A stretch of 64,000 bases of DNA, from NCBI RefSeq assembly GCF_032118995.1, contig NC_092660.1, positions 3,177,501-3,241,500 on the forward strand, given 5' to 3'. This document shows, piece by piece, positions 1 through 64,000 of the stretch (position 1 is its first letter; each line of letters opens with the position of its first letter). The notes below the pieces were generated by a model. The model saw nothing but the letters and a program-made list of their open reading frames with translations, did no database searches and had not been told where the DNA came from. This stretch comes from Asterias amurensis. Its lineage: Eukaryota > Echinodermata > Asteroidea > Forcipulatida > Asteriidae. The position numbers and the translations under genes are program-made.

Positions 1-500
1 GTTGTCTCGGAGAAACACCTTATCCAATGAAAAAGATTTACACAAATAAATTTGACCAAACTTGCTACAGTATCAACAGAAATTAAATTGTCCCTTCAAT
101 AAGCATTGTTTAAAGTAACTGCTTAAAAACAAATGTTATACCATGTAATAATTGTAAAACCAAAATGTATTTGTTACCATTTTTTTCTTCTCGAACTCAA
201 ACTTAGATTCAATTTCATAATGATCAACTGTGTGCCCTCCAAATATGTTTACACATATTCAGTTGAAAAAGGTAACCTAAAAAGGAGAGACATTGTATAG
301 CAATTCCAGTTAACCCAATTCCCTTTCAAAATTTGCTCAAAACACCTGTACAAACAAATTAAGCCCATTTTCGCTGAGAATGTTCGCACATCAGCACATT
401 TCAGTGATGCGAATTATTCCTTGCAAATTTGTAAAGGTCAAAGTTTGTATTACATTCACAGAAAGTATTAAATGGGCTGTAGAGAGGGAATTTTTCTCAC

Positions 501-3500
501 CTCCAATTTGTTCCATTCGCTTTTGTTTGAAGACATTCGGATTTCGAGCTAGTATCGCTTGCAGCAAGACAGGTATGTCCCCTTCAATTTCATTACTGCT
601 GGACTTGTCCTTCAGTTCTCTACAAACAAAAACAAGTCAAAAACATCATGGAGATATATTATTCTTGCAATTACTACTACTACTAATAATAATAAGACTT
701 GTAATGCGCACATATCCACCCTGCTGGGTGTTCAAGGCGCAGTAAAACCAAAAACAAAACAAAAACAAAACACAACACAAAGAAAAACAGACACAACAAA
801 ATTACTGGTACCTCTATTAGTGGATAGTTTGGAAAAGAACACAAATTTGTGATGGCCCTACAACGGCATAACTGTCCCATGCCATGTTCTGACTGGGTGC
901 CAAATTCCATGCTTGTAATCAAAGGCACAAATCTCCCCAGCTATTTCCCCTATCTGACCCACATCAACAAACAAATCACAATACTCATCAGAAAAACAAG
1001 GTTCCTAACTCGTTATGTCAGTGTCGTGTCTATAAGGGACCATGGATAAACTATGTCACGGGAACGACCGCGTCGCGACGCGTTCCTTCGCGTGACAAGT
1101 TGAACAAAAGAAAATCTACGGAGTGGAACGCGTTCTTCTCAACCACTGGGTCTTGAGGAAGACCCACTGTATAACAAAGGAACAATGGTGAGGCCGAAAA
1201 CCACTGTGTAGTTATAATCGGCTTATCTGGGTAGATATAAACCCAAGTTGTTTCCACTGCAATTTACGTAAACTGTCGTTTCAATAAATAAACAACAACC
1301 AACGATCCATGTAAATTATAATAACTGTGTCTCCGGTCTAGTTTATATTTTGACTAGTTTTTTTTTTCAAGTTACAAAAAGATTAATCCTAGCCCTTTTC
1401 ACGCAATAAGTCAAAACACAACCGCAGATTAAAATATAAAAAATATTGCGTCTTTGCACGACCGCCATGCAAAATAATCCCCCAAAATACAACAGAATAA
1501 AACAAAATCAATAGGAAAAACATCTTACATTAAACAGTAAAACTATACCCTTTTTTGTACATCCAAGGTATCCAAAATGTTTCATGTTTGAACAATGAAG
1601 CCAACACGTTATGTAGTTTTTCTTAAACACGCTAAATATTCCCAAGGAACTGCTGAAAATTCACCACGTTGTTGACATTCGCAAGGTACCAGCAACGGCG
1701 CCAATGTTGTACGCTGGTTAGTATTGCAATTTTCGGACACCAGATTCTCCCGAAAGTCTTTATCTCAAGGCGGTTGTAACTAATTTCGTAAACTGTTGCG
1801 CAATTTTTCTAACGGAGGGCGGCTCTCCCGCTATCACATTGTTTAGGAAAGCCCTCTAGCGTTCAATGTTTCTTGCATTATAGTTCGTTGCACGTAAAGT
1901 AGTAAGACTACTGGGCCGGTATAATTGAAAACACTGTGTGTGAGTGTGTCGCTGGATATAGTGTGTTTGTGTACTACGATGTAATTTTGCGTTGTGTTTT
2001 GTGTGATTGCGAGCCGGTCAGCATGATTTCGCGGTACCTTTATGAACAAATCGTGTAAGTGTAATTATCTCCATAAACACGGGTCCTAATGTAATAATTA
2101 GATGTAGATACAAAATAAGTTGGCGATGATTTCAAATTTAAGAATAATTGTCACCACTTCAACTTGTTATGGCAGTAGCATATTATTGTATTGGCTTTGG
2201 CAAACTCGAGGGTTGGCTGTACATGGACATCTCCAACCAATTGTCTGGTGTATACCTGAGCTAGACCGCAAACACTAATCCTTCACCCCTTCCTGGCTTA
2301 CTTGCGAGCTGCCTTGTCCACGTAATCTGAACACAAAAGGCACCAACAATAGAGTTCGATAATGAGGTACCTTAAAAATCAGTGAAGTGCTTAATCCATC
2401 TTGGGACGGGCGCGTGACAATTTTGGGACGGACTCGTTCTAGAACGAGTCTGACCGCGGGCGGCCGCGTTCTTAGTTTATCCATGGTCCCTAACCATGCC
2501 TGATTCTCACGTGGAGAAACGAAGGCCATTCTCACGTGGAGAAACGAAGGCAATATGCCTGCATGCCACCTGGGCCCAATTTCATAAAGCCTGTAAGCAC
2601 ACAAATTTGCTTAGCATGAAATTTCTTCCTTGATAAAAACAGGATTACAACCAAATTTCCACATGATTTTCAGAATTTAGCAAACAACAATTGAACACCA
2701 GTATTAAGCAATATGCAACAAATGAAAATTTGGTTGGTAATCCTGTTTTTATCAAGGAAGAAGTTTCATGCTAAGCAAATTTTCGTGCTTACAGGCTTTA
2801 TGAAATTGGACCCTAGTCAGTGCCTTGGTAAAATGAATAATAGCCAAACATCTCAAGGCCAGAGAGCCATTTCAAGATGAGGGCTGCACTGCAAATTTTG
2901 GCTGTCGACCCAAATCAACTGCCACATTCAAGTATAAAGGCATTTGAGTAACCATGGAACGGCACTTTGAAGTGTTCTTCTCGTTTTTCTGAAAATCTCA
3001 TGCTCAATTAACACGTCTCCTGCAGACGGGAAAGTTGGAACTGAACCCCACAAGTGTTAAAGACCAAGAGTGCATTTAAGTGTATCCCTCAACACATTTG
3101 ATGTTAACGTGCCTGATACTTCACTAAGGCAAAGAAGGGGATTGCCTCCAGACCAATTGTCATTGCCTTGGTGCCCTTGAAATGCTTTAGTAGAAATTTA
3201 CAATTTCCTCATAGGGTGCCCTTTACCAAAAAGAAAATGCCTGGTTGCCCTTGCCCTTTCAAAAACGAAGCATCCAGGCCAGGATTTACTTACATATTGT
3301 CTGTGCTAGTCTGGCTGAGTGCGTGCAGAAGCTGGGGTACAAGGTTTTCATCTTGCAACCCCAAAAGTCGCTTAGCTTCATCCGCCACACGAGGGCTGTA
3401 TAACAACCCCTTGTTGTTGATGGTGCATGGTAATGGTGATGGCAGGGGTAGCTCGGTTAATACTGGGTATGGTCAACAACAAAATAAAAATTATTATTTC

Positions 3501-4261
3501 TAGTCAACATATTTCCAATTTGTCATTAATCGTAATGTTCCCAATTTTTTGTGTATGAGCCATTCAATAGATTGGATTATATTGTCAAAAAAGGTTCAGA
3601 AAATTGTTAAATGAATGAAATCTCCACTTGAAGAATGTTTATAGATCTAATGTTAATTTGTCTTTGTCTCTTCTTAGGTGAGGTTTGCGGTAACACCCTA
3701 TGAACATTTCTGTTAAGTAGTAATGGTTCTGAAAAGAACTGATGTTTGAATAACTCTTAATTTTGATCAGTAAGCTCGGATCGTCTTCAGGAGAAGGGAA
3801 GAGGATCAGAGCATACTGTGAGTTATCAACCACCGGTTCTTTTCAGAACCAACACTACTCAAAGAGATTGTCACAAGGCGTTACCAAAAACCTCACCTAC
3901 TTATAACTTATAACTCGTAACTCTCGGATCAGGCCCTTTGGGCTATAACAAGCATTTATAGTGAAGTTATGGTTGCAAAGATCTTAGTGCAGAGCATAAT
4001 AATCCACACAAACAAACCCCAAATTGTGTGGTTTTCCTTTACTGTGTAAACTAACACGGCTTGCCATTATTATAGCCCAAAGCATCCTTTAAACCGAGTT
4101 CGTGGAAAAAACAGTTATCTCTGACGTTAAGTGTCCTTCTAAGATTGCGCACCTCTTTCTCTAAAATGTGAGCCAAAATGAACAGATCAATACTTACGAT
4201 CGGTGAGACTTGAAATTCCAGACAATGTGGTAATGGGAACACTTGGAACTTCTCCATTCAT
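501..4261 (-). CDS. NIPBL: NIPBL (cohesin loader Scc2/Nipped-B), first three coding exons; gene continues beyond the left edge
   Basis: Coding exons in transcript order are 4261-4198, 3462-3294 and 619-501. All junctions are GT-AG and the phases join without a break. The first exon begins MNGEVPSVPITTLSG, close to the human NIPBL start MNGDMPHVPITTLAG. The second carries LTELPLPSPLP and DENLVPQLLHALSQTSTDN; the third carries EGDIPVLLQAILARNPNVF, against human EGDIPVLLQAVLARSPNVF. About 117 residues are present out of roughly 2,800 in the vertebrate protein. This N-terminal part of NIPBL is known to bind MAU2/Scc4, and the complex loads cohesin on chromatin in the nucleus. The first coding exon has a splice acceptor 22 nt before the ATG (exon start 4283), so a non-coding 5' exon lies further right. 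The last exon here ends at phase 1 with GT at 499-500. Identification rests on recalled family sequence and is strong. Confidence 0.93.
681..804 (-). mobile_element. CR1/L2-like LINE 3' tail fragment, inside NIPBL intron
   Basis: A (TAA)n microsatellite is followed by a segment almost identical to 55685-55804, which is the 3' UTR of the LINE copy whose ORF is visible at 55804-56433. Only the tail is present, as expected from strong 5' truncation during target-primed reverse transcription. It lies just upstream, in transcript sense, of the NIPBL exon at 501-619. Confidence 0.7.
1036..2490. mobile_element. Non-autonomous DNA transposon with 3-bp TAA target duplication (PIF/Harbinger-like)
   Basis: The ends are inverted repeats: GGGACCATGGATAAACT at 1036 and AGTTTATCCATGGTCCC ending at 2490. 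TAA flanks both sides directly (1033-1035 and 2491-2493). A 3-bp TWA duplication is typical of PIF/Harbinger elements, hence the tentative class. The 1,455-bp interior has no ORF resembling a transposase. Both subterminal zones are GC-rich with CpG (about 1055-1100 and 2400-2475), unlike the AT-rich centre. It sits in the NIPBL intron between the second and third coding exons. Confidence 0.65.
2572..2813. mobile_element. Foldback MITE, 'GGGCCCAATTTCATA' family
   Basis: The two halves are near-complete inverted repeats: the left end GGGCCCAATTTCATAAAGC matches the reverse complement of the right end at about 2795-2813. The arms share a motif around GAAATTTCTTCCTTGATAA. Related copies are at 9111-9350, 29311-29559, 28854-29054, 29999-30147, 47880-48092 and 63727-63896. 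No coding capacity. Confidence 0.75.
3110..3284. repeat. Dispersed repeat, 'GCCTTGGTGCCC' family, abutting a NIPBL splice donor
   Basis: About 170 bp with ends CCTGATACTTC and AAGCATCCAGGCC. Similar copies occur at 28317-28494, 40318-40447 and 41289-41470, and reversed at about 7418-7530. The right end stops only a few bases from the GTAAGT donor (3288-3293) of the NIPBL exon at 3294-3462. Class unknown. Confidence 0.6.
3673..3899. mobile_element. Foldback MITE, 'GGTGAGGTTTGCGGTAACACC' type
   Basis: The left end reads AGGTGAGGTTTGCGGTAACA and the right end is its approximate reverse complement, ending in AACCTCACCT. The centre carries an internal inverted pair around GGTTCTGAAAAGAAC. A deleted copy lies at 28689-28810 and a diverged one at 16724-16862. 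Confidence 0.65.
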
Positions 4262-5834
4262 GTTTGCTGAAGTTCACTGAAGCCTACAGGAAAACCAAAA
4301 GTATCAATTACAATGTATAAAAATTAGATGAAGAGTTAGAGTTCAAGAAATTTAAGGACAACTAAAATTAAAAGGGTCCAATATTAAAACAGTCATGTAA
4401 AAACCCTTAACTGTGCACACTGCAGTGAAGGTCTTCACATGACCCCCACCCTCTGTTGTATCATAATGGACTGGTCCAAACACGGTTTTTAAGCCAAGAT
4501 GGTCCGACCGCTTTCCGTGTCATTTAAGTTTTTTTTCTGGTAAAGAATTCACACTTTTCAGGAAATTTTTCCATACAAATTCTGTTTATATTACAAAGCA
4601 AACATAGTTCTAATATATCTTTGGTTTATTTGCTGTTTTTAAGGTATTTGCAACTTGTTGTCAGCATGTTGTCTGCACTCTAGACTTGTTGTCGGCGTTG
4701 TCGGCTTTTAGTAGGACCCAAACCATGTTGTGACAAAGCACAATGTGTGACCACCACCATTAATCAGCATACATGCTTGTATATTGGAGAGAGAAACTCA
4801 CTGGTAGTGGTAGTATGCTGCACGCAAAGTTGGCTGACTAAAACCAGCAATTCATCGGAAGCAACCACATTTGTTTTCAAAGGCGATGCAGATTAAAATA
4901 AGAAAGTCGGTGAGAATTCATCAATTTTTAGCAAATTTCTTAGCCGGAAAGTGAATTTTCTAAGATTAATTAAGAATACAGTGAACACATCTGGGCAAGA
5001 TCCTGATTCAAACAAGAGCTGTAGGTGGGTGGTGCGCAATACTGTGCTGCCTAAATAAACAGGACGATTAATTTTGGGGAAAAAATTCAATATCTGACAT
5101 GACGGCCACTTTTTCATTCATATATGAAATATTAACACTTCATTAATTCCTCAATTGGTGTATCGGTTTTGGTAACAAGAAGTATAACGTATAAAAAGTG
5201 GCAGGTCTACTTTGGAAATTTGTCAGCAAAAACAGACATGACATTGACAGACTACACAACAAACATGCCAATTATGAACGAACATTAGCAGTTAGTAAAT
5301 AGCACAGCCAGGGCAAACATTTCATGAAGTGGATGTTTTTGATGTGTTCGTTGGGCCTATTTTCAAATCGGCAATGGCATGTTGGTGAGACACCCACAAA
5401 TATTCAAAATTCAAACCATTCCACGCAACCAAAAGTCATAGAAATATCACAGAACAACTCCACCCTTGTTCATTAAATTATCAACATTTTATTACAAAAA
5501 TTAAATTCACACAAATTGAAGACATTTTTAAAACCAATTTACTCTGAAAAGTAGGCAGTAGAAACCGAGTGAAAACCCTATTCCTTTATTAGTTCTCCAG
5601 TCTCACTGGGTTAAAACGTATGTTATTTACTTTCTTACATCATAGGCCTACACCAAAATTAAATTCACGACCACATCAAGTTGCAAGGTTCTGACAAGTC
5701 CCATATCGTTACACGTTAAGGCAAAAATGCACAGCGTTACATTAGCGTACAAATACAATGCATTCCTTCAACATCAGCGAATGGTCTCGTTTATAAAGAA
5801 AACATAAACACAGACAAATTTATCGAATTCTTAC

Positions 5835-6330
5835 CTCAAAACGGTGAATATACAAAAGCTACCTCTACCAGCAGTAGCAAGGTTATTAAAATAATGTTGA
5901 AAGGGAATAAAAAGTGAACGGGATGTCCCCAGAAAGGAATCAGGGTGCGCTAAAAAAGTGACTACATTGTCGCGCCAAAACAAGAGATTTTCTTATCACT
6001 ACTCAAATAACACGCAAATAGGCTTAAGCATGAACTCTACGCCAGCCCATGTTATCAATCATAAATCATAAAATCTCATTAACAAAATGAATTTTATGAA
6101 CAAATCACAAAAATGTATATATATTCTTCAAGAAATTGTGAATTTTTTATTGAAATACAGCCTGGAATAAAATAAAATCACAAAAAAGAAACTACTTCTT
6201 GACGCGTAGTGACACAAGATGGCGTCCCCCATTAATTTTTCACTTTGCCACAGCTTTACTACTGCGATATCGGCTGCTGCAGCGGCGCGCCGGTGCGCCT
6301 ATTTCTTCTGTCAAGCTCCAGTGTAACAAG
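5835..6330 (-). promoter_or_regulatory. Candidate NIPBL promoter and non-coding first exon
   Basis: The NIPBL start exon is preceded by a splice acceptor, so a 5' UTR exon must lie to the right of 4283. The only GC-rich, CpG-containing stretch before ALKBH7 is about 6200-6310. A minus-strand donor-like GTAAGA starts at 5834, which would end an exon at 5835. This is inferred from position and composition only; no TATA box or initiator was identified. Confidence 0.3.
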
Positions 6331-7562
6331 GAACTGTACTGAAGAAACAAGTCTCTGGACCGAAAATGCATTGAAGTCTTAAGCATATTTTGGTGTTTAT
6401 CTACGTTTTATAATGACGGGGAGCGCAAAAGTTGTCAAATCGGACTGTGCTACCCTGTGTGGGGGCGGGGTCTCGATCCAGCCACAAGGGGGCAGCAATG
6501 ATTGACCGCAAATTAAAGAGTCGGATATCTCGCCATTGTCTTGTGTGGACACTGGGCGGGGGGGGGGGGGGGAGCGATACGAACCTACTTTATATCAGAA
6601 TTGTTAAGTAACTCTTAACTTATTTTCTTTTAGTTGAGGGTGATAATCAACCACAAAACATAGTGTTGGTCTTTCGTGTTTTTAGCCTTGTTTTATTTTT
6701 TTTATTTTGTGTGTGTGTGTGTGTGCGGGGGGGGGGGGGGGCGGCGCTGATGTTACTTCCCGCACAACCGTAGAGGGCGCACTACTAATATAACGGTGGG
6801 CAAAATTTTTTCCCTCGATTCATACTTTTTTCCTGTTTTTGTACTTTTTAAGTACGATTTCATTGCATAGTGTTGTTTTAAGACTCCCCCTCCTCCCCAG
6901 GATTAAAGAAATTTCCTCTTTAAAAATTTAACAATTTCAATCCACCAGTTTTGTTTTTGTTCTACATGATTTTGAAAAGGAGTTTAGGTGATACTGTGAA
7001 AGAATTTATTTTTCTCATTATGGCTTCTAAAGATATCTCATAGTTATTCACTTAAAGTCATAAGAATTATTATTAATGAAAATGAAATAAATTTTAAATA
7101 TAGCTAGTTCACATAATTTTAACTCATTTATCTCATAATTATGAAAGATAAGTCTTATGGTGTTAAGCCTTATACAAATTTATAATCATGACAATTCTAA
7201 CTTTATATTCTCAATGAAATAAGACTCAGTGACGTCTCCATTGCTGCATTGGCCTCTCTGTCAAAGCGTTTGTTTTAATGTTTAATTTTAAGACATCAAA
7301 TGCAAGTTCTTCTTGAAGAATTTGCATAACAATAAATGAAAACAGTATTCAGTTACTTCCATACAAACTTAATGATCTCATTAAAGGCAGTGGTCACTAT
7401 TGCATGCTTCATGTTTGTAAGGGCAAGGGCACCAAGGCAGTTTCTCCTTGGTAAAGGGCACCCTAAGAGGAAATTGTTAATTTCTATTGAAATATTTCAC
7501 CAAGGACACCAAGGCATGGTGTTTCCAGGATGCATAGATGCAATGGGAGACTTTCCAACTCA

Positions 7563-7662
7563 AGGTGGCAGCAGACCTACCGGGTAAATTTCCATTGTTT
7601 ACGTAGTTCTGAACATGCGCATAATTCTGACAACAATGGCTTTACCCGGTTTGCTGCCACCT
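7563..7662. mobile_element. Short 100-bp inverted-repeat element
   Basis: The ends AGGTGGCAGCA and TGCTGCCACCT are exact inverted repeats. ACCGGGTAAA inside the left arm pairs with TTTACCCGGT in the right arm. No coding capacity. It lies 245 bp beyond the ALKBH7 stop codon and may be transcribed in its 3' UTR. Confidence 0.5.
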
Positions 7663-7906
7663 ATCATCCCAGAAAGGCTTCTATCGCCCTCACTGTATAA
7701 GGCGTCTGCATCTTTTCCCCCTGCAGGACTTTGACAGCTACGAGTGTACATTAAGAATGACAACTGTTCCTTATTTCCAAATGCAAAAATCACATCTGAT
7801 TGAGAAAACTGTCAGTGATGTACTCTGCAAACAAGTTTCTAAAATATAGATCTCGGCGTCCTTCATGTAATATCATCTTTAAACACAAAAGAACTCCTCA
7901 GTCATT

Positions 7907-10332
7907 TCAAGATGGCTCATTCCTGCACATGATGGAGATTCGTCTGTCTCGCTGTAACCTCTGACCTTTAAAGAGTGAGTCGCTGTCCTTCAAAATCTCA
8001 TGTGTGAACTCGTATCGAACTCTATTTCTGTTAAAAAAAAAAACACAGTTCACTTTAAGTGTTTTACAAGGCAAATACAAAATCGATTCAAACATTTCTA
8101 AAATGCTATTAATCTGACACTATTTTATATGATTGCTGGTAGGTCACAGCGATTAAAGATACTGGACACTATTGGTAATTGTCAAAGACCAGTCTTCTCA
8201 CTTGATGTATTGCAACATATGCATAAAATAACAAACCTGTGAACATTTGCCCCCCCCCCCCCCGACCCGCCAGCATCTTTGTCAAAGGCTAGCCTTTGTA
8301 TCTCACCCTCTTACTTTACATCATGATAAAGAGTGATCCAAGGTGGAGAACAAAGGAATTATACCTGGCAAGTGTACTCTCTAACCACTCCCCTTCCCCT
8401 CACCCAGCATCTTTGTCAAAGGCTAGCCTTTGTATCTCACTTCATGTGTCTTTACCTCATGATATAGAGTGATCCAGGCTGGAGAACCACATTGACCCAG
8501 CTCTGGGGGTCATCTTGCTTGGTCAGTCTCATGACTGCAGGAGACAGCAGGCTCAGGCCTACTATGGTGGTGCCACAGAACTGTGAATAAGAATAGAGTG
8601 TTCAAGTTTAAAATACAAGGTATTGAAAGTTTGTTGTCACACATCTCAAAATAAGTCAATAGATGTCAAATTTGCATCGGGGATAAACAATAATAATTTT
8701 GGTTTTACCCATACACCAATGGGTGTTAAAAAGTACTGAGTATACAGTGCTAAAACACATCGCTGTACAATGTTGCCTATAATGGGTGAAACAAAAATTA
8801 ACATCAATTTCTTCTCTACACCGATGATGTCATCGATGATGTCATCTTCAATCACCTTTACACTGTCTACGTGGGGTTTAATATATCCATCCTTGGCTAG
8901 ATCAAGTACATGAACGAGGGACAGCTGATGCTCTCCAGAAGGAAACGCCTTTAGTCTAATACGCTGTAGGATAGCCTGGCTCTTCTCTGACCATCTTGAT
9001 TTCTCAGTTTCTCTGTAGCCGTGGATTGCCTGGAATATGAAGACAGGTTATGGAAATTAAAAGAAATGAATGCATCTAAACTCTAATGCATGGCCAGGTC
9101 ACCACAGTCCAGAGCCCAATTTCATAGAGCTGCTAAGCATAAAAATTTGCTAAGCATGAAATTTCTTCCCAGGATTACCAGCAAAATGTCCATTTGATGC
9201 ATAGTGCTTGTTACTGGTATTCAGCTTTTGTTTGCTTATCCTGAAAATCACATGGAAATTTGGTTGGTAAACCTGTTTTTATCAAGGAAGAAATTTCATG
9301 CTATCGCTAAGCAAATTTTTGTGCTTAGCAGCCTTATGAAATTGGGCTCTGTGGTACTGCAACTACAAAGCTATGGTTCGTATCTCCCAAACTAAACGCC
9401 AATTTCACAATGATTAGAATAAGTATATTGTCGTCAAATAGTTACTAAATCAAAATTTCTTGATTTGTACAATTCATAATCCATAGACAATAAACCGATC
9501 TGCGCTTTGTATGAGAGTTATTGGCTGTTGCCAGTTTGGTGTTTATACCCCCTTGTGGAAGTTAACTGAGTTCCTTGACGGGAAGATCATCTAAAAAACA
9601 GATGTCCAACATTGACAAATTATGTTTTACTTTTGAAGTTTTAAAATCAACATAAAGTTGAAATCTGAATTGTAAAAATGATTTCAAGTTGCGACAACCT
9701 TAATTTGAACACAAAAATGTAGGTCCTATACATTGAGACTGTTGTCCTTTTTGTGTGTGTGTGTGAGGGGGGGGGGTGGTAATTTAAGCAGTTAGCAATC
9801 AGCTAACTCAATTTCTATTTACTTCTATAAATACTTAATTTAAAAGCAAACAAAAAAGTTATGAAAATATGAGGCACTCCGTGAGCTCAAAGATAGAAAA
9901 TACATTTACATTATCCCAATGGTCATATTGATACTCGGCATCCTCCAAATAGTCTTCCACTTCATCAAAGATGACACGCCCTTCCTCTTCAGAAACAAAC
10001 TCGTTGCAAAGTTCAAAGTCTTTGGTGAAAATTTCTTCGGTATCTGCATCGCTAATCTCAAGATAGTTTGAAAGTTTGTCACGTTTCAGGAGTGGGGGTT
10101 CTGCAAAAGTTCTGCATCCTTCTAGAGAGTTTCTTGAAGAAGAATGAAACTTCTTCAAAACTGGTGGACAAGGAGATGACACATCCTGCCGCGAGAGGGC
10201 GTGATTCCAACAGCTTGAGCTGCTAAACTTTTCCGTGTGTGCCGCCGACAAACCACTTTGTATCAAACATTTTCTTATAGAAAAAGAGACATTTCTTAAT
10301 CTTCTCAGCACACATAATGATCCCATTGTCAT
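7907..10332 (-). CDS. ALKBH7: ALKBH7, mitochondrial Fe(II)/2-oxoglutarate dioxygenase
   Basis: Four exons, in transcript order 10332-9910, 9029-8856, 8580-8456 and 8027-7907, all GT-AG with matching phases, giving 280 residues. Human ALKBH7 is 221; the excess is in the N-terminal ~100 residues, which are rich in Ser, Arg and Lys and fit a long mitochondrial targeting region. The conserved core starts near residue 100: YQYDHWDN, then [20 protein letters not shown]. Iron ligands are visible as H194 and D196 in KPHVDSVK and H250 in FTHEIL; the 2-oxoglutarate-binding arginines are in RRISIMCR (about 270-276). The known protein acts in the mitochondrial matrix in necrosis signalling and mitochondrial RNA demethylation. 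ATG at 10332 and ATG at 10326 are both possible starts, differing by two residues. Its start codon is 483 bp from that of OXCT1, in divergent orientation. Confidence 0.92.
8155..8250. mobile_element. Truncated MITE, 'GGACACTATTGGTAATT' family
   Basis: One end of the abundant TTAA-type family is present (GATACTGGACACTATTGGTA at 8158); the sequence runs into a C homopolymer near 8250-8264 and the other end is missing. It lies in ALKBH7 intron 3. Confidence 0.55.
8271..8351 (-). repeat. Partial duplicate of ALKBH7 exon 3 end and its splice donor
   Basis: About 80 bp match 8405-8487, which contains the 3' end of ALKBH7 exon 3, its GTAAAG donor and the first intron bases. The duplicate keeps the TGGATCACTCT segment and a GTAAAG-like donor context, but lacks the first two thirds of the exon and any acceptor. 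It is therefore a decoy donor rather than an alternative exon. Confidence 0.7.
9111..9350. mobile_element. Foldback MITE, 'GGGCCCAATTTCATA' family
   Basis: The ends AGAGCCCAATTTCATAGAG and the reverse complement ending ATTGGGCTCT define a 240-bp element in ALKBH7 intron 1. It shares the GAAATTTCTTCC arm motif with the copy at 2572-2813. Confidence 0.75.
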
Positions 10333-10814
10333 CGATTATAAAAATAGCGTTTTTAAGTCTCACTTTTTCAGCAAAATGACTAAAAATCTTGCAAAAGTAA
10401 AGCACAACTTACGAGCTGACGACTCGACAAGAGCTAGTCACAGTTTTTTTCCCGTCAGTCAAATTAATAAACTTGTTTAATGTGAGCCACTTCTTTAGTC
10501 ATTTACCTCCCAAATATTTTAACAGTTTAATGAATCACAGAGTCTCACAACTGTTTCAAGTGACAGTAAACAATGTCATGTCAGCCAAAACTATTCAATC
10601 CACAATATTTCTTCATTTTTCTCCAATTATTGGCAAGATTGGTGTGTTTATTTTCACTAATTTGGTCAAAATGTTGAAGCGACTTGTACATATTTGGTAT
10701 TTCTGTTCAACCTCAATCTTAAGCAAAAATACATCGAACTCTGTTTCACATTACATTTAACTTGTGTCACAGACCTTTGGCGTTGAGGTTGTGATCAGCT
10801 CTACACAATCCAAC
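10333..10814. promoter_or_regulatory. Probable shared bidirectional promoter of ALKBH7 and OXCT1
   Basis: The 482 bp between two divergent start codons contain no other gene and no recognised repeat. The stretch is AT-rich, without an obvious TATA box at a useful distance or a CpG island, apart from CpGs near both starts. Both products are mitochondrial-matrix enzymes. Bidirectionality is inferred from geometry alone. Confidence 0.5.
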
Positions 10815-18567
<7,753 letters not shown>

Positions 18568-18983
18568 TTATGAGGATCATCATGGTGGACTATTTCCTCT
18601 TAATCTGTACAGATGCATGTACATCCATTTGATGGTAGTGTGTGCTTAGTAATATCCAAATATGCATGTATAAAGAAATGCCAAGCGTCTGCTCAGAAAT
18701 ATAGGGTCCTTATTGCAATTTGTATGGATTTCGTAAGCCTTTTGCATGTTTTTGAGATCCTGATAAAAGGGGTTTATCGATCAAGAGTGATCTTTGAGAT
18801 GTATGTGTTTGGCAAAAACATTCGTTTTTGTTGTAATTATTTTTTCAAATTTATATGCATTTTACATTTAATGACCTTTTGATCATTACATTGCCATTAT
18901 AATATTAATAACATGCATTCATAGAGCACTCTTTCATAGGGTATCACAGCACTTTACAAGAAACAGAACAATACGCGAATAAA
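18568..18983 (+). other. OXCT1 3' untranslated region with candidate polyadenylation signal
   Basis: The OXCT1 stop codon ends at 18567. The first AATAAA on the plus strand is at 18978-18983, about 410 bp downstream, within a short retroposon-like segment (AACATGCATTCATAGAGCAC). Assignment is by position only. Confidence 0.35.
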
Positions 18984-19143
18984 GACTGTATAGTTCCGAG
19001 GACACGCATGCTATTCTGTATATGCCATTGTTTATATTTATCTTGTTGGGAAAGTGTGACATTAGTTAAATGTAAACCATGTCTAGTATGTGTGTGTGGG
19101 TGTGGGGGGGGGTGGGTCTGTTTGCACTAATACATAGGTAGTG

Positions 19144-19432
19144 GATATATAGACGATGTGACCTGTGACATCACATGTTTACGAAAGAGCCACAGAGCCT
19201 GACTTCCTGCGACAAGATTTGTACACAGCTCAATGGAAGCAAACATAAAATCTTATGTTTTATGAAGATTGCACTGTCTAATTCTTATCAACTTTCATAA
19301 CTCTTGGTTTAATGTGGAAATTATGACGCAAAATGTCAACTTTCCCATATGACCAGTGCAGTATATTGCCTGCCAGAATACTCAAAGAATGTACGAGGTC
19401 ACAATTATTGTAAACAAAGTTCTCACGGTCTG
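19144..19432 (+). repeat. Dispersed repeat carrying the empty site for the hairpin insertion at 32322
   Basis: The reverse complement of this segment matches about 31975-32460 over TTGATAAGAATTAGACAGTGC, GAGCTGTGTACAAATC, GGCTCTGTGGCT and GTCACATCGTCTATA. Here CAGGAAG (reverse strand, about 19211) runs straight into TCAGGCTCTG. In the other copy a 64-bp hairpin interrupts this point. Confidence 0.7.
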
Positions 19433-19462
19433 TACCCGGATCATGTAAAAAAAAAAATGGGC

Positions 19463-19486
19463 GGGGGGGGGGGGGGGGGGGGGGGG
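19463..19486. repeat. 24-base G homopolymer
   Basis: An uninterrupted run of G preceded by an A run and ATGGGC. Similar runs occur near 6558, 6727, 8250 (C), 54178-54197 (C) and 57010-57028 (C). Length may be affected by sequencing. Confidence 0.9.
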
Positions 19487-19824
19487 CTTCTGGGATGAAT
19501 ATGTCCATTGGCTTGATTGTGAGTTGTTTTGGCAGGTGGATTGCCGAAGTGAATTAATTTACAGCTGAAGGAAGGACAACCATGGTTTATAATTATTTTC
19601 TTGGTTGCTTGGTGGAACATTTTCTGTGCGGATCTGTATTCTTGATTTAAAATGTCATAATAATATTGTTTTCAGTTTTTATAATTCCTAGTTTAAAAAC
19701 TGCAGTGGTATGTCATTACTGCTGGGTAACATTTCACAACTTACATTAACTCTTTAAAAAACCATAGCGGTCGTGAACGGCTTGTGCAAAATACATAGCA
19801 GCCACAAATGGCTGCAGGATCTGA

Positions 19825-19884
19825 CCATAGAGTTATATATAAGAACTAAAGGGCATCCTCTAGTTCTTATATATAACTCTATGG
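19825..19884. repeat. Perfect 24-bp-arm hairpin with 12-nt loop
   Basis: The arm 19825-19848 (CCATAGAGTTATATATAAGA then ACTA) is exactly complementary to 19861-19884. The loop is AAGGGCATCCTC. Outside the hairpin, GGATCTGACC (19817-19826) and GGATCCGACC (19883-19892) form a near-direct repeat that overlaps the arm ends, like a target duplication. Confidence 0.85.
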
Positions 19885-20476
19885 ATCCGACCTACTGCCA
19901 CTCAACCGAAAAGGTCAAAGGTCATGACCTACATTGATATTTTCCAATGTTCCAGACATTAATGTTTATATGTTATTATATTCTCTATGTTTCTAAAACA
20001 AACAGCATAACTGGATAATTTTGTTTCCAGACATTTTAACAAGGCGAAAGTATTTCAAGTGATTATACAGAAATGGTCTTAAAAGTGTTATTTTGTATGT
20101 ACCCCAGGCAAATTCTTCCAACATTTGCGTTTTTTGCCACTCTACCAAACTTTAACTGGTGTTTACAAGCAGGGTTCAATTCCACATAGAGCTAAGATTG
20201 ATCTTAACTGCTAATACAATTTTAATTGCTAAGCAATGTGTGATGAACGACACATCTTGGTGCTTTGTGGGTACACAATTGTGGAGAATTGCAGTAAAAT
20301 GCCCAGAAAAACTGGTCATTCGATAAGTGCCAATTATTTTTTGTGAAGTTAATTTGTTTTTTAAGTATAATCATGGATGAATAAAAGATTTTGAAATTAC
20401 AATGCATAAAAGAAATGGAGATATACTCAATTATTTGTATAAATATTGTAGCACTTCATCCACAGACGTCTCAGAA

Positions 20477-20593
20477 TAATATTAATAATAATAATTGTGG
20501 CTTCTTATACCGCGCACATGTCCGTCACCCAGTGAAGCTCCTAGCACTGTAACATTATTTCCCAACCTCGCTACCATTGGCAGCGTACCGCCG
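20477..20593 (-). mobile_element. LINE/SINE 3' tail at the edge of the minisatellite
   Basis: An AATAATATTAATAATAATAA tract is followed by GTGGCTTCTTATACCGCGCA, CATGTCCGTCACCCAGTGAA and GCTCC, the reverse complement of the tail at 17487-17562. The 54-bp minisatellite starts right after it. Confidence 0.6.
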
Positions 20594-21619
20594 CTAGCTT
20601 TGCGTAAGTCTATTCTCACTACTACCATTAGCATCCCCTATTGCCCGCTAGCTTTGCGTAAGTCTATTCTCACTACTACCATTAGCATCCCCTATTGCCC
20701 GCTAGCTTTGCGTAAGTCTATTCTCACTACTACCATTAGCATCCCCTATTGCCCGCTAGCTTTGCGTAAGTCTATTCTCACTACTACCATTAGCATCCCC
20801 TATTGCCTGCTAGCTTTGCGTAAGTCTATTCTCACTACCACCATTAGCGCACCGTATCGCCCGCTAGCTTTGCATAAGTCTATTCTCACTTTCACCATTA
20901 GCACCCCGTATTGCCCGCTAGCTTTGCGCAAGTCTATTCTCACTACTACCATTAGCATCCCCTATTGCCCGCTAGCTTTGCGTAAGTCTATTCTCACTAC
21001 TACCATTAGCATCCCCTATTGCCCGCTAGCTTTGCGTAAGTCTATTCTCACTACTACCATTAGCATCCCCTATTGCCCGCTAGCTTTGCGTAAGTCTATT
21101 CTCACTACTACCATTAGCATCCCCTATTGCCCGCTAGCTTTGCGTAAGTCTATTCTCACTACTACCATTAGCATCCCCTATTGCCCGCTAGCTTTGCGTA
21201 AGTCTATTCTCACTACTACCATTAGCATCCCCTATTGCCCGCTAGCTTTGCGTAAGTCTATTCTCACTACTACCATTAGCATCCCCTATTGCCCGCTAGC
21301 TTTGCATAAGTCTGTTCTCACTACTACCATTAGCATCCCCTATTGCCCGCTAGCTTTGCGTAAGTCTATTCTCACTACCACCATTAGCGCACCGTATCGC
21401 CCGCTAGCTTTGCGTAAGTCTATTCTCACTACCACCATTAGCGCACCGTATTGCCCGCAAGCTTTACGTAAGTCTATTCTCACTACCACTATTAGCTCAC
21501 TGTATCGCCCGCTAGCTTTGCGTAAGTCTATTCTCACTACCACCATTAGCACACGGTATCGCCCGCTAGCTTTGCGCAAGTCTATTCTCACTACCACCAT
21601 TAGCTCACTGTATTGCCTG
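20594..21619. repeat. Minisatellite: 19 units of 54 bp
   Basis: The unit begins CTAGCTTTGCGTAAGTCTAT. Nineteen consecutive units span 1,026 bp. Units 1-3 and 7-13 are identical or nearly so; units 4-6 and 14-19 carry substitutions, so the array has homogeneous cores and diverged edges. Because 54 is a multiple of three and the unit lacks stops in this frame, the array lies in a 379-codon plus-strand ORF (18-residue repeat LALRKSILTTTISIPYCP) and also opens a minus-strand frame. I regard both as non-coding: no splice context, no conserved flanks, and the ORF begins inside a retroposon tail. Confidence 0.92.
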
Positions 21620-23091
21620 CTACTCTTGGTTTGATTTCCAGCTTTCATAACCACAGCCAGTCATCAACCAAAATGAAATCAAGAAGAAAAGTGTGCGTTG
21701 CGTTGACGGTGGCATCTTGGACTAACTAGACAAGAACCCGAGTCTGGTTTTGGGCAGTTTAAATAAAAAATAATTGCACCTTAATCCCAAAGAGTGTCGA
21801 TAAAATAAGATTTATTCAGGTTGCTTAGGTAATTACCACAATACTGACCTAAGCTTACATCAACAAAGAAAAATAAAAGTTTGAAGTAGAAAGCTACATA
21901 TTCAAGAAATACTCTTCCCCCCCCCAGTTGCAACTGATGCCCCACTCATTTTTTGCTAAGCAAAGAAATGTGCTAAGCAGCACCTTCTGCTCAACAGCTT
22001 TCATGAAATTTGGGACCATGCAATATTCCACCATATTTCAATCGATTTACCAAGACAGTATGCTGCCACTGAGACTCCCCCAAAACCACAAGAATTTTTG
22101 ACAATTGTCGTCTTTGTTTTTCCTATTTGTAAAAAGAAAAATGTGCATTCATCAACCTAACTAGAGTAACATATAACACAAAACTCAATAAGCGCACGTA
22201 TTCAATTTATAGTGAGCACTGAATGAATAAATTAAAATATATATACTGTACAATCTTAACTTAAAAAAGTGTATGTTCTGCTAAATGAGGTTTGATTAAG
22301 TAAATTACAGTATTGTACAATTATAGATACACAATATATTGCCATTATAGAGCACATTTCCATTTCCACATGCAATTAACTTTTTGCACTATTACTAATT
22401 ACTTAAAAATAATTAAAGAAATTTTCAAAGAGAACTTTTGTAATTTTACGAATTACTTAAAACATTAAAATGAAGTTTTCAAAGATAAAAGTTTGTAATC
22501 AAACTAAAAGTAAATTGAAAAAAAAAGGAGCGTCATTTCAAAGATAATTCAGTTTTCTAAATGTTTAGGAATTGCCATTTTTGTGAAAATAACATGTATT
22601 TCCGAAATGTTGACAACTCCAAATTACAGTTTCCAGTTCACTCACAAACCCAGCTAATGAGTACTTTTCACATTCTAAACTACGTCCGTCGAAAACTAAA
22701 AATCACCACAAATCTATGGTTTTCTGCAGCAATCATACACACACTCCTATCACTCCTCAGAAACACACAAGCCATGGACATTTACTTGGTATACTTTTCA
22801 CTACTTCAGGTCAGTATTAAAAAAGTACTTGAGCAAATTTGTTTTTGACGGCAAAGATATTTAAACCTGTTTGTAACATGTTTGTTTATACCATTTAAAT
22901 GTAATCGTAATTATCGATTAAAAAATCGGGCCCCAACTTCATGGTTTGTAGGAAATATTTCTCAACAAATCCAAGACAAAAACAATACATCATTCGCCAT
23001 AAATCCTTCTATTACGCAGTAACTCATCACTGCTCATTGCACACTAGCCTGTTCTCCATTTCTCCACACTATTCATACCAGAAAACCCTGT
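21620..23091. other. Downstream flank / possible 3' UTR of the SPATA1-like gene
   Basis: AT-rich, without conserved exons. A fragment of the GGGCCCAATTTCATA family lies near 21940-22016. A minus-strand AATAAA candidate (TTTATT at 21811-21816) could end the SPATA1 transcript, but it is 1.3 kb from the stop. Nothing else was recognised. Confidence 0.4.
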
Positions 23092-26000
23092 TTAGAATTT
23101 GACCCCCCTCTTTTGGCTTCCGTGGGGTGTGACCGACACACCCGTACCCCGAGTTGCCATGTTGCGTGACGGCTGCGCTTCATCCCTTCCAATGGTGTTC
23201 TGGAGTTTACTTTTAGAGGTACTTATGGTGACGTTAATCTTGCGCTGAATGACCTCTGACCTAAGATTTCGCAGCTCTGTCTCGGCTTGGTTGCGCAACT
23301 GGAAAATAAATAAAAATTCTGACTAGTTTTTTAAAACTTCATGAACACCACCAAACAGCACTAAAAGCCAATAAACAGATTGGATTACAAATACTTACAA
23401 AAAAAAAATAATTCAAGTTAGTTTCTAAATTTCTTAACAACCACCATTCATCATTTGTTTTATATTAACATCCAAGTGGATCTTTGTCTATTTGATAGGA
23501 GGATACAACTTTCAAAACAAACAAAGCGTAAACTTATCTTATGTCACAGGTTTTCAAGAACTAATTTTTTAAATTTTTGTTGGTTGCACCTTGAACACCT
23601 AGCAGGGTGGATATGAGTGCATTACAAGTATTATTATTATTATTATAATACAAATTGAAATGTACATTCTGCAAAACAAACCATCAAAAATCACAAATAA
23701 TGTTCTTTTCTTTTTTTTTTTTTGGGGGGGGGGGCTGGTTTTTTTCTTTATAATTACCTTAATTTCTGAGGTGAGTTTCATCTTAGAGTTCTCCACTCGC
23801 CTCCTTAAGTCCTCTATTGAGTGCTTTGTCTTGATGATCAGGATCTTGTGGTCATTCTGTTGATGGAAGAGACATTCTCTTTTAGATGATTTTTATGAGA
23901 CAGGTTGGAGTGTTGAGGAAAAGAATATGCTTGTGATTTGTTCACACAACTTGGGAAAGTATTGAGTATACAGTGCTAACACACATCAGTGTGTATGGGT
24001 CAAATCAAAACGAATAATATAATGATGATTATTATTATTAAAAATATGCAAAGTCAGGATGTTTTTGTAGTTTTTTTTATTATTTGTTAGGGGTGTTTAC
24101 CTTCTTTGAAGGCGGTGCATTTATTCTTGGAGCTCCTTTCTGGTAGGCTCCTCTTCCTTCCAGATGGCTGAGTAGTTTCCTGTGTTGCTGATCCAGCTGA
24201 CCACGGAGCCTGTTCACTTGCTCCTCTAGCGGGTTGGTCTTCTTCTTCTCCTCAAAGTATCTCTTCTTCCACAAATCTCTCACTGTGAACAATGGATTAG
24301 GAAAAGAAAAACTAATCTTAGTAGAGACTTTGGAGACGCTAGCTGCAGCAGACATAATAGTCCCTTTTTATCAATGTTTTGTTGTTACATATAGAGTATA
24401 ATTATATAGTGAAATGCAATTTGGGCTCCGAGCGTGCCACACATGCTCAGTATAGCGCGTAGCGCGCATAGGTCTGAGCCAGGCACTACTGCCGAGAACT
24501 GTTCAAGGACTGTCCAAGAGTCTTCCATTGTTTTGAGTTTTTAATTGCAGTTTTTGTTTCATTGGCAGCCTTAAATCTAAAAGAATTGTCAACGCAGAAC
24601 AAATTTGCTTTTAATTTTAAGCCAAGCCTTTTCCTTTTCCTCCTTTTCCTATAATTGTAATATTGATGTCTTACAATAAGATACTCAGGGGGTGCTTAAA
24701 TACATTTAGGACATGTTTTTGAGAATTTTTAGTACTGAGATGATTCATGCAAACCCTTGTGAGATATTGAAAAGGTGCTGCAGTGCATTCAGCAGCCACA
24801 GCCAATAAGCAACACTGGGGCAAACCCCTTCTGTTACTGATACGTGTAACTTGGTTATTTTACATGCATTACACAGCACACAGAACCAACGACTTAACAT
24901 CCTGTCTGAAGATCGAAGCAATAATGATTGAGTGTCTTGCTTAAAGCCATTGGACACTTTCGGTAAACAGTATTATCCAAAGGCCCACACTTCGTGTATC
25001 ACAACTGATATAAAAAATAACAAACCTGTGAAAATTTAGGCTCAATCGGTCATCGGAGTCGGGAGAAAATAGCGGGGAAAACCCACCCTTGTTTCCGCAC
25101 GTTTTGCCGTGTCATGAGATGTTTAATATAAATCCGTAATTCTCGTAATTCTCTGTGAACATTTTATTTTTTCTGTGCTGAAAGTGTATAATGGCTTTAA
25201 GGACACAAAATGTCAAGACCGGGATTCGAACCTAGACACGGATCAGAAACAACAGAGCTTGAGTGCATTGTGCTTGACCATTCGGCAATGACATCCAAGT
25301 AAAAAAAAACTCTAGTATGATTAATGAGTTGCTTCGTGAGATCATTGGCTTTGGATCTTTATGTTTGGATCTTTATTTCGTCTGGCTACAAGTTTCCTCA
25401 TCTCAAGTGTTCAATTTCATTTCATTATTAATTTAAATACACTTTTGTTTAGTTAAAAAATTATCAATTGCTTGCATACAAAATTGCTTTGAGCTTTTGT
25501 ACTTTTAAGAATTTTGTAAATACATATATTTATAATTTGAAAAAAATAGAATTTGTTTTCACAAAAACATAACGTCTTCACTCGACATGCTTTCAAATGC
25601 GTCAAAAACTATGTCTTTAAAATATTACACCAAGCAAGTTTTGATTAATTTCCTCTCACCAAAACCTGGCTTGTAAACCCACTCAAAAAGAAACCCACTC
25701 AAAGAAATGATAAAAAATTCGAGATTTTAATAGATGCTTCATCTTCAAAACAAAACATTTACCAAAGTAATATGGTAGAGTACATTTTGCCTCGTTACTA
25801 GCCATCTTCCTAAGCAGACAGAAAAATTGGTCGGGCCTAATTGTTGTTTGTTGCCATGGAAACAGGCCGCATGAATTCAGACGTGTCAAAATTCTAAAGT
25901 GGCTACAAATTATCCCATAATTTGCAATCAATATGTGACATTTTACCAAAATTACAATTTTTCGTTCAGACAATGGGCTGACTGGTGAAGTAGTTTACTG

Positions 26001-29000
26001 TGGCATCTGAAACCAAGTGTATAAAGAACCCAGTGCATTTATCGCTAGAATTAGAAGTGGGCATTACATGGGCACAATTTCATGAAGCTACTAAACGGTG
26101 GATTTTGAGCTTTAACTTCCTGTGCGATTTCCATTTTATAGCACTGCTAGCGGTCTTTCCTTCTGGTGCCTAATGAAAGAAAACACACCCTAGTTACACA
26201 AATGTGTGTGCTTTTAGATGCTTAACAATAGGCTTCTCCGACTATTTTTCCAGTACATCTTTTTTATAGTATTGTATCATATGAAATATCGTTTACTAAA
26301 GTCCAACAAATAAACGTCAGTGTTGACGTGGTGCTACAGTGCTTTAAGTCACAAAAGTCACATAAATAAATCACACATCCATTGATCACGAATATTGATA
26401 AGTTATATGCATAAGAAAAGAAAAAAAAGATAGAAGCAAAAGTGTGGAAATGTTGTTAGTTAAGTTGAGAGTATATTTTGGGCATTCTAAGAAGTTAGCT
26501 GAGTGAAAGGTAGAATATTTTAGCAAGAAATTGCCTCTTTATCAAAACCTTGTTACTTCAGAGGGAGCTATTCCTCAAAGCTCTCCGTTGCTCATTACCA
26601 AGGGAGTTTCTATGCGAATATATACCTAGAGTGAATACCAAATGTGTCCAGTGTATTTCAAGTTAGCGAGCCCAGGGATCAAGGTAGCAATTACATGTAT
26701 AGGAAATGTGGTTTCAAAGCCCCTTCTCTTTTGGATAAGTGCACTGTGTTCTTTTATGTGCGTCAACAACACACAAGACCAACAACTTTAGGTCCCATCC
26801 GAAGGACGAGACAACAAGCTTTTTTGCATGCCTTGGACTTGAACCCACACTCTGCTGTTCAGAAACGCCAGAGTTTGAATCCAGTGCTCTTTAACTCTAG
26901 GCCATGACACGCCACAGCAAACATCTTGGATCTCTTAAAGTCAACATAAATCAAGTGCACTGCAAACTTAGTGTTCAAACACTGAAAGGAGGGGAAAACG
27001 TCTAGCTTACATGGATCATCATCATCTTCTTCGACGGGAACACGGAAGACTTTAAAGCATAAAATCAAGCAAGAATAAGTGCACATTAAGCATCAAGAAA
27101 GATGTAGCAGTATAGTGAAAAGCTTGAGAGAGGACAAAAAAGTGTGTGAAGATTCAATACAAAAAGTGGTCATGCTTGTAAAAATAATCAAAGCGATTAC
27201 CTATGAAATTACGGCAAAAAGCAGTTGTTTTTTTACTTTATTAAGTAATAACCACAGTCCATAACATGTGTGAAATATTGCTAGATCATTTCCTAGAAAA
27301 AAGAGAGCAAGCTTCCATAGGACAGAGCATACAGAGACAGTAGCAGATTGAAACTACTTAGCAGTTTGCAACAAAGATCGGATAAAATGCACAGAAGCAA
27401 AGCAGCGCAGCCACAAGTCATTCAAATTTTGTTTTTAGACCTTTATCAATCTTGTCCATCCCCTCTCCCCACATTTAGTGCTTTATATGAGGGATTGTGT
27501 AACCACCCCCCCCCCAACCCCTTTTCCCGAGGCCTGGATATTCATCTGTGAGAGGGCAAGGCCATTTTCATTATGCAAAGGGAACTTCCATCATCTTAAG
27601 TCAATGGGAAACTTTTGAAGGGGCACCAGTGCCACAGACTCCGGCATGGAGTGCTTGTGCTTGGAATCTCAGAAATTCCTTAGAGCATCTTAGGGGGTGG
27701 GGGTACTTTTGTACAAGAGGGAATGGTATTTTGAATATTGGGAGGGGTGTACCCTCTGCACAATATTGGGCATGGTATTAAGAAGTTAAGGTTGAAAATA
27801 GTCTGTCCCCTTTTTGATTATAAATTACGATAACTCTTTCAAGTCACAGGGAATCTGACAAGGGCATGATAAAGGTCTAGCAAGCGAATTGCAAAGCAGT
27901 CTAGCATGGACGGTGACAACATTAACTATCACCAACTACACCTCACAAAATGAGAAGTCACCTGGTCGCATCGTGCCACCACCGGACTCCCCACCGTCTT
28001 CATCTGCGCAGAGCGATCAATAAAACAAGACAAGGAAAGCGGCCTGATCAATACGGATTACCAACTCTCCATAACTGATCAATTGTCATGGTGAGTATTG
28101 ATCAGCAATGGGGAACAAAATACACGGAGGTTGAATACGGCTTAACATTCTTGAGAGATGTTACCTTTCAGGCAATTTGTGGCTAGAGTGGTCGAGGACC
28201 ATGGAGAGGGTACTGATGTTTGTATTGGCTTGAGACAGCACCCTGATTCGATGACCGGTGAAGTGTCTCGACACTGAAGTACCTACCACTTCTGCTAAAC
28301 TATTTTCACATTTCTTACAGGCCTGATGCTTCACAGAGGCATCGAAGGTGATAGCCTCCATGCCCCTGGTCATTGCCTTGGTGCCCTTGAAATGCTCCAG
28401 GAGAATTTTATAATTTCCGGAATAGGGTGACCTTTACAGAGGAGAAAATGCCTTGGTGGTCTTGCCCTTTCAAAAACGAAGCATGCAGGCCTGTTCTTAC
28501 AATTCCATCTCAGTACTAAACTCATTGAAGTATAGGTAAATGTCTTATAAATACAAAATACTTGTCAGTACCTTTACCATGTTCACTTTATAAATCAAAC
28601 ACAGATATTTTGCCACAATCAGTTTGGTTAGTATGGGAATTTATTTATGATTTTAAGCCTGATTGGAAACTTTGCATGGTGGGAGTGTAAAATGGTGAGG
28701 TTTGTGTAAATCCGCTCTTTTGAGTAATGTCGTCATCCACCAATTCTTTTCAGAACCAACACTACTCATCAAGAGAGATTTACACATGGTGTTATCACAA
28801 ACCTCACCTAATAGCACTCCCACCATGCAAACTTTAAAATCTTATTTAAAACCTGGGCCCGATTTCATAGAGCTGCTTCAGCAGAAGATATTGCTTAACA
28901 ATTGTTTGCTAAGCAGAAATGAGCAGGATACCAGCCACAAATTTTACATGTGATATGGTAGTTTGGCTGGTAACCTTATTCTCATCCTGGTAAGCAAAAT

Positions 29001-32000
29001 TTGTTTATGCTTAGCTTCTTTTTGTGCTTAAGCAGCTCTATGAAACTGGTCCCAGTTTGGAAAAAATGCTGAATATTGCAGTTACCATGGTTACACAGTA
29101 CAACCTTAGACACAAACCCTAGCAGCGTCCACCTTGAAAGCAAATGATTGCAGTATCTCGTTTAGTTATTGATGGCTTTTAAGCTCACATGAAGAAAAAA
29201 AAACGTATCCTTGGGTAAATTTGGCTGGCAACATTTACAAATTTACACTACAGTTGAACCCGCTGATGAAAGAGTGGCTATTGGAGGATGGTTTCACAGC
29301 TCATAACGACTGGAATCAATTCCATAGAACGACGTAACACAACAATTTGCTGAGCATGAAATTTCTTCCTTGATAAAAACAGGATTACCAACCCGATTTC
29401 CAATTGTTGCATATTGCTTGTTACTAGTATTCAGCTGTGTTTGCTAATAAATCCTGAAAATCATATATGGAAATTTGGTTGGTAATCCTGTTTTTATCAC
29501 GGAAAAAATGTCATGCTACGCAAATTGTTGTGCTTAGCAGGTCTATGAAAATGGGCCCAGGAGTTGTTTGGTTGTGGTAACTAAGTGCTAAAAATTCACT
29601 GGTGTATGTACAGGTACCAGGGTTTGCTCATCTGGAGGTTGAGTTGCCCGAATCATTTGACGTAGCAACCTATCATACAGTCTGAGGAATTCAAATTTAA
29701 GTTGTGACTAAAGCAGGTCATTGCACTACAGGCATACAATTCCAACTCGTAAATGGCATTGGATCAGTATGATGACAACAATGCCCATAGCAACACCCCT
29801 AGTAACAGTCACAGCCGCCATTTGAACGCAGCCAACGCAGCCAAACTCTGCTTCTAATCAATTATTTAGTAACAGCATCTACATTGGTTGTTTGGGTGAG
29901 GCGGAAAACCCATAAAGGAATAGATTGCTTAGAGCAATTAGATAGATAAGTGCACCCATCCGATTAATTATTCATTTTTACTCAGATATATGTTAATAGG
30001 GTCCAATCTCATGAGCTGCTTATAGGCACAGAGAATAGCTAAGCACAACAAAACTGTGCTTATCAGAATAAGGTTACTAGCAACAACATGTGACTGGTTT
30101 CCTGCTAATGTCTGCCAAAACAGCTCTATGAAATTGGGCCTAGACTCTTATCATGCTGCTCTTACATTTTGTTCCTCTTTGCGTTTAAAACACATATTCT
30201 CATTATACCGAGAGGAAAAAAAGGGAACCTGATTCCCTATTCTATCTTTCAGCCGCATTTTGATGACATTTATTTATTTGTGTCATTTAATTTTAAGGTT
30301 AGATCATTGATTGCTTAAAACTGTAAACAAAAAAATATGTATATATTTGAAATTTATTTATTTGTGTCATTTAATTTTAAGGTTAGATCATTGATTGCTT
30401 AAAACTGTAAACAAAAAAATATGTATATATTTGAAATTTATTTATTTGTGTCATTTAATTTTAAGGTTAGATCATTGATTGCTTAAAACTGTAAACAAAA
30501 AAATATGTATATATTTGAAATTTATTTATTTGTGTCATTTAATTTTAAGGTTAGATCATTGATTGCTTAAAACTGTAAACAAAAAAATATGTATATATTT
30601 GAAATTTATTTATTTGTGTCATTTAATTTTAAGGTTAGATCATTGATTGCTTAAAACTGTAAACAAAAAAATATATATATATTTGAAATTTGAATCTCTC
30701 TTTATAATTTTGCCTATCAATCAGTCTAACCTTGATAAAGCCAATCTATGATCCTACCTTTCAACCAAAGTAAGTATAAAAAATAAAAAATAAATATAAA
30801 AAAACATTTCCTTAAAAAATTAATACTTTTTGATATTGATAAAGAAAAAAATAGAAGTTACCTTCAGTAATACAGGATTGTTAATTACAATCTATGATCT
30901 CTAACACAATTTGTATACAAAGTAATTAATAATAGTGTCCAAAGTCCAAGAGATTGCTTTTTCATTTATTATGCGTTCCGACTCTGTCTATATATTGAAG
31001 AATTCCCTCTTGACTGCTTTTGGTTACTCCAGTATACCTCTCTATGTTTGTTGTGTTGTCATTTAGCCTTCGAAAAAGACTCTGCTAGGGTCGATACGTC
31101 AGGCCATTAACTCTTTATGCATTATTATAATTTTAATCATGTTTAATCACACTGTGTAGCTTACCTTTGTTTCGACGATCGATCATCCGTGACTGAAGCG
31201 TCTTGGCAAACCTCATGAGCTCCTCGCGTTCACTTTCCAGAAGATACCTCCTGTCCTGCATTTCTTGTACCTGGGCAAGTATCCTCTCACCTTTAGAGAG
31301 AATGGGGAGGGGAAAAATGAAGACTTGACGATTAACTTAAAAAAAAAAATTCAGTTTCCTCAAAATCTTATACTTCTTTGACAGATTAGAAATTAAGCGT
31401 AAATGAACACGAATAGAAGAAGAAACAAAATATATAAAAAAATTGACGACTGGTTAACTTGTACGTTTCTGTTTTCTCAATAGCAAATTCTTCCCTAACA
31501 GATTTGAAAAGTAGTAGTGTATATGAACACCACAAAAAGGGAAATTAAAACCATTTTGGGAAGGGGGAAAGTATTCATTACACTGTACAAACATGACAAA
31601 GTAAAACATACATGTATACATGAATACAACACCAAATTGCATAAAATAATTTGCAAGCAGCAATCCACTGACATGCGTATTTGTATATATAAAAAAAAAT
31701 GTAGCTCTTTCTTTGAACAAGAGCAGGTGCGACATAAAATAGTGTGGTAAATGTACACAAGATAAATAAACAACATTAATTACTGCATAAATTGCAGCCC
31801 GAAGCATGACGTCGTGCGAAGACAATAACAATGTGCAGAGTTGAGAGAGGATGATACATCGAGGCTGGATTACTACAGCAACAAGATCAGACGAATGAAT
31901 GAACTAATGTACTTGGAAACCTAAAAACAAAATTCGCAGAGGCTACACAGATTTTTAACAAAGAACGTTTTGAGAATTTTGTGTGTGAAAAATTTAGGGT

Positions 32001-35000
32001 GAAGGAAAGTTTTTGGGAGTTTCCAGGCTATGGGAAAACCCCTTATTGTGTGAACCTTGTTTACAATAAGTGTGACCTTGTACATTCTTCAAATATCCTG
32101 GCAGTCAAGTACACTGGTCCTAGGGGAAAGTTGACATTTTGTGTCATAACTTCCACATAAATCCAAGAGTTATGAAAGTAAAAGCTCAACAAGTTTTGAG
32201 ATGTGCCCCCTTTCATCATATCAAAAGTTGATAAGAATTAGACAGTGCTCTCTCCATAAAATATAAGAATTTATATTTTCTTTCCATTGATGAGCTGTGT
32301 ACAAATCGTGCATGCAGGAAGCCCTAGTCTTGGTGCAAGACGATTCTCGTTAAAGTGAAACGAGAAACGTCTTGCACCAAGACTAAGGAAGTCCAGGCTC
32401 TGTGGCTATTTTGTAAACATTTGATGTCAAAGGTCACATCGTCTATACCATTCATGTTAAGTTGGGCAAAGTGTTTCTCTTCAGGTATAGCACCAGGGCT
32501 CGATTTCACAAAACACCAAGGTTCTTTTTAAGATGTCAAGTTTTACTGTAGAGATTTGTATTCTTGCTTAGCAACTAAGATTGACACATGTCTTAATATC
32601 AATATTATTATAAGGTATTTGTGAAATCGAGCCTTCATTTATTTGGGGGTGTGAAAGAATATGGAGTGTGTTGTGTGATAATAATATATCTTGTGTTTTG
32701 TATGTATCATGAACCAGTATTGTATTTGTTTATTTGTATTCATCAGTTTGAAGTGAATTTGAAATTATGCCAATACATTTTTTTCCACATAGTGAGAAAA
32801 GTAAATCAAGAAAGAGCTCAGAAAAGGACTAAACTGAAAGAGATTCAAATTTTGGTTGCCAGGGAAACCAACAAGCATTGATGTCATACAAATGGCGACA
32901 GAGCTATCTCTGCGAGTTTTGTAAAAGCAAGCTTGGTGACCAAGGCTAAACCTGCGAGATGTGAAACAAAAGAAGTCATCATGAAAATCAAACGTGGACA
33001 AAATTACCCAACTTAAGCTCGTTTCGTACTTCCTGTGAATGCATATTCGATATTAACTTTGAAGTGTGTCAGTGTGTTCAACTCCTGCGAAACATACGGT
33101 GCGAAAATAGCCATGTGACGTCAAAATTATGAAGGTCACACTAGAACAATTTTCCTTCTGTGAACTACTTCCCTCTGAAAAGATGATCTTATTTGAGAAA
33201 ACTTAATCTGAGAAACACCCCAGAAATGTAACAACTGATTTTGGTTGTTACAAACAATTACAGAAATTAAAGACAATGTGTTTACATGCTGAAAATTCTG
33301 CATGGTTTTTCATTACGTTCTCACGACTCACACAACTGATCAAGCCCAAATTTCCACAGGCTTGTTATTTTATGGTTGATCACACAAAACACTGAAAACA
33401 ACCTCGTATATAAAAGTGCGAGCTTCCGGGTCTGAGAAACAAATAAGAGAGGGTGGTTATGATCGACTGAGAGTTGTGTTCTTAGCCGATTGATTGTTTA
33501 TTAATGTTTGTTGTACTACCACGCAGTAATAGGAAGAAAAAGGCTTGATTAGCCGTCAGCTCTAGCTACCAATCCCGTATAATACCAATAAGCATCACAG
33601 GCCTTATGTTCATCACCACTGTTTCATGCTTTTTTTTAATCACACACACATTTAGACGCAATGATGAGCTTTTAGGCTCAAGTCTAACTCACCTTCAGAG
33701 TCAAATATGGCTCTTGAAACCCCAGAGGGATCTTGAACTCCATCTGATGAGGCACCGGCACTTCCAAAACTCTGCAAATAAAAATTATATCATGTACCAT
33801 AATTACATTTTTGTCAGTCAGTGTTTATGTAATTTTGAACATTTTGGAATGGGTTCTGCAGTCAGACACCATTGTTAAAGAACTAGTGGTTCTGAGAGAA
33901 GTGTAGCAACTGAAACAAATCCTTCAGTAGGCTCTGATCATCTTCAGCAGAACATCTTTAGGAGAAAACCCCCCAGAGTATATAATGATTGAAATATTGA
34001 CTCATTACCCCACTGATTCAATTTGAAAACTACCACAGCTCTTGAAATTATTTTTTTCTTCTTACAAACTTTAAAATCTAAACTGATTTCTCTGGCCCTG
34101 CAGTTGTGAATGTTCTATTTGGCACAGATCTTTGTTCTTTTAGACAGATCTTTGCTCCTGAAGATGAGCAGAGTATACTGTTTGAAACGCCAAGACAGAC
34201 AACCATAGGGAACAGTGTAGTGCCACTGGTTCCCTTCTACGCTTTACACATGTTAGCACGGAACGGGCCATCAGGACCACGGAAGAAACCATGGTCATGA
34301 GGCTGGTTCCAAATGGTCGACCACAGAAGTCAAATTTAAATAGTCAACCTTCAGTTAACCATGGTACACACTCAAACATGCTCCATGATTCAAACATCAC
34401 TTAGAGACCTATACTTACTCCATCATTGCCTGGACTGCCTCCCGTCTCATCAGCCAACGATACTCCTTCATCATGAGTCCTGTTTGATTGTCTTGTGTTG
34501 CCTCCAAACTGCTCTTCCTTCTGCTGACGACTCCCGCCGTCTCTCTGACTATGAGGAGTGAACTGTTCCCTCTCCTTCCTCCTGGCGTCCTGATGAGACT
34601 TCTGTCTGCTTTGCTTCAGCTCGTCCGCCTGTCGCTTCCTAATCTCTTCCTCCATCTCCCTCTCTTCGTCCTCTTCCTTAAGACGCTTGGCCTCCGCCTG
34701 CTCCTGTCGCCGTTTCTCAATCTCATGCTGGCGAGCTTTAAAAAGTCTCTGTCTTTCTTCCTCATCCTCTTTTTCCTTTTTCCGTTTCTCTATCAGCCGT
34801 TGATTCTCCTTCTCAAGCTGTCTCTCCTTGTGCTCCTGCTCTCTCGCCGCATCCTCTTTGATCTTCCTCTCCCTGTCTTGTTGCTGCTTCTCCCTCGCCT
34901 CTGCTTGTCGCTGCCTTTCTTGGTCTTGTGCTGCTGTGTTTGGCGGCAGAGGTGTGCCGTCCTCTAGGTGCTGATGGCGTTTTTTGTCATGCCGCGATTG

Positions 35001-38000
35001 CTGTGCTCTGCCTCCCTCCGGTCCTTGTCTCGAGTTGATTAAGAACGTTCCTTGTCCCTGGGGTCTACCATCCTTGTCATTCCTTCAATAGTCATGTTGA
35101 GTAACAACAGTACTTTAATCACTTGTGCACAAACTAGAAAACATAGAACCATTGCCTACATGTTTATTGTTTTGGGGTTTTTTTTGTGGGGGGGGGGTGT
35201 AAGTTTGCCACAAACCTAAAAGCCACTTATGGCGGAGCTGGCAACTAACCCTGAAAAGGAATGTTCCCTGAACGAAAATAAATCAACCCTTTCATGTTCT
35301 CATGTCAGAATCGACAATCTTCCTGACTGTGGAAACTTTCTCTCTATTATTTTGTGGATGCCGTCGTCTAATTTAATAATAATGTGATGCCCCTGCTATG
35401 GGCCAGCCTCTAAGCGCTTTAAGAATAAAGCTATAGGAAGAGTTGTTATGTTTAAGCTTAGACTGATTGTGCTCTTCAAAGAAAAACATTTTTAAGGCAG
35501 TGGACACTCTTGGTAATTACTCAAAAAAAAACTTACTTGGTAAAGAGCAATGGAGAGCTCTTGATAGTATTAAACATTGTGAGAAATTGCTCCCTCTAAA
35601 GTAACGTTGCTTTTGAGAAAGTAATTTTTCACTCAAATAATGAAACACCTCTGCCCTGAAGCCATTTATTAGGTATCTGACATGTCTGAAAGCACACAAA
35701 TTTGTGCAACAAGGTTTTTTTCCCTCTTCATTATTAAGTTTGATGACCAATGAGTCAAAATTTTCACAGATTTGTTATTTTTATGTTGAGATACACCAAG
35801 TGAGAACACTGGTCTGTGACACTTATCAAAGGTGTCCAGTTCCTTTAATAAATTGGAATTCAATTCCAAGTAAGTTAAAAAGAGAGCATTGGTTTACCCG
35901 TCTAGTGAGTTACTTCCTTGCCGACCGTACTCCAACTCAGCAATGCCAGAATCCTCATTGGTGTTGTTGGTGTATGTGTCCGGACGCCAAGACTTCAGAG
36001 GCGATGCTGGGTCTACGCCTTTTCTTGGCTCAAGATGTTGCAGAGGCAATGGGGGCACACCACCTGGGGTAATATTTGGGGTTTGGAAGGGGGTTTCACA
36101 CGTTTGTGATGATTGGTGCTGAGATGCCCTAGAAGGTTGCGTAATCGCCCAGTTATCTGAACCGGGCGATTCCGTCTGGTTAAAGTGAACATTAGCTGGA
36201 GAGGAATGAGTGTCAGTGAACGGAGAGAAAGAGTTGGAGATGACGGAGGACGAAACATGGCGATGCTGTGGGTTAGAGTGTTGGTTAGTAACGAGACTAG
36301 GAGGAAGATTAAGGGTGGACGCTCGACCGCCGCTACCAGCACTATTGTTGGAGGAGTTCGGACTGGAGTCGGGGTCTGATAACTGGGTAAGACGAGCGGG
36401 TAACAGGGTGAGGGGTTGGTGGCGGGGTGACTTGGGGCTCTTTTGAGGTGACCCCGATCCCATTTGGGATCCGGTTTGCAGGTGCGAGGAGGGGTTTCGT
36501 GAGGGTGTTTTGGGGTTGAAATGAGCTGTGGGGTGTGTCTGTGAGGCTTGGGTTACTAATCGGGGCAGCCTTGAAGAAGACTGTGGTGTGTTGTAAGGAG
36601 AGTCAATCGCCGAATTGACTAAGCTACTAGAAGGACTGGGATTCATGTTAGCACTTTGAGAGTAGTGAGATGATTGGTTGGGGTGGTGTTTCAGGATGGA
36701 ACGGGGACTCTGATTGGGCGAGGGCGTTTCCATGGAGATGTCTTGTAGGTGGTTAGTTTGTTGGGCTGTCCGGCTGGTGTCCGGGGCATGCTGGACACCA
36801 ACATTAGATGGCCTTGTTGCTCCTAAAACCGAGAAATGTTAGGAGAATGTAGAGAGAGGGGGCATGCAAAGGCTTAGTAAAACTACCACCAAAAGGAAAC
36901 TACTAAGTGCCCAAACCAACATTTTGCAAATTGTTCACCATGTTTCCTCCAATTTCAATCTCTGAGTTTTATCAGGGCCCAATTCCATGACTCTGCTCCC
37001 GGTAAACAAAGAATCGGTGATGACTGAAGTAGGGAACTCTGCGCTTCTGTTATGTGACTAGGCATTCTTCAAACACACAGCTGGAGCAGAATTTCAGCCA
37101 TTGCCTTGTATGAAGCGAAGAGTTGTGATCGAAAAGTGCAGAATTTGGCAGTAAGCAGAACCATGAAAATGGGCCAAGGTCTTCTGTTAACTTCAGATTT
37201 CACAATCTTTGACTTGCCAATCAATACTAATGATCTCAAATTGAGTTTTTATATTATTCAGTGAATTCATCTCAATTTTTTAGCCAATCACATAAATTAA
37301 TTTGAAGATTTTTTGCCACAATAACTAAATTCCCAAGGCTTGAATTTGCAAGAAGTTGGATTAAATGAGTCAAAATGCAAATTGCAAAATAAACAAATAT
37401 ATAAAATTAATAAAGAACAGATGCTAAATAAATTAAAACACGCATCACACTGACTTCAAACACTTAACATAACATCACGATTGGACCACACATGACAAAT
37501 ACAATGTAAGGGGGGGTTTCATTTTTGAGTTAGATTTAAAATTTCTGTTTGTTGTAAACTTATACAAAACCATGAAGGAGAGCAAAACAGGCCTGATTTC
37601 ATCTCGGGGTTAGCAAGGCCATGTTCATATTGAATAGGGTAAATTGGAAAATCTAAAAGTCTATGGGAAAACCTTAAAGGCAGTGGACACTATTGGTATT
37701 TACTCAAACTAATTATTAGCATAAAACCTTACTTGGTAATGAGTAATGGAGAGCTGTTGATAGTACAAAACATTGTGAGAAACGGCTCCCTCTGAAGTAT
37801 TGTAGTTTTTGAGAAAGAAGTAATTTTCCACAAATTTGACTTCGGGACCTCAGATTTAGAATTTGAAATCAAGCAACAGAAAGTACACAACTTCGTGTGA
37901 CTAGGGTGTTTTTACTTTCATTATTATCTTGCAACTTCGACAACCAATTGAGCTCAAATTTTCTCAGGTTTGTTATTTGGTGCATGTTGAGATACACCAA

Positions 38001-39563
38001 GTGAGAAGACTGGTCTTTGACAATTACCAATAGTGTCCATTGTCTTTAAAGGCAATAGATGATGGTTTCTATGGCTGTCAAGGCCAAGACAAGCCCAACA
38101 GAGGTCATAGCCCTTGTGTATTTCCATGCCTGCAAAACATCCCAGTTGAAAATATGAAAAGATGGCATTATGTAGGTGTTAAAAATCAGACTTATTGACT
38201 GAAATACATGTAGTGTGAGGACAAAATGCAATCAAACTTCTCTAAAAAAAGTAAACTACAAAACTTTGCAACTTACTAAATCTAATGTTATGTTCAATGT
38301 TCATTTGAACCGTTCATTGTTTCATAACAAGTATTAAGCAAATCAAACTAAACTCAACAGAAATTGTCTTGAAAGTGACTATGATTTTAAACTAATTAGA
38401 CAACCAATTCAAAACATAAAGCCAACTACTAAACTATCGTGATCAAACCTACCATTGGAATTCCTGCATGGTTTGGGGGCTGTGCATTCCTGACCTGTCC
38501 TTTCCCTCCGGCTATTCCATGTGGGGTTACTACTCCCGGTGTCATAACTACCCTCATCAGAACCAGCCACGCCCTGAACCACACCCTGTGCCACACCCTT
38601 TGCCTGATTAGCAAGGACTGGGCGTTCCTCAGTTCTAATTCCTACTTGTTTTCCTGTCTGATCGCGTTTCTGCATACTCCTACCTCCTATCACAACTTTG
38701 TTTGTGATTTCCCTAGCCTGGTCTTTCCCATTTTGTGCAGTTGTAACTGTGGTACTGTTCAAAGGTGGCTTGGCACCTGCTACTTTCCTGGCTAGCGGCT
38801 GTTTACCGACTACTTCATTCTGTGTACCAGTTCTTAATCCTACGGCTTTCTTTGCCAGTGTTCGGTTACCTAAGGCCTTAGCTAGAGGTTGCTTCCCAAC
38901 TTGCTTGACCGTCGCTGCCCCTTTCTGCCTACGAGTCTGCTGCTGACTAGCCTGTCTCTCTATGAGTTTACCTGTCTGGTTCCCTGACTGTATGCTAGCC
39001 TTTGTGCCTATGTTTGATCCTTTTTTACGAGGTATCTTTGAGAGTTTCTTTTGCTGGCCACTAATACCACTAGCCTGTCGGTGTTTAGAGGGTTGGATTT
39101 CAATTCCTTCCTCGCAGATATGTTCCTCCGCTACATCGTAAGAAGTAAAGATATTTGTTTTAAGAAAACCTGATAACCATGAACCACAAACTTCTTAAGA
39201 GTTTAAGAAGATCACAGTCTCTCTTCAACGTATACAGTACAATAACACTTTTGTTCAAGGTATTTATAAAGGACTAGGAGCTTGGATTAACACATGATAG
39301 TTAAAGTTTAGTTTGAAAGCTCACTGATGACGAAGCTCATAAAAGAACAAATGGTTCCCTCTGAAATGAAGTCCTGAAAAGTTTGCTTGTTTTTTCCACT
39401 ATTTTCTCATGACTCAGATTAAGCCCAAATTTTCACAGGTTTTTATTTTTGTTTTGTGGTTGATCAGTTTTGTCAGCTCTACCAATCCTGTATTAAAACC
39501 TTCAAGAAAATTTTCTAAAAATTTATTTTGAGAAAAAACCATAAAAATTTGAGTTTTTTATTG

Positions 39564-39605
<42 letters not shown>

Positions 39606-42600
39606 TTTTTTTTTTTTTTTTTGGGGGGGATGGGATTTCAATTTAAGTTTGTTGCAAAAAACATATGAAATCTCCTTTTCACCCTACCCACTTAACAAAA
39701 AATCAACTACCTAATAAAGTATTCAACGTTCACCAACATGTTCATGTGTGTACTAACTTCCAATGCCACATCAACTGCATGATGCTTTTAAAGAAGAAAA
39801 AAAAGCTTTAAATATTCATTAATGATTTTAGGTACATGTTTTGTACATCATAAACACTTGAACTTTCATTACCTGCTTAATTATAGACGTGGCTTTAGAA
39901 GTGGCGCCAAGCGGAGAAGACCAACAAAATCAATAAAAAAAACTCATTTTAAATTAAATTTGAGCTAGAACTAGAAGTGACTGATTTTATTGATCAGTCA
40001 ATGTGACCTTTCCATGCACTGCTCCAACACAAACAGTTACCAAATAATAAAAGAACGAGATGATCATTATCATGGTAAAAAATAATCAATAATAAATTAC
40101 GCTGAGCTCTCGCCGCCAGCAACCCTAGTAATTCTATCCTCTTAAAAATCATAAGCCTGCTATGATATTTTTGTAAGAAATTACTCAAGGCCTGTTGCTA
40201 TTGCTAGACTATTTAACTGAACAGGTATTTGAATGTTTAAGGTATAATACAGGATAGGTAAGGATAAAAAACATTGTTCGGTTCAATTTTGAAAGCCTAG
40301 TGGTCTTATTCGAGAAACCAGGCCTGATAATTCACAGAGGCAAAGAAGGCGTTTGCCTCTGTGCCCCATGGTCGTTGCCTTGGTGCCGGTGAAATGCTCC
40401 AGATAAAAAATGTACAAATCCGTCATAGGGTGCCTTTTGCTCAATTTTTCCACCACTGAAGAAATCCTGAGCAGAACCCTCCATTACTCATATTTATCAT
40501 TCACTACTCGCCGATTACTCACCAATGATGTACAACTCCATTGTGTCATGGTTACTCCGAAATGAGTCATGATCAGACTCATTACTTACTTTCATTATAA
40601 GTAAGTACTCATCACTCTTTCTTATAACTCACACTCGTAACTCGTTACTCACACTCATCACTTGTTACTCATACTATTTATAATTCACTACTCGCCAATT
40701 ACTCACCAATGATGTCCATTCTGTCATGGTTACTCCGATGGGAGTCTGGCTCAAACTGAGACTCAAACGATGCGAGACTGAGGTCATCTCTTTTAGCCTC
40801 GAGAACAAACAGTTCTGGGAGGGTCACCTAGACAAACAAATAAAATTTATAAGAGAAAAATAATTATCTAGCTGTTTCAGTCAGAGTAAACTAATCAACA
40901 AGACCACAGGGGTTTTGCTACAATTATTACTGGCCCAGAATTGTTCTAACAAGACCTGGGGCCGATTTCACAAAGCAATAAAATCCATCACAAGACAAAT
41001 TTTCAGTATCACCATAGTGATTTGTATTGTGACGTCATACTTTACTAAGCAACTGCGATTGGTTTGGAGTTGTGATCAATCTTAGATCTTTCATCTTTGT
41101 GAAATCGGCCCCAGAACAGTTTAACATGCATACTGTTTTGATTTGTACTAACACTATGCTGGCTTTAGAGAAGATTTTATCTACTTTGTCTCTATGGGTT
41201 TTACATATTTCATAACATGTCTAGTCAACATCTTGTTTATGTTTTAGAAGATGAAATACAGTGTGGTTTTATTATTCATAAACACACAGGTCCTGATACT
41301 TCTTGGAGGCAACGAAGACTGACTCCATGCCCCTCTCCCCTCTGTCATTGCCTTGATGCCACTGAAATGCTCCAGTAGAAACTTACAAATTCCTCATAGT
41401 GTGCCCTTTACCAAGTGGAAGATGCCTCGGTGCCCTTGCCCTCACAAAAAAACAAAACAAACAGGCCTGAACACAAGACCGATGGATTTGTCCCTTCATG
41501 AGTTAACTGGCCTGACATTAAAACTACTGGCCTTACTGGTCCAGTGTAAAATTTGAGTTAAAACTGAATTTGAAATCCAAGTTATTTATTTAAAACCAAC
41601 ATAGATTCAACTTACCTGTGGTGGAATGAAGTTCTTGACTTTCAACTCAAACTCTTGTTTGGTTTTAACCTGCAAAAATAAATTGTACAGAACATAAACA
41701 GAATGCTTCTTAAAGGGCTGGGGTACTTCCACAGAACATCCACCGAACTACATTAAACTTGCACGGTTTAAAGACAATGATGACAGAAAGCTTCCCTTAA
41801 AATATTACTTGCTGAGATGCTGTTACTTGTAATTTTTTGAGAAATGAGACTCTCCTGAAAACTTTGCTCTGTCGCTCTGTGATTTTTACATTTTTTCCCT
41901 CAAAAACTTAACGTCTAATAAAGCTGAAATTTCTAGGTAAGATAGTTTATATACATCTTCATCCATAAGTAGGGATTCATGTCATGGCCAATAACTTGAT
42001 CTACCAAAGAAAACCTGATCAAAATATGAAAATTATTATTTCTTTACTTGTTTTATTTATTTATTTCATATAGCATCTTCAGCGCAAGTGCCAAAAAAAC
42101 AGTGGATACAAAGACGCTATAGTATTTCACACTCTCAATATCTTGGTAAATTGTTCCTTTTTTAAAGGGCATGTATACAGTTGGTAATCACTCTATAAAT
42201 TAATGGCAATAAAAACCTTTGGTAAGAAGCCTGCAGCAGAGTTTGCTAGTTTAAAGTATTTTAAGAAACATTTCACTTTGAAGTAATATGTAAGTAAAAA
42301 GATTAGGGGTCAGGTCTATAGTTTTTTATGGCATAAAGTTTTCTCTAAACATGTTTTCTCTAAAATGAATTTCAGATGTTAGTTTTATTGTGTACTACAT
42401 AAAAGGGAAGGTACACGTTTTGTAATTACTCAAAACAAATATTAACTTAAAAACTGACTTGGTAACGAGCATTGGAGAGCTGTTGATTAAAAATTTGTGA
42501 GAAACGGCTCCCTCTGAAGTAGCGTAGTTTTTGAGAAAGAGGTAGTTTCTCACTAAAATAATAAAGACTTCCAGCCAGTTTTATTCCTATCTCGTATCTG

Positions 42601-45600
42601 AAAGCACACAAATTCGAGGGTGTTTTTTCTCTCATCATTTTCTCGCAACTTCGATGACCAATTTAATGTAGCTCAAATTTCCACAGGCTTGTTATTTTAC
42701 GCATTTAGTATGTTGGGATACACCAAGTGAGAAGACTGGTCTTTGACAATTACCAAATGTGTACCTTCCCTTTAACATAATACAATAAACATTTCCAAAA
42801 GCCAAATGTACCTTGTCTTTAAGGGACTCTTTTTTTTTTGATAGAGGTTTTTGATGTAGGCATACATGATACGTATATAAAATTAAATTACAAATAAAAA
42901 GGATGTTCAGTTATTAGAATACATGAGAAAAAAAATCAATATAGAGTTCAAAATACAGTTTACAGGCATGATCTGGTTCTTGGATAAAAATAGGACTATT
43001 TAATTGAGTACAAAGGCTGACCTACATATTGTGTAGCCTTTTGATAGATTTTTCAGGCCTTTTCATCACAATTCCTTAGATTTCACCACGGGCAGCCCCT
43101 CCCCCCCCCCCACCACCGGAAATCAGACTGAGTATCACGCCCTAGTTTACTATCACCATGGCAACTACAAGGGCACTGGGAAAGAATTTTGGCACTCAGC
43201 AACGCGTTCAGGTTTTCCGCAGTAAACTAGAATAGGGGTATTCATCAGGGGAAAGGTTGTTGCGTCCAGCTTAAACAATAAACAAAACAAACAATGAAAA
43301 TGTTGTTGTAGAATCATTCTTTCTTTTCACTGGATTTTCAAGCTGACTGCATTAGTTACATGTACTTGTGGTGATGGTTTTTTTTTTTTTCAGGATCATA
43401 TCTATCCACATGAAACAAGTTAAAGGAACACGTTGCCTTGGATCGGACGACTTGGTCTTTTAAAAGCAGTTGAAACCGTTTGTTATGAAATACATATGGT
43501 TAGAAAGATATTTTAAAAGTAGAATATAATAATCCACACAAGTATCACTCGAAATTGCACGGTTTTCCTTTTACGTCGCGCACTAACATGGTCGGCCATT
43601 TATGGGAGTCAAAATGTTGACTCCCATAAATGGCCGAACGTGTTTCTTCGCGACGTATAAGGAAAACCGTGCAATTTCGAGGCATGTTTGTGAGGATCAT
43701 TATATTCTACTTTTAAATTATCTATCTAACCATTTGCAATTCGTAACAAACGGTTTCAAACGCTTTTCAAAGACCAACTCGACCGATCCAAGGCAACATG
43801 TTCCTTTAATCAACTCTGTGTTCAATTAATTTGTTATATTGCTACAATTTTACAAAGGTTGTCCACAGACTCCAACTGAGCTATCAAGCCATTATGTTAG
43901 CAGTCTCCCTATGGTGTCAATATATTTGTTGGATACATTGTAGTAGCGCAGATGAACCTAAATTATTGTATTTTTTTTAACACAGATGAAGTGTGTAGAG
44001 TGTGTCGCATTAATCTGAAGGTCACCCGGTATGTTCAAGTCCCACATTCAGTAAATTTTTCTCTTTTTTTTACCCTAAATTACTTCAAATTTCCATTGTG
44101 TTTGATTACTTGATTATAAAATATATATATCACAAAATTACAAAGTTTCACAAAGACTTGTGAAAAAGAATTTCAACCTATAAGCTGTTCACACAGCATA
44201 GCAAAACGCGCATCAAAGTGATCTGTGGCGCTGCTTCTTTAAGCTAAAACAAATACATCCGAGGATGCATTAAAGAACTTCTTGTGATTATCGACAGGGG
44301 CAGAGTCAATATATGCACTGTATCACCAAACAAGAAAAACAACTCTCGTTGCCAGTAACCCAAATCCCAATATTTGTACACAGTCAACAGTTAGATTTCC
44401 CAACATTTTCCCCTTATTTCTTGTTCTGGCCGCTGAAAGCACTATCCATGGTAACGCACCTCTAGGGCATGCTCTGCCAATGTCTAAATTCATTGATCAA
44501 ATTGTACATCCATTTAAAGATTACGCACTATTGAACAACGAAGGACTATGCCCACACAGTGGTCCAACAATGGGCGGATTACGACTGCCGATCTCACCCA
44601 GGGCCACATACACCCCATTAAGGGTTATTCACTGGTACACGGATTGAATAAGATCTACTAGGGAAACCTTATTTGTGTTGTTGAGACTTATTAAAGCTTA
44701 GCGACACGGCAGGATAAAGAAACTGTTTGGATGATCCAGATGCAATAATCACAGATAACTGGTCAAGACATGGATGGATCGTAATCCAAGTTTGATCCCG
44801 GATTGAGTCGTTCTGACTTTTTAAGTTCCGTTGCAAATCGGCTTTTTTAGGACTCAGGAGGAGATCTGATTTGTGCAGTGTACTGTACTACTAAATAGAA
44901 GGATTTACACTAGAGTTACATGGAATGCAAAATAAACGACTTAAATAACTGTCTCCTGAAACTAATAAAACAGGTATCACAAGGTACTCTTGGTACTTGA
45001 GAAAAATTAGACACATGTTCTGAAACAGGTTTTGAAGTTTTTTGTAATTTATGAGACCGATTTATGTACATTGTAGCAACTTGAAAGGGTTTCCAAGGTG
45101 CTGCGTCACATGCAGCAGCCACTACCAGAACTATAGGCCTACTGGGTTCTTAATTATGTGCATTACACAGCGCACATGTGTATGCGTGTAATTGGTAGCT
45201 GTTGCTTTTGTGTTCTTCATGTAGATGAAATTCAGCCTGGGGCTTTTTCATATGAATTTGTAATTAGTACAAAGTGTAGTTTGGCCAGCAGTACAGTTTC
45301 GATCATTTAATTTCCGTTAAATAACACAAAGCAAACGACAAACAATGCAGTTACACCACGTACTTGAACTGGTATCTTGAATACTTAATAACCGCTACAT
45401 GTTGTGAACTCAAGTCAATGACTCCCATCACAACCGAGGGGTTCTATGCTTTAAAACCTGAACAGAAATTATGCTGTGGACTTGAGACTGAACTTGACTT
45501 GAGAAAATGTTTACCTAGTTTCGCCCAAGTAGTTATCACTTCAATAAAAGGGTGATTTTCCCTCCAACAGAGAAATTAATGTGTAGTGATCGATTACAAA

Positions 45601-48600
45601 CAAAGCACAGGGAGAGGGGGTTCCTCTGTGTCATTTTTGTTGCAACCAAAATTAGGGAGACTTCAAAGCTGAACTCTTCCAAGGTTTTACCTTTTTTTTT
45701 CTCTTCTGTCTCAAACAACAGATTAAGCCCGAAGTTTTCACAGACAAACTGTCTGTTATTTCATGTACTACACAAAGCAAGAACACTGTCTGCAACTTTG
45801 TTGTCAGCTCTGTTGTCAGCTCTATGTATCCTATACCTTTTGGCAGTGTTATAGTTTGTGTAATTGATTCACAGCTTATGTTTCATTTTTTTGGCTAAAA
45901 ACCAACTGCATAAAAACGATGCCCTGTTTTTGGTTAAACGATTTATCAATAGAAGAACAAAAATTGAAAAGAAAGCAAGTCCACATTGGTATTAGTAACC
46001 CAAGATTCCAAATGAAGAAACAGTAAATCATTTTCATTGTGTAAGAGTTTGTTTTTCCGAGGGTATGGTTTCACCATGCTTTTTTTCTTACTGTAAACCT
46101 AAAGCGTTAACGTAGCTTGATATGTGGGCAGTGCAAACAATCACTCCCGCTACGCTTGATTCCCTCCGTGTTCCGTTTCTAAGCAACCATTCACGCTCAC
46201 TAGAACCTGATCCAGCGTCCATAATATTGCTTGCAGAACTAAGAAAACTCATCGGTTAAATTTGTATTTCTGGTGTTTATATCCAGTTACCTGGAATCAA
46301 ATTATTTTAAGTGCTTGGTTTTATACTTTCGTAGTTGTGCATTCGAGTGTGCGTTCTGCTGAAGGCATTTGTTTTGAATACCATCTACAGTATTCTATCA
46401 ATTTTTTATAAAGGCACTATAGACAGACGTTTGATAAATGTCAAAGACCAGTGTTCTTACTTGGTGTATCTCAACATACGCAAAAAATGAACAAACCTGT
46501 GAAAATATGTACTCAATTGGTCATTGAAGTTGCAAGAAAATAATGAAAGCCAAAACGGCCTTGTTGCACAAATTTGTGTGCTTTGCTTTCAAATGCCCAA
46601 AAGATATTTAATATTGGAGTAAGATATTGTACCTCTTTCTCGGAGGGAGCTGTTTCTCACAATGTTTTATACTATCAACAGCTCTCCATTACGTGTTCCC
46701 TAGTAAAATTTATGGTTACAACTCTTCTGAGTGTTTTAAACAAATAATGCCCAGTGCCTTCAAACAATATTTTCACTGCCAGTTTTGATGGTGATGTTTC
46801 AAAATAAAAAATATTTTTACAAATTCACAAACGCCACGGACGAAGCACATTTAAAATGTAAAATTGTTTGCAAAAATGGCTGATGTCTGGAGGGCCTTGA
46901 GATACAAGTACAGTGATGGCTGGATCTCAACACTAATTATTTTTAAGTTGTTGATTACTGTAACTTCCACCTTGTTCTGGTAAAGCGTTGGTTTTCTTTA
47001 TTGGTGAGAGCTTTATGAGCACGTAAAAGAACCCAAGTCGTTTTAGAGAAGGGGTTTGCCCCAGTGTCCTGGTTTGGATTGCATGATTACGCCACAGCAC
47101 CTTATAAACCATGGTGCTACAAGAGATACGTCTCATACTTCAACACATACATGTAGCTTCACATAAACTTTGCAGGAAATACTGACAGCGCATAGATAGG
47201 GACCTCACAGTGATGTGCACTATTAAGATTAGTCACTTATTTTGTTTTTATTGCATTGATTTCAAAGTACACAACTCTCTGAGTGCACTTTATCATATAT
47301 TAACCATCCGGGGTGGCCAATAGGTTAACTCACTGTAATATTCCCCTATATCTAAGTCAATTGATTAATGCCCCTTTTTCTCTAGATGCCATTCTTTTGC
47401 CCCCACTGTTGTATCGGGTTCAGCAACAAACCAAACAGACAGTCAGTCAACAACACTCCATGATCAACAACGGGCACAATACGGCGTTGAAACAGCTCTT
47501 AAGGGTTATTAATCAAACACCCGTGCCAGGCAACAACTTCAAGTTGTTTGGCTTCACTACTGTTTGCACTACTCTGTAAATGGTTGTTGCGGTAACGCCT
47601 ACAAACAGCAATATAGACGCTTCACATTTTGCTACAGTTTGTGATAATTTTAACGACACCATTTTTTTTAAACGCTAGGTTGATCTGTGTGCTTGAAGAA
47701 AGTACCTAGGGGAAAATAATCCTACATTTTATTTTGTTTACGTTGAAAAGGTTACCAAAATACTACGTAGTTTACTTATTGGGTAAGGTTTTTTATGTTT
47801 GGCAAGACAAAGATTGATAAATTTACTCCTGTGCTGCTAAATGCAGTACAATAAATTGACTTTAAAAATAACATGACACATTATCAAGCACCAAATGTGA
47901 ACCCAGACTCTGACAACACAAGAAAATATTGCTTGAAAGAATTCTGCTAAGCAATAATAAGCAGTGACACCAGCCACAAATTTGACATGTGAAATGGTAT
48001 TTTAGCTGGTAACCATTTTCTGGTAAGCATAATTTTGTTGTGCAAAGCAAATTTTTTCGCTTAATAAGCAGCTCACATGAAATTTGGCCTTGGATGAGCA
48101 CTACATAAAAGTACATCGCTATGCCATGACATGTTAAACCATAGAGCAAGGCTACACACCTACGATTTATGATTGCTGCCTGACAAAATGAGTTGCATAG
48201 TGTTTACCATAGTTTTAGTAATGGTGGGCACTTCACACACTAATCCAATTCTCTGTATCAGTCAATTCAATACTCATTAGAAGATAAGCTGATAATTTAA
48301 ATCACATCGAAAAACTGATTAGCATTTTTTATCATAAACATCAAACATACACCTCCCCATACTGGCTCTAAGGGTACTGTAGTCTGATAGTGGGTTTCAA
48401 AGGCCCCTAATGCGCCCTTAAAGACACTGGACACTAATGGTAATTGTCAAAGACCAGTCTTCTCACTTGGTGTATCTCAATATATGCATATAAAATAACA
48501 AACCTATGAAAATTTGAGTTCAATCAGTCGTCGAAGTTGCGAGATAATAATGAAAGAAAAAAACACCCCTGTCACACGAAGTTGTATGCTTGATTTTGAG

Positions 48601-51600
48601 ACCTCAAATTTTAAATCTTAGGTCTTGAAATCAAATTTGTGGAAAATTACTTATTTCTCAAAAACTACGTCACTTCAGAGGGAGCCGTTTCTCACAATGT
48701 TTCATACTAAACCACTCCCCATTACTCTTTACCAAGTGAGGTTTTATGCTGATAATTACTTTGAGTAATTACCAATAAACCGCCTTCCCACTGGATCTAC
48801 AATTGCAAGAACGGGATCCCACAACAAGATTGGTTGCAGTCGTGAAATCACGGTCGCGTTCCCACTCGAGTATGATCGCACATTGATCCTTCTTTAGGAA
48901 CGGAAGTGGGTTCAAAAGAACACTGTTTTGCTAGCAAATTGCGGGTCTGATCGCCCTTTGCATTCCAACTAGACTTTTGATCGCCCATTAATCCAAACGG
49001 GTGATCAGAGCCCGCTTTAATCCTACTCCCGAGGAGGATCAAAATTGCACAGTCAGATCCTGATCGCCCTCGCGTTCCCACAGGAGCCTGTTTCTTGTTG
49101 ATCGCCCTTTGATGGCTCTTTCGGGGTCTTGATCGCCCTATTCTCGAATTGGGAGATCAACGAGGGTCCAGTGGGAACGGGGTCTTACTGCCTTTAAGAC
49201 ACCCCCTAAGCGGATTTTTCAGAGAGTCTAGTACATGTACATACCTGAGTGAGGCATCTCCCAACGCTTTTCAGAAACACGTATTCTGGCGGTAACACGT
49301 CATATCCCAGCTGGTCAATAATTTGATTCCGTAGGTAGTAAAGACTCAACTCAGGCCATACTCTGAAGAAGAAAACAAATTATGCCCTTATTTCTTAAGT
49401 TGTATTATAATCTTGTTGCTATCATACAAAGTGTTATGCAGTCAGAAGGAAACAGAGCATGAAATTGAAAACTTGAATGTGCCATAATTTTTGAAACAAT
49501 GACATAATTATCCAGATGTCAACAAACTGTATCCAGATCATTAAAACACTAATCAAGTACACAATGCACCATTTATGATTAATGTCAGTGATTAATTAAT
49601 GTCAGTTTTTATAGGCATGGTGTAGGCGGCGCTTTTGTTTGTTTCACCATGTCATAAAGTAAACAGCAAGTTGGGGTATCATATTTTACTATTGTGTACA
49701 TTTTATGCACACAAACATTTTAAATAATGTAGCTTATAAATGTCAAACATAAAAGTCCACTTAAGAGCGGTTCATGTACTTGCTCTTAAAGCAAACGCAA
49801 ATGCCAGGCAAATGTTATGATACAAAACAATCTTGTTTGCCAAAAATTTGTGACGCAGGGAAAATAGCTTTGCTTTTGTAGTAGTTTGAATATGCTACCT
49901 CCCAGTATAAAAATGTAAAACAATAATGTTAATAATCCTTTAAAGTAGCTTTAAAAGACAATATTGAAGTCCAGGCCTAAGCCTTTTTAATTACCTGACA
50001 AAACCAGCTGAGATCGTTTGACTAATAACATCGTTGTAGGCGCTGTGGTATTTCTCATTCCATACTTCAGTCGGTACCAGATACACGTGGAGATCCACCA
50101 GCTAAAAAAACAAAAAACCAGAAGAAACATTTATGAAAATATTGTACAAGTCTCATATTCAAAAACCAAGTAAATTTTTTATAGAAAGAACAGTCTGCCT
50201 TTTATAGACAGCCAATTTGTCAGATTAGTTTTTAAATCAACAAGTGATAATTGAACTTGCTTCTGGGCATGGTGTTCTGAACTAAACCAAACAGTAAACC
50301 AATAACCATTGTTGGTCTATTTCCCTTTTCCATTGGTTTGAAGAATGGTTCGTGTAAACCTCTGAATGTAGGTGGTGGGATTGTGCCTTTGGTGATACAT
50401 ACCTAACATGTACAACCAATGCCTCAAATCTTATACAATTTGCCATACAATGAGAATTGTACAATACAAGTGTGTCATGAAAAAGATCACGTACGATATG
50501 GGCCTAGGGGCAATCGCAGATTTGGTCTTTGGGAAAAAAATTCCAGTATAATAACATACAATGGCAGAACTATTTCGAAAAATTTGCAACACGCTTGTTT
50601 TTCTACCAAACACAATACAAAGTTCATCTTTAATCAAAGATAATTCTCACAAAAACAATGCATTGAGAGTATATGTGCCAATATATAAGTTTACGTTTAC
50701 GTACACAATGCATATCATATATCAAAATCTAAGGCACAATCCCTCAAATATTTTCCCTATCTGCCCCCCTGCAAAATGAAGACCAAACACAATTCTCACA
50801 AAAAAACAATGTACTGTCACTGACTGTGAATGTGTGCCAAATTAGTACTGACTCTTTACACAATGATCAAAATCAAAGGCACGCAATACCTATAATTTTT
50901 TTCCCTATCTCTCTGCCGCACTACAAAATTAAGTACCAAACACAATTCTCACGGCAACCACTTACTTTGACTGTGTGCCAACACAACACACACAATGCAT
51001 TTAATCAAACTCTACTATAAGGTACAATTCCCTCACTTCTCCTATCTCCCCACTACAAAATGAAGACCGGTACGAACAAATTGTCTACCTTTGAACAACA
51101 AAACAACAACTTACGTTTTTGTTTGCCATGGGCATATTGTCAGCCCTTGCGAGTACCACTGCACAAATTAACAAACTTCAACAGACTTTTTTAACCACTT
51201 CCAAATTGTACCGCTCGACTACCACTTGAAACACTGCTTGACTCCAGACACTGAGGAACTGTGCACTACCAGTTCACTCTCAAAACAGCTCGGAGAAACA
51301 ACGATGAACCTGCCCTGGTCATTTTCAAGGCAAAGTGTTCCAATCTATTTTTAAAATACCATTATCTAATAAGTACGACCGAGTTACTTAGCAACCCCTA
51401 CTGGTTCAAAGGAAAATTAATGCATGGTTTCACTGAGACTGGCATCAAGGTTCTTTAGTGTGCACCCATCTCTGACGGTCATTGTGTCTAAAAAGTCACT
51501 GGACCGATAACCATGGTAACTATTGTGTCTGATATTTAGATGGCATTTTATGATGATGACTTTGTCTGTTTTCAATTAGTGGCAATGGCGGTACTGGTCA

Positions 51601-53946
51601 TGGTCTGATCATGAGTGACAGTGACACTACAGGGAGGGTCTCGTTTACTCTGGAATCCAAAGCCACTCTTAAACCTGGTCATAATACTTCCTGCGAATAT
51701 GAAGTAAATTTTGGTGACGCTATAATCTGTACTAACTCCCCCACCCCCTTCCAATTGTGACGCAAGAAAACAAAATTCACATGAAGCATTCACAGGAAGT
51801 ATGTTTATTTTCAAAAGCAGAGAAACTTTTACTGCCTTGATTCAGGCAAAAAACCTCCTCCATTCCAGGTTTGAATAGATCACAGACCTATTTCTGGTTG
51901 TTTATTATAAAACATTAGTTTTAAGGCCAAAATCACTTCTCAAGTTTTTAAAATAATTTCATTAGAATATTTAAGAAGAATAAACACCACAAGAGCCGAG
52001 AGGCAATATGATGGTCATTGTTAATTTTAAAAAACAAAGGAATGTACAAGTCTTGTGGAACCTTATTAACCTGGCCATATTTAATAGAGGGTGCATCATT
52101 AGCAACTTTCTGCTTAGCAATTATAAGCAGGATACATTAGTCACATAATTGTAAGTGACATGGTATTTTTGTTGTGCTCAACTACTTTTTGTGTTTTTAA
52201 TTGTTGAAGTACCAAAGTAATCACTCCTTTAAGCTTTATATATTGGAGGCGCGGGGAGTAATTTTAATACAGCCAAGGCCGTTGATCAATATTAACTGAA
52301 TACATGGATCAATAAACAAACTGCCAACACGGTCCGCTCCGATGTAGCTCTTAATCATTTTAGGTACAAGGAACAAAACCAAGACATGCTTTGAACAATT
52401 TTGTCACTTAGACGTAAACATGTTGGGCTATTAGTGTTATGGCTCTCGTCTATAATGGCGACTAGACTATGATGGCGGATGACAAAAGACAGCCATCAAC
52501 AGCCAAACAAGTAGCCCACCTTGTTGAGCTGTTAATGGCTCCACGCATTTTGCGACCTTTGAAAACTTAGCGTTTTAGACATGTATCGAAGGTGGGCTGT
52601 AATGGCGACAGTGATGAGACCGATGTTAAAAGCGGAGCCGTTAACAGCCCAACAAGGTGGGCTACCCAACAAGGTGGGCTAGTGAGTTGTTTCCAATCGG
52701 CGATTACCAGTACAGTTTTTCTTTTACAAACCAGTTGTACAAAAAATGGTGCGAACATTTAACAACTTTATTTGACCTGGGGTGGATTTCACAAAGAGTT
52801 AGGACTAGTCTTATCTCGAGTTAGGACCAGTTATCCATGCAGAGTATCCTAACTCTTAGTGGCCAGACACAACAGTAGGCCTAGTGTTATTTCTTTTTAT
52901 TGGCAGCAGATTTGTTAAAAGCAAATGACCATTCACCCTTTTTTTTAGTTTGACAAATGAACGACTGGCAAAAGTGTATTTTAAAGGTATTAAATTACCA
53001 ACATTTCCAACATGGCTTTGTAGCCGAGAAGTCCAACACCAAATTACTCTTCTTCACAACAAACTTTGCTTTTGTACCCCAAAACATCAAGTTTATTCCT
53101 TTCTTATCATGAACGTTTTACCCCTAAAAAAGATACTGATTTTTGTTTCGCGAATGATTTGGGTTTTTTGCACAATACAGTCCCAAAATGCCATAGAACA
53201 CTGTTTCAAAATTCTACATTGTCGAAAAATTATTACTTGATCCACCAGAAATGACACCAGAAATGTGTCATTAAATCCTGCCACCACCATTTCCATTGTC
53301 AATCGTTATGAAATGAAAACATTTTGGTTAAAATGGGTGAAAATTGTTGGCAGGATGTGGGAATTTTCATCAAGTTATTAACTTTTTAAAATACAAGTGT
53401 TCTTTCCTTTACAAAATGTTTTAGATTCGTTTAACTATAGGCTCCTAGAGTCCTGTAACAAAATCTAGACTCTCCTCAGTCTACTTTAAGATTTAATGCT
53501 TTAAAATAAGTCTTAACCATGAAGGTAGAACTAGAAATCAAATATGAAATAGCCTCCATCATCATGGTAACTTCACTTTAATAATTTTAACAACTGAACT
53601 AAATCAGAGGCTATTTTTATCATTTTGTAAGAAACTACTGAAAGCAGATGTAAGTTAGTACTCCTTCGCATAGCGGAACGAACCTCATAGTTTTAACTTC
53701 TAAGAGTAGGCCAAGTGAGTTTGAGCACCCCAGCCTGTCTCAATGTCTGCCACAATACAAACAGTCAACACACAAAATAATGACACATCACAACATTGCA
53801 ACAAGCAATTGAATTGATGGTGTTGATTGTTGCCACCGAACTAGTTCACTGAAAGAAATCCTTGTAAAATAAAATGTGGATAGAAAACCCTTCGCACTCA
53901 CCTGTTCAGAAGGCGGCCTTGCTAAAGGTACCAGGGCAGTCGTCAT
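23092..53946 (-). CDS. SPATA1: SPATA1-like coiled-coil protein, greatly enlarged
   Basis: Exons in transcript order: 53946-53902, 50101-49995, 49362-49245, 41669-41616, 40827-40707, 39130-38453, 36822-35898, 35082-34419, 33771-33693, 31290-31165, (cassettes 28003-27962 and 27049-27011), 24282-24101, 23856-23758, 23298-23092. All are GT-AG and in phase: 1,134 residues without the cassettes, 1,161 with both. Human SPATA1 is about 460. The N-terminus (LVDLHVYLVPTEVWN, ISAGFVRVWPELSL, PPEYVFLKSVGRCL) matches the ubiquitin-like start of SPATA1, and the C-terminus (RDLWKKRYFEEKKK, KILIIKTKHSIEDLRRRVEN, NQAETELRNLRSEVIQRK) matches its coiled-coil end. The middle is new: a Gly/Gln/Lys-rich block (exon 6, 226 aa), a Ser/Pro/Asn-rich block with many SP/TP motifs (exon 7, 308 aa) and a long E/R/K/Q-rich helix (exon 8, 222 aa). 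The known protein is sperm-associated, of unclear biochemical role. Orthology is inferred from both ends. Confidence 0.85.
23585..23652 (+). mobile_element. CR1/L2-like LINE 3' tail, plus orientation
   Basis: CCTTGAACACCTAGCAGGGT and GGATATGAGTGCATTACAAG followed by (TTA)n are the reverse complement of the tail at 681-760 and 55680-55745. It lies in the last intron of the SPATA1-like gene. Confidence 0.7.
24743..25300 (-). mobile_element. tRNA-headed SINE interrupted by a TTAA-type MITE
   Basis: The body (GGTGCTGCAGTGCATTCAGC ... CATTACACAGCACACAGAAC ... GATTGAGTGTCTTGC) resumes after 25200 with GGACACAAAATGTCAAGACC and GGGATTCGAACC, ending near GACCATTCGGCAATGACATC. Other copies (13795, 60060) show TCTTGCTCAGGGAC-like sequence unbroken at the join, so 24945-25196 was inserted later. 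Confidence 0.75.
24945..25196. mobile_element. piggyBac-like MITE with exact TTAA target duplication
   Basis: Ends AGCCATTGGACACTTTCGGT and GCTGAAAGTGTATAATGGCT are terminal inverted repeats. TTAA flanks both sides (24941-24944 and 25197-25200), and removal of one TTAA plus the element restores the SINE. A longer copy is at 57337-57711. TTAA targeting is the hallmark of piggyBac transposases; no transposase is encoded here. Confidence 0.8.
26500..26655 (-). mobile_element. Truncated MITE, 'GGACACTATTGGTAATT' family, reverse orientation
   Basis: Shares AAAACCTTGTTACTTCAGAG, GGGAGCTATTCCTCAAAGCT and CTCTCCGTTGCTCATTACCA with the 46409-46761 copy in the same orientation. Only one end is recognisable. 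Confidence 0.55.
26690..26912 (-). mobile_element. tRNA-headed SINE, minus orientation
   Basis: Contains GTGCACTGTGTTCTTTTATG, AGACCAACAACTTTAGGTCC, GGACTTGAACCCACACTCTG and GGCCATGACACG, the body and tRNA-like head of the SINE family. It is about 100 bp beyond the cassette exon at 27011-27049. Confidence 0.65.
27011..27049 (-). CDS. SPATA1: Probable 39-nt cassette exon of the SPATA1-like gene
   Basis: Minus strand: acceptor TTTAAAG before TCTTCCGTGTTCC and donor GTAAGC after GATCCAT. The exon is phase 1-1 and a multiple of three, so it can be included or skipped without changing the frame between exons 10 and 12. It encodes an acidic stretch, VFRVPVEEDDDDP. The only support is phase, splice consensus and composition; cDNA would decide. 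Confidence 0.5.
27962..28003 (-). CDS. SPATA1: Probable 42-nt cassette exon of the SPATA1-like gene
   Basis: Minus strand: acceptor CTCTGCGCAG and donor GTGACT enclose a phase 1-1 exon encoding about DEDGGESGGGTMRP. Its length is a multiple of three and it fits between exon 10 and the 39-nt cassette. Gly/Glu/Asp-rich, linker-like. The donor is weaker than the consensus. Confidence 0.45.
28317..28494. repeat. Dispersed repeat, 'GCCTTGGTGCCC' family
   Basis: Runs from AGGCCTGATGCTTCACAGAG to AAGCATGCAGGCC and parallels 3110-3284 along its length. SPATA1-like gene intron. Confidence 0.65.
28689..28810. mobile_element. Internally deleted foldback MITE ('GAGGTTTGCGGTAACACC' type)
   Basis: GGTGAGGTTTGTGTAAATCC faces GGTGTTATCACAAACCTCACC. 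It keeps TTCTTTTCAGAACCAACACT from the longer copy at 3673-3899. Confidence 0.6.
28854..29054. mobile_element. Foldback MITE, 'GGGCCCAATTTCATA' family, variant
   Basis: Ends TGGGCCCGATTTCATAGAGC and GCTCTATGAAACTGGTCCCA. The arms carry GCTAAGCAGAAATGAGCAGG-type sequence instead of the GATAAAAACAGG core, indicating a subfamily. Confidence 0.65.
29311..29559. mobile_element. Foldback MITE, 'GGGCCCAATTTCATA' family
   Basis: Core arms TTTCTTCCTTGATAAAAACA and TAATCCTGTTTTTATCACGG; the right end is GGTCTATGAAAATGGGCCCA. The left end is worn (AATTCCATAGAACGACG). Confidence 0.65.
29999..30147. mobile_element. Short foldback MITE, 'GGGCCCAATTTCATA' family
   Basis: Ends GGGTCCAATCTCATGAGCTG and AGCTCTATGAAATTGGGCCT with a deleted interior. 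Confidence 0.6.
30266..30690. repeat. Tandem array: five 84-bp units
   Basis: The motif TGTCATTTAATTTTAAGG recurs at 30281, 30365, 30449, 30533 and 30617, an exact 84-bp period. Units are virtually identical except that the last has ATATATATAT in place of ATGTATATAT. AT-rich, with no ORF. It lies in the SPATA1-like gene intron before exon 10 in window order. Confidence 0.93.
31975..32460 (-). repeat. Dispersed repeat, filled copy containing the 64-bp hairpin insertion
   Basis: Matches the reverse complement of 19144-19432 over most of its length, but extends further left and contains an extra hairpin at 32322-32385. SPATA1-like gene intron 9. Confidence 0.7.
32322..32385. mobile_element. 64-bp hairpin insertion with 6-bp AGGAAG target duplication
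   Basis: Arms 32325-32351 and 32359-32385 are 27 nt with one mismatch; the loop is AAAGTGA. AGGAAG flanks both sides (32316-32321 and 32386-32391). The paralogous repeat at 19144-19432 has a single AGGAAG and no hairpin, so this is an insertion. Confidence 0.75.
32498..32633. mobile_element. Foldback element with 'GGCTCGATTTCACAAA' ends
   Basis: GGCTCGATTTCACAAAACAC on the left faces TTTGTGAAATCGAGCC on the right. A similar arrangement is at 40957-41114. Confidence 0.65.
35492..35848 (+). mobile_element. MITE, 'GGCAGTGGACAC' TTAA family
   Basis: Left TTAAGGCAGTGGACACTCTT, right AAAGGTGTCCAGTTCCTTTAA. Internal blocks TACTTGGTAAAGAGCAATGG and TCCCTCTAAAGTAACG are shared with the other copies. 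SPATA1-like gene intron 7, 50 bp from exon 7. Confidence 0.75.
36977..37173. mobile_element. Diverged foldback element ('GGGCCCAATT' ends)
   Basis: AGGGCCCAATTCCATGACTC faces ACCATGAAAATGGGCCAAGG; the internal sequence differs from the core subfamily. Confidence 0.45.
37674..38050 (+). mobile_element. Full-length MITE, 'GGCAGTGGACAC' TTAA family
   Basis: Begins TTAAAGGCAGTGGACACTAT and ends ACCAATAGTGTCCATTGTCT followed by TTAA. The approximately 375-bp body has the conserved blocks of the family and is the best reference copy in the window. SPATA1-like gene intron 6. Confidence 0.8.
39560..39622. repeat. (TTA)n microsatellite followed by T and G homopolymers
   Basis: A TTATTA tract of about 42 bp, then about 20 T, then G7. 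SPATA1-like gene intron 5. Confidence 0.85.
40318..40447. repeat. Dispersed repeat, 'GCCTTGGTGCCC' family, truncated
   Basis: Starts CAGGCCTGATAATTCACAGA, continues TCGTTGCCTTGGTGCCGGTG, and loses similarity after GGGTGCCTTTTGC. Confidence 0.55.
40486..40571 (-). repeat. Partial duplicate of SPATA1-like exon 5 end with its donor
   Basis: About 85 bp are similar to 40666-40750. On the minus strand it reads CGGAGTAACCATGAC, then ACATCATTG followed by GTGAGTAATCGG, the same exon end and donor as the real exon 5 (40707-40827) about 180 bp away. No acceptor or upstream exon part is present. Confidence 0.65.
40957..41114. mobile_element. Foldback element with 'GGGGCCGATTTCACAAAG' ends
   Basis: GGGGCCGATTTCACAAAGCA on the left faces TTTGTGAAATCGGCCCC on the right; internal arms carry AATCC and GATTGG motifs. 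Confidence 0.65.
41289..41470. repeat. Dispersed repeat, 'GCCTTGGTGCCC' family
   Basis: Contains CAGGTCCTGATACTTCTTGG, CATTGCCTTGATGCCACTGA, TCCTCATAGTGTGCCCTTTA and ends ACAGGCCTG. Located 150 bp beyond SPATA1-like exon 4. Confidence 0.6.
42402..42774 (+). mobile_element. MITE, TTAA family, 'GAAGGTACAC' subfamily
   Basis: Ends AAAGGGAAGGTACACGTTTT and AATGTGTACCTTCCCTTTAA. The interior is shared with 37674-38050, but the outer 15 bp differ, marking a subfamily also seen at 16930-17094. Confidence 0.75.
43420..43809. mobile_element. Long-foldback MITE with TTAAAGGAACACGTTGCC ends, second copy
   Basis: Ends TTAAAGGAACACGTTGCC and GCAACATGTTCCTTTAA. The centre has TGGTCGGCCATTTATGGGAG facing CTCCCATAAATGGCCGAACG. 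Near full-length relative of 12300-12690, in SPATA1-like gene intron 3. Confidence 0.8.
43810..46408. other. Intron sequence of the SPATA1-like gene with no recognised feature
   Basis: Part of the 7.6 kb intron between exons at 49245 and 41669. A short segment near 45083-45180 resembles the SINE body (GGTGCTGCGTCACATGCAGC, CATTACACAGCGCACATGTG). Otherwise no coding, RNA or repeat signal was recognised. Confidence 0.5.
46409..46761 (-). mobile_element. MITE, 'GGCAGTGGACAC' TTAA family, reverse orientation
   Basis: Starts AAAGGCACTATAGACAGACG and ends near ATGCCCAGTGCCTTCAA; the body is the reverse of 37674-38050. Confidence 0.7.
46950..47110 (-). mobile_element. Degenerate tRNA-headed SINE fragment
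   Basis: TGAGCACGTAAAAGAACCCA, GGGTTTGCCCCAGTGTCCTG and GCACCTTATAAACCATGGTG show weak body similarity to the SINE at 24743-25300. Low certainty. Confidence 0.35.
47880..48092. mobile_element. Worn foldback MITE, 'GGGCCCAATTTCATA' family, variant
   Basis: AGCAATAATAAGCAGTGACA, CCAGCCACAAATTTGACATG and AAGCAGCTCACATGAAATTT match the variant at 28854-29054; the left end is not preserved. Confidence 0.5.
48418..49200 (-). mobile_element. MITE, TTAA family, split by a second insertion
   Basis: Starts TTAAAGACACTGGACACTAA and continues to GAGTAATTACCAATAA at about 48779. The terminal ACTGCCTTTAAGACA reappears only at 49190. The 400 bp between is GC-rich foreign sequence. Confidence 0.65.
48786..49184. 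mobile_element. GC-rich 'GATCGCCCT' element nested in the MITE
   Basis: Ends CTTCCCACTGGAT and TCCAGTGGGAACGGGGT are inverted repeats. The interior repeats TGATCGCCC five times or more and is clearly more GC-rich than its surroundings. A 77-codon minus-strand ORF has no recognisable motif. Class unknown. Confidence 0.6.
50640..51065. repeat. Diverged tandem repeat, about three units of 120-150 bp
   Basis: TCTCACAAAAACAATG, then TGTGCCAA, then ATCAAAATC.AAGGCAC, TTTTCCCTATCT and CAAAATGAAGACC recur in the same order near 50645, 50790 and 50950. A single unit-like segment lies at 890-960. SPATA1-like gene intron 1. Confidence 0.55.
52513..52680. repeat. Inverted repeat with duplicated 'CCAACAAGGTGGGCTA' end
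   Basis: The arm 52513-52542 (AGCCCACCTTGTTGAGCTGT...) is nearly the reverse complement of 52634-52663. The last 17 bp of the right arm (CCCAACAAGGTGGGCTA) are then repeated directly at 52665-52681. Arms enclose about 90 bp. Confidence 0.7.
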
Positions 53947-54750
53947 GTTCTGGTGTTAAGTATTAATGTCCAGTGTTTCAGATTATTCATTTTGTTCTAA
54001 CTTCAAGCTTTATTATATTCCAGTAAAAATATTGAACATGTTGTTGAAACTTTTTATTTGCAAAATCACGTTCACCCATCCCCGTGCGGTGACACCAAGC
54101 ATGTGTGTGTTGTACCGTGAAATCTCGTGTGTGTACAGTTTCTATGGGACGCGTCCCGTCCGTAAAGTCATGGGACGCCCCCCCCCCCCCCCCCCCCAAT
54201 GTCACGTGACAAATCTTGCAATTTAGTAATAACTTTGGAAAAATACGAGGAGAAATTACTCTAAATCAAGCTAAATTCTTCAATTAATTATTTCTGAAGT
54301 TTTGAAGAAGTTTTGTGTTGTTTAGACGCTCTTAGGTTTTGTTTCTGTGTGGAGAAACTCCTAAGCAAATAGTGTAACACTGAAGGGACTTGGTGAAAGC
54401 TAGTAATAACTCACGGACGACATCACATGCGCCTGGTGTAAAAAAAAAGTTGTAAGTTTCTTGCTCCTTTTATCGTATTTACTCTTGTATAATTGACTTT
54501 GCAGCGTACAATTTTAATCATTTTTTTGAATGGAGGGTGAATAGAGCAGTTACTGAGCAGTTGAGAAGCAGGTATGTGCATTGGGCCCTCTTAGCGGCCC
54601 TTCAAAATTTCTTCAATTTTTTTTCAAGATCTTTTTTGAGAATGATGGTTGACACCTCCCCGGCAGGACGTCAGCCACTAGAGGGCGGTAGTGATCAAGG
54701 CTCCCTTTCGTCCGCTCTGTCAATTTCAATTTTCTTTTTACAAAATATCA
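53947..54750. promoter_or_regulatory. 5' flank of the SPATA1-like gene
   Basis: The first coding exon ends its ATG at 53946, so the promoter should lie here. A 20-base C run (54178-54197) lies 230 bp upstream. No TATA box or other core element was identified; a non-coding first exon further right cannot be excluded. Confidence 0.35.
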
Positions 54751-54803
54751 AGTCAACTCGTACCCAGGTCAACTCGTACCCAAGTCAACTCGTACCGTCA
54801 ACT
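54751..54803 (-). repeat. 16-bp satellite block, inverted relative to 56735-56863
   Basis: About three units of TCAACTCGTACCCAAG, ending TCAACTCTTACCG. The reverse complement (CTTGGGTACGAGTTGA) forms the larger block 1.9 kb to the right. Confidence 0.85.
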
Positions 54804-55674
54804 CTTACCGTATAACGCCGATACGGAGAATCCATGTGATTTTATAAGCGACGGGAAATAAAATTTATGTTCGGGTCTATTTCCGCATGGCGCCACCACT
54901 TTTTCACTCATTTTTACAAAAAGGGATATATCAATCAGGTAAATTAGATACTATATTATTTTATTTCGAATGAAAAACCGGTGGCGCCATACGGAAACTT
55001 TTCCTTATGTTCTACTCACTTTTATTAAAAATAATACCTTCTCATGAATTTTGTTTTTAATAATGCTAGATGTTCATCTCTCTTCTGCCCTTTTTTTTCT
55101 CGAGGAGGGGGGGGAATGATTTCTTTAAGATGTTTTACAGTAGTATTCTTCCAATGTTTTAAACAGGCAGGCTGTAATTTCGTTTTTAATGTTTGGTGCT
55201 TATAAAGACATAATGTGAGACGTAAAAAGGGTTAACTTTTTTTTATGTTCTTCTCTTTTTTGCTTAAAAACGAAATCACCAATATATAAACATACAATGT
55301 ATAGTACGCAAACGTTCCGTGTTTTTCTTGTTGAAGAGTTCCCATAAGAAAATTTCATGATAAAATTCATTCAATTCTTTCATCTGCGTATGTTCTGATT
55401 ACTTTTTACATGTGTAGTGAATTCCTTTAAGAAGTAAAGCTTTCTTTGTGCACAAAAGACACACGCTTTTGTTCCCTTCTTCTTTTGAAAACTGTTGAGG
55501 TGTAACGACATCGAGGGGCGCATAGCAAATGCTCGTCCACTTCATCGTCAGCTCTGGTCAGAGAAGGTCTCGATTATTAAGGCAGTTTTCTTCGCTACTA
55601 TTTTCTTTAGCCATTGTAGCAGGTTTAGACTTGGCTTGGTGGTGTTTGCCCCTCACAGGGAAGAACCTGCTCAT

Positions 55675-56440
55675 TAATAATAATAATAATAATAATAAGA
55701 CTTGTAATGCGCACATATCCACCCTGCTGGGTGTTCAAGGCGCAGTAAACCAAAACAAAACAAAAACAAAAACACAACACAAAGAAAAACAGACACAACA
55801 AAATTAGTCATTGAAAACCTGTGACATAAGATAAGTTTTGAGAAGAGACTTGAATTTTGCGGTACAAAGACAAGATCGAAGATTAAGTGGTAGAGAGTTC
55901 CAGATGCGTGGCGCGGCTACAGAAAAAGACCTGTCACCCCATGAGTGTCGAGACTTGGGTTCAATGAGGAGAAGCATGGAACTTGATCGAAGATTCCTTG
56001 AAGGAGTGTAAACTTGAAGCAGTTCAGAAATATAGTGGGGAGCCTTGCCATTTAGAGCTTTGTGGACAATGAGCATCAGCTTGAAGATGATTCGTTGAGA
56101 GATAGGGCATGTAGGGAGCCAGTGTAGTTGTTTCAGAATGGGGGTGATAGAACAGGATTTTCTAGACAGTGTCACAATGCGAGCAGCAGTATTTTGGAGC
56201 CGTTGAAGTCGGGAAATCTGGTTGTTAGGAAGACTGTAGAGAAGAGCATTGCCGTTGTCAAGACGAGAAGTAACAAATGCGTGAATGACCTTTTCAGTGG
56301 CACTTTTGTCCAAGTACTTGCGAATCTTACCTATATTCCTGATGTGATATGATGATAAACGAACAATGTTGTTAATGTGTGGCTGAAGTGTCATCGATGA
56401 ATCAAAAATAACCCCTAAGTTCCGAGCTTTCATTGGTTAA
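55675..56440 (-). mobile_element. 5'-truncated CR1/L2-like LINE with intact C-terminal reverse transcriptase ORF
   Basis: Minus strand. A 209-codon frame (56433-55804) contains KARNLGVIFDSSMTLQPHIN, ISRLQRLQNTAARIVTLSRK, LKQLHWLPTCPISQRI and WGDRSFSVAAPRIWNSLP, the C-terminal end typical of CR1/L2/jockey-type LINE polymerases. The palm motif (YxDD) lies upstream of what is kept. The 3' UTR (55680-55803) ends in (TAA)n at 55677-55697, as for this LINE group. The copy is truncated at about 56440. The frame is open throughout, suggesting a fairly recent insertion. Confidence 0.85.
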
Positions 56441-56734
56441 AGTTGTAAGTAATATATATTAATTATTATTAGGTAGTTATTACCCCGCCTAGGCAGTTGC
56501 AGGCATTTTTCAATAATTTAAGGTCTCGGCAGTTGCAGGCCAATCTAAATTGCATTGTTGGTAAGGTTATAAAGTTACTGGACTCTTACCACAAAACATG
56601 TATCTGCAACATGAAAAAAAGAAATCATAACAACAATGATTAAATAAATGTACGCTTTACATAACAAAAATTAAATAAACCACAATATTTATCAGTACGA
56701 GTTGAAACTCCAAAATTTTGTAAAAATTTATTTG

Positions 56735-56863
56735 GGTACGAGTTGTCTTGGGTACAAGTTGACTTGGGTACGAGTTGACTTGGGTACGAGATGACTTGGG
56801 TACGAGTTGACTTGGGTACGAGTTGACTTGGGTACGAGTTGACTTGGGTACGAGATGACCCGA
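56735..56863 (+). repeat. 16-bp satellite block, eight units
   Basis: Eight units of GGGTACGAGTTGACTT with minor variants (AGATGACTT, GTTGTCTT, ACAAGTTG). It is the reverse complement of 54751-54803; together they bracket the LINE copy. Confidence 0.9.
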
Positions 56864-57336
56864 ATTCCTTGCAAAGAAGGGGAATGAGCGTGGAAGTTCA
56901 ATAATCTTAATGTTTTTCTTCATATCGGCTACGGTCAAGTTTAGGCGACATGAAAAGGAAAAAATTGTTGATTGTCCCCGCCCGACAATTCAACCCCCAC
57001 CCCTTCCCACCCCCCCCCCCCCCCCCCCGAACCTATTTTTTCATTTTTGTTTTTATATCAAAAAATTACTTTTCAGCTGATATTTTTTTAAATGTACAGC
57101 CAGGTTTGAAAATATGTTAAAGGAGGTTTTTATTCAGGTTGGCAAAGCAAGAACAGTTCTTCAAATATTTACTTGGGGCTACACTGTGCTTAGTTGTTTG
57201 AAAAAGTTTACAGAAAATGTCATCTAGGAGTTAAATTTGTTTGACAAAACTATTGAAAACATCTAAAACACACAAACAAGACAAACCCTCTGTTTTTTAG
57301 TGATTGTGATGATTTCTGTATTCTTATCAACAAAAC

Positions 57337-57711
57337 ATTATAAGCCTTTATACACTTTCGATAAAGAGTATTATCCAAGTCCCACACTTCTTGTATCACA
57401 ACTTATGTACAAAATAACAAACCTTTAAAAATTTAGGCTCAATCGGTCATCGGAGTCAGGAGAAAATACCAGGAAAACCCACTCCTGTTTTCGCGCGTTT
57501 CGCCGTGTCATGACATGTGTTTTAAATAAATCCGGAATTCTCCCTAACGAGAATTGGTATTGTTTTAATGTTTTCTCAAAAAGTAAAGCATTTCATAGAA
57601 TACTATTTCAACATAAGTCTTTCACCATTACCTTCCGTAAACCCTGTAAATTATTTGTAAATCTGTGAACTTTTAACTTTTTTTCTGTACCGAAAGTGTA
57701 TAATGGCTTTA
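57337..57711. mobile_element. piggyBac-like MITE, long copy of the 24945-25196 family
   Basis: Left AAGCCTTTATACACTTTCGA, right CGAAAGTGTATAATGGCT followed by TTAA. It shares CACAACT, CGGTCATCGGAGTC and GCCGTGTCATGA with 24945-25196 and keeps about 120 bp more of the right half. Confidence 0.75.
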
Positions 57712-57895
57712 AAAAAAACTTTAAAAAAACCTCCCTCCCCCATCTGCCAAAAAAAAAGGACGATCAACAATTTTTAATTTTGTTCATGTGGCCTTCATAC
57801 ATCATGTATCCTTTGGCAGTATAGGATGCACTATATGAAGAGCACCCTCTACTGCGTAAGAGGTTTACAAACTGCGCGGCCCTGTAGCCCAGGTT

Positions 57896-57929
57896 GGACT
57901 CCTCCGTTGCAGGCAACGCAACGGAGTCC
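57896..57929. repeat. Short hairpin, GGACTC...GAGTCC
   Basis: GGACTC plus CGTTGC (with a 3-nt bulge) pairs with GCAACGGAGTCC; the loop is AGGCAAC. Flanking sequence contains direct CGCAACG/CCGTTGC copies. Confidence 0.6.
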
Positions 57930-58575
57930 AGGGTAGGTCTCGTACCATTGCGAAAAAATTTCCTGTTAAAAATGTTTCTACCTCACTCAGGAGTCTGAAC
58001 TTTTACTGTTTCTTGTAGTTGGAACTCCACTCCAATTGTTGAATTGTCTCCTTAGGTGTAAATATTTTATGAAAAGAAAATTTAAAATTTAAGTTTTCCA
58101 TTCCCACGTTCTGTGCTAACTTCTGTGTAAACACTTTCTTGCACTAATCACTTGCGGCCTACATGTACTATTTGCAGCCAAATCGCCTTCCACTTGCGTC
58201 AACCAAACACTAGGCAGATGGATAATAGTCAGCGAGCAATTTACACAAATAAAAGCGCAGAACTATGCGATACCGAGCATTGACGTCTTGTGCCGAGACT
58301 CCAGAAAAGGGCCCTCTGTAGTCCGCACATATGTACAAGAAGCCTTGTGAAAAAGCAAGATGGCGGCAGACGGCTTTGCTGACTGCTTTTAGCAATGTTG
58401 TGGAGGTTTTTTCACAAAAAAACACCTTGATATTTGTAACCGAAATTAAACCTGAAACTTATAAAATTCTATTTGAGCTGGAATGGAGTTTTATGCCTCC
58501 TGGATTGATGGCGAATATCAGCAAGATAATGCGATGTACTCAAAGCCATGCGCACTTCGGCTCACAGTAATGCTG

Positions 58576-59045
58576 GGCGAATAGTGAAATTTTGATATTC
58601 GGATACCGCTGGCCAACTATCCGAAATGAACCGGATATTCGAATAGTTTTTTTTTTGCCGCTAGAGGGCGCTATTAAAAAATAAAAATTGCCGCTAGAGG
58701 GCGCTGTTCATTTGTGAATGAGATCTTATTGGTGGATTGATATTAGTTTTAGACAGTGTCACTTGGTTCATTCTTAAAAATTAACAGTATCTAATTTAAA
58801 GATGGCAATTTGCTTTTTCTTTTGATCGTGAAGGAAATCTTTCTTTATTTTTGAACAAATTACGTCAGAAATGTCATTGTTTTAACTCTTCACAGAGGTG
58901 AGCATAGTTAAATACTTAATTTATGCCGTTTTATGCTGTCTTAATAGAAGTTTCATACGGATTCAGACAAAACATTCCTATCGGTTGTCGCCCGACGTCC
59001 GCGGATATTCGGATAGTTAAAGAATATCCGGTTACTCGGTCGTAA
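58576..59045. repeat. Inverted-repeat element with 'GGATATTCGGATAG' motifs
   Basis: GATATTCGGATAC near 58594 and CGGATATTCGAATAG near 58632 are mirrored by GCGGATATTCGGATAGTTAA and GAATATCCGGTTACTCGG at about 59001-59038. GCCGCTAGAGGGCGCT occurs twice, at 58659 and 58690. No ORF. Possibly a non-autonomous DNA transposon; class not determined. Confidence 0.45.
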
Positions 59046-59146
59046 TTTGGGTGTGATCCCTGGCTACACGGCAGTTAACAGTTGTATGGCTTCTGACTGG
59101 CACCCTCGAACAAAGATATTGACAAAATAGGGACACCGCAATATCG

Positions 59147-59218
59147 GGCTAGATAGCTCAGTTGGTAGAGTGCTAGCATGTTAATCCGGAGGTCATTGGT
59201 TCGAATCCCACTCTAGTC
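59147..59218 (+). tRNA. tRNA-Asn(GTT)-like sequence, probably a pseudo-tRNA or SINE head
   Basis: GGCTAGA at 59147 pairs with TCTAGTC ending at 59218 (acceptor stem); the D arm is GCTCAGTTGGTAGAGT; the anticodon GTT falls at 59180-59182 after T33; the T loop is TTCGAAT. The anticodon stem and T stem each have two mismatched pairs, so a working tRNA is doubtful. The similar A- and B-box layout is also typical of SINE heads. Confidence 0.5.
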
Positions 59219-59485
59219 AATTCTTTGTTCAACCCAAATATCATTTAAAAAATTTACCCAGTCATTTTCCCTTGTGGTTTATATTGGTAATATTTTTAAA
59301 GCGTATCGATAGTGTATCGGAGGAAAAATAGTGTGCCGGCATTTTTCGATAGCGTGTCGGCCCGGTACGCTATTTAATGCCTGGCTAGAACGCTGCATGC
59401 CTGTTTTAAAAAGCCCATGAAAGAACAAGTAGCTACCCTATTATTCCCTTACTCGTTCTTGACATGTTTTGTCATCAGCTTCCAG

Positions 59486-59597
59486 ATCAATTAATGCAGA
59501 CAATGATGATGGCTGGCTGTCTATCGCACTCGGTAGAGGAGTGTCAATCAAACAACTCGCAGCGTGGCTAGCAATATACGACAGCTCACATCCAAAG
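59486..59597 (+). pseudogene. Exon-like cassette, copy 1 (112 bp)
   Basis: Bounded by an acceptor-like TTCCAG and a donor-like GGTACG. One frame reads SINADNDDGWLSIALGRGVS, then IKQLAAWLAIYDSSHPK. Unrecognised family. Four related cassettes follow in the same orientation. No promoter, start or terminal exon was found, so I treat it as a gene fragment. Confidence 0.4.
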
Positions 59598-59646
59598 GTA
59601 CGAAAAAAATGATTGACATTGAACCATGAGTAATGTTTTTAGTATT

Positions 59647-60044
59647 GCAGCTTAAGCCCCTTTCACACGAGAGCAATTTAGCAAGGGTCCCTTGCTAAAT
59701 TGTAGCAAGGTTGTAAGATTTTACAAAATGCGCCTCGTGTGAAAGGACAATAATTTTTGGAGTGTCCAGGGTCCCTTGTCAAATCTTGTCCAACAATGCT
59801 ACATTTTGTCAGAGGTCCGGACCTACGACAAAATCTTACACTAGCGGGAGTTTTGACCAAGGACGTGGGCTACATCATTATGTGCAAGGAACCCTTGTTT
59901 ATTGAACGACGTCCTAGGTGAAAATGCCCATACAGTGCATGCTATTGTGGTCGCTATCTTGTCCAACTAAAGTGATCAGGATTATCAATTCATCATATCA
60001 CTCGCATGTCGCACAAGGGTTGTTAGTTTTTTAACTTTGCAGTG
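59647..60044. mobile_element. MITE with 'CCCCTTTCACACGAGAG' end, truncated
   Basis: Starts TTAAGCCCCTTTCACACGAG; the matching right end (GTGTGAAAAAGGGCTT) is only in the copy at 62175-62681. The SINE at 60045 begins where it breaks off. A shorter relative is at 61133-61340. Confidence 0.65.
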
Positions 60045-60335
60045 CGTCTCAAAGCACTTCAAACATTATTACCCTTGGTCACTGGGCCTTAATTAATTCC
60101 TTAAACCAACTCAGCTCCCTGGTGGGGAGTATGCAGCCTGTGAAACATTAAAATGCGCTATCGGCTAAATCAGTCAAAAGAACCATCTCTGCCCTCACAG
60201 GTACCCATTTACCCCTGGGTGGAGAGAAGCAATTAGAGTTAAGTGTCACGACAAGGATTGGAACCCACACTCTGCTGAATAGAAGCATCAGAGCTCGAGT
60301 TCGGTGCTCTTAATCTCTCGGCCACGACACCCTAC
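60045..60335 (-). mobile_element. tRNA-headed SINE, best copy
   Basis: Minus strand: the head near 60335 reads GTGTCGTGGCCGAGAGATTA and has a box-B-like GGTTCCAATCC; the body passes through GGTAAATGGGTACCTGTGAG; the tail lies near 60060 (CCAGTGACCAAGGGTAATAA). The GTGGCCGAG...TTAAGAGC start resembles a tRNA-Ser/Leu head. Confidence 0.75.
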
Positions 60336-60390
60336 TCACTGAATGTTTTAATTTGTTCTCATTCTTGCATGTTTTGTCATCAACTTACAG

Positions 60391-60518
60391 ATCAATTAAT
60401 GCAGACAGAGCGTCAGATCTTCAATCATGATGGCTGGTTGTCCATCGCACTCAGCAGAGGAGTGTCAATCAAACAACTCGCAGAGTGGCCAGGAAACTAT
60501 CACAGCTCACATCCAAAG
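60391..60518 (+). pseudogene. Exon-like cassette, copy 2 (128 bp)
   Basis: ACTTACAG acceptor, CCAAAG then GTACGA donor. The frame for the shared 3' part reads HDGWLSIALSRGVSIKQLAE, then WPGNYHSSHPK. The upstream part is in another frame relative to copies 1 and 4, so 5' phase is not conserved. Family not recognised. Confidence 0.4.
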
Positions 60519-60614
60519 GTACGAAAAAATGATTAAGATTGAACGCTGAGTAATGTTTTTAGTATTGCAGCTTAATGCTGCTCTCACACTGTGGTGAATA
60601 TGAATATTTGAGGG

Positions 60615-60775
60615 CGTCTCAAAGCACTTCTAACATTATTACTCCTGGTCACTGGGCCTTAATTCATTCCTTAAACCAACTCAGCTCCCTGGTGGGGAGT
60701 ATACCTCCTGTGCAACTTTAAAATGGGCTATCGGTGCTCTTACCCACTCGGCCACGACACCCTACTCACTAAATG
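60615..60775 (-). mobile_element. Internally deleted tRNA-headed SINE
   Basis: Shares GGGCGTCTCAAAGCACTTCT, CTGGTCACTGGGCCTTAATT and TACCCACTCGGCCACGACAC with 60045-60335 but lacks the central body. Confidence 0.65.
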
Positions 60776-60952
60776 TTTAAACTTTGAGCGTCGCTGAGTG
60801 ACGGATACGAGCGCTTTATAAGAAGTGAAGTTTAATGCCTGCGGTCTTAAACCAGCCGATATTGGACAATTCTGCATGACTCCATGCGTAGTTTACTCAC
60901 TTAATGTTTAAATGTGTACTCATTCTTGACATGTTTTGTCATCAACTTACAG

Positions 60953-61080
60953 ATCAATTAACCCAGACAGAGCATCAGATCTTCAGTCATGATGGTTGGT
61001 TGTCCATCACACTCGGCAGAGGAGTGTCAATCAAACAACTCGCAGAGTGGCCAGGAATCTATCACAGCTCACATCCAAAG
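60953..61080 (+). pseudogene. Exon-like cassette, copy 3 (128 bp)
   Basis: Same borders and length as copy 2. Reads QTEHQIFSHDGWLSITLGRG, then VSIKQLAEWPGIYHSSHPK. Open across the whole cassette in this frame. Confidence 0.4.
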
Positions 61081-61132
61081 GTACGAAAAAACTTATTGAC
61101 ATTGAACCATGAGTAATGTTTTTAGTATTGCA

Positions 61133-61340
61133 GCTTAAGCCCCTTTCACACGAGAGCAATTTAGCAAGGGTCCCTTGCTAAATTGTAGCAAGGTTGTAAG
61201 ATTTTACAAAATGCACCTCGTGTGAAAGGACAATAATTTGTTTGAGTGTCCAGGGTCCCTTGTCAAATCTTGTCCAACAATGCTACATTTTGTCAGAGGT
61301 CCGGACCTACGACAAAATCTTACACTAGCGGAAGTTTTGA
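61133..61340. mobile_element. MITE with 'CCCCTTTCACACGAGAG' end, truncated copy
   Basis: Matches 59647-59845 nearly base for base, then departs after AGCGGAAGTTTTGAC into unrelated GC-richer sequence (61345-61770) that contains several GGATCG and CGATCC inverted motifs. Confidence 0.65.
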
Positions 61341-61998
61341 CTTTTGACTTGCTTGCTTGTTTAACACACCGATCGTAATCGTTTTGCTGTGTTGTGACGA
61401 CTACTATGTGATTTCGTAAGCTGACTTATGACGAATGGCATCGCGCTGCACAATGTTTTGTTACAATACGAAGGGAAAAAAATTGATCCACAAGTTAGGG
61501 AGTGCTCAAAAGTCGGAACGGTAGGAACGTTCTTTTTGGATCGCAAGAGTATCCCCGCCGCTTTACTTGGACCGGTCCTTTGGACCGCCAGAGCGATCTT
61601 TTGGATCGTTCCAAATGCGTGACCGCGTCCAATCTCATGTTAGAACGTTCCTAATGTCATGATGTTGCGATCCTGCGGGCATATGCCCGCGATCCAATGG
61701 GTCGCGGGCATATGCCCGCAGGAACGTTCTTTTGCGCTAGGAACGTGCCCGACTTTTGAGACGCTCCCTTAATACAGAGAAATGGCATTAAAAATAAATA
61801 AAAGGTTAGATTTTTAAAGCGTATCGATTGCGTATCGGAGGAAAAATAGTGAGTTGGTATTTTTTGATAGCGTGTCGGCCCGGCACGCTATTAAATGCCT
61901 GGCTAGAATGCTGCATACCTGTTTTAAACACCCATGAAAGAACTAGTAGCTAACCTATTATTCCTTTACTCATTCTTGACATGTTTTGTCATCAACAG

Positions 61999-62125
61999 AT
62001 CAATTAATGCAGACAGAGTGTCAGATCTTCAAAATGATGGCTGGCTGCCCATCGCACTCAGCAGAGGAGTGTCAATCAAACAACTCACTGAGTGGCCAGG
62101 AAACTATCACAGCTCACATCCAAAG
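61999..62125 (+). pseudogene. Exon-like cassette, copy 4 (127 bp)
   Basis: Acceptor ATCAACAG (a five-base deletion relative to the other copies) and GGTACG donor. One frame is open from end to end: SINADRVSDLQNDGWLPIAL, then SRGVSIKQLTEWPGNYHSSH. This and copy 1 share the 5' phase. Confidence 0.4.
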
Positions 62126-62174
62126 GTACGAAAAAATGATTAAGATTGAACCATGAGTAATGTTTTTAGTATTG

Positions 62175-62681
62175 CAGCTTAAGCCCCTTTCACACGAGAG
62201 CAATTTAGCTAGGGTCCCTTGCTAAATTGTAGCATGGTTGTAAGATTTTACAAAATGCACCGTGTGTGAAAGGACAATAATTTTTGGAGTGACCAGGGTC
62301 CCTTATCAAATCTTATCCAACAATGCTACATTTTGTCAGAGGTCCGGACCTGCGACAAAATCTTACACTAGCAGAAGTTTTGACCAAGGACGTGGGCTAC
62401 ATCATCATGTGAAAGGAACCCTTGTTTATTGAACGACGTCCTAGATGAAAATGCCCATACAGTGCATGCTATTGTGGGTGCTATCTTGTCCAACTAAGGT
62501 GATCAGGATTACCAATTCATCATATCACTCTCATGTCGCACAAGGGTTGTTAGTTTTTTTAATTTTGCAGTATGAAAACTCACAAAATCAGTCACACACG
62601 ATGATAACAAATAAACAATCCACGCTCGTAATTTTTAAGCAAGGGACCCTGGCTACATTTTGGCTGTGTGAAAAAGGGCTT
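62175..62681. mobile_element. MITE with 'CCCCTTTCACACGAGAG' ends, full-length
   Basis: Left TTAAGCCCCTTTCACACGAG, right GGCTGTGTGAAAAAGGGCTT. Left subterminal CTAGGGTCCCTTGCTAAATT is mirrored by AAGCAAGGGACCCTGGCTAC at about 62637. About 505 bp, no coding capacity. Confidence 0.7.
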
Positions 62682-62719
62682 GAATGCTGCTCTCACACTG
62701 TGTAGATTATGAACATTTG

Positions 62720-62962
62720 AGGGCGTCTCAAAGCACTTCAAACATTATAACCCCTGGTCACTGGGCCTTAATTAATTCCTTAAACCAACTCAGCTCCCTG
62801 GTGGGGAGTATGCAGCCTGTGCAACATTAAAATGCGCTATCGGCTAAATCAGTCAAAAGAACCATCTCTGCCCTCACAGGTACCTATTTACCCCTGGGTG
62901 GAGAGAAGCAATTATAGTTAAGCTATCGGTGCTCTTACCCGCTCGGCCAAGACACCCTACTC
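62720..62962 (-). mobile_element. tRNA-headed SINE with internal deletion
   Basis: Carries the tail, the AACCATCTCTGCCCTCACAG and AGGTACCTATTTACCCCTGG body, and CCGCTCGGCCAAGACACC; box B is deleted after AATTATAGTTAAG. Confidence 0.65.
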
Positions 62963-63016
62963 ACTAAATGTTTAAACTTGTACTCATTCTTGACATGTTT
63001 TGTCTTCAATTTACAG

Positions 63017-63158
63017 ATCAATGAACACAGACAGAACTACAGATCTTTAATCACGATGGCTGGCTGTCTATCGCACTCAGCAGAGATGTATCAATCTATA
63101 AATGTCAAAGCATTGCAGAGTGGCCAGCAATCTGCTATATGATATCTCACATCTAAAG
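63017..63158 (+). pseudogene. Exon-like cassette, copy 5 (142 bp, degenerate)
   Basis: TTTACAG acceptor and AAGGTACG donor borders are kept. The interior has an insertion and substitutions (GCAGAGATGTATCAATCTAT), and no single frame matches the others throughout. Confidence 0.4.
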
Positions 63159-63206
63159 GTACGGGAAAATGATTGAAATTGAAAATAGTTTTTAGTAAGG
63201 CAGCTT

Positions 63207-63410
63207 AAGGGCCTTGTCACTTGAGGCAACTTGTAGGCAACCAGTTGCAGGCAACCAGTTGCAGTGTGTGCTACAGGACCACTTTGATAGCACACAAGTC
63301 ATTTTTCAAACATTGTCTTCAATCCACATTTGAAATGTGAGTGGCTTTTTTGGGGGGAGTTTGCCTGGAACTGGTTGCCCGTAAGTTGCCTCTTGTGACA
63401 TGGCCCTTAG
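63207..63410. mobile_element. MITE with 'AAGGGCCTTGTCACTTGAGG' ends
   Basis: Left TTAAGGGCCTTGTCACTTGA with GGCAACTTG; right AAGTTGCCTCTTGTGACATG with GCCCTTA. The left arm contains a tandem AGGCAACCAGTTGC, and the right arm holds GGAACTGGTTGCCC. About 200 bp. Confidence 0.7.
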
Positions 63411-63726
63411 GCTGAACGTCGCTCTTGAGGGGGCACAACAATTTTCCTCTGGTAATGGGCACTTCTATGAGTCAAATGTTAAATTGTATTGGAACCTTGC
63501 AGAGGGCACCACATCAAAAGCACAGGGCACCACTTCAAGGCCTGCAACTTACTGTGTGAAAATAAATGCTCAATATTCAGAACAATCCCTCTTTTGTGAG
63601 AGATGTGTATACCCATCAAATGTGTTTCAGGTCCTCAGTGTCGAGTCTTAGTCAAAATTTCTATTCTTGTTTGCATCTTTTGCATAAGTGGTTCTAACAT
63701 GCCATGAGCAAGCAGTCAAGTACACT

Positions 63727-63896
63727 GGGCCCAATTTAATAAAGCCTGTAAGCACAGAAATGTATTGGTTTTGACAGAAACAGGTTTCCAGCCCAAATTA
63801 CTTTAAGTTTACACTGTGGTGAATGGTCGATTTTTGCTGAATAACAAATTTGTCAAGCAGTATTTTCTGCTTAACTGCTTATGAGATATGGCCCTC
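63727..63896. mobile_element. Foldback MITE, 'GGGCCCAATTTCATA' family, diverged
   Basis: TGGGCCCAATTTAATAAAGC on the left; CTGCTTATGAGATATGGCCC on the right. Confidence 0.6.
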
Positions 63897-63904
63897 AACT
63901 TAAG

Positions 63905-64000
63905 CCGTGGCGTTTCTGATCAGCAGATTGTGGGTTTGAGTCCCAGTCCTGACACTTGTGTCCTTAAGCACGACCAGTGTTGTAGCTAGGACATTCTTAG
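63905..64000 (+). mobile_element. tRNA-headed SINE, plus orientation, cut by window end
   Basis: GCCGTGGCGTTTCTGATCAG, GGGTTTGAGTCCCAG (box B-like) and GACACTTGTGTCCTTAAGCA match the reverse complement of the heads at 60300 and 16400. The first box is deleted. Confidence 0.6.

What the first reader, a model, noticed from the sequence alone, without database searches (positions are those of the whole stretch)
59486..63158. Five tandem copies of an unrecognised exon-like cassette with splice borders
A 112-142 bp segment encoding about DGWLSIALSRGVSIKQLAEWPG recurs five times over 3.7 kb, always with an acceptor-like start and GGTACG donor, while the spacers are filled with changing MITEs and SINEs. 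Copies 2-4 keep long open frames. Lengths are not multiples of three, so copies cannot be spliced in series in one frame; if expressed they would have to be alternatives. The GWLSIAL...IKQLAEW pattern is faintly like a death-fold helix, but I cannot assign it.
Basis: partly seen in the sequence, partly recalled or inferred. Interest (0 to 1): 0.7.

Follow-up and report, generated by a model that had tools for sequence, protein, structure and literature searches.

The report
Noncoding exon-like repeat in tandem array
Five tandem copies of an exon-like DNA cassette are real, but they belong to an old family spread over dozens of duplicated places in this animal's genome that keeps splice-like ends without keeping a protein reading frame, so they look like noncoding or decayed exons rather than a set of alternative protein exons.

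Summary
Five cassettes of 112, 128, 128, 127 and 142 bp lie at 59486-63158, each with an AG start and a GGTACG end.

The interpretation mostly fails. The cassette (c1) has about 65 recognisable copies in the sequence fetched from the window's own genome. In 43 copies with both borders, lengths spread over the three phases (19/16/8) and 12 have an open frame of any kind. The "DGWLSIAL" reading depends on a 4-nt TGGC repeat that most older copies lack and on loss of 9 nt holding an in-frame TGA.

What remains is gene-like. A second exon-like unit (c2) lies downstream. Of 36 clusters, 18 hold both units; in 17 of 18 all units share a strand and every c1 precedes every c2; the other is two adjacent opposite-strand loci. 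The window's array is one such locus, with c2 copies 8.5-20 kb beyond it. GT is kept in 50 of 50 covered copies, AG in 55 of 58, while the exon body changes as fast as its upstream flank.

Best reading: decayed or noncoding exons of a segmentally duplicated locus, enlarged by tandem duplication and seeded with SINEs and MITEs. Expression is untested.

The parts
59486..59597 (+). c1 cassette copy 1 (112 bp; 16-nt internal gap relative to copy 2)
60391..60518 (+). c1 cassette copy 2 (128 bp; open in the DGWLSIAL frame)
60953..61080 (+). c1 cassette copy 3 (128 bp; open in the same frame)
61999..62125 (+). c1 cassette copy 4 (127 bp; a 1-nt gap puts the peptide in another phase relative to the acceptor; acceptor reads ATCAACAG, without the CTTA of copies 2 and 3)
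63017..63158 (+). c1 cassette copy 5 (142 bp; keeps the 9-nt segment missing in copies 1-4; its best relatives in the fetched sequence are on other contigs)
59286..59478 (+). upstream segment of copy 1, repeated 90% identical before copy 4 (61804-61994)
59652..60043 (.). MITE-like insertion after copy 1; relatives at 61135-61341 (partial) and 62179-62690 (long form between TTAA and TTGA)
   Evidence: an apparent empty site CAGC-TTAA-TGCTGC after copy 2 is read; the name MITE is recalled
60036..60345 (-). tRNA-type SINE in reverse orientation upstream of copy 2; relatives at 60594-60783 and 62705-62978
   Evidence: the tRNA-like head is judged by eye and the name SINE is recalled
63205..63415 (.). 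second MITE-like element after copy 5, 54-nt inverted repeats 85% complementary

Best explanation
The cassette is one unit (c1) of an old, dispersed, gene-like locus family that carries at least two exon-like units in fixed order: c1 copies, then c2 copies. The locus reached many places on 11 contigs, most likely by segmental duplication. Inside loci the c1 unit, with its flanking intron-like DNA and a resident SINE, was multiplied in tandem; this gives five copies here, with MITE-like elements in the spacers. The c1 cassettes do not encode a conserved peptide. Splice-type borders are retained, so if these loci are transcribed, c1 would be spliced as a noncoding or frame-breaking exon; otherwise it is exon debris. 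Shown: copy number, arrangement, lack of a shared frame in c1, retention of borders where readable. Inferred: that the units are or were exons, how they spread, and that no protein is made through c1.
For: 69 profile matches in the fetched sequence, 66 rows after dropping 3 seen twice, about 65 copies because two adjacent rows of L055 look like one split copy. 67 c1 and 40 c2 hits form 36 clusters on 11 contigs; 18 hold both; 17 of 18 have one strand and the order c1 then c2. The same c1+SINE unit in arrays on C8, C10, C11 and C13. No shared frame: lengths 19/16/8 over the phases, 12 of 43 open in any frame. GT kept 50 of 50, AG 55 of 58 where covered. On a tree of 44 copies GT has 0 changes, as low as only 5 of 274 neighbouring column pairs; the exon body (3.13 changes per column) matches the upstream flank (3.21).
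Against: AG is not special: 39 of 274 column pairs are as low. Rows that do not reach a border were not counted (8 of 66 for AG, 16 of 66 for GT), and some are real losses: L059 has no GT there and several C17/C20 copies have another 3' half. One frame is open in 9 of 43 c1 copies against 3.6 from shuffles. c2 looks more coding-like: exon columns 0.91-0.93 conserved against flanks 0.84 and 0.81, 4 of 9 copies with both borders are 144 nt, 6 of 9 are open in one frame and 8 of 9 in some frame, though pN/pS in that open frame is 0.97. No RNA data; first exons and promoters were not found.
Confidence: 0.6

Rival explanations
1. The loci are a live family of long noncoding RNA genes whose tandem exon arrays are spliced, with selection on splice signals and not on exon sequence.
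For: GT kept 50 of 50 covered copies, 0 tree changes; c1-before-c2 at 17 of 18 two-unit clusters; exon body changes like the upstream flank.
Against: No expression data; AG lost in 3 of 58 covered copies and further losses among uncovered ones; no folding signal in 5 copies (z from -1.13 to 0.59); no Rfam match on c1 or c2 in 6 loci searched.
Confidence: 0.25
2. Mutually exclusive or alternative protein-coding exons of one gene.
For: Copies 2-4 have long open frames; two C8 copies at 298-299 kb share the same open reading as copies 2 and 3; one frame is open in 9 of 43 copies against 3.6 expected.
Against: 12 of 43 open in any frame; the peptide's phase differs between copies 1/4 and 2/3; pN/pS 0.71 in that frame; no PDB or Pfam match.
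Confidence: 0.04
3. A plain repetitive element (transposon or satellite) with no link to any gene; the splice-like borders are accidental.
For: High copy number, tandem units, nested SINEs and MITEs; no shared frame; acceptor not unusually conserved.
Against: c1 and c2 stay in one order and strand at separate loci with about 0.4 to 11 kb between the nearest c1 and c2 (positions), which a single short mobile unit would not give; two different units both have exon-type borders.
Confidence: 0.15

Closest known systems
Tandemly duplicated exon arrays (mutually exclusive exons, e.g. Dscam; recalled)
   Same: Tandem copies of a short exon-like unit with splice-type borders.
   Different: No common frame or length phase in c1; stops or frameshifts in most copies; dispersed over 36 clusters.
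Segmental duplications carrying pseudogene or noncoding exons (recalled)
   Same: Collinear units at loci on many contigs, some recent (C8 5.50 Mb vs C8 4.68 Mb, long pieces 85-90% identical; three C11 copies about 78 kb apart).
   Different: Here one exon-like unit is further multiplied in tandem together with a resident SINE.
LINE exonisation (recalled)
   Same: Four c2-type units of the C13 locus, beyond the window, hold a piece of a LINE-like C-terminus; for one of them 108-114 bp are 86-88% identical to two such genomic copies.
   Different: c1 has no match to those two LINE-like ends.

Membership tests
Mutually exclusive / alternative coding exon array | Copies share one reading frame and compatible phase | tested here: not met
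   lengths mod 3 are 19/16/8 in 43 copies; 12 of 43 open in any frame
Mutually exclusive / alternative coding exon array | Purifying selection on the encoded peptide | tested here: not met
   pN/pS 0.71 in the peptide frame over copies 2-4; another frame, with a stop, scores 0.23; few changes, so a weak test
Mutually exclusive / alternative coding exon array | Spliced one at a time between shared exons | not testable with these tools
   no RNA data
Death-fold domain | Sequence match to a death-fold family | tested here: not met
   copy 2 peptide: PDB, none at E up to 10; Pfam, none; no fold was predicted
Gene-like duplicated locus family | Units in the same order and strand at separate loci | tested here: met
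   17 of 18 two-unit clusters
Gene-like duplicated locus family | Splice borders constrained relative to surroundings | tested here: inconclusive
   donor yes (5 of 274 column pairs as low), acceptor no (39 of 274)
Long noncoding RNA gene family | Transcribed and spliced | not testable with these tools
   no RNA data

The most novel reading that the evidence does not exclude
A large family (36 clusters) of noncoding, multi-exon transcription units in a probable sea star, in which an internal exon with no shared frame is repeatedly multiplied in tandem while its splice donor stays under selection. In window copies 1-4 the loss of 9 nt removed an in-frame stop, so a fresh peptide (DGWLSIALSRGVSIKQLAEWPG) may be emerging from noncoding exons.
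Probability: 0.2. Interest if true: 0.6.

Novelty: new member of a known kind. Interest (0 to 1): 0.36.

Why it matters
It shows exon-like arrays persisting at dozens of loci with splice-type ends but no shared frame: a trap for gene prediction, and a natural series for asking whether splice signals alone are kept in noncoding exons. If expressed, it would be an unusually large, countable noncoding gene family with ongoing exon multiplication.

Tried and rejected
Known domain: no match worth keeping (DUF1272, AA_permease_N and DUF3470 score below their cut-offs). Structured RNA: no signal in 5 copies folded; Rfam on 6 loci gave 9 rows, one (a tRNA) above its gathering score, none on c1 or c2. 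An intact coding parent of c1: a peptide read from the C18 copy across its frame slip gave 17 matches; one, C7:3780614, runs through 37 codons without a stop because it lacks 4 nt, but that frame has two stops at the start of its exon. A seemingly conserved 'third exon' on C8 (98.75% protein identity) is plain high DNA identity of a recent duplication. Upstream partner exons: 20 upstream stretches compared gave scattered shared pieces that I could not sort from repeats. LINE origin of c1: no match to two LINE-like ends. Species: genome size is near that of Asterias amurensis (491.53 Mb, 22 chromosomes, PMC10625585, passages seen; the held genome is 491.51 Mb in 23 contigs), not proven. Its candidate sex region (chromosome 10, 7-12 Mb; PMC11757944, passages seen) is away from the C10 locus if numbering agrees. 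Literature: search listings showed nothing describing this family; these searches were few and narrow.

Limits of the counts. One search used 67 c1 hits, leaving out two short fragments (C8:6696028, C20:5317238) and hits that repeat; the 40 c2 hits are those scored of 57 candidates; the tools call such counts lower bounds. Neither the C18 copy nor the copies in L085 are among the 66 rows. Shuffles keep base content only and were made per frame, not for 'any frame'. In one search the cassette slices start up to two bases off and some run over the end; the peptide's frame is 'frame 1' there. One search used a wrong donor column and was replaced. One search prints AG per column (56 of 58 each); the joint count is 55 of 58.

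Full report
Observation. The five cassettes are present as described: 59486-59597, 60391-60518, 60953-61080, 61999-62125 and 63017-63158, with CAG before and GTACG after each. The repeat finder reports a five-copy family there, and a profile built from genome copies finds these five as the only long matches in the 64-kb window, one 15.8-bit flank fragment besides, and nothing in the reversed sequence. Copies 1-4 are 87-93% alike; copy 5 is 79-83% like them and up to 86% like copies on other contigs.

Genome-wide copies. The window is C13:3177501-3241500 of a 491.5-Mb genome in 23 contigs. A DNA search with copy 2 gives 41 matches, most in tandem clusters on C8, others on C10, C11, C13, C17 and C20. 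A search with an older type of copy beside one C8 cluster gives 43 matches, partly new ones on C4, C7, C11, C12, C13, C18 and C20. A profile search over part of the fetched sequence gives 69 matches, 66 rows after dropping 3 seen twice, about 65 copies.

Array structure. In arrays on C8, C10, C11 and C13 the basic unit is the same: cassette, then a reverse-oriented tRNA-type SINE, then the next cassette. The variable spacers are this unit with insertions or losses. After copy 2 the sequence CAGC-TTAA-TGCTGCTCTCACACTG looks like an empty site; after copy 4 a MITE-like element sits there between TTAA and TTGA (read). Copies 1 and 4 share an upstream segment of about 190 bp. So blocks carrying insertions were themselves duplicated.

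No shared frame in c1. Of 43 copies with both AG and GT, lengths range from 109 to 151 and fall 19/16/8 over the phases; 12 have an open frame of any kind; by frame 1, 4 and 9 are open against 3.5, 3.7 and 3.6 from base-content shuffles. Four of the 9 are window copies 2 and 3 and two C8 copies with the same peptide. The older copies aligned lack the TGGC repeat that gives 'DGWLS' (the C18 copy, does read GWLS by another small change), and the wider family has TGTTGAAGC, with an in-frame TGA, where copies 1-4 have nothing. Between copies 2, 3 and 4 the summed changes give pN/pS 0.71 in the peptide frame and 0.72 and 0.23 in the others, the last being a frame with a stop; with so few changes this shows only that no coding signal is visible. 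The copy-2 peptide has no PDB or Pfam match.

A second unit in fixed order. Another exon-like unit, c2 (a 144-nt form on C11 reads IKIQTESVGSHKESASITGRDAQTFWIKISTASVEPVNALSSQSTLLQ), lies near the clusters. With 67 c1 and 40 c2 hits clustered at 20 kb there are 36 clusters on 11 contigs; 18 have both units, and 17 of 18 have one strand and every c1 before every c2; the other is two adjacent loci on opposite strands. Of the 18 clusters with one unit only, 14 have c1 and 4 have c2. The window's locus is among the 17: c2 units at C13:3249202, 3250905, 3252591, 3259079 and 3260232, beyond the window. The c2 profile also matches the start of two window cassettes weakly (61979-62028 and 60350-60420, 20.6 and 17.2 bits), so c1 and c2 may share a remote origin. 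A c2 type whose second half is other sequence was aligned from 9 places; 8 are followed by a minisatellite of about 28 bp, the C18 one not. Four C13 c2-type units hold a piece of a LINE-like C-terminus.

Borders. Where the rows reach them, GT is kept 50 of 50 and AG 55 of 58; rows that stop short (16 and 8 of 66) were not counted and include real losses. Mean column identity is 0.865 in the exon and 0.881 in 40 bp upstream. On a tree of 44 copies the GT pair has no change, as low as 5 of 274 neighbouring pairs; AG has 2, as low as 39 of 274; the exon averages 3.13 changes per column, the upstream flank 3.21, the downstream flank 4.37, and the stretch -20 to -3 only 2.12, so the slowest part lies just outside the exon. 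c2 keeps AG in 18 of 18 and GT in 14 of 14 covered rows of 23, its exon is more conserved (0.91-0.93) than its flanks (0.84, 0.81), and 8 of 9 copies with both borders are open in some frame, 6 in the same one; in the four 144-nt copies pN/pS is 0.97 in that open frame and 0.55 and 0.79 in the others. So c2 may once have been coding; c1 shows no such sign.

Reading. Order and strand across separate loci argue for a duplicated transcription-unit-like locus rather than a mobile repeat; lack of a shared frame argues against coding in c1; donor retention hints at, but does not prove, splicing. I therefore take c1 as a noncoding or decayed exon multiplied in tandem inside a segmentally duplicated locus family. 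Whether it is transcribed cannot be told here.

Noticed in passing
59147-59219: tRNA-Asn (GTT) predicted by ARAGORN and matched by Rfam above its gathering score, just upstream of copy 1; a gene or a SINE head.
   Followed up: partly
L010:9336-9899 (C13, beyond the window): Reverse-strand open frame with a DUF4371 match, looking like a hAT-type transposase (recalled), between the c1 array and the c2 units of the locus.
   Followed up: partly
L078:1820-2010 and three similar places on C13: c2-type units holding a piece of a LINE-like C-terminus and then duplicated; similar peptide matches near C8:296956, C8:6700019 and C12:8650620.
   Followed up: partly
C11:10188126, 10266145, 10344122: Three c1 copies about 78 kb apart, suggesting a large tandem segmental duplication.
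   Followed up: no
20495-21634: 379-aa open frame made of a repeated unit (ALRKSILTTTISIPYCPL), probably a minisatellite.
   Followed up: no
55807-56436 (-): 210-aa open frame resembling a LINE C-terminus by eye (recalled); no Pfam match at E up to 0.001.
   Followed up: partly
C7:3780614-3780724 (L085): A c1-type copy whose two halves read through 37 codons without a stop because it lacks 4 nt, with two stops at the start of the exon in that frame.
   Followed up: partly
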